A stretch of DNA of 33,475 bases from Prevotella sp. (GTDB taxonomy: Bacteria; Bacteroidota; Bacteroidia; Bacteroidales; Bacteroidaceae): contig JAFWSS010000102.1 in assembly GCA_017524385.1 (NCBI GenBank), positions 1 to 33,475 on the forward strand. The letters run 5' to 3'. Positions within the stretch are counted from its first letter, which is position 1; each line of letters opens with the position of its first letter. The notes below the pieces were generated by a model that was not told the origin of the DNA, did no database searches, and saw only the letters and a list, made by a program, of their open reading frames with translations. Positions 1 through 33,475 of the stretch are shown here, one piece after another. The position numbers and the translations under genes were made by a program.

Positions 1-219
1 GGGGCCTTAAGCGCATAAACTTCAAACAACACGATTACTTTATACTTTTTAGAATCAGGGATGATACGGTTGAAGTCGTACAGATGTTTCACGCATCAGA
101 TCTCCTCCTACGAACTCAGGCATCTGCTCTTGTATGTTTTCTGCAAAGCAAACCTCTTGGGCAGTTGCAAACTGGAGTGACATCAGACAAACGGCGATGA
201 ATGTGAAAATCTTTTTCAT
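1..219 (-). pseudogene. Frameshifted or truncated TonB C-terminal-like secreted protein
   Basis: The start chosen is the ATG at 219, which opens a clear signal peptide (MKKIFTFIAVCLMSLQFATA, then QE). The mature part contains 'EQMPEFVGGD', which resembles the 'MPxFPGG' signature just before the TonB C-terminal fold in Bacteroidota. The reading frame then stops at 55-57 after only 54 residues. From about position 95 onward another frame stays open to the window edge and reads like the continuation (KHLYDF..., then VIVLFEV, similar to the 'V.V.F.V' strand of TonB domains). A one-base indel near 85-97 would join the two. It may be a genuine pseudogene, a sequencing error or a short real protein. 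TonB domain proteins span the periplasm or act as small secreted domains in this phylum. Confidence in the family is moderate, and the 3' end lies outside the window. Confidence 0.45.
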
Positions 220-263
220 AATGCTGTGGGGTTTAATGTTTGTTATTTTTGTTTTTTCTGATG

Positions 264-295
264 CAAAGGTAGTGCAAACCGAATGCAGAGTCAAG
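264..295 (-). promoter_or_regulatory. Second promoter-like site upstream of the TonB-like gene
   Basis: On the minus strand TACCTTTG (264-271) matches the Bacteroidota -7 element TAnnTTTG. CTTG lies 20 nt upstream (292-295) as an imperfect -33 element. The start codon would be about 40 nt downstream of transcription start. Confidence 0.4.
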
Positions 296-340
296 CATGC
301 TTGCTATGCTGAGGTGCAGCCTACCTTCGCTTTTCTAATG

Positions 341-371
341 CAAAGTTACGTTCACCTCAGCCGTTTTCAAA
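341..371 (-). promoter_or_regulatory. Bacteroidota sigma-ABfr-type promoter
   Basis: The minus strand carries a perfect TTTG (368-371), a 19-nt spacer and TAACTTTG (341-348). It points at the signal-peptide protein starting at 219, with a 5' leader of about 115 nt. The rest of the 220-540 stretch shows no gene. Confidence 0.6.
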
Positions 372-544
372 ATGGTTTTCGACCAATCACTGGTATTCTT
401 TCGACCAATCGCCCACCTACATCCACAATATACTGCTAGCATCCTGACCTGACTCTGTAGAAAAGGGTTATGATGTTTCTTTTGGTGGGAGTGAGCCCAA
501 ACCAAACTGCTAACTCGGGAAAAAGTCGGGAATTTCAACCATAC

Positions 545-586
545 AAAAATCGCCAAGTCTTGAAATTCAAGCGCTTGGCGATTTTT
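545..586. terminator. Bidirectional hairpin terminator after tRNA-Gln
   Basis: A 13-bp perfect stem (545-557 with 574-586, arms AAAAATCGCCAAG / CTTGGCGATTTTT) encloses a second small inverted repeat (559-563 with 567-571). The A-run before and T-run after the stem allow termination in both directions. It lies just 3' of the tRNA gene on the minus strand. Confidence 0.75.
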
Positions 587-590
587 GAAG

Positions 591-661
591 TTGGGTCACC
601 GGGATTCGAACCCAGAATGACAGAACCAAAACCTGTAGTGTTACCATTACACCATGACCCA
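591..661 (-). tRNA. tRNA-Gln (anticodon TTG)
   Basis: Read on the minus strand, the 7-bp acceptor stem is TGGGTCA / TGACCCA, with an A discriminator at 591. The D-arm contains AATGGTAA. The anticodon stem is ACAGG / TCTGT with loop TTTTGGT, which gives anticodon TTG (reads CAA). The T-arm is CTGGG-TTCGAAT-CCCGG. The gene is 71 nt long, and CCA is not encoded. Confidence 0.95.
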
Positions 662-732
662 ATAGCGGCTGCAAAGGTAATGCTTTTTTCAGCCACCACC
701 AAATTTTTGAAGATATTTTTTCTCCTATAAGG

Positions 733-830
733 CTAGAAGTCCTAGGAAGACTAGATGCATTAGAAGACTAGATGCACTAGATACACTAGAAAGACTAGAA
801 GCACTAGATGTTCTAGAAGCCCTAGGAAGA
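733..830. repeat. 9-bp CTAGAnnnn tandem array at the 3' end of tyrS
   Basis: Eleven consecutive units begin with CTAG or TTAG: ten of 9 bp and one of 8 bp (760-767). The array ends exactly at the stop codon of tyrS (831). Units vary (CTAGAAGTC, CTAGGAAGA, CTAGATGCA, CTAGATACA and so on), so it is degenerate. The same unit recurs on the other side of tyrS at 2155-2245. Confidence 0.85.
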
Positions 831-2129
831 TTACTTGACGGTGATGAGGAAATAGTTTTTCTTTCCCCTCTGCACCAGCAGGTATTTTCCGTTGATGAGG
901 TCTTCGGCAGAGACGGGTCGGTCGAAAGCAGCCAACTTCTCCTTGTTGAGCGACACGCCCCCGCCCTGTACGAGTTTGCGCATCTCTCCCTTGCTGGCGA
1001 AGACCTTCGCGTCGTCACGGGTGAAAAGTTCGACAGCCGGCAGTCCCAGCAGGGCTTTGTCGATGGTGAAGTGTGGCACGCCTTCGAAGACATCGAGCAG
1101 TGTCTGCTCGTCGAGCTTCAGCAGGCTTTCCTTGGTAGACTTTCCAAAGAGTATGTTGGAAGCTTCGATAGCCATGTCGAGGTCCTCGCGAGAGTGCACC
1201 ATCACGGTGACCTCCTCTGCGAGCCTTCGCTGGAGCACCCTTCTTCCTGCGTCCTGCTTGTGCTCGTCCACCAATGCGTTGATGGTGGGTTCGTCGAGGC
1301 TGGTGAAAATCTTGATGTATCGCTCGGCGTCGGCATCGCTGACATTGAGCCAGAACTGATAGAAGGCATAAGGCGTGGTGCGGTTGCGGTCGAGCCACAC
1401 ATTGCCGCTCTCGGTCTTCCCGAACTTCTTCCCATCGGCCTTTGTGATGAGGGGGCATGTGAGAGCGAAAGCCTCGGCCTCCTGGCCCAACTTGCGGCGG
1501 ATGAGTTCGGTGCCCGTTGTCATGTTGCCCCACTGGTCGTTGCCACCTAATTGCAGTCGCACGTTCTTCGTCTTGTAAAGGTGTAGGAAATCGTAGCCTT
1601 GCAGCAACTGATATGTGAACTCGGTGAACGACAGTCCGTCGCGAGCCGTTCCGTTGAGTCGCTGTTGCACGCTGTCCTTGGCCATCATGTAGTTGACGGT
1701 GATATGCTTGCCCACCTCGCGAGCGAAATCGAGGAAGGAGAAATCCTTCATCCAGTCGTAATTGTTCACCAACTCGGCCTTGTTGGGTTCATCGGCCTCG
1801 AAGTCAAGGAACTTGGCCACTTGTTTCTTGATGCACTCCTGGTTGTGGTAGAGGGTGTCGGTGTCGAGCAGGTTGCGCTCCTGGCTCTTCCCGGAGGGGT
1901 CTCCAATCATGCCGGTGGCTCCTCCCACGAGGATGATGGGCTTATGGCCGCATCTCTGCAGGTGTCTGAGCATCATGATGCCGCACAAGTGCCCGATATG
2001 CAAGCTGTCGGCGGTTGGGTCGGTACCGAGGTATGCCGTTGTCATCCCTTTCATGAGAAATTCCTCAGTACCGGGCATGACTTGTGCGAGCATGCCACGC
2101 CATTTCAATTCTTCTACAAAGTTTTTCAT
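831..2129 (-). CDS. tyrS: Tyrosyl-tRNA synthetase
   Basis: Charges tRNA-Tyr with tyrosine in the cytoplasm. The 432-residue protein is a normal length for the bacterial class I enzyme. The ATP-binding signature HIGH is at residues 44-47 within '[14 protein letters not shown]', and the KMSKS-like loop reads KFGKT at 235-239. 'GGNDQWGN' (195-202) is the typical tyrosine- and tRNA-binding segment. The last ~70 residues form an S4-like RNA-binding domain ('[10 protein letters not shown]'). The start is the ATG at 2129. It lies downstream of yidD on the same strand, separated by the 9-bp CTAGA array, so it may have its own transcript, although I saw no convincing promoter in the gap. Both flanks of the gene are repeat arrays. 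Confidence 0.98.
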
Positions 2130-2154
2130 CTTTATCTTTTTTCCTTTTAAAGTT

Positions 2155-2245
2155 CTAGTTTTTAATAGATTTTCTAGATTTTCTAGATGCTCTAGATTTT
2201 CTAGATGCTCTAGATGCTCTAGATGTTCTAGATTTGCTAGATGCC
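2155..2245. repeat. 9-bp CTAGATGCT tandem array between yidD and tyrS
   Basis: Eight periodic 9-bp units (2174-2245; CTAGATTTT and CTAGATGCT alternate) follow two decayed units from 2155. The core is the same CTAGA as in the array at 733-830. The spurious frame through it reads as repeated Ser-Arg-Ala and Ser-Arg-Lys, which is a consequence of the period and not a gene. Confidence 0.85.
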
Positions 2246-2270
2246 CTGTTAATCCTATGATATTTCATCC

Positions 2271-2522
2271 TCATGGGACGGGGTCGTAGCCGCTTCCTCC
2301 CCAAGGGTGGCATCTCATTATCCTTTTGACAGCCAGCCACAATCCCTTGAAAGGCCCGTGCTTGACGATGGCCTGTCTCGCATATTCGGAGCATGTGGGT
2401 GTGAAACGGCATGCCGGCGGTGTGAACGGACTGATGCACCGTTGATAAAAGAGGATGGGTGCAAGCAAGACAAAGCCGAGTAGTTTCTTCACCCATTTCC
2501 ACAGCCAGGCCAACACCTTCAT
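2271..2522 (-). CDS. yidD: Membrane protein insertion efficiency factor YidD
   Basis: A small (83 aa) inner-membrane-associated protein that helps YidC-dependent membrane protein insertion. The family signature is complete: '[20 protein letters not shown]' (positions ~27-46), a hydrophobic amphipathic N-terminus, and '[14 protein letters not shown]' at the C-terminus. I chose the ATG at 2522, not the longer upstream frame, because it starts at the usual family length and overlaps the rnpA stop by 4 nt (ATGA). Translational coupling with rnpA is likely. The gene order rnpA-yidD is widely conserved. Confidence 0.95.
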
Positions 2523-2920
2523 AGCCTCTCTCCTATCCTTGTGAGCAAGTTGCTCACCCTTTTCTCCACCGCCTCGCTGTCGTGGAGGTGGTTGTCGAGC
2601 CATATGAACGCCACGGCAAGTGTCTTGCCCTCGGGCAACAGCGACTCCTTCTCATACAACACATGCTTGTGTTTTCGGAAAGCCTCTCTCACCTGACGCT
2701 TCACCCTGTTGCGTCGCACCGCCCTCTTGAAACATCGCTTTGGAACACTCACCAACAACCTCACCGGCGCGTCGCCACCCTCCACGAAGGCATAAACCAC
2801 CCTAAGGGGGAAAAACGACATTGAGCGGCTTCCGCCGCCCTTGAAGAGAGACTCCACCAGCGACTTGCCGGTGAGACGCTCTTTCTTGCCAAGAGTGAGA
2901 TGACCCGCCGATGCCATCAA
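2519..2920 (-). CDS. rnpA: Ribonuclease P protein component
   Basis: Basic protein (133 aa) that binds RNase P RNA and helps mature the 5' ends of tRNAs. The diagnostic 'RNR' box is present as '[14 protein letters not shown]' (about residues 69-82), preceded by '[14 protein letters not shown]'. The N-terminus '[19 protein letters not shown]' fits the family start. Two adjacent Met codons (2920 and 2917) are both possible starts. The gene begins 3 nt after hemD ends and overlaps yidD by 4 nt, so hemD-rnpA-yidD are surely co-transcribed. Confidence 0.97.
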
Positions 2921-2923
2921 AAG

Positions 2924-3670
2924 TCACTTGATGTTCTTGAGGAAATCCCTCAGCGCTCCCGTCATGGAAGGGAACTCGGGTGTGGGTGCCTTGAGGTCAA
3001 GCCTCAAGCCACGGTCGGCCACCTCTTTGGCAGTGGCAGGCCCGAAGGCGCCGATGCAGATGTCGCCTTGTGTGAAGTCGGGGAAGTTTTTCGTGAGGGC
3101 GTTCAATCCCGCGGGGCTGAAGAAGAGCAGCATATCATAGTCGAACTGCTCCACCTCCTCCTTGGTGAAATCGTCGCTCACGGTGCGATACATCACGCAC
3201 TCCCTATGGTTAAGTCCCTTTGAGTCCAGCAAATCGGTGACACTATTGGTGGAGATGTCGCTCATAGGAACGAGGTATTTCTCCGACTTGTGCTTCACCA
3301 TCAACGGTACGAGGTCGATGAGTTTGCCCGTGGTGCCGAAAAACACCTTGCGCTTGCGGTATTGCACATATTTCTGGATGTATAAGGCGATGGTTTCCGT
3401 CACACAGAAATACTTCATCGTCTCGGGGATGGTGACACGAAGTTCCTTGGCCAATTTGAAAAAGTTGTCGATGGCATGACGCGAAGTGAAAACGATGGCC
3501 GTATGGTCGAGTATGCTCACCTTTTGCTGGCGGAATTCTTTTGCTGTCAGTCCCTCCACCTTGATAAATGGTCTGAATACCAATTCAACGCCGAATTCAC
3601 GTGCGATGTCGAAATAAGGTGACTTGTCACTTGTCGGTTTAGGTTGTGATACCAAAATCTTTTTTATCAT
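2924..3670 (-). CDS. hemD: Uroporphyrinogen-III synthase (HemD)
   Basis: Predicted to cyclise hydroxymethylbilane to uroporphyrinogen III in tetrapyrrole synthesis. The 248-aa length and pattern fit the Bacteroidota HemD form: 'KKILVSQPKP' opening, 'IVFTSRHAIDNFFKL' in the first half, 'LVPMSD...LLDSKG', and 'DMLLFFSPAGLNALTKNFPDF...IGAFGPATAKEVADRGLRLDLKAP' near the end, which is the conserved 'SPSG...G..TA' region. The family diverges strongly in sequence, so the call rests on these segments and on the conserved neighbourhood (DUF4271 upstream, rnpA downstream). No other heme gene is nearby. Confidence 0.88.
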   Translation of the reverse strand: MIKKILVSQPKPTSDKSPYFDIAREFGVELVFRPFIKVEGLTAKEFRQQKVSILDHTAIVFTSRHAIDNFFKLAKELRVTIPETMKYFCVTETIALYIQKYVQYRKRKVFFGTTGKLIDLVPLMVKHKSEKYLVPMSDISTNSVTDLLDSKGLNHRECVMYRTVSDDFTKEEVEQFDYDMLLFFSPAGLNALTKNFPDFTQGDICIGAFGPATAKEVADRGLRLDLKAPTPEFPSMTGALRDFLKNIK

Positions 3671-3677
3671 CAGTGTA

Positions 3678-4580
3678 CTAAAAATTTATTTCCAAATTGT
3701 TGTTGTAAGCTTCGATCAGACCGAACAACACGACCATAGGTGTCAATTCGAGCGCACAAAAGTACAAAATATTTTGCAAAAACGCCCCCATTCGTCGAAA
3801 AAAGATAAGATAGCACTTGTAAAAAGTCAGCATTTTAACAAAAACTGCGACACAAAGCAGTGCTATGAGCGATATTTTCAACGTCAAGCCTCCATATAGC
3901 ATCATCATCACGACAGGTGCCATGCCCACGCTCTCCATAGCGGTGAGAAAGAGCACAGACTTGTTCCATTGTTCAATTTTTTTCACATCGAAAAAGACCC
4001 AGTTGACAAACTGGTATGCCATGGCCTTTAAAAGAAAATACGCGACAATGGCCAGCAGGTATGTTCCCAACAAGGTGTGCCTTGACAGCACCCAGTATTC
4101 GGTGTCCCTCCCCTTCAGCGCATAGCAATAAAAGGCTATACCAAGCAAAAGCGCCTCGAAGGCCACCATCACCCCCTGCCCGGTCAACTCCTCGGCAGTG
4201 TCTGGCACCAGCGTGGTACGTTCGTTCTCCAAATAGAAGAAATTCTTGATTTGTACGGCCACGAATCTCCAGGAAAAGGCGATTCCGAGGATGGCCAGCA
4301 GGAGTCCCCCCATCAAGAGCATCGACACCAAATAGTCGTCACCCACATGGTAGGGTGCGGGGTCTGCGAGCATCCCCGTCGCCCCTGCGTTGAACAAAGA
4401 TGGGATGGAGTCGGCATAAGTGGCAGCTGTGGCGGCACTGTCGCCGACGATGCTGTCGGCGGTCAAACTGTCGGTCACAGCTTCCATCGCAGTCAGCGTG
4501 TCAGCAGCCGGCGCAGGCACCGGCAGAGGTATGCTGTCGGTGGCTAGCTTATGAAAGGGAAAGAGGAATGGTGACGGCAT
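3678..4580 (-). CDS. DUF4271 family integral membrane protein
   Basis: A 300-residue protein of a family known from Bacteroidota and normally encoded directly before hemD. Residues 1-90 are a low-complexity segment rich in Ala, Thr, Ser, Asp and Pro. About six hydrophobic helices follow: 'LVSMLLMGGLLLAILGIAFS', 'VMVAFEALLLGIAFYCYAL', 'LLGTYLLAIVAYFLLKAMAY', 'SVLFLTAMESVGMAPVVMMM', 'ISLIALLCVAVFVKMLTFY' and 'NILYFCALELTPMVVLFGLI'. This resembles a multi-pass inner-membrane protein. The molecular function is not known to me; a link to heme or membrane physiology is suggested only by gene order. It starts 6 nt after the metK stop, consistent with one operon. Confidence 0.82.
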   Translation of the reverse strand: MPSPFLFPFHKLATDSIPLPVPAPAADTLTAMEAVTDSLTADSIVGDSAATAATYADSIPSLFNAGATGMLADPAPYHVGDDYLVSMLLMGGLLLAILGIAFSWRFVAVQIKNFFYLENERTTLVPDTAEELTGQGVMVAFEALLLGIAFYCYALKGRDTEYWVLSRHTLLGTYLLAIVAYFLLKAMAYQFVNWVFFDVKKIEQWNKSVLFLTAMESVGMAPVVMMMLYGGLTLKISLIALLCVAVFVKMLTFYKCYLIFFRRMGAFLQNILYFCALELTPMVVLFGLIEAYNNNLEINF

Positions 4581-4586
4581 AAGTGG

Positions 4587-5849
4587 TCAACGAAGGCCGA
4601 AAGCATTTCGGATATCATCCACCATATCGAGTTTCTCCCAAGTGAACAACTCCACTTCGACGGTCTTTGTCTCATGATAGAAACTGGTGAAGGTCTTCAT
4701 CTTCTTCTCATTCTTCCTGCCCATGTGTCCATAAGCGGCGGTTTCCAGATAGATTGGTTGCCGCAGGCCCAGTTTCTCCTCGATGGCCTTGGGTGTGAGC
4801 GTGAAGAGCTTTCCAATCTTGTCGGCAATTTCTCCATCGCTGAGAGGCACTTTTGAACGGTTGTAAGTGTTGACATAGATGTTCACGGGTTCAGCGATGC
4901 CGATAGCGTAGCTCAATTGCACGAGCATCTCGTCGCTCACTCCCGCAGCCACCATGTTCTTGGCAATGTAACGAGCCATGTAGGCAGCCGACCGGTCCAC
5001 CTTGCTCGAGTCCTTCCCGGAGAAAGCCCCGCCGCCATGGGCGCCTTTCCCTCCATAGGTATCGACGATGATTTTCCTTCCTGTGAGGCCAGTGTCTCCA
5101 TGTGGTCCACCGATGACAAACTTCCCCGTGGGGTTGACATGGTATTTGATGTCTCCGTTGAAAAGCGCCAGCACCTTCTCGCTGTGAATCTTAGACAGCA
5201 CCCTGGGCATCAACACGTTTATCACATCCTGCCTGATTTTTCCGAGCATCCGCTCGTCGTCGGTGTCGAATTCGTCGTGCTGCGTAGACACCACAATGGT
5301 GTGTATGCGCAAAGGCTTGTTGTCGTCGGAATACTCCACCGTCACCTGACTTTTCGAGTCGGGTCGGAGGTAGGTCATCTCACGCCCCTCTCGGCGTATC
5401 TCCGCCAGTGTCGACATAATGAGATGAGCAATAGATAGCGAGACGGGCATATACTCCTCAGTCTCATTGGTGGCATAGCCGAACATCATCCCCTGGTCTC
5501 CGGCGCCTTGCATTTCCTCTTCTTTGCGGTCCACGCCACGGTTGATGTCGGGGCTCTGCTCGTGGATGGCGCACATGACACCACAGGAGTTGCCGTCGAA
5601 CTGATACTCCGACTTCGTGTAGCCAATCTTGTTGATGGTCTTTCGGGCTATGGTCTGCAAGTCGATGTAGGCTTCGGAATGCACCTCGCCCATGATCACC
5701 ACCTGGCCTGTGGTTACGAAAGTCTCTATAGCGCAGCGTGCTTTGTTGTCATAAGCAAGAAACTGGTCGAGCAACGCGTCGGATATCTGGTCGGCCACCT
5801 TGTCGGGATGGCCTTCGGAAACGGATTCTGATGTAAACAAATAAGACAT
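4587..5849 (-). CDS. metK: S-adenosylmethionine synthetase
   Basis: Forms S-adenosylmethionine from methionine and ATP. The 420-aa protein has all the hallmarks: '[18 protein letters not shown]' near residue 11 (catalytic His14), '[13 protein letters not shown]' (ATP-binding methionine-adenosyl signature), and '[15 protein letters not shown]' (glycine-rich phosphate loop). The Bacteroidota promoter at 5879-5909 gives a leader of only about 20 nt, too short for a SAM riboswitch. The gene is first in the metK-DUF4271-hemD-rnpA-yidD run. Confidence 0.98.
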
Positions 5850-5878
5850 ATATAATAATAATGTATGGTTTGGGGGTG

Positions 5879-5909
5879 CAAAGTTACATCAAAAGCGGAT
5901 GATAACAAA
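5879..5909 (-). promoter_or_regulatory. metK promoter
   Basis: The minus strand has a perfect TTTG (5906-5909), 19-nt spacing and TAACTTTG (5879-5886). This is the best arrangement of Bacteroidota -33 and -7 elements before the whole metK cluster. Confidence 0.75.
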
Positions 5910-5962
5910 ATATATTCCTCCTTTTCTATTTCCATGTCGAAAATTGTGAATGGTAAGTAGAC

Positions 5963-6001
5963 AAAAAAACACCCCCACCCCCAAAAACAGGGCGGGAGGT
6001 G
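5963..6001 (-). terminator. Terminator of the serine protease gene
   Basis: On the minus strand a GC-rich stem (CACCTCCCGCCC pairing with GGGGTGGGGGTG, with two internal mismatches) is followed by seven T. It lies 13 nt past the protease stop. Confidence 0.6.
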
Positions 6002-6013
6002 CGTTATGGTGAT

Positions 6014-7117
6014 TCATTGGTCCATCAGGTTTCTGAGGTGCTTCACCTTGATGCCGTAGTTGAAGCCCTGGGATTCAGCCAACCCAGCGTGGTTGATGGC
6101 AACGAGTTCACCACTCCTGTTGACCACCGGTGAACCGCTGCTGCCACAGAGCACCTGAATGGAGTACATCAACCTGTCGTCGGTGTTTTGGCTGATGGTT
6201 CCGGTGTTGAACTGCGACTTCAGGCTCGACTGTGTGACGTCGACGAGAGGACCGTAGTTAAAGCCCGCCATGTGAAGCAGACTGTTCTTGTCGTTGCTTA
6301 ACGTCTTTGTGATTTTGTCATGGAAGCCATAGTTCTCCAAAGGGTCTTCAGCAGGAACCTCGAACACATGCTTGCTCTCAGGCGTGGTCCTATCCTTGAG
6401 TTCGATGATGGCAAGGTCGTGCTCCATATCCTTCTTCGTGACAACGCAAGGGATGAAGTCTTCGGTGCTAGTCACATGGCTGTCGTTGTATGCGATGCTG
6501 ATTTTGACATGACATTTGATTTCGGCATCTGCCATATTGATATTTTCGAGGTCGCTGATTTTCTTGTCATAATCATCCATCTTGGCTTGAAGCTGTACGG
6601 CTTCCTCAGAGTACCCCATCAAGTCAGAGAAGCTCATGTCATCGTAGATGATGCCATATGCGCAAGTGGTAGCCAAACAGTCATAATCGTATGAAGCCTC
6701 TTCTCTCCTAGCCATGATGCGCTTTTTCTCAGAGGCATAATATGAAGTGAAGTTGGTTTTGATTTTCTGCACATCCTCGTCATCCAACTTGCTGTTCACC
6801 ACGTGCATGTTGGTGGCAATCTGGCCCTTATTGGAGATGAAGAACCCGGTGCCATAGAATAAGACTTGTTTGACAGCCCCCTTGTCTTCCGTCCTTCCTT
6901 CTATGTTGCCTTCATCATCAAAACCGGAGAAATAAATCGGTTTCCTCCCTGGAATGTCAATCTCATAATAGCTCTGGTTCTGCACGAGCACGACGCCCGA
7001 CGCCATCTCGCTCTCGATTTCTTCGTTGCTCTTGTTGTCATAGGCCATCAGAGTGAAGAAGGTGCCACATGCCATGACTAAGGCAATGAGGACGGTGACA
7101 AACAATGATTTTTTCAT
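6014..7117 (-). CDS. Exported trypsin-like (S1 family) serine protease
   Basis: A 367-residue serine endopeptidase, probably periplasmic or surface-exposed. The start is the ATG at 7117, which gives MKK and a hydrophobic export signal (residues 1-25); 'VMAC' at 14-17 could be a lipobox, though hydrophobic residues continue past it. The catalytic triad is readable: His105 in 'ATNMHVV', Asp234 in 'HDLAIIEL', Ser327 in 'GSSGSP'. Between His and Asp there is an unusual insertion (about residues 110-205) that is charged and predicted to be coiled-coil-like ('AVQLQAKMDDYDKKISDLEN'). The core resembles HtrA/trypsin-like 2 domains without a PDZ domain. No partner gene is adjacent: it has its own terminator downstream and repeats upstream. 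No clear -33/-7 promoter was seen. The substrate is unknown. Confidence 0.85.
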   Translation of the reverse strand: MKKSLFVTVLIALVMACGTFFTLMAYDNKSNEEIESEMASGVVLVQNQSYYEIDIPGRKPIYFSGFDDEGNIEGRTEDKGAVKQVLFYGTGFFISNKGQIATNMHVVNSKLDDEDVQKIKTNFTSYYASEKKRIMARREEASYDYDCLATTCAYGIIYDDMSFSDLMGYSEEAVQLQAKMDDYDKKISDLENINMADAEIKCHVKISIAYNDSHVTSTEDFIPCVVTKKDMEHDLAIIELKDRTTPESKHVFEVPAEDPLENYGFHDKITKTLSNDKNSLLHMAGFNYGPLVDVTQSSLKSQFNTGTISQNTDDRLMYSIQVLCGSSGSPVVNRSGELVAINHAGLAESQGFNYGIKVKHLRNLMDQ

Positions 7118-7199
7118 AATGCAGCCTTTTTGGATGATTGGTTGGATTGATATGATACTATAAAGAGACATGGGAGGAAAAAATACTAACACCAAAAAG

Positions 7200-7269
7200 A
7201 TTGAAAATTGAAGATTGAAAATTGAAAATTGGAGATTGAAGATTGAAAATTGAAAATTGGAAATTGGAG
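7200..7269. repeat. 7-bp ATTGAAA tandem array
   Basis: Ten consecutive 7-bp units (ATTGAAA, ATTGAAG, ATTGGAG, ATTGGAA) lie upstream of the protease gene and abut the first large A repeat. Confidence 0.85.
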
Positions 7270-7912
7270 TGAATAAGTCTTGAAAAACAACAAGTTACAG
7301 ACCCCACCCCTGCCCCTCCCCTTGAGGGGAGGGGATAACTAACAACGATGTTTGCTCAAACTAATACTCTTTGAAAAACCAGGAATCGCGGGGAAGGAGT
7401 TTTTGATTCACACATCTCCCCTCATATCGCAGGGGAGGGGTTGGGATGGGGTGAATAAGTCCTGAAAAACAACAAGTTACAGACCACACCCCTGCCCCTC
7501 CCCTTGAGGGGAGGGGATAGCTAACAACGATGTTTGCTCAAACCAATACTCCTTGGAAAACCAGAGTTTATATATAGGATCAACAAATTCAAATCTCACC
7601 TTTTTTATTCCATGATGCCGTTGTTGGCAAGAACTTTCTTATTCTTGCTTCATAGTACAAATATACAAAATATTACCCAAAGGTAAGTTACCCTTGGGTA
7701 ATATTTTTATAAAAATGAATCGCGGGGATGTGAATCGCGGGGACGGAGTTTTTGATTCACACATCTCCCCTTCTATCGCTGGGGAGGGGTTGGGATGGGG
7801 TGAATAAGTCCTGAAAAACAATAAGTTACAGACCCCACCCCTGCCCCTCCCCTTGAGGGGAGGGGATAACTAACAACGATGTTTGCTCAAGCTAATACTC
7901 TTTGAAAAACCA
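7269..7912. repeat. Dispersed A-B-A/B-A intergenic repeat cluster with GC palindromes
   Basis: Three copies of a 113-bp unit A (7269-7381, 7451-7563, 7800-7912) and two copies of a 68-bp unit B (7383-7450, 7732-7799). B always directly precedes an A. Unit A holds the palindrome CCCCTCCCC-TTGA-GGGGAGGGG; unit B holds a second hairpin, with CTCCCCT pairing to AGGGGAG. Copies differ at only a few positions. The spacer 7564-7731 between the second A and the second B holds a hairpin (about 7669-7706, with TATTACCC pairing to GGGTAATA). There is no gene here; a short frame at 7639-7821 is a by-product. Confidence 0.85.
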
Positions 7913-7964
7913 CATAGCAGGAAAAAAACAGCGAAGCTAAATTAGAGGATAGAGGATTGAAAAA

Positions 7965-7998
7965 TGATGGGCTTCACTATTTCTAGCGAAGCCCATCA
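7965..7998 (-). terminator. Terminator of the sigma factor / RyR-domain operon
   Basis: An 11-bp perfect stem, TGATGGGCTTC (7965-7975) with GAAGCCCATCA (7988-7998), is followed on the minus strand by TTTTTC. The plus side also has a T-run (8003-8009), so it may work in both directions. Confidence 0.65.
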
Positions 7999-8012
7999 CT
8001 TGCTTTTTTCTA

Positions 8013-8158
8013 TGCTTTCTCTCAAACTTTTTCTCTCCAAATCTTTTCTCTCAAATCTTTTTCTCTTCAAATCTTTTCTCCTAATCTTTTCTATCTAATC
8101 TTTTCTCTCCAAATCTTTCTCTCAAATCTTTCTCTCAAATCTTTCTCTCAAATCTTTT
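8013..8158. repeat. 13-bp AAATCTTTCTCTC tandem array
   Basis: Three perfect consecutive 13-bp units (8111-8123, 8124-8136, 8137-8149) are flanked by degraded copies back to about 8013. The array touches the stop codon of the RyR-domain gene at 8159. Confidence 0.8.
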
Positions 8159-9244
8159 CTATAAGAATTCTTTCTCGTCGAGCCTTTTTCCGCAGTCGGG
8201 ACAATATTTGTATGACTTGAAGATGATTGTTCCACATTGGCAGCATCGGTATTCCCTGTCGGGGTTCTGCAGCCGGTGCATCAATATTCGGTAGGTTTCA
8301 GTGTCTCTGCTTTTCACAAGGTCGAACCCAAGTTTCCTGACCAGTTTGATGGTGTTTTCGGCCAATATGCGGTCATATTCCTTCTCGCCCTCTGTGAGTC
8401 TTGCATAAGGCACCAGGTCGGGGTGCTTTTTGAGTTTGTCGTCCCTTTCCGGTCCATAGGTCCATCCTTCAGCCATCCTTGCCTTCGACCACACCTCGTG
8501 GGTGTTTTCTGCAATAGCCTCACGCAAGTCGATCAAGTCGTCGGGGATGCTGACATTGTCTACATTGATGGGCACGGGCACGTAGGCGGCCTCAGAAGGA
8601 CTCACGATAACCATGTAGTGTGAGGACCCGCTCCACGCCTCTGCAAATCTGCCGGCGGCGCAGTCCTCACAAGGATTTCCTGTTGCAGGGTCGTAAATGC
8701 GAACCCAATCCTTATCTACAGCCAGTACAGTTACGGCATGGAAGTCGTCCTCCTTTTTTTCCTTTCCATAAAGCACAACGTTATCGACCACCACGATGAT
8801 GTCGGCCCGTTTTTCCAAAGCCGTCTCAAGGTCAGCTAAAGTGGCGTCGTAACGTCTCGACACCTGCAGGCCCTTGTCCTCGAGCAGTCGCCCCATGTGA
8901 TGCAACGGTGTACCTTTGTCCCTCAGCCATCTGTTCTGCAATGCTTGTTCCGAAAGGCTTGTCCTATCCACCTCCATGCCCCTTCTGCTCAGGATCCACT
9001 CTTCGCATTGCAGGTCGCACAGATGCCCCTCGCTCTTGGCGGCCATTTTCGCCATGGGAAGTATGGAATAGTAGCTGGCTTTCTCCTCCAGTTCCTCGTC
9101 CACACGTCCAGATATGGATAGCACCGACTGTAGTTCAGGGCTGTCGCACAGTGCCTTGAGCATGATGTCCAATTCCTCAGCAGAAACGTTTCCTTCCAAG
9201 AAGGCGGCCATCTGCTCATCCGTAATGATATTATACTTTTCCAT
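8159..9244 (-). CDS. RyR-domain protein with C39-like protease fold, anti-sigma-like N-terminus and zinc ribbon
   Basis: A 361-aa protein, apparently cytoplasmic (no signal peptide or membrane helix). Residues ~5-55 ('ITDEQMAAFLEGNVSAEEL...') look like the short N-terminal helices of anti-sigma proteins in this phylum. Residues ~65-215 resemble a C39-like papain fold: Cys76 in 'LCDLQCEEWIL', His169 in 'DDFHAVTVLAV', Asp185 in 'IYDPATG', though the usual oxyanion Gln before the Cys is absent. Residues ~236-308 are a clear RyR domain ('AENTHEVWSKARMAEGW', 'YGPERDD', 'HPDLVPY', 'EKEYDR'). The C-terminus carries a zinc ribbon (C334xxC337 and C348xxC351). Its start overlaps the sigma factor end by 14 nt, so the two are co-expressed. 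Regulation of that sigma factor is inference. The RyR and zinc-ribbon calls are firm; the protease activity is uncertain. Confidence 0.75.
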   Translation of the reverse strand: MEKYNIITDEQMAAFLEGNVSAEELDIMLKALCDSPELQSVLSISGRVDEELEEKASYYSILPMAKMAAKSEGHLCDLQCEEWILSRRGMEVDRTSLSEQALQNRWLRDKGTPLHHMGRLLEDKGLQVSRRYDATLADLETALEKRADIIVVVDNVVLYGKEKKEDDFHAVTVLAVDKDWVRIYDPATGNPCEDCAAGRFAEAWSGSSHYMVIVSPSEAAYVPVPINVDNVSIPDDLIDLREAIAENTHEVWSKARMAEGWTYGPERDDKLKKHPDLVPYARLTEGEKEYDRILAENTIKLVRKLGFDLVKSRDTETYRILMHRLQNPDREYRCCQCGTIIFKSYKYCPDCGKRLDEKEFL

Positions 9245-9794
9245 AATTCCTTTCTTTTAATGCTACTTCAGACAAGGCACTGATTGCACGTCTCTTGATA
9301 TTGTAAAGGTTGGCTACGGTGACCCCCATGTATTTAGCAAGGAACTCCGGTTGCACATCTTCGATTACAAGTTTTCTGATGACGAAAACATATCTCTCAT
9401 TCCTCATTGACAAGAAGAGGCGTTCCAAGTCCATCCGGGCATTGCTGGCAGCCTCCGTGTCTACAGTGTCTTCATCCTTGATGGTTTTATTGTAAGGAGG
9501 CATCCCATTGTTGATATCTATCACATGATCTCTTTTTCTAATGAAATATCTTATGGCAACCACCTTTATCCACACGAATAAAGATGAGCGGAACTGAAAT
9601 TCCCTCAACTTTTTACAGTCATTGGCAACGAGATGGATATATAGCTCGTTGACAAACTCATCATAGTCCACCGGATATGAGAAAACATATTTGATGATAC
9701 TGATGATGAGCGGCCGGCATCTTACAAAGAAGAATTCATGTGTGATGCGGTCGTCTCGATTGATAAGTCCTTGAACGATTTCCTGGTCAGTCAT
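9231..9794 (-). CDS. ECF-like sigma-70 family RNA polymerase sigma factor
   Basis: A 187-aa alternative sigma factor. Region 2 spans residues ~18-87 ('FFVRCRPLIISIIKYVF' ... 'DEFVNELYIHLV' ... 'FRSSLFVWIKVVAIRYFIRKRD'). Region 4 is at ~125-180, with the helix-turn-helix 'PEFLAKYMGVTVANLYNIKRRAISAL'. Length and layout fit the ECF-like group, but sequence similarity is distant. It comes first in a two-gene operon with the RyR-domain protein and is preceded by a standard housekeeping promoter. Its regulon is unknown. A neighbouring glycan operon on the opposite strand has a housekeeping promoter of its own. Confidence 0.8.
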   Translation of the reverse strand: MTDQEIVQGLINRDDRITHEFFFVRCRPLIISIIKYVFSYPVDYDEFVNELYIHLVANDCKKLREFQFRSSLFVWIKVVAIRYFIRKRDHVIDINNGMPPYNKTIKDEDTVDTEAASNARMDLERLFLSMRNERYVFVIRKLVIEDVQPEFLAKYMGVTVANLYNIKRRAISALSEVALKERNYGKV

Positions 9795-9878
9795 TCTACA
9801 TCATTATTTATTATGCCGTTGAAGACGGTATGTCCCTCCGTCTCTTTGCCATTTTTCCGGCATGGTGTCATTGCTTTG

Positions 9879-9910
9879 CAAAGATAATGCAAACAGAGAG
9901 CATATCCAAA
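9879..9910 (-). promoter_or_regulatory. Promoter of the sigma factor operon
   Basis: Minus strand TTTG (9907-9910), 20-nt spacer, TATCTTTG (9879-9886). The leader to the start codon at 9794 is about 80 nt. The 9795-10129 interval otherwise holds only this promoter and the divergent one at 10010-10041. Confidence 0.65.
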
Positions 9911-10009
9911 CAAAATGCGATTTTTTATTTTAGGGGAGGGGATATGCGCACCGATTGTTGGACGAGCCCCCTTGGCAATGACGTCGTTTTACAGAAAAGC
10001 ATTGCTTTT

Positions 10010-10041
10010 TTTGGTAAATCAGCATAATTTCACTAACTTTG
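10010..10041 (+). promoter_or_regulatory. Promoter of the GH43-GH35-GH2 operon
   Basis: TTTG (10010-10013), 20-nt spacer, TAACTTTG (10034-10041). It gives an A-rich leader of about 80 nt before the GH43 start. Confidence 0.7.
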
Positions 10042-10129
10042 CCCTTTGAAAGATATCACACCTTATTAAGGTTCAAGAAGGAAAAAATCAAACTATCATC
10101 AACAAAACCTACCAAACAAAACCACAAAA

Positions 10130-11905
10130 ATGAAAAGAATTCTCAGTTACCTATTATTATTATGTTTGTCGACAAGCGCCTTCGCCTACACCCTGAACAG
10201 GGTCAGCGTGCACGACCCAAGCATCGTATGGGACCCGACAACCCAATCCTATTACATTTTCGGTTCGCATCGCGCCTCCGCCAGGAGCACCGACCTGATG
10301 AGTTGGACCGCCTTCACCGCCGCGTGGAAGACCCCCACCAACAACAACGCCTCCAACACCATCGCCTTCAAGGAAAACCAGACCAAGACCATCGTCATCG
10401 GCGGCCAGGAAGTGACTTTCGGCAACTTCGACGCCCTCGCCTGGTCGTCGGCCTACGGCAACGGCTACAACATCAACGGCAACATGTGGGCACCCGACGT
10501 CATCTATAACAACGCGATGGGGAAATGGTGCATGTATCTCAGCATCAACGGCCCCACGTGGAACTCCAGCATCATCCTGCTGACCGCCGACAGAATCACC
10601 GGCCCCTATATGTACCAAGGCCCGGTGGTGTTCTCCGGCTTCAACGTCTCGGCCACGGAAGGTGTCAGTTACAAGCACACCGACCTGGAACTGGCCATCG
10701 GTCAGCAGGCCAACCTCCCCGGTCGCTACAACGTAGGCAACCGTTGGGGCTCTCGCTGGCCCCATGCCATCGACCCCTGCGTGTTCTACGACGAAGAAGG
10801 CAAACTGTGGATGTCGTATGGTTCGTGGAGCGGCGGCATCTGGATGCTCGAGTTGAACGAGCAGACGGGTTTGCGCGACTATGACGTGAGCTACCCCATC
10901 CAAGGCAGCGGCGACGGTGTCACCAGCGACCCCTATTTCGGTAAGAAGGTTGCCGGCGGTTTCTATGTCTCCGGCGAGGCCTCCTACATCGAGCACATCG
11001 GCGACCACTACTTCCTCTTCGTCACCTACGGCGGACTGGCCACCGGCGGCGATCCCAACGACTACAACAATGGCGGCTACCAGATGCGCGTGTTCCGCTC
11101 GTCGAACCCCAACGGTCCCTATGTCGATGCCAACGGCATCAACGCCATCTTTGCCAACTACAAGTTGAATTTCGGTCCCAACGCCAACGACAACCGAGGT
11201 GTGAACATCTTCGGAGCCTACGGCGAGTGGGGTTTCCAGACCGTTGGCGCGTGGTCGGAACGTTCCCAGGGTCACAACTCCATCCTCGCAGCCGAGGACG
11301 GTCGCACCTACCTCGTCTATCACACCCGTTTCCAGAACAGGGGCGAAGGGCATGAGGTGCGCGTCCACCAAGTGTTCCAGAATGCAGACGGCTGGCTCGT
11401 GGCAGCACCCTTCGAATACACGGGTGAGCAGGTGAAGAGCGCCGACATCGCCACCACGCAGCAAGTGGCCAGCGACCAAATCCCCGGCAATTACAAGTTG
11501 CTCATACACAAATACAAGCTGGACCACACCCACAAGGAGTTGGCCACACCGGTAGAAATCCAACTCAACGGCGACGGCACCATCAGCGGGAGCAGCACCG
11601 GCAAGTGGAGCATGGTAGAAGGCACCTCCTACATCACCATCACCCTAGGCAACACCATCTACAAGGGCGTATTGGTGGAACAGACCTTGGAGAAGACCAA
11701 CATCAAGGCAACAGCCTTCACTGCCATGACCAAGAGCGGCGTGAGCATCTGGGGCTACCGCACGGGGGCACTCGCAGGCATCGAGGAGGTCACCACCCAG
11801 CAAGACACCGACACTCCCATCTACGACCTGCAAGGAAGGCGCATCACCACCCCGATGCAAAAAGGCATCTACATCAAGAACGGCAAGAAATACATCAAGC
11901 ATTGA
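10130..11905 (+). CDS. GH43 arabinan endo-1,5-alpha-L-arabinanase-like enzyme, secreted
   Basis: A 591-aa glycoside hydrolase expected to cut alpha-1,5-arabinan. A signal peptide covers residues 1-19 (ends 'SAFA'). The five-blade GH43 catalytic domain follows, with the catalytic base Asp29 in 'VHDPS', the pKa-tuning Asp215 in 'AIDPCVFYD' and the acid Glu283 in 'SGEASYI'. Conserved 'WAPDVIYN' and 'WMSYGSWSGGIWMLEL' segments match the Abn2-type arabinanases. Residues ~460-545 are the small beta-barrel C-terminal domain of those enzymes. The last ~28 residues ('IYDLQGRR...GIYIKNGKKY') are a sorting-tail-like segment common in secreted Prevotella proteins. It is first gene of the operon and overlaps the GH35 start. 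Endo-arabinanase is the best guess; another arabinan-type specificity is possible. Confidence 0.85.
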   Translation: MKRILSYLLLLCLSTSAFAYTLNRVSVHDPSIVWDPTTQSYYIFGSHRASARSTDLMSWTAFTAAWKTPTNNNASNTIAFKENQTKTIVIGGQEVTFGNFDALAWSSAYGNGYNINGNMWAPDVIYNNAMGKWCMYLSINGPTWNSSIILLTADRITGPYMYQGPVVFSGFNVSATEGVSYKHTDLELAIGQQANLPGRYNVGNRWGSRWPHAIDPCVFYDEEGKLWMSYGSWSGGIWMLELNEQTGLRDYDVSYPIQGSGDGVTSDPYFGKKVAGGFYVSGEASYIEHIGDHYFLFVTYGGLATGGDPNDYNNGGYQMRVFRSSNPNGPYVDANGINAIFANYKLNFGPNANDNRGVNIFGAYGEWGFQTVGAWSERSQGHNSILAAEDGRTYLVYHTRFQNRGEGHEVRVHQVFQNADGWLVAAPFEYTGEQVKSADIATTQQVASDQIPGNYKLLIHKYKLDHTHKELATPVEIQLNGDGTISGSSTGKWSMVEGTSYITITLGNTIYKGVLVEQTLEKTNIKATAFTAMTKSGVSIWGYRTGALAGIEEVTTQQDTDTPIYDLQGRRITTPMQKGIYIKNGKKYIKH

Positions 11906-13977
11906 AAAAGAGCGTCCTCATCGCATTGGCTTCCCTTTGGAGCCTCTTTCTCCCAGCCCAGCAACCGATGGTGACGTGGGACCGCCAAAGCCTGCTCATC
12001 GACGGTCGCCGCGTGGTGCCCGTGATGGGTGAGATACATTACAGCCGCGTCCCCGCCGACGAATGGCGCACAGAAATCCGCAAGATGAAGGAAGGCGGCG
12101 TCACCATCATCGCCACCTATGTGTTTTGGAACCACGTGGAAGAGCAGGAAGGCATTTTCGACTGGAGCGGCCAGCGCGACCTTCGCACCTTCCTGGAACT
12201 CTGCCAGCAAGTAGAGATGCCCGTGGTGCTCCGCCTGGGGCCGTTCTGCCACGGCGAGGTGCGCTGCGGCGGCATACCCGACTGGGTGTTGACGAAACAG
12301 GTGAAAGACACCGACGGCAGCGGTGCCACCACCCTTCGTCCTGTGAAGTCGAGGACCGAAGACCCAGCCTTCCTCGCAAGCGTGGAACGCCTCTACCGCC
12401 AGATCTTCACCCAGGTGCAAGGGCTGCAATGGAAAGACGGCGGACCGGTGCTGGCGGCACAGTTCGACAACGAATACCGCGGCCACGGCAGCTACCTCGT
12501 CGCCCTGAAACGTATGGCAGAGCGCATCGGCTTCGACCTGCCCTTCTACACCCGCACGGGATGGCCCCAACTGCGCACCCCCGTCGCCTTCGGCGAGATG
12601 CTCCCGCTGTATGGCGACTACGCCGACGGTTTCTGGGACAAGGAAATCACGGAAGGTGCCGGCAACTACTGGAAAGCGTTCCATTTCAAAGCCTTCCGCA
12701 GTTCCACGGCCATCGGCACCGACCTGTTGGGGAAGCAGGAGGAAAAGACCGAGAAAGGCGATGACGACTACCCCTACTTCACATGTGAACTGGGTGGCGG
12801 CATGACGACCTCCTACCACCGCCGTCCCTTCATCTATGCCCAAGACGCCCTCTCGCTCGCCATCGTGAAACTGGGCAGCGGCAGCAACCTGCTGGGCTAC
12901 TACATGTACCACGGCGGCACCAACCCCGAGGGACATCTCACCACACTCAACGAGAACCAACGCACGCTGGCCACCGCCAACAACGACCTCCCGGTGAAGA
13001 GCTATGAGTTTCAAGCGCCACTTGGGGAGTTCGGCCAGCGCAACGACTCCTATTACCTGCTCCGCCCCCTCCACCTCTTTTTAAAAGACTACGGCGAGAC
13101 CCTCGCCCCGATGGAGGCCCATTTCCCCGATGCCGGCAAGGAAGCCGTGAAAGGCGATGACAGCCACCTGAGATGGTGCTGGCGGGCATCCCTCTCCCCC
13201 ACCCCCGACTCCCCCGCCGGCTTCGTCTTCGTCAACAACTACGAGCGGCTGCAAGGGCTGACCGACAAGCACGGCGTAAGGTTCGCCATCGACGGCCTCA
13301 CCTTCCCCAGCCGCCCCGTCACCATCCCCGCCGGCACCACCTGCATCTTCCCCTTCGGCATCGAAGGGATGCGCTACGCCACCGCACAACTCGTGGCACG
13401 ACGCAACGGAAAGGTGTATCTCATGCAGGTGAAAGGCGTGCCCACCGAAATAGCCATCGACGGCAAGGTGCTGCGCAACGTGAAAGCCAAGGGGCTGACA
13501 CGCCCTGTATACAAGAACCTGTACCTCATCGACGAGGAGACCGCCCAAAAACTGTTCCTTGAACCAGAAGCCGCCACCGCCCCACCCCGTGAAGCCACCT
13601 ACACGAAAACGGCAGAGGCCGGTGCGCCGCGCACCATCGTGAAAGGGCCTGCCAAAGTGGCGGAAGCCCCTGGCGACAGCGACTTCGAACAAGCCGCCAC
13701 CTACGTCATCACGCTTCCCGCGGATGCCGACAGCCTGCTGCTCGACATCGACTACCAAGGCGACTGCGCACGCCTCTATGCCGGCGACCAACTCCTCGAC
13801 GACAACTTCTACAACGGGCGCCATTTCCAATACGGCATATGGCGGTTGCCCAAAGGCTGCCGCACACTCACCCTGCGCATCCTCCCTCTTCAAAACGACA
13901 TGCCCGTCTACCTGCCCCGCGAGGCCGACACCACCCCTGGCGAGCGCGTCAACCACATCACACTCATCCAACCATGA
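11902..13977 (+). CDS. GH35 family beta-galactosidase-like enzyme, secreted (TTG start)
   Basis: The open frame extends far upstream inside GH43, but that part is a shadow. The protein sensibly starts at the TTG of 11902, in a TTGA overlap with the GH43 stop. This gives a signal peptide (MKKSVLIALASLWSLFLPA) and 691 residues. The GH35 TIM barrel spans ~23-330: 'GEIHYSRVP', 'GVTIIATYVFWNHVEEQEG', 'LRLGPFCHGEVRCGGIPDW'. The acid/base is Glu191 in 'AAQFDNEY' (the usual 'ENE' is 'DNE'). The likely nucleophile is Glu296 in 'CELGGGM'. These deviations put it in a divergent GH35 subgroup whose substrate I cannot name. Beta-sandwich domains fill ~340-691. It would remove terminal galactose, or a related sugar, after GH43 action. 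It overlaps GH2 by 4 nt. Confidence 0.82.
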   Translation: MKKSVLIALASLWSLFLPAQQPMVTWDRQSLLIDGRRVVPVMGEIHYSRVPADEWRTEIRKMKEGGVTIIATYVFWNHVEEQEGIFDWSGQRDLRTFLELCQQVEMPVVLRLGPFCHGEVRCGGIPDWVLTKQVKDTDGSGATTLRPVKSRTEDPAFLASVERLYRQIFTQVQGLQWKDGGPVLAAQFDNEYRGHGSYLVALKRMAERIGFDLPFYTRTGWPQLRTPVAFGEMLPLYGDYADGFWDKEITEGAGNYWKAFHFKAFRSSTAIGTDLLGKQEEKTEKGDDDYPYFTCELGGGMTTSYHRRPFIYAQDALSLAIVKLGSGSNLLGYYMYHGGTNPEGHLTTLNENQRTLATANNDLPVKSYEFQAPLGEFGQRNDSYYLLRPLHLFLKDYGETLAPMEAHFPDAGKEAVKGDDSHLRWCWRASLSPTPDSPAGFVFVNNYERLQGLTDKHGVRFAIDGLTFPSRPVTIPAGTTCIFPFGIEGMRYATAQLVARRNGKVYLMQVKGVPTEIAIDGKVLRNVKAKGLTRPVYKNLYLIDEETAQKLFLEPEAATAPPREATYTKTAEAGAPRTIVKGPAKVAEAPGDSDFEQAATYVITLPADADSLLLDIDYQGDCARLYAGDQLLDDNFYNGRHFQYGIWRLPKGCRTLTLRILPLQNDMPVYLPREADTTPGERVNHITLIQP

Positions 13978-16703
13978 CACGAAAGCAACTCCTTTGCACG
14001 TTTTTCGCCCTCTGCACACTGAGCATCGGTGCACAAGAAAGCATCGACCTCTCCGGACCATGGCAGTTCGCCATCGACCGCACCACCGACGCCACGAAAC
14101 CCTCCAAGCCCCCCAAGAAAGGCAAAGAGACGGTGAACCTCCCCGGTTCAATGCTCACCAACGGCAAGGGAGACCCTGTGACCCTCGACACGAAATGGGT
14201 GGGGTCGCTCTACGACTCCTCCTACTATTTCAACCCCAAGATGGAGCCATACCGCAAGCCGGGGAACATGAAATTCCCCTTCTTCCTCACCCCCTCCAGG
14301 CATTACGTGGGAAACGCGTGGTACATCCGCACCGTGGAGACACCCAAGGAATGGGAAGGCAGGAAGGTGACCCTCTTCCTCGAACGTCCGCACATAGAGA
14401 CCACCGTCTACGTGAACGGTGTGGAGGTGGGGCACCAGATGTCGCTCAGCGCACCCCACCAATACGACCTCACCGGGCACTTGCAACCAGGAAAGAAAGA
14501 CAAGATAGCCATCAAGGTCTACAACGGCATCGAGAACGTCTGCGTGGGACAAGACTCGCACAGCGTCACCGACCAGACCCAAGGCGACTGGAACGGCATC
14601 GCCGGGCGCATCACGCTCGGCACCTCGCCCGTCATCTTCCGGAAAAGGGTGGAGACAGACGTGGCGAACGGCAAGGTGCGCATCCTCATCAACGACACCA
14701 CCTACACCCTGCAACTGCCTCAACCCGTCAGGTTGTGGAGCGCCGAAGACCCACAACTCTACACCGTCAAGGTGGACTACCGCGGCGACTCCATCCCCGT
14801 CACCTTCGGCATGCGCGAAATCTCCATCGTCGGGAGGCAGTTCATGCTCAACGACATGCCCATCTGGCTGAGAGGGACGGTGGAGAACTGCTGCTTCCCC
14901 GAGACCGGATACCCCCCCACCGACGTGGAGTCGTGGCTGTCCGTCTTTGCCAAATGCAAGGAATATGGTCTCAACCACATCCGCTTCCACAGCTACTGCC
15001 CTCCTGATGCCGCCTTCACGGCCGCCGACCAACTGGGCCTCTACCTGCAGCCCGAAGGTCCGTCATGGCCCAACCACGGTGTGAAACTGCGCCGTGGTAT
15101 GGCCATCGACCAATACCTCACCGACGAGTGCAAGCGCATCGTCGACACCTATGGCAGCCATCCCTCCTTCGTGATGCTCGCCGCCGGCAACGAGCCCGCC
15201 GGCGACTGGGTGTCGTGGGGGAACGACTTTGTGAAGGAGATGAAGTCCTACGACCCCACCCGTGTCTATTGCACGGCGAGCGTCGGTGGCGGCTGGGCGT
15301 GGGACGAGGGTTCGGAATACCATGTGAAAGGTGGCGCCCGCGGCCTCGACTGGGACAGCCATGCGCCACAGAGCACAGACAATTTCGACGAGATGATCAA
15401 ACTGCCTCGCAACTTCAAACCCACGGAGGAGCGCCCCGAGAACACGCAACCCTGCATCAGCCACGAGCAAGGTCAGTGGTGCGCCTTCCCCGACTTCAAG
15501 GAAATCCCCCAATACACCGGTGCCTACCACCCCGGCAACCTTGAAATCTTCCGCGACCTTCTGCGCGACGGAGGAATGTCCACGCAAGCCGGGAAATTCC
15601 TCATGGCGAGCGGTCGCCTGCAGACCCTGGCCTACAAATATGAGATAGAGCGCAACCTCAGGAGCAGCGACTATGCAGGTTTCCAACTCCTCAGCCTCAA
15701 CGACTACAGCGGGCAAGGCACCGCCCTCGTCGGCGTGCTCAACGTGCACTGGAAGGAGAAAGGCTATGTCACGGCGGAGGAGTGGAGGGAGTTCTGCTCC
15801 GACATCGTCCCCCTGGCGCTCTTCCCCCAATTCGTCTATTCCAACTCCGACACCATCCGCATCGGCACAGCCCTCTACAACACCACCACACGTTTCGGAG
15901 GTGGCATGAGCTATAGCGTCAGCCGAGGCGAAGAGGTGCTCGCCAACGGTTCCTGCGCCGTAGGACAAGCCATCGTCTTCAACCCTTCCAACCTCCTCAC
16001 GCCCACCAAACTCACCCTCACGCTCTCCATCTACGGGCACCACAACCACTATGACTTCTGGGTATATCCCAACCGGTTGGAAACCATCGACACCGAAGGC
16101 ATCCTCATCACCGACACGCTCGACACACGCGCCAAGGATGTGCTGAAAGCTGGAGGGAAGGTGCTAATATGCGCAGCAGGGAAAGTGCGTTACGGCAACG
16201 ACGTGCGCCACACCTATCTTCCCGTCTTCTGGAACACCAGTTGGTTCAAGATGCGTCCACCGCACACCACCGGAGCATACATCGAAAGCACCCACCCCAT
16301 CTTCTCCCTCTTCCCCACCGACGACTGGCAAAACCTGAACTGGTGGGAATTGGTGAACCGCACACAGGTGATGAACTTGGGAGAGTTCCCCGCCACCTAC
16401 CAACCCATCGTGCAGCCCATCGACACCTGGCATATCTCTCGGAAGTTGGGCATGATGGTGGAGGCCAACGTGCTGGGCGGCCGCTTGCTGATGACCACCA
16501 TCGACATCGACAGAGACCTTGAGCACCGCCACGCAGCACGACAGCTGCGGCACTCCATCCTCAACTACATGCAGTCGGACAACTTCCGTCCCGCCATCAC
16601 CCTCGACCCGCAAGTCATCACACACCTCTTCGAGCAAGAAGCCCCCAAGGTGGACATGTTCACCAAGGATTCGCCCGACGAACTCAAACCCAAATTGAAA
16701 TAA
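13974..16703 (+). CDS. GH2 family glycoside hydrolase, secreted
   Basis: The start at the ATG of 13974 (ATGA overlap with GH35) gives a signal peptide (ends 'SIGA', then QE) and 909 residues. The N-terminal jelly-roll sugar-binding domain (~22-220; 'SGPWQF', 'NAWYIRTVETP', 'RPHIETTVYVNGVEVG') and a middle Ig-like strand domain (~225-290) precede the TIM barrel (~290-560). The acid/base is Glu407 in 'AAGNEPAGD'. The nucleophile candidate is Glu498 in 'CISHEQGQW'. The C-terminal ~350 residues contain further beta-sandwich segments. GH2 enzymes include beta-galactosidases, beta-glucuronidases, beta-mannosidases and exo-beta-glucosaminidases; the exact activity cannot be read from the sequence. 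Last gene of the glycan operon, followed by an 11-bp repeat array. Confidence 0.82.
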   Translation: MTRKQLLCTFFALCTLSIGAQESIDLSGPWQFAIDRTTDATKPSKPPKKGKETVNLPGSMLTNGKGDPVTLDTKWVGSLYDSSYYFNPKMEPYRKPGNMKFPFFLTPSRHYVGNAWYIRTVETPKEWEGRKVTLFLERPHIETTVYVNGVEVGHQMSLSAPHQYDLTGHLQPGKKDKIAIKVYNGIENVCVGQDSHSVTDQTQGDWNGIAGRITLGTSPVIFRKRVETDVANGKVRILINDTTYTLQLPQPVRLWSAEDPQLYTVKVDYRGDSIPVTFGMREISIVGRQFMLNDMPIWLRGTVENCCFPETGYPPTDVESWLSVFAKCKEYGLNHIRFHSYCPPDAAFTAADQLGLYLQPEGPSWPNHGVKLRRGMAIDQYLTDECKRIVDTYGSHPSFVMLAAGNEPAGDWVSWGNDFVKEMKSYDPTRVYCTASVGGGWAWDEGSEYHVKGGARGLDWDSHAPQSTDNFDEMIKLPRNFKPTEERPENTQPCISHEQGQWCAFPDFKEIPQYTGAYHPGNLEIFRDLLRDGGMSTQAGKFLMASGRLQTLAYKYEIERNLRSSDYAGFQLLSLNDYSGQGTALVGVLNVHWKEKGYVTAEEWREFCSDIVPLALFPQFVYSNSDTIRIGTALYNTTTRFGGGMSYSVSRGEEVLANGSCAVGQAIVFNPSNLLTPTKLTLTLSIYGHHNHYDFWVYPNRLETIDTEGILITDTLDTRAKDVLKAGGKVLICAAGKVRYGNDVRHTYLPVFWNTSWFKMRPPHTTGAYIESTHPIFSLFPTDDWQNLNWWELVNRTQVMNLGEFPATYQPIVQPIDTWHISRKLGMMVEANVLGGRLLMTTIDIDRDLEHRHAARQLRHSILNYMQSDNFRPAITLDPQVITHLFEQEAPKVDMFTKDSPDELKPKLK

Positions 16704-16738
16704 TAAGGAACTCAAGTTTCGCATTCGCTCAACTTTCT

Positions 16739-16804
16739 GGAGTTAAAGGGGAGTTAAAGGGGAGTTAAAAGGGAGTTAAAGGGGAGTTAAAGGGGAGTTA
16801 AAGG
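16739..16804. repeat. 11-bp GGAGTTAAAGG tandem array
   Basis: Six consecutive 11-bp units, all identical except the third (GGAGTTAAAAG), sit 35 nt after the GH2 stop and directly before a truncated gene copy. Confidence 0.9.
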
Positions 16805-16822
16805 GATATGTGTTCACTTCTT

Positions 16823-16929
16823 TAGGCGACCCCAGCGACGTGGGTACCGGAATGGATTCCAATAATGGCATGGTAGATATAGAAGACGATGCTTATGACG
16901 TTCCAACGTCAAGAAGCCTTTGGGATTAA
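16823..16929 (+). pseudogene. Decapitated copy of the small acidic 'LWD' protein gene
   Basis: Reading GDPSDVGTGMDSN (from 16825), then an acidic stretch ('VDIEDDAYDVPTSRS') to LWD and TAA at 16927-16929. The frame matches the C-terminal half of the intact 63-aa protein at 22288-22479. The first 40 nt (16823-16862) are identical to 22373-22412. The start codon and N-terminal half are missing; the 11-bp array lies just upstream. The downstream hairpin is also shared. I see no start codon or signal that would give a protein, so I call it a remnant. Confidence 0.8.
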
Positions 16930-16950
16930 CAATCCCCACTTCCTATAACA

Positions 16951-16987
16951 AATCGGGGCAGCCAAAAGGCTGTCCCGATTTGTTTTT
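16951..16987 (+). terminator. Terminator after the truncated LWD copy
   Basis: Stem AATCGGGGCAGCC (16951-16963) with GGCTGTCCCGATT (16968-16980), AAAA loop, then TGTTTTT. It is homologous to the terminator at 22503-22537. Confidence 0.85.
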
Positions 16988-17095
16988 AGGACAGTAGGGG
17001 TAGGAAATAACAGGAGGTATTAAGAGATATTAGGAGGAAACAGTAGGTTTTAGGAGATTATATGAGGGGAAAGGAGGATATAGTGGATTCCCCGT
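16988..17095. repeat. AGGA-rich degenerate stretch
   Basis: Recurring AGGA, TAGGAGG and TAGGAG tracts with irregular spacing. It resembles the AGGACGCTGTAG array at 22540-22680, which follows the homologous terminator. The rest of 17096-17361 holds the leader of the 1634-aa gene; no gene seen. Confidence 0.5.
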
Positions 17096-17232
17096 GACAG
17101 TGTAGACAAAATCGCTCCATTTTCGCGATATATTTTTTTATGAGATAACACAAAATTTGTCTCTTGTTACATTGATTCATCACAAAAAAATAAAAAAACA
17201 AACTAATAAGATACATTTTGGACTAATTTTAT

Positions 17233-17240
17233 TACATTTG
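17233..17240 (+). promoter_or_regulatory. Possible -7 element before the 1634-aa protein gene
   Basis: TACATTTG fits TAnnTTTG. No TTTG is present at the usual 19-21 nt upstream, so support is weak. The transcript would have a leader of about 115 nt. Confidence 0.35.
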
Positions 17241-17272
17241 CATAATGATTGTTCTTCCTCTTACTGCTCTAA

Positions 17273-17288
17273 ACTAGCTATAGCTAGT
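17273..17288. promoter_or_regulatory. 16-bp perfect palindrome in the leader
   Basis: ACTAGCTATAGCTAGT is its own reverse complement. It lies about 33 nt downstream of the candidate -7 element and 74 nt before the start codon, so it could be an operator or an RNA hairpin. Function is not known. Confidence 0.35.
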
Positions 17289-17361
17289 AGAAAACGACAA
17301 AAAATCATCATTTATTTAACATATTTTCCATAACAATCTATAATTATAAAGTAACACAAAA

Positions 17362-20300
17362 ATGAAGAAACTATTAACTCTTTTACTTCTACCACTCGCA
17401 TTCATAACGAATGCGATGGCACAGGAACTACAAGGGTGGATGGGGGATCCAACGATCAAGGAGACTCACTGGTTCGGCCAGTATGAGTATCTTGACACTC
17501 ACCCTGTAAGATTCATCTCTAAAGACATCCACTGGAGTGGCAATTATCTCGAGTACATCCAAATTGTGAAGGACTGGACAAATGAGTACACCCAACGCCC
17601 CGTAACCAGCTTCTATTCCTGGCTCGACCACAAGTTGCGTTTCAGCGTGGACAATACTGGTGCTTGGACTATAGACGGTGTGGACAACAGTGCCTATTAC
17701 ACCGACCTATGGATTCAAGGCGACAACAACCAATGGAGCAATGACAGGGCTTATGGACAAGGTCTCAAGAACAACTCTGGATCTGCTCAGAATTTCTATA
17801 TCCACGATCTGAAAGCCGGTGATGAATGCACGGTCACATATTATACGAATGGCGGCAATGCGCCTACGAAAGCAACTGCAAGTGCCACCGGTACGGCAAC
17901 AGTGAGCATTCCTGCCGGTGCAGTCATCCGCTGCGTGGAAATCAAGTTGGCTGAATACAAGGCAAGTGATTTCAAAGTAGAAGAAGTGAGTGGTCAAGCT
18001 GCAGCGGCTTTGACTAATTCACATGACCAATTCCTGAGAAGCAAAGGTGTATATGATGCCAAGTTTGGCACTTTAGGCTATCGTTACACCTTCAAAGGCC
18101 CAGGCGTGCTGGAAGACAAGCGCGGTGCCGTGCCTTACATCACAATGAGATTTGGCAACGACAATGACATGACCTTCGTCAGGGCATTGAACGAACCAAC
18201 TGTCACCTATGGGGACTTGGCAACTGCGGAACCGAAGTTGTATATCAAGAATTATGATGGAACCAATACCAATCCCACAACGCCGTCTGACCCTAATGGA
18301 AATGGAGAATACGTGATTCAATCTGGTAATGGTGCTCCAGAAGTCTGGTACTCCCAGTTCTTTATTTCTGCACCTTATTCAGTACCATCAGGAAAGACGA
18401 TTCATTTAAAATTCAAATACAAATCCGATGATAATGCAACTGTTACTTCACAAGCTCACAGTGCACCAGGTACATGGTTATCCAATAACGGTATTGAAAA
18501 TTTAAGTTTTACCAATGAATGGAAAACATTTGATGCAGATTATACTGTTCAAGACAATGGCTGGCAGACTATCGCATTCAATTTGAATGAAAACAAGAAC
18601 TTGGCCACCAACTTCTATTTCAAGGATATTGAACTTTCCATCCCTGAAAAGACAGAAAGCGTCGGCACCGACGACCTTGCTGCCGCCTCCATCATCCATG
18701 AGGACAACGACCTGAACCCCGACCATGAGCACCTCCAATACAGATGGACTTACAGAGACGCAAACTACGGCAATCGTTTCAATGAGACCCAGGTAAGAGA
18801 CCGCCTTGTAGGTAAGGAGTGGTCCACCTTCACCGCAACCCATGCAACCAATGCCAATTCCGGTGTCAATCCTGGAGTAAACGGTGAATGGGTGAATGGC
18901 GTGAACTATGTCTATGGTGATGAATTCACTACGATTTGGCCATTGTGTGGCAACTACTTCTACTTCTTCCCCGAAGTGGATGGCTTGTTGGAAATAGAAT
19001 ATTACGCCGAGGGTTCCAACGAGATAAACGCATTCTGGTTCAAACAAGATGCTGATGGCAATCAACTGCCAGGTAGTGGCGTAGGCCAGCCGTTAAAACA
19101 ATTCATCCATTCAAATGGACAGAGTGATGACAATAGTTTCACCGATGGTGGAAACAATTACAAGATGATGGTGAACGTGAAGAAGGGAGGCATATACTTC
19201 CTCTGCTCGCTACCGACGAACATATCGCACGAGCGACCCATCTTCCGACTGAAGTCATACACGTTCATTCCCATCTTCCGCGTGGCTCCTCTTTACAAAG
19301 TGGTGAAAAACACCGAGGTGAACACCGAGGCCACACAAAAAGTGGCAAAAATCGTCGGTGGTCCTTACACTGATTTGGATGGAAGCAACAACACCACATA
19401 CGGTCGTAATGAATATTTCCTCGAAGGAGAATATACCCGCAACGCCGAACCCGAGACAAGAGTGAAATGCCTTGGAAACGTGGTAAGCGCCAAAGCCAAG
19501 GTGGAATATGACGGAACAGACCAGTGGCTGAGCTTCTATGACATCAAATTCAGGGAAGGCACCAACGAACTTGGCCAAGCATACAATCCTGGCGGCGCCG
19601 TTGTGGCCCATGTCAACAACAAGGAGGGACAGGCCAGCTTCGTGCTCACCGTCGCCTACGATGCCGCTGATGCGAAATGGAACGACGACAAGGACACACG
19701 TATTGCAGCAACAGATGATGGAAAAGAAGTGAAGCACTGGGACTTCTACTCCGGCAAGGGTGACTATATCACCAAGAGAAATGGAACCATCAGTTATAAC
19801 GGTGGAGACACATATACCTCAGAAATGAACACCGGATGGGACCTCGGCAAATACGGCACGGATGACAGCACAAGATACGCCACCAATCCAAATGGCTGGA
19901 AAGCCAAGACCAAACTCTTCAAGGAGACCCACAAGGCCGACGGTCTGACAGCCGACTGGGAATACGACTTTGTCGATGTGCCCAACAAGATAGAACCGAT
20001 ATACAAGAGTGTTTACGACATGGAGGCCGACAACGCCGACATGATCCACGAAACCGCAGGTCTGGTGTTCTTTACCGAACCCAACCAGTTGGGTGTATAC
20101 AACGAGAACGAAGCTCCCACATCCGCATACCAAGACCGCTTCATCGGCCTGATGGGTGGTGGCAAGCTCATCATCCCGAGGCTGAAGAAAGACGACCGCG
20201 TGGTCATCAAGATGGGATGCTTCGGAAATGCTGCCGATAAAGGCGAATCTGAATTTGAGCAAAAGGCCGTCTTGTGGCTCAACAATGCAAAGGACGCCAA

Positions 20301-22266
20301 GGGCAACACCATCCCGACAGAGACCGATTACATCATCGGCGGATCAGAACCATTCGCAGAGCCCGCTGATGCCAAGATGTATCCCCACGGCGAGTATCAC
20401 TTCATCGTGGCCAACAACAGCGACAGCGACGACCAGGACTTCACCATCCAGTTGAAGGAAGGTGGTCTGCTGAAGATTTACTCCATCGACATCTACCGCA
20501 ACGCAGCCAACAACAACGCCGACATCCTGACTGAGAACGTGGTGACAGGCGTGGAGCCAGAAATGCTCTTCACCGACCAGGACGACGAGGCCAAAGACGC
20601 TGTTTGCTACCTACGCTACAGCGGATGGCAGGAGAAGTCGGAGTTCCTCAAAGATTTTGACCAAGTGCGTGGCAACCTCGGCAATATTACCAAGGACGAC
20701 TTCCAGGGAGAAGAATTCACAACCCAGCCTTATTGGAAATACACCCAGGCATCAGCATTCGAGTTTGGCGACTTCGGCTCGTTCCGCGCCGAGATGGCCG
20801 TGAAGACCAAGGACAACTCCAACACCTTCGTCACCGACTATGCTCCGGGCTGCATGGCAGTTGACTACCTCGAGACCAAGACTTATCCTTATACATGGGA
20901 CTTCACCGACCTTGAGGAATATGGTGCCGACGATGCCATCGGTGCAGAAAAGGGAAGGACAGACCTCCTTGCCGACTATAACGGTTGGAAGGTAGGCAGT
21001 GGCGAGACAGCCACCACTGGTCTGCGCAACGCCCCCGAGACAGAGCCAGGCATCCTGTTTGCCAACGGCGGACAAATCTATGCCTACGACGTGATGTTCG
21101 AGGAGGCAGCCGGTATCGGTCTGAAGCGCTCGATTGAAGATCCCGACGATGCCAAGCAGTTGAACAACAGTGTGAACGTCACAGCCGACGGCCTCGTGCT
21201 CAACAGCACCAAAGAAGGCGTCTTCCACAAGCTGTTCATACCGAAGAATGCCACGTTCCCCACAGACATAGAGGGTGACGCCATAACAAAGGCAGCCATC
21301 TATGTGAGGGCTACTCCAATCTCCCAAGCCCCCTACCCCATGGCCAAGTACTCCACCGACGGAGAAACAGGAAACAGTCTTGCCTCGTTTGATGTTGCCA
21401 ATAGCACAGACAAGATCTATGTGATGGAGATGCCAGTCAACACAGACGCCGAACTCTGGCTGAACGGCATGACCGTGAAGAAGATCGGCGTGTCTGTCGA
21501 TCCGAAGACGCTCAACAAAATGGGATGGGCTACAGAAAGCCGCGAGCGCTACATCGACCCGGAACTGACGGAATACATGACCGGCCAACCCATCAAGTCA
21601 TACATCGTGACAAGCGCGGATGCCAGCACCAAGAAAGTCGTCATTACGCCGGTAGAAGAATCCTCCTATGTGATGGACATTGCCACCGATGACAAAGATT
21701 GCCAAGCCTATATCCTTCACAACACGAATAACGAGAAGGTCGAGATTCTCAACGGTGGATTCCACCTGTTTGTGCCCGACATGCACGACAATCCTGACAT
21801 AAACGGCAGCAAGAAGGACATCCAAAGCATGTCGGAGTCTAAAATGCTGGCGAAACTGAAGAAAGGTAAAGTCAACATGTATGATGGTGACAACACCAAC
21901 TATGTGCTTACCTATAATACGGCAAAAGCAGACTGGGAAGAAGGTGACGATGTAGAGAACTGGGATGGTTCTGCACAAGAGCGCACATATGTAGGTTTCT
22001 ATCGTGTACAGCCCAAGGGTGTGACAAGTTCAGGCCACCAAGGCTATATGCAGTTCCTCACCTCTGAAATGAACCCGAATTATGGAAGCATCAACGGCTT
22101 CACCATCGTATTCGACGGTGACGACCTCAACTCCATCAGCAATCCGGGCATAGGGATGAGCGATGCAGAACCTGTCTATTACAACCTCCAGGGACAGCAG
22201 CTGAACGGCCAGCCCACCCAGTCTGGCATCTATATCGTCAAAGGGAAGAAAATCACTGTCAAGTAA
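17362..22266 (+). CDS. Very large secreted protein (1634 aa) with CBM-like module and sorting-like tail
   Basis: Signal peptide MKKLLTLLLLPLAFITNAMA, then a 1.6-kb-residue beta-rich protein that I cannot assign to an enzyme family. Residues ~300-430 look like a carbohydrate-binding beta-sandwich seen in Bacteroidota glycanases ('EVWYSQFFIS', 'KFKYKSDDNATVTSQAHSAP', 'SFTNEWKTFDADYT', 'WQTIAFNLNENKN...FYFKDIEL'). This stretch is visibly richer in A+T than its neighbours. Later parts include repeated phrases such as 'YPYTWDFTDLEEYG' near residue 1175 and many Asp- and Asn-rich loops. The C-terminus 'YYNLQGQQLNG...GIYIVKGKK' matches the tail on the GH43 protein. It may bind or process polysaccharide, or be a surface or adhesion protein; no catalytic motif was found. 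The small 63-aa gene follows 21 nt later. Confidence 0.7.
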   Translation: MKKLLTLLLLPLAFITNAMAQELQGWMGDPTIKETHWFGQYEYLDTHPVRFISKDIHWSGNYLEYIQIVKDWTNEYTQRPVTSFYSWLDHKLRFSVDNTGAWTIDGVDNSAYYTDLWIQGDNNQWSNDRAYGQGLKNNSGSAQNFYIHDLKAGDECTVTYYTNGGNAPTKATASATGTATVSIPAGAVIRCVEIKLAEYKASDFKVEEVSGQAAAALTNSHDQFLRSKGVYDAKFGTLGYRYTFKGPGVLEDKRGAVPYITMRFGNDNDMTFVRALNEPTVTYGDLATAEPKLYIKNYDGTNTNPTTPSDPNGNGEYVIQSGNGAPEVWYSQFFISAPYSVPSGKTIHLKFKYKSDDNATVTSQAHSAPGTWLSNNGIENLSFTNEWKTFDADYTVQDNGWQTIAFNLNENKNLATNFYFKDIELSIPEKTESVGTDDLAAASIIHEDNDLNPDHEHLQYRWTYRDANYGNRFNETQVRDRLVGKEWSTFTATHATNANSGVNPGVNGEWVNGVNYVYGDEFTTIWPLCGNYFYFFPEVDGLLEIEYYAEGSNEINAFWFKQDADGNQLPGSGVGQPLKQFIHSNGQSDDNSFTDGGNNYKMMVNVKKGGIYFLCSLPTNISHERPIFRLKSYTFIPIFRVAPLYKVVKNTEVNTEATQKVAKIVGGPYTDLDGSNNTTYGRNEYFLEGEYTRNAEPETRVKCLGNVVSAKAKVEYDGTDQWLSFYDIKFREGTNELGQAYNPGGAVVAHVNNKEGQASFVLTVAYDAADAKWNDDKDTRIAATDDGKEVKHWDFYSGKGDYITKRNGTISYNGGDTYTSEMNTGWDLGKYGTDDSTRYATNPNGWKAKTKLFKETHKADGLTADWEYDFVDVPNKIEPIYKSVYDMEADNADMIHETAGLVFFTEPNQLGVYNENEAPTSAYQDRFIGLMGGGKLIIPRLKKDDRVVIKMGCFGNAADKGESEFEQKAVLWLNNAKDAKGNTIPTETDYIIGGSEPFAEPADAKMYPHGEYHFIVANNSDSDDQDFTIQLKEGGLLKIYSIDIYRNAANNNADILTENVVTGVEPEMLFTDQDDEAKDAVCYLRYSGWQEKSEFLKDFDQVRGNLGNITKDDFQGEEFTTQPYWKYTQASAFEFGDFGSFRAEMAVKTKDNSNTFVTDYAPGCMAVDYLETKTYPYTWDFTDLEEYGADDAIGAEKGRTDLLADYNGWKVGSGETATTGLRNAPETEPGILFANGGQIYAYDVMFEEAAGIGLKRSIEDPDDAKQLNNSVNVTADGLVLNSTKEGVFHKLFIPKNATFPTDIEGDAITKAAIYVRATPISQAPYPMAKYSTDGETGNSLASFDVANSTDKIYVMEMPVNTDAELWLNGMTVKKIGVSVDPKTLNKMGWATESRERYIDPELTEYMTGQPIKSYIVTSADASTKKVVITPVEESSYVMDIATDDKDCQAYILHNTNNEKVEILNGGFHLFVPDMHDNPDINGSKKDIQSMSESKMLAKLKKGKVNMYDGDNTNYVLTYNTAKADWEEGDDVENWDGSAQERTYVGFYRVQPKGVTSSGHQGYMQFLTSEMNPNYGSINGFTIVFDGDDLNSISNPGIGMSDAEPVYYNLQGQQLNGQPTQSGIYIVKGKKITVK

Positions 22267-22287
22267 GTCTAAACTAATTCCATTCAA

Positions 22288-22479
22288 ATGAAAATGAAAA
22301 AGCAATATATCATACCTGTCACAGAATTGATAGTTGTCAACCTTCAGGATTCCGTCCTGGAAGACCTGCCCATAGGCGACCCCAGCGACGTGGGTACCGG
22401 AATGGATTCCAACATAGGTACATTGGACTTGGAAGACGACGTGAATGACTTACCTACGTCTAAAAGCTTGTGGGATTAA
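22288..22479 (+). CDS. Small acidic protein with 'MKxxYIIP' start and 'LWD' end
   Basis: A 63-aa open frame starting 21 nt after the 1634-aa gene, on the same strand and before a shared terminator. The N-terminus is basic with a Tyr-x-x-Pro motif and a mildly hydrophobic run ('YIIPVTELIVVNLQDSVL'). The C-terminal half is acidic and Gly-rich ('GDPSDVGTGMDSN...LDLEDDVNDLPTSKSLWD'). The style is familiar from many short orphan proteins of Prevotella and Bacteroides, but I know no function. There is no classical signal peptide. A truncated paralogue lies at 16823-16929, which supports translation (the C-terminal protein sequence is conserved with substitutions such as SK to SR). A second start at the third codon (22294) is possible. 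Confidence 0.7.
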   Translation: MKMKKQYIIPVTELIVVNLQDSVLEDLPIGDPSDVGTGMDSNIGTLDLEDDVNDLPTSKSLWD

Positions 22480-22502
22480 CAATCCTCACTCCCTATAACA
22501 AC

Positions 22503-22537
22503 TCGGGGCAGCCGCTTGGCTGCCCCGAATTGTTTTC
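22503..22537 (+). terminator. Terminator of the 1634-aa / 63-aa operon
   Basis: 11-bp stem TCGGGGCAGCC (22503-22513) with GGCTGCCCCGA (22518-22528), loop GCTT, then ATTGTTTT. Confidence 0.85.
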
Positions 22538-22539
22538 AG

Positions 22540-22680
22540 GAGAGGACGCTGTAGGAAGGATATACGCTGTAGGAGATAACAGGACGCTGTAGGAAGGATA
22601 TAGGACGCTGTAGGAGACCATAGGACGCTGTAGGAGACCATAGGACGCTGTAGCAATAGGACTCATAGGAGGACATAGGA
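22540..22680. repeat. AGGACGCTGTAGGAG tandem array (18-21 bp period)
   Basis: CGCTGTAG recurs six times at spacings of 18-21 bp, embedded in AGGA-rich sequence. It fills the gap between the terminator and the stop codon of the convergent LRR gene. Confidence 0.8.
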
Positions 22681-22687
22681 GCAATTC

Positions 22688-24208
22688 TCAATGCTCCTCG
22701 ATGGTGGCGAAATCTTTCCATATGTTAGCGGAAAGATATTCTCCTTTCTTTCCCTTCGGCACGAGTAGCTTAGCCTTTCCACTATTGCGGAACGTATTGG
22801 TTCCAATGACAGGTGGACGCCTCATCCTCACCTCCAGGGTGGCCAATGCTTGACATTCGCTGAAAGCCATGTCGCCAATGCTAGAGAGGCTTGACGGCAG
22901 GGAGACACCCTTGAGGTTGGAGCAATTGGCGAAGGCTTGTTCGCCCACGACCTTCACTCCCTCGTGCAGCCGTATGGACGTGAGTCCTTGGCAAGCAGCG
23001 AAAGCCTTTGGTCCAATCTTCGTCACCACCGATGGAATGGTGGTGTTTCTGCATCCATAGAGCAAAGTGTTGGTATGTGTCTCAATGATGGCGTTGCATT
23101 TGTTGTGAGAGTCGAAAACCGGGTTCTCGCTGTTGACGGAGATGGAAGAGAGTTCGTTGCATCCGAGGAAAGGCGTCTCCCCAATGCTGGTGAGGCTTGA
23201 AGGCAGTGAGACCGACTTCAAGTTGGGGCAATGTGCGAAAGCCTGGTCTCCGATGCCAGTCATCCCCGGCGGCAAGTTGAGTGAGGTGAGCCCTTGGGAG
23301 TAAGCAAACGCCCCGTCGCCTATGGTGGTGACGGTGGCTGGTATTCGCGTCTTGGCACATCCCACCAAGATGGCATCTGTGGCGTGCTCCACGATGGCGT
23401 TGCAGCCATTGCGAGAGTCAAACACCTTGTTTTCAGGATCCACGGTGATGGACACCAGTCTTGGGCAGTTTCTGAAAGCCGCCGTCCCAATGCTTTTCAC
23501 ACTCGCCGGAATGTGTATCGAGACAAGGTTGTAACAATTCTCAAAAGCTCCGTCACCGATTGTCGTAACGCCCTCGGGAATGACCATCGCCTCCAATGCC
23601 TGGCATCCCATGAACGCCTCCATGCCTATGGATGTCACGCCAGAAGGCAGGGTCAGTTCCCTGAGTGAGCGACAGTCCTTGAAGGCGTAGTCGCCCACGC
23701 TTTTCACCCCCTTCGGAAGTTCAAGAGCTTGCAAGAGCTCACACCCATCGAACATATGGTCGGAGACACGTTCCAAAGGGCATCGGAACCTCACCATACG
23801 CAGTTGCTTGCACGAGGCGAAGACCCCCTCTCCGAAAGTCTTCACCCTGGAAGGCAGAACGACCGAAGTGAGTCCGTCACATTCCATGAACGCCCTGTCG
23901 CCAATGGCAGTGATGCTTGGGGGAATCACCACGGAAGTCATCCCTGCGAATCCGCTGAAAGCGCTTTCGCCGATGGCGTCGATGTAATAACCGTTGGCCG
24001 AGGAAGGGATGGTGACAATGCCACGGTATCCTTCGCCTTTCACGGCAGGCTGTCCGGCCTTCCCAGACCCTATCTCGCATTCCTTCTCCACCTTTTCGGT
24101 GACATGGCATATCAGTATCACCTTCTCCTTGGTTTGCGTGGTGAAGGTGTTGCTGCATGCGACCAACAGCAGCGACAGCAGAATGGCAAGAGACAGTCGG
24201 GCTTTCAT
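22688..24208 (-). CDS. BspA-type leucine-rich-repeat surface lipoprotein
   Basis: A 506-aa lipoprotein. The lipobox 'LLVAC' places the lipid-anchored Cys at residue 18, and the hydrophobic signal precedes it. After a ~60-residue spacer, about 14 tandem repeats of the LRR_5 (BspA) type run to residue ~480: 'IGxxAFxxCxxLxxVxxPxxV'. Two repeats carry a longer loop with 'CNAI' (~270 and ~360). BspA-like proteins bind host or microbial surface molecules; the ligand here is unknown. There is no sorting tail. The nearest promoter-like site overlaps the start codon (see findings). The 3' end converges on the 63-aa gene. Confidence 0.85.
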   Translation of the reverse strand: MKARLSLAILLSLLLVACSNTFTTQTKEKVILICHVTEKVEKECEIGSGKAGQPAVKGEGYRGIVTIPSSANGYYIDAIGESAFSGFAGMTSVVIPPSITAIGDRAFMECDGLTSVVLPSRVKTFGEGVFASCKQLRMVRFRCPLERVSDHMFDGCELLQALELPKGVKSVGDYAFKDCRSLRELTLPSGVTSIGMEAFMGCQALEAMVIPEGVTTIGDGAFENCYNLVSIHIPASVKSIGTAAFRNCPRLVSITVDPENKVFDSRNGCNAIVEHATDAILVGCAKTRIPATVTTIGDGAFAYSQGLTSLNLPPGMTGIGDQAFAHCPNLKSVSLPSSLTSIGETPFLGCNELSSISVNSENPVFDSHNKCNAIIETHTNTLLYGCRNTTIPSVVTKIGPKAFAACQGLTSIRLHEGVKVVGEQAFANCSNLKGVSLPSSLSSIGDMAFSECQALATLEVRMRRPPVIGTNTFRNSGKAKLLVPKGKKGEYLSANIWKDFATIEEH

Positions 24209-24212
24209 ATTG

Positions 24213-24243
24213 CAAATATAGGCAAAAAATCCAATTCAACAAC
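24213..24243 (-). promoter_or_regulatory. Candidate LRR gene promoter
   Basis: Minus strand GTTG (24240-24243), 19 nt, TATATTTG (24213-24220). The predicted start of transcription would fall within a few bases of the ATG at 24208. Confidence 0.45.
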
Positions 24244-24437
24244 GAGCTTAATCAGAATTTTTGCTAAATTTACCATCGCGACAACAGCATCAGTGAGTTT
24301 TTGAATACTTCCCTCCAGATACCACGGGGTGAGCGAAAGCAGTTTTCCGCCGACATCTTCCTCGCTTCAGTCACAAAGCAGCGTCACACCGCACCTCGGC
24401 AAAGCAGGCAATGAAAGCAAAAACTTTGTGTTTTACT

Positions 24438-24468
24438 TTGCATTGCGCTCTATTTTCATTACCTTTGC
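24438..24468 (+). promoter_or_regulatory. Promoter of the RidA-family gene
   Basis: Perfect TTTG (24438-24441), 19-nt spacer, TACCTTTG (24461-24468). The start codon is 33 nt downstream of the -7 element. Confidence 0.75.
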
Positions 24469-24501
24469 ATACAAAAATCACGCCAATAGCTACACATAGT
24501 A

Positions 24502-25521
24502 ATGGACAAATACATCATCATTGCACCTAAGGGAAGAGAGCGTTTTGCACACCGCTTGAGTGAGCTTCACCTCACCCTTTTCACCTATTTGGAAGAAGAG
24601 CAGGCTGCCGGCCGCCACCTCCAACTCACCAAGGTGTTTCTCAGCGATGCCCAAAACCAATACAGCGACCTCGTCGGCTCCACCCTCTACCAATCCATTC
24701 TCAGCAAGGCTGCCTGCTCCATCATCGAGCAGCCCCCCCTCGACGGTTCGAAAATCACCATCCTGGTGAAGACGTCGGACGGCCCCGACAATTTCATCCT
24801 TGACAGCATACGCCTGAGCGAGGAAGAGACACGAGGCATGAACTCCTACATCCAAGCGATGCTCATCTTCAACAAATACCTTGAGAAGATGAAGCAGAAA
24901 GGTCTGACGCTGAAAGAGCACTGCGTGAGGACATGGATTTATGTGGCCGACATCGACGTGAATTACGAAGGCATGGTGCGCGCCCGCAACGACATCTTCC
25001 GCAACCAAGGTCTGACCCCAGAGACCCATTTCATCGCCAGCACCGGCATCGGCGGCTTCTCTCAAACCCGCAGCGCATCAGTGGCCATCGACTTCCTCAC
25101 CTACCCCGAAGTGAAAGAGACGGACAAGAAATACCTCCATGCTCTCGACAACCTCAATCCCACCCACGAATACGGTGTATCATTCGAGCGTGGCACACGC
25201 CTTGACCTTGACGGCAAACAGACCATCTTCATCTCAGGCACCGCCAGCATCGACAAGTATGGCAAGGCCATGTATGTTGGCGACATCCAGCGGCAGACGG
25301 CCCGTCTGTTGGAAAACATTGGAGCACTGCTGCACGACGGTGAAGCCACAATGCGAGACATCCAATATTTCCTTGTATATCTGAGAGACCCCTCCGACCG
25401 TGAATTGGTGGAGGAATTCCTCCACAAGGCCTACCCCGAGACACCCCACGTGCTGCTTCAAGGCAAGGTTTGCCGTCCGGAATGGCTGGTGGAAATGGAA
25501 TGCGTCGCGGTAAAGGAATAG
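24502..25521 (+). CDS. RidA/YjgF-family protein (FkbO/Hyg5-like layout)
   Basis: A 339-aa cytoplasmic protein. Residues ~215-335 form a RidA/YjgF-like domain ('IFISGTASIDKYGKAMYVGDIQRQTARLLENI', '...MRDIQYFLVYLRDPSDRELVEEFL'). The N-terminal ~190 residues lack a familiar motif to me but resemble the first domain of the two-domain chorismatase group ('LKEHCVRTWIYVADIDVNYEGMVRARNDIF'). Single-domain RidA proteins remove reactive enamine or imine intermediates. Whether this longer form acts on chorismate or on something else is not readable. It has its own promoter and terminator, so it is a stand-alone gene. Other readings are possible; Rid family is the safe one. Confidence 0.7.
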   Translation: MDKYIIIAPKGRERFAHRLSELHLTLFTYLEEEQAAGRHLQLTKVFLSDAQNQYSDLVGSTLYQSILSKAACSIIEQPPLDGSKITILVKTSDGPDNFILDSIRLSEEETRGMNSYIQAMLIFNKYLEKMKQKGLTLKEHCVRTWIYVADIDVNYEGMVRARNDIFRNQGLTPETHFIASTGIGGFSQTRSASVAIDFLTYPEVKETDKKYLHALDNLNPTHEYGVSFERGTRLDLDGKQTIFISGTASIDKYGKAMYVGDIQRQTARLLENIGALLHDGEATMRDIQYFLVYLRDPSDRELVEEFLHKAYPETPHVLLQGKVCRPEWLVEMECVAVKE

Positions 25522-25558
25522 CCTTCAGCCACCTCCTACATCTCCTATAAAACACACA

Positions 25559-25590
25559 AGAGGTCATGGAAAAAAAATTCCATGACCTCT
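25559..25590. terminator. Bidirectional terminator between RidA-family and lipoprotein genes
   Basis: A 13-bp perfect stem AGAGGTCATGGAA (25559-25571) pairs with TTCCATGACCTCT (25578-25590) around AAAAAA. It sits between two convergent genes. Confidence 0.8.
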
Positions 25591-25621
25591 ATGGTTGTTT
25601 CTGTTTGATGCAACCTTCAAT

Positions 25622-26434
25622 TCACCTTATAGTCCTGACGGTGAACTCGGTGACGTTTGACATCACCCGGTTACCCTGTAGGACAGAAATGCAGAAGGTG
25701 GCGTTTCCATCCTTCATCCTACCCGTCTTCACCATGGCAGTGTAGCGTATTCCCTTCCCTGGTGCGAGGTGCTCTACATGGATGGAAGGCGAGATATAGA
25801 GGTTTTTCACTCCAGAAGACTCCACCACGATGGGCTGCAAGTCATAAAGCATCTGGTCGGAATTGTTATATACCTCGAAAATCACCTTGCTCACCTCGTT
25901 GGAGTTGATGTACCCGTCTCTGTTGTCATCGACGAACCTTGGGTTGCGAACCTCAATCTTGTTGTTGACCGAATAGCCAGAACTGATTTCCTCGATGCTG
26001 GAAGCACCTGGTGACATCACCCTTGCGCTTGAAGCAGAGTAGTCGCCTGTATAGTCGGAACCATTGAAGTCGTAGAGCCTGTCATCGCCCGAACCCGTAG
26101 GGTCATAGTAGCCGTAGTCGTCATCATAACGCCTGTCGGGATAGTCCTGCTGACGCTGTCGCTTGTTGCGTTGCACCTGCTCGTAACGCTCATGCACCTC
26201 TCGACGGTTGGCTTCATCATGGGCACTTCCGATGGCAGCTCCCACGACCGCTCCCCCCGCCATTCCGATGATTGTGCCCACGTCGCTCCCCCTTGGTCCA
26301 CCCGAGATACCTCCTATTGCAGAGCCTAGTATGGAGCCGAAATGAGCTCCAGTGAAAGCCCCCGAACCAGTGTATGTGCCGCAGCCCGTGAGCAACAGGG
26401 CCGCGCATGAGATGTAAACAAAAAACCTTTTCAT
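25622..26434 (-). CDS. Glycine-zipper outer-membrane lipoprotein
   Basis: The start chosen is the ATG at 26434 (MKR...), since upstream residues do not look like a signal. The lipobox 'LLLTGC' follows. The glycine-zipper segment 'GSILGSAIGGISG...GTIIGMAGGAVVGAAIGS' at ~30-72 suggests membrane-associated helix packing. It continues with a basic, Gln-rich linker ('EQVQRNKRQRQQD'), an Asp/Tyr-rich acidic stretch, and a C-terminal beta-rich domain ('NKIEVRNPRFVDDNRDGYINSNE...'; its 'DDNRDGYINSNE' resembles an EF-hand-like Ca site). 270 aa. The role may be envelope integrity; unproven. It has its own promoter at 26552-26582. Confidence 0.78.
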   Translation of the reverse strand: MKRFFVYISCAALLLTGCGTYTGSGAFTGAHFGSILGSAIGGISGGPRGSDVGTIIGMAGGAVVGAAIGSAHDEANRREVHERYEQVQRNKRQRQQDYPDRRYDDDYGYYDPTGSGDDRLYDFNGSDYTGDYSASSARVMSPGASSIEEISSGYSVNNKIEVRNPRFVDDNRDGYINSNEVSKVIFEVYNNSDQMLYDLQPIVVESSGVKNLYISPSIHVEHLAPGKGIRYTAMVKTGRMKDGNATFCISVLQGNRVMSNVTEFTVRTIR

Positions 26435-26551
26435 TTTCTTATCCAATTGAAGTCGTGCAAATATAATGTTTTTTTTCGACATGGAAGCGTGGAATTCTAC
26501 TTTTCCGGCTATTTCTTCATCCCGTTATCAGAAGCCACCTCTTCACGTTGG

Positions 26552-26582
26552 CAAAAGTAAACATATCCGATGTCATCTCAAA
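26552..26582 (-). promoter_or_regulatory. Promoter of the glycine-zipper lipoprotein
   Basis: Minus strand TTTG (26579-26582), 19-nt spacer, TACTTTTG (26552-26559). The leader is about 110 nt. Confidence 0.7.
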
Positions 26583-26620
26583 TGGAAAATCCCCAAAAGA
26601 AGATAGGGAAAACCCTACAC

Positions 26621-26655
26621 AAAAATCCCCTGGCCGACGTTGCAGCCAGGGGATT
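26621..26655 (-). terminator. Terminator of the ribosomal operon
   Basis: 11-bp stem AATCCCCTGGC (26624-26634) with GCCAGGGGATT (26645-26655). On the minus strand it is followed by a run of T. It ends the operon after rplQ. Confidence 0.8.
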
Positions 26656-26682
26656 CTATCATAATACGCAACAAACTGCTTT

Positions 26683-27162
26683 TTATTCAGCTGTTTCCTC
26701 TTTCACGGGAGCAGCAGCATCAGCCTGGGCTGTTTCAGCTCCAGAAGACTTGCGACGGCTACGACGAGTCTTCTTTCCAGTCTTGGCGACCTTTGCCATG
26801 TTCTCGTCGAAATCGACAAGTTCGATGAAGCAAGTCTGAGCAGCATCACCTTGACGGTAACCGAGTTTGATGATGCGTGTGTATCCACCGGGACGGTCGG
26901 CAATTTTCTCAGCCACGGGCCCGTAGAGTTCCTTCAGGGCCTCTTTGTTCTGGAGATAGCTGAAGACGACACGACGTGAGTGTGTAGAGTCGTCCTTTGC
27001 ACGGTTGATCAGCGGCTCGGCATACTTTTTCAAGGCCTTTGCCTTAGCGAGAGTCGTAGTGATTCTTTTGTGCATGATCAGCGAAATGGTCATGTTAGCA
27101 AGCATGGCATTGCGATGGTCAGCAGTACGACCCAAATGGTTGAATTTCTTATTATGTCTCAT
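26683..27162 (-). CDS. rplQ: 50S ribosomal protein L17
   Basis: The 159-aa protein has the L17 core: '[24 protein letters not shown]', '[23 protein letters not shown]' and '[23 protein letters not shown]'. It carries an extended C-terminal tail of Lys/Arg then Ala/Glu, as is usual in Bacteroidota. Last gene of the operon, 9 nt after rpoA. Confidence 0.98.
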
Positions 27163-27171
27163 TTCTCGTTT

Positions 27172-28161
27172 TTACTTTTCAATTTTGTACTTTGAAATAT
27201 CGGTTCCAAACGAAAGATTCAGACTCTCGAGCAAATCATCAAGCTCAGAGAGCGATTTCTTACCGAAGTTGCGGAACTTGAGCAGGTCGGTCTTGTTGAA
27301 CTGCACCAAGTCGCCAAGAGTTTCCACGTCAGCAGCTTTGAGACAGTTGAGAGCGCGGACGCTAAGGTTCATCTCGACAAGTTTGGTCTTGAGGAGTTGA
27401 CGCATGTGAAGGACTTCCTCATCAAACTCCTGGTTCTCAGTAGTGTCACGTGTTTCGAGCGTGATTTTCTCATCAGAGAAGAGCATGAAGTGATGAATGA
27501 GGATTTTGGCAGCCTCTTTCAAGGCATCCTTCGGGTGAATGGAACCATCCGTAGACACCTCGAGTACGAGTTTGTCGTAGTCGGTTTTTTGCTCGACCCT
27601 GTAAGGCTCGACAGTGTACTTCACGTTACGGATTGGGGTGTAGATAGAATCGATTGGAATTACGTTGACATCGGTGCAGAATCCGCGGTTCTCATCAGCA
27701 GGAACGTATCCACGCCCCTTGTTGATGGTAATGTCGAGTTGCATCGACGCTTTGACATCTAAATGACAAATCACCAAATCAGGGTTTAACACTTCAAATC
27801 CAGTCAGATACTTGGTTATATCACCAGCCTTGAATTCTGTGGAATTCTCCACGGTGATACTAACTTTCTCGTTCTCGAATTCTTCTACTAATTGCTTGAA
27901 CCTCACTTGTTTGAGATTCAAGATAATGTTGGTGACATCCTCCTTTACTCCAGGAACAGACGAGAACTCATGCTCAACACCACCAATTTTGATAGTGTTG
28001 ATGGCGAAGCCCTCGAGCGAGGAGAGAAGAATTCGCCTGAGAGCGTTACCGATGGTTACGCCAAAGCCAGGCTCCAGAGGACGGAATTCGAACTTACCGA
28101 ACTTATCGTTCGCCTCCAACATTACGACTTTGTCGGGTTTTTGAAATGCTAATATCGCCAT
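27172..28161 (-). CDS. rpoA: RNA polymerase subunit alpha
   Basis: The start is the ATG at 28161 ('[12 protein letters not shown]'); the longer frame upstream is not used because 329 aa fits the family. Alpha-NTD assembles polymerase ('[20 protein letters not shown]'). The C-terminal domain ('[20 protein letters not shown]') contacts DNA and activators. Lies between rpsD and rplQ as in the alpha operon. Confidence 0.98.
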
Positions 28162-28171
28162 TAATGATTGT

Positions 28172-28777
28172 TTATTTAGAGTACAACTCAACGATTAACT
28201 GCTCCTTGATTTGCTCAGGAATATCAGCGCGCTCTGGTTTGTGCAGGAACTTTCCACTCTTAGAAGCTTCGTCCCATTCCATCCAGGGATATTTACTATG
28301 GTTGAACCCTGCAAGACAGTCTTGAATCACCTCAAGCGACTTAGACTTCTCGCGCACGCCCACCACTTGACCGGGCTTAACAGAGTAAGACGGGATGTTG
28401 ACAACATTCCCATCGACCACAATGTGCTTGTGGCTTACGAGTTGGCGTGCAGCAGCGCGAGTTGGTGCTATTCCGAGACGGAAGACAACATTGTCGAGCC
28501 TGCTCTCAAGGTTTTGAAGCAGCACCTCGCCTGTGATGCCTTCGGCTTTAGCAGCCTTCTCGAACATGTTTCTGAACTGGCGCTCAAGCACCCCATAAGT
28601 GTACTTGGCTTTTTGCTTCTCTGCCAACATGACAGCATACTCCGACTGCTTGCGTCTTCTGTTGTTGCCATGCTGTCCTGGAGGGAAGTTTCTCCTGGAC
28701 AAAACTTTGTCGGCGCCGAAGATCGGTTCTCCGAAGCGGCGCGCAATTTTTGATTTCGGTCCTATGTATCTTGCCAT
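28172..28777 (-). CDS. rpsD: 30S ribosomal protein S4
   Basis: 201 aa; '[20 protein letters not shown]' opening, and S4 RNA-binding domain '[20 protein letters not shown]...[12 protein letters not shown]'. Primary 16S rRNA-binding protein. Length normal. The 76 nt to rpsK hold no other feature I can see. Confidence 0.98.
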
Positions 28778-28853
28778 ACTGTAAAAAATATTGCTATGTT
28801 TCTTATTGCACGAAGGTAGTGCCTCTCCGGCATTCCCCCGTGCTTATGTTTGA

Positions 28854-29243
28854 TTATACGCGACGGCGTTTTGGCGGCCGGCATCCGTTGTGAGGCAGTG
28901 GTGTGACGTCGATGATTTCGGTTACCTCGATGCCAGCTCCATGTATGGCCCTGATGGCCGACTCACGTCCGTTTCCCGGTCCCTTGACATATGCCTTGAC
29001 TTTTCTCAAGCCGAGGTCATAAGCCACCTTGGCGCAATCCTCAGCAGCCATCTGTGCTGCGTAGGGAGTGTTCTTTTTCGATCCTCGGAATCCCATTTTT
29101 CCAGCCGAAGACCATGAGATGACCTGACCCTCGCTGTTGGCCAGAGTCACGATGATGTTATTGAATGAACTGTGGACATGCAATTGTCCAAGAGCATCCA
29201 CCTTGACATTTCTTTTTTTCGAAGTGACTGTTTTCTTTGCCAT
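28854..29243 (-). CDS. rpsK: 30S ribosomal protein S11
   Basis: 129 aa with the S11 core '[20 protein letters not shown]' and '[20 protein letters not shown]', and the C-terminal '[20 protein letters not shown]'. Platform protein near the mRNA exit. Between rpsM and rpsD as expected. Confidence 0.98.
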
Positions 29244-29267
29244 AGTAGTGTAAAACTTAGTTCTTGA

Positions 29268-29648
29268 TTACTTGGTAGCCTTTTTCTTGTTAGCGACAGT
29301 CTTCTTCTTTCCCTTTCGGGTGCGGGCGTTGTTCTTAGTGCTCTGTCCGCGTACCGGAAGACCGTTACGATGCCTTACGCCCCTATAGCAGCCGATGTCC
29401 ATGAGACGCTTGATGTTCATTTGGATTTCCGACCTGAGGTCGCCTTCCACCTTGTACTCAGCTCCGATAATCTCGCGGATTTTGGCAGCTTGGTCGTCAG
29501 ACCATTCGTTGACCTTTAGTCCACGGTCCACTCCCGCCTTGTCCAATATCTTTGCTGAACTACTTCGACCTATTCCGTAGATATAGGTCAATGCGATTTC
29601 GCCACGCTTGTTTTGGGGCAAATCTACTCCAACAATTCTTATTGCCAT
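29268..29648 (-). CDS. rpsM: 30S ribosomal protein S13
   Basis: 126 aa from the ATG at 29648 ('[20 protein letters not shown]'); '[20 protein letters not shown]' and '[20 protein letters not shown]' are characteristic. The upstream Met (29690) is rejected because it leads through sequence unlike S13. Head protein touching P-site tRNA. Confidence 0.97.
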
Positions 29649-29709
29649 GTTTGAAATTAAAATTAATGAATGTTTTTTCTTAGTGGGCACTCACTGCCCT
29701 TTTTTACGC

Positions 29710-29826
29710 TCAACCCTGACGAAGTTTGTATTTTGGGTTCTTCTTGTTGATGACAAAAAGACGTCCCTTCCTACGCACGATTTTGCATTCAGGGGTGCGC
29801 TTCTTCAATGATGCTCTTGTCTTCAT
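29710..29826 (-). CDS. rpmJ: 50S ribosomal protein L36
   Basis: 38 aa: '[20 protein letters not shown]', then '[18 protein letters not shown]'. Too short to stand out as an open frame but unmistakable by sequence and by position between infA and rpsM. It keeps one Cys (residue 14), so it is a zinc-less-type variant of L36 as is usual in this phylum. Confidence 0.95.
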
Positions 29827-29835
29827 AACTGATAA

Positions 29836-30054
29836 TTATTTGTATCTAAACACTATCCTGCCTTTAGTCAGGTCATAAGGGCTCATCTCGACCTTCACCT
29901 TGTCGCCAGGCAAGATTTTGATGTAGTGCATTCTCATCTTGCCCGAGATGTGGGCAGTGATGGGACACCCATTCTCTAACTCGACACGGAACATCGCATT
30001 GGAGAGAGCCTCCACGATGGTACCGTCTTGCTCAATTGCGGCTTGCTTTGCCAT
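29836..30054 (-). CDS. infA: Translation initiation factor IF-1
   Basis: 72 aa, an OB-fold protein binding the ribosomal A site: '[20 protein letters not shown]', '[20 protein letters not shown]' and '[20 protein letters not shown]'. Starts 3 nt after the map stop. Confidence 0.98.
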
Positions 30055-30057
30055 AAT

Positions 30058-30858
30058 CTAACTAATTTTTCCTACTATTGATTCTATTTCCTCGAAAGAT
30101 GATAATATTTCCGACTTACCGCGACGAATGGCGATGGTATGCTCGAAGTGTGCAGCCGGTCGGTGGTCGCGAGTGAGCACCGACCATTTGTCAGGTGCGA
30201 GCACCACAGCCTTGTCGCCCATGGTGACCATCGGCTCTATGGCGATGCACATACCCGCTTTGAGCAGCGGTCCGTTGCCACGCCGTCCGTAGTTTGGAAC
30301 CATCGGGTCCTCGTGCATCTTTCTCCCGATGCCATGGCCGGTGAGTTCCCTTACGATGCCGTAGCCTCGCTCCTCGCAGTAGTCCTGCACAGTCGAACCG
30401 ATGTCTCCCACGTGATGCCCCGCCACAGCGACGTCGATGGCCTTGTAAAGTGACTCATACGTTGTGGCGAGCAACCTTCTAACCTCAGGACTCACCTCCC
30501 CAACGCAGAACGTGTAGCACGAGTCTCCGTTGAAGCCCTCGAGCAGCGTTCCACAGTCGATGGAGATGATGTCACCCTCATGCAGCACCGTCTTAGCATT
30601 GGGTACGCCATGTACGACGACATCATTCACCGACGTGCAGATATTTGCTGGGAAAGGACCTCCATAGGGGTTTGGGAACCCCTTGAAAGTCGGTGTTGCC
30701 CCATTGTCGCGGATGAACTCTCCAGCTATCTTGTCAAGTTGGAGAGTTGAGACACCCGGTTTGATATGTCGAGCGAGTTCGGCGAGCGTAAGGCCAACAA
30801 GCCTGTTGGCCCGCCTCATCAGCTCGATTTCATCTTCCGTCTTGAGAAATATACTCAT
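30058..30858 (-). CDS. map: Methionine aminopeptidase, type I
   Basis: 266 aa. Removes the initiator Met from nascent proteins. The metal ligands of the pita-bread fold are all readable: Asp101 ('SIDCGT'), Asp112 ('NGDSCYTF'), His175 ('TGHGIG'), Glu208 ('IEPM') and Glu239 ('FEHTIAI'); His83 ('VVHGVP') is the substrate-site His. Follows secY as in many Bacteroidota spc operons. Confidence 0.97.
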   Translation of the reverse strand: MSIFLKTEDEIELMRRANRLVGLTLAELARHIKPGVSTLQLDKIAGEFIRDNGATPTFKGFPNPYGGPFPANICTSVNDVVVHGVPNAKTVLHEGDIISIDCGTLLEGFNGDSCYTFCVGEVSPEVRRLLATTYESLYKAIDVAVAGHHVGDIGSTVQDYCEERGYGIVRELTGHGIGRKMHEDPMVPNYGRRGNGPLLKAGMCIAIEPMVTMGDKAVVLAPDKWSVLTRDHRPAAHFEHTIAIRRGKSEILSSFEEIESIVGKIS

Positions 30859-30867
30859 TGCAGGGCA

Positions 30868-32208
30868 TCAATATGCCGAAGTTCCAACGTTGCCACGTGT
30901 GCGTCCGGAATTGAGCAATCCGTCGTAATGGCGCATCATCAGATGGCTCTGAATCTGCTGCAGCGTATCAATCACCACACCGACGAGAATCAGCAGCGAA
31001 GTACCGCCGAAGAACTGTGCGAATCCCTGAGGCACTCCCAAAAGGCTTGCAAAGGCCGGCATGACAGCGATGAACGCTATGAAGAGCGAACCAGGCAGAG
31101 TGATGCGCGACATGATCGTGTCGATGTAATCGGCAGTGGGTTTACCTGGCTTAATACCCGGAATGAACCCGTTGTTTCTCTTCATATCCTCAGCCATCTG
31201 TGTGGGATTGAGAGTGATGGCCGTGTAGAAATAGGTGAACGCGATGATGAGAATCGCGAAAACCACATTATAGAGCAAGCTGGTGTGGTCAAGGAGCGAG
31301 TGCATCACAGAGTTGGTGCTGTCGGTGGTATACTGCACGAGAGCGAGCGGTATGAACATCAGCGCCTGAGCGAAGATGATAGGCATCACGTTGGCAGCAA
31401 ACAACTTCAATGGAATGTACTGTCGGGCCCCACCATAGGTTTTGTTGCCTTGTACACGGCGGGCGTACTCCACCGGCACCTTTCGCACAGCCTGTGTCAA
31501 GAGAATCGAAGCACAAACCACGGCAAACAGGATCAACAGCTCAATGATGAGCATGATGACACCACCCCCCTGTGTTTCGGTGAAACGATTGGTGACTTCC
31601 TGCGCGAACGCACTCGGCAGGCGTGCGATGATACCGATCATGATGATGAGCGAAATGCCATTGCCCACGCCCCTGTCGGTGATGCGTTCACCGAGCCAAA
31701 GGATGAACATGCTGCCAGCCGCCAAGATGAAGAGCCCTGTCCACATGAACCACGTCCATGAGATGGAAGGGTTCAATGCAGTTTGCGACTGCACCTTGAG
31801 GTTGATGAGGTATGAAGGAGCTTGGAAGAGCAAGATGGCCACCGTGAGAATACGAGTGTACCACATGATCTTCTTCCTTCCACTTTCACCTTCGCGCTGC
31901 ATTTTCTGGAAATAAGGCACAGCGACAGCGAGCAACTGCATCACGATGGAGGCAGAGATGTATGGCATGATTCCCAGCGCGAACATAGACGCGTTGGAGA
32001 AAGCACCACCGGAGAACATGTCGAGGAGCGACATCAAACCGCCCTGGGTCTGTTCCTGCAGTTGTCCCAACTTTTCCGGATCAATGCCAGGGAGCACGAC
32101 AAACGAACCAAAGCGATAAATCGCAGTGAACAGGATGGTGATACCGATGCGCTTGCGCAAGTCCTCCACCTTCCAAATGTTCTTCAGTGTCTCGATAAAC
32201 TTTTTCAT
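30868..32208 (-). CDS. secY: Protein translocase subunit SecY
   Basis: 446 aa, ten membrane segments, the channel of the Sec translocon. 'IGITILFTAIYRFGSFVVLPG' (TM1), 'GIMPYISASIVMQLLAVAVP' (TM2), and 'ERITDRGVGNGISLIIMIGI' are diagnostic. Length and order in the operon are normal. It exports the many signal-peptide proteins found in this window. Confidence 0.98.
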   Translation of the reverse strand: MKKFIETLKNIWKVEDLRKRIGITILFTAIYRFGSFVVLPGIDPEKLGQLQEQTQGGLMSLLDMFSGGAFSNASMFALGIMPYISASIVMQLLAVAVPYFQKMQREGESGRKKIMWYTRILTVAILLFQAPSYLINLKVQSQTALNPSISWTWFMWTGLFILAAGSMFILWLGERITDRGVGNGISLIIMIGIIARLPSAFAQEVTNRFTETQGGGVIMLIIELLILFAVVCASILLTQAVRKVPVEYARRVQGNKTYGGARQYIPLKLFAANVMPIIFAQALMFIPLALVQYTTDSTNSVMHSLLDHTSLLYNVVFAILIIAFTYFYTAITLNPTQMAEDMKRNNGFIPGIKPGKPTADYIDTIMSRITLPGSLFIAFIAVMPAFASLLGVPQGFAQFFGGTSLLILVGVVIDTLQQIQSHLMMRHYDGLLNSGRTRGNVGTSAY

Positions 32209-32212
32209 TTAC

Positions 32213-32656
32213 TTAGATTATAGTTGTTTTACCACCAACTGCGAGGATGGCAGCCTCAGCAGTTTTCGAGAAGGCATGAGCCACCACTTCGAGAGGTGTG
32301 GTGAGCTCTCCCATGCCAAGGATTTTGATGAGTTCCTTGCCATTGGTGAGGCCGGCAGCCTTGAGTTCCTCAACTCCGACTTTCGTCAGTCCCTTGTCAG
32401 CAAGCTTCTGTAGCGTTGAGAGGTTGACTGCGAAATACTCCTTATGGTTGATGTTCTTGAATCCGGCCTTCGGGACACGGCGTTGGAGTGGCATCTGGCC
32501 ACCCTCGAAGCCAACCTTCCTTTTGTAACCAGAGCGCGACTTTGCGCCTTTGTGGCCACGTGTGGATGTACCACCCAGACCAGAACCGGTGCCACGACCA
32601 ATGCGACGACGGGAGTGAGTGGATCCGGGAGCGGGTTTCAATGTATGTAATTTCAT
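32213..32656 (-). CDS. rplO: 50S ribosomal protein L15
   Basis: 147 aa; 'MKLHTLKPAPGSTHSRRRIG', 'GRGTGSGLGGTSTRGHKGAK', and 'GFEGGQMPLQRRVPKAGF' are the family signature. Located just upstream of secY. Confidence 0.98.
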   Translation of the reverse strand: MKLHTLKPAPGSTHSRRRIGRGTGSGLGGTSTRGHKGAKSRSGYKRKVGFEGGQMPLQRRVPKAGFKNINHKEYFAVNLSTLQKLADKGLTKVGVEELKAAGLTNGKELIKILGMGELTTPLEVVAHAFSKTAEAAILAVGGKTTII

Positions 32657-32685
32657 AAATCCTACGCTTTAAAATGTCTGTTTGA

Positions 32686-32862
32686 TTATTCTACTATGGT
32701 CACCAGGTGCTGCACCTTGCGTATCATACCGCGTACGGAAGGATTGTCCTCCTTCTCGACCACTTGCGAGATCTTGCGAAGGCCAAGAGCCTCAAGAGTG
32801 CGCTTTTGGTCTGCGGGGTAACCGATTTTGCTCTTAATCTGCTTGATTTTGATTGTAGCCAT
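32686..32862 (-). CDS. rpmD: 50S ribosomal protein L30
   Basis: 58 aa: '[20 protein letters not shown]', '[20 protein letters not shown]', '[18 protein letters not shown]'. 'KIKSxIG...TLxALGL' is the family pattern. Overlooked by length filters but clear by position between rpsE and rplO. Confidence 0.96.
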
Positions 32863-32874
32863 ATCACATCCTCC

Positions 32875-33387
32875 TTATCCTCTAAATACTTTTTGCATTG
32901 AAATGCCACGGTCGCCAGCGACAGTGTATGCATCACGCATCTCGCAGAGAGCCTTGATGGTGGCCTTCACGAGGTTGTGCGGGTTAGAAGAGCCCTTCGA
33001 CTTAGCCAGGACGTCAGTGATGCCGGCACTTTCGAGGACTGCGCGCATGGCACCACCAGCCACCATCCCTGTACCAGGAGCAGCAGGCTTTAGGAACACC
33101 TTTGCACCTCCGAAAGCAACTTCCATCTCATGAGGAATCGTACCTTTGAGCACGGGAACTTTCACAAGGTTCTTCTTGGCAGCCTCGACTCCTTTAGCTA
33201 TAGCAGAAGTCACTTCACCAGCTTTGCCCAGTCCCCATCCGATGACGCCGTTTCCGTCGCCCACAACGACGATGGCAGCGAACGTGAATGTACGACCACC
33301 TTTAGTCACCTTTGTGACGCGGTTGATAGCCACGAGGCGGTCCTTCAACTCAGAATCACTATTGATTTTTACTCTATTGATTGCCAT
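32875..33387 (-). CDS. rpsE: 30S ribosomal protein S5
   Basis: 170 aa with '[20 protein letters not shown]', '[20 protein letters not shown]', and '[20 protein letters not shown]'. Involved in decoding fidelity. Follows rplR and precedes rpmD. Confidence 0.98.
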
Positions 33388-33393
33388 GATCGT

Positions 33394-33475
33394 TTAAAAA
33401 TTAAGTCCACCTTTACGGGCTGCGTCAGCCAGTTGCTTCACTCTTCCGTGATACAGATAACCATTACGGTCGAAC
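33394..33475 (-). CDS. rplR: 50S ribosomal protein L18 (C-terminal end only)
   Basis: The last 26 residues ('FDRNGYLYHGRVKQLADAAR', 'KGGLNF') up to TAA at 33394-33396; the rest lies beyond the window. Upstream neighbour of rpsE. Confidence 0.93.
   Translation of the reverse strand, partial: FDRNGYLYHGRVKQLADAARKGGLNF

Follow-up and report, generated by a model that had tools for sequence, protein, structure and literature searches.

Gene pair and domain organization

We analyzed positions 1 to 33,475 of a Prevotella sp. contig (JAFWSS010000102.1, assembly GCA_017524385.1) and refer to this whole 33,475-nucleotide stretch as the window. It encodes a predicted sigma factor followed by a multidomain regulator:

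9231..9794, reverse strand: ECF-type sigma factor, 187 aa (ORF, TIGR02937, alignment of relatives)
8159..9244, reverse strand: regulator, 361 aa, with anti-sigma-like head, C39 domain, RyR domain and zinc ribbon (ORF, profile and structure matches, relatives)
9077..9244, reverse strand: anti-sigma-like three-helix head, residues 1-56 (helices 9-16, 22-34 and 36-56)
8588..9037, reverse strand: C39 papain-like cysteine protease domain, residues 70-219, with Cys76, His169 and Asp185 (alignment, structure matches)
8318..8584, reverse strand: RyR domain, residues 221-309, with pocket residues H249, W252, R256, R267, H274 and D291 (PF02026 match, pocket conservation)
8177..8254, reverse strand: C-terminal zinc ribbon, residues 331-356 (sub-threshold zinc-ribbon matches)

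Both ORFs confirmed the gene pair reported in a first-pass annotation, and its description of a sigma/regulator switch built of four modules was supported. Start codons, and hence overlap lengths, were set by our own ORF rule. The sigma factor had sigma regions 2 and 4 only, as expected of the ECF type, and matched TIGR02937 over residues 21-176 with E = 7e-11 and 42.0 bits, just under the cut-off of 42.9. It shared 51-59% identity with 14 aligned relatives, and the sigma factor G104:C30:41902, which adjoins a regulator, scored 48.2 bits against the same profile, above the cut-off. Pfam matches of the window regulator at E ≤ 1 were to RyR, a C39-like, zinc-ribbon and YhfH families, and neither SAVED nor Lon was matched at that threshold.

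Conservation and modularity

We scanned genome contigs with profile guidance and confirmed 175 relatives; locus counts below refer to the best 80 of these. All 80 were named as Bacteroidia, which we take to be mostly Bacteroidales families, save one MAG named Clostridiales (L120). A sigma gene of the same type lay directly upstream on the same strand in 74/80 loci by our first ORF choice, and considering all ORFs added five more for a total of 79/80; the remaining locus, L158, had a weak sigma match only. The sigma/regulator pair is therefore conserved well past Prevotella, the genus for which the first-pass annotation had raised the question. The commonest overlaps between the two genes among the 74 loci were 11 nt (23 loci), 14 nt (11) and 23 nt (11), with no overlap in 10. 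Several of the loci are near-duplicates, so counts over loci are not independent. Within the window's taxonomic family, 92/399 genomes matched the regulator at E ≤ 0.001, many via one domain only.

The regulator family is modular, with architectures of head-C39-RyR-zinc ribbon, head-C39-RyR, head-C39, C39-RyR, RyR-ribbon and RyR alone. The C..C-C..C pattern of the zinc ribbon occurred in 37/92 aligned regulators, making the ribbon optional, and the RyR part was absent from the sigma-paired regulators of L076, L078, L079 and L080. In one relative only, L181, three consecutive genes encode the sigma factor, a 160-aa protein with the head alone and a 188-aa protein with C39 alone. In L183 the sigma gene was followed by one for a 78-aa head-only protein. 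A head profile matched these split heads at E = 6e-6 (L181) and 3e-10 (L183), compared with 0.03 for the best shuffle in a 205-sequence set. As a separate observation, the gene next to a C39 protein of this type in L181:1-999 encodes a dynamin-family GTPase (Dynamin_N), and an annotated dynamin-family GTPase lies two genes downstream of a C39 protein on an Anabaena plasmid (L178:2683-6297).

Anti-sigma-like head. The class I anti-sigma arrangement, a gene directly behind an ECF gene on the same strand, was found in 79/80 loci, usually with overlap. Heads of relatives matched zf-HC2 in 7/10 queries (best E 3.4e-4) and RseA_N in 4/10, all below the cut-off, and a whole-protein scan at E ≤ 0.1 returned zf-HC2 in 11/92 regulators and RseA_N in 5/92. 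Profile search of the window's own head gave no match to zf-HC2, RseA_N or any anti-sigma family, and a fold search of the head alone gave no useful solved-structure match. Because family matches are sub-threshold in relatives and absent in the window, the anti-sigma role is argued well by gene arrangement and weakly by sequence. We regard it as very probable that the sigma factor is held by the head.

C39 domain. The core has a papain-like C39 fold with a Cys-His-Asp set, as the first-pass annotation had proposed: residues were matched to known structures and the catalytic set aligned. Cys76 and His169 were invariant in 92/92 aligned regulators, and position 185 was D in 74, N in 11 and E in 7. 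All three catalytic residues also aligned in the separate C39 protein of L181. C39 peptidases usually carry an oxyanion Gln six residues before the catalytic Cys. This Gln is missing here, as had been noted, since position 70 is K in the window and mixed across the 92 regulators. Both this absence and a paralogue (L065:11285-11941, C39 plus RyR) in which the catalytic residues are absent in the alignment would suit a binding-only pseudo-protease, with ligand at the RyR domain freeing the sigma factor by a shape change and without cleavage. We consider that rather improbable, given the invariant Cys and His, a third residue that is always D, N or E, and the intact set in the split protein of L181. 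The earlier suggestion that the core may bind but not cut thus became less likely, and on the same conservation we judge the C39 domain quite likely to be active.

RyR domain and its ligand

The window RyR domain matched PF02026 at E = 7e-30 with 103.5 bits (cut-off 27.4) and was 57-60% identical to the stand-alone RyR protein of B. thetaiotaomicron (PDB 3nrt, 6uag), so the fold called in the first-pass annotation is present. The titles of those two entries name open and closed dimers. That chain consists of RyR only, whereas the window regulator adds a protease and a head and is paired with a sigma factor. A May 2026 preprint (PMC13232231) on RyDEP, phage RyR-domain anti-Thoeris proteins whose pocket is used for cADPR signals, mentions an RyR-like protein from B. 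thetaiotaomicron among structural matches.

The ligand-residue spacing of RyDEP (0, +3, +25, +42) corresponded exactly to H249, W252, H274 and D291 in the window, and the spaced H-W-H-D pattern arose in 23/100,000 shuffles of the window regulator. Among 88 RyR-bearing rows, H249 and W252 were kept in all 88, R267 in 87, and D291 and R256 in 86 each; H274 was kept in 54, with T in 23 and N in 11. H249 and D291 are the positions of the RyDEP catalytic dyad. The four residues thus agree with the RyDEP cADPR set. Ligand sensing, as first proposed, is a likely role for the domain, which probably senses an NAD-related immune signal. That it binds an ADPR-type nucleotide we consider likely. The CalpL sensor hydrolyses its ligand (PMC11417357), and with both dyad residues kept the regulator RyR domain might do the same.

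The kept dyad could also be read as the mark of a mainly signal-destroying enzyme or sponge, with C39 acting on an outside substrate and the sigma pairing reflecting co-expression only. Phage RyR proteins do degrade or sequester immune signals (PMC13232231). However, sigma-head pairing persists where C39 is a separate protein (L181) or is not seen in the available DNA (L183), and some paired regulators lack the RyR part altogether, which leaves this alternative very unlikely.

The ligand may instead be an ordinary adenine nucleotide, since animal RyR Repeat12 binds an ATP analogue and ADP (PMC12627627). RyR3 H877, W880 and H902 align to window H249, W252 and H274, and RyR3 Trp880, Lys884 and Arg895, which contact the ATP analogue in the same source, align to W252, R256 and R267, conserved in 88, 86 and 87 of 88. 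The domain would then report ATP, ADP or ADPR level as a metabolic or stress cue. Conservation of both RyDEP dyad positions, H249 and D291, argues against such a cue, and the gene neighborhoods bear on it further.

TIR proteins and other island genes

Within 20 kb of a regulator locus we found 34 of the 86 TIR_2 matches in 23 genomes, where 1.28 were expected from genome size. A TIR lay within this distance of 15/23 regulator loci examined, 14 of them in genomes other than the window's and none at the window's own locus; the 23 loci are strong matches rather than all, with head-C39 regulators without RyR (G019, G084, G129 and others) left out. As a control, other ECF genes were near a TIR in 5/150 rows listed from 15 of the 23 genomes, a comparison chosen with the TIR result already known; 15/16 regulator loci in those genomes were near one. 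For the remaining eight genomes the count was 0/111 by eye with seven sigma partners left out, and one ECF stood 20.1 kb from a TIR. Were the sensed ligand an ordinary nucleotide, the TIR neighbors would reflect general clustering of defense genes. The absence of a TIR near the pair in the window's clade fits that reading, but 5/261 rows listed for other ECFs versus 15/23 regulator loci does not, and we consider it unlikely. For the cADPR-type ligand that we prefer, TIR proteins are the somewhat favored source.

Flanks of up to 8 kb, many ending at contig ends, were available for the best 80 of the 175 loci. Profiles identified a TIR ORF in 52/80 and none in the available flanks of 28/80. By BLAST clusters, whose labels come from one sampled member each, 31 loci had RCK-type genes, 26 had RyR-only genes and 14 had members of a second large family. 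At least one of these four groups (TIR included) was present in 70/80 loci, and none in 10/80, including L081 and L082, the closest relatives of the window pair. Of three distinct RCK-type members scanned, two matched Slo-like_RCK, one of them above the cut-off, and the third had no match. Both scanned members of the second large family had a weak C-terminal RyR match. Other sampled neighbors carried ThsB_TIR, SIR2_2 with TIR, TIR with FGE-sulfatase, PrsW and M48 peptidases, and nSTAND with WD40.

Several individual genes are of separate note. The TIR fused to an FGE-sulfatase domain (L065:4347-5792) belongs to a BLAST cluster found in 10/80 named loci; the FGE-sulfatase domain has a C-type-lectin-like fold. 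One protein, L088:9977-12487, is a possible nucleotide-gated channel: it has an RyR domain at its N-terminus, along with hydrophobic segments and a Slo-like RCK match that falls below threshold. On a Priestia plasmid (L179:1-7862), an RyR-only gene adjoins a gene annotated as having a cyclase domain; a TIR gene and a gene annotated as a Pycsar effector are close by.

Window surroundings. No TIR or second RyR gene was found on the contig of the window pair, and TIR, RCK-type and further RyR genes were absent from the available flanks of L081 and L082. The window genome has three TIRs, all on other contigs, one of which resembles, by sequence start, the SIR2-TIR plus nSTAND pair of relatives' islands. 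Genes for GH43, GH35 and GH2-type glycosidases (10130-16703) adjoin the pair on the opposite strand and had no DNA match in L081. A BspA-type LRR_5 protein (22688-24208, E = 1e-91) is encoded farther away, and the same LRR cluster occurred in 3/20 of the first relative loci. A pyrimidine-rich tandem array of about 10-11 copies of a 13-14 bp unit (8016-8176) lies at the end of the regulator gene and immediately beyond it. Five further short tandem arrays with units of 7 to 41 bp were found at 7200-7266, 2153-2244, 733-825, 22543-22653 and 16739-16805.

Candidate promoters

The upstream regions of the 80 loci shared the motif TGATAGATT-N15-YTCTWTA. Across 93 loci it had 21 exact sites, of which 19 were intergenic and ≤300 bp from a gene, and the reversed motif had none. 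At ≤2 mismatches in these loci, the median distance from motif end to start codon was 29 bp, and stand-alone RyR genes were the largest class behind the motif (19/47). Counting sites with ≤2 mismatches and ≤150 bp upstream, with gene families again labeled from one sampled member of each BLAST cluster, the motif preceded 18/32 RyR-only and 8/17 WG-repeat genes, compared with 11/823 other genes, 1/60 TIR-cluster genes, 0/31 RCK-type genes, 1/90 sigma genes and 0/96 regulator genes; the reversed motif preceded 1/1,200 genes.

In the 23 main-set genomes there were 45 sites at one mismatch versus 4 for the reversed motif, and 9 exact sites. Thirty genomes chosen for lacking the regulator had 34 versus 23, and 1 exact. 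At one mismatch the motif was absent from 4/23 main-set genomes, including G233, which has the pair. It also preceded 5/15 RyR-only genes in genomes in which no full regulator was found, and three of those five genomes had no sigma factor of this type at E ≤ 1e-6. We consider it fairly likely that the motif is read by this sigma type. Its position upstream of RyR-only genes would give the inducible output a small RyR protein as a natural off-switch.

The window contains three features relevant to transcription:

9879..9910, reverse strand: probable housekeeping promoter of the pair, TTTG-N20-TATCTTTG (read from sequence)
7161..7191, reverse strand: candidate sigma-target promoter, a variant that differs from the family motif at three positions
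6014..7117, reverse strand: trypsin/HtrA-like protease with hydrophobic N-terminus, candidate sigma target (PF13365, E = 8e-15)

Transcription of the pair probably depends on the housekeeping sigma factor, because the motif rarely precedes sigma or regulator genes and 9879-9910 fits what we take to be the housekeeping promoter consensus. L081 and L082 have the same TTTG/TATCTTTG elements ahead of their pairs, with spacings of 20 and 19, respectively. The window's candidate sigma-target promoter is a weak variant of the motif, ending 43 bp before the ATG of the trypsin-like protease gene; the 7200-7266 array is directly upstream of it. In L081 a similar site follows the regulator gene, with no trypsin-like protease gene after it among the ORFs. 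A relaxed motif that includes the variant, written after the 7161-7191 site was seen, had two exact sites in 5.05 Mb.

Proposed mechanism

We propose that the pair is a poised switch, a model to which we give about even odds; the odds placed on mechanism steps throughout are judgements and not computed values. The ECF sigma factor would be held inactive by the head (residues 1-56). The RyR domain would bind an ADP-ribose-type nucleotide, most likely cyclic ADPR from TIR proteins, whose genes lie close to the pair in most relatives examined. Ligand binding, perhaps via closing of an RyR dimer, would activate the C39 domain, which would cut the head off the remainder of the regulator, either in cis or from one partner to another. 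Once free, the sigma factor would read TGATAGATT-N15-YTCTWTA promoters, most often the one ahead of a small stand-alone RyR gene; the encoded protein would terminate the response by sponging or hydrolysing the signal. Other island genes would also be targets, the nearest candidate in the window being the trypsin-like protease.

The first-pass annotation had an RyR or protease switch that releases or cleaves the sigma factor. Its reading as a regulatory switch is thus partly supported: we keep the release scheme, with the anti-sigma head rather than the sigma factor as the likely target of proteolysis. Whether release occurs by cleavage we hold to be evenly balanced.

Relation to known systems and implications

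The proposed scheme would work like type III CRISPR CalpL/CalpT/CalpS, a single cascade that links a nucleotide messenger and a protease to an anti-sigma factor and an ECF sigma (PMC11417357). The window regulator has RyR in place of SAVED and C39 in place of Lon, and carries sensor, protease and anti-sigma functions in a single polypeptide, so the logic matches Calp and the parts and their fusion do not. It resembles RyDEP in the RyR fold and in four ligand-contacting residues at identical spacing, but its RyR is host-encoded, fused to a protease and an anti-sigma-like head, and expected to sense rather than evade. As in Thoeris, relatives' islands hold TIR proteins, some ThsB_TIR-like, and the SIR2-TIR family; unlike Thoeris, the arm of the window pair would end in transcription, and no TIR is encoded near the pair. 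Compared with the C39 peptidases PCAT1 and ComA, the regulator has no ABC exporter, hydrophobic membrane segment or canonical Gln.

The first-pass view that RyR-sigma pairing is not well described held up, in that we found no account of the pair in the literature on RyR domains, sigma factors and TIR/Thoeris immunity, with few subscription papers covered. In the main text of PMC13232231, C39, TrkA and 'bacterial RyR' do not appear, and 'sigma' occurs once, as the name of a supplier. The RyR functions on immune nucleotides that we found in the literature were those of phage evasion proteins only (PMC13232231).

Our tentative interpretation, held at somewhat less than even confidence, is that the host uses the regulator as a receptor for cyclic ADPR made by TIR proteins: RyR, protease and anti-sigma head would lead to an ECF program with a sigma-driven RyR off-switch. 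Given the candidate promoter, the regulon can already be tested. If true, this would be a second example of Calp logic, independent of CRISPR, and bacterial TIR alarms could drive gene expression and not cell death alone. TIR-to-RyR signaling has long been debated for cyclic ADPR and animal ryanodine receptors. Since the same islands hold RCK-type channel-like proteins, some with RyR, such signaling would have a bacterial counterpart, and the finding would bear on a possible cyclic ADPR response of animal RyR Repeat12 domains.
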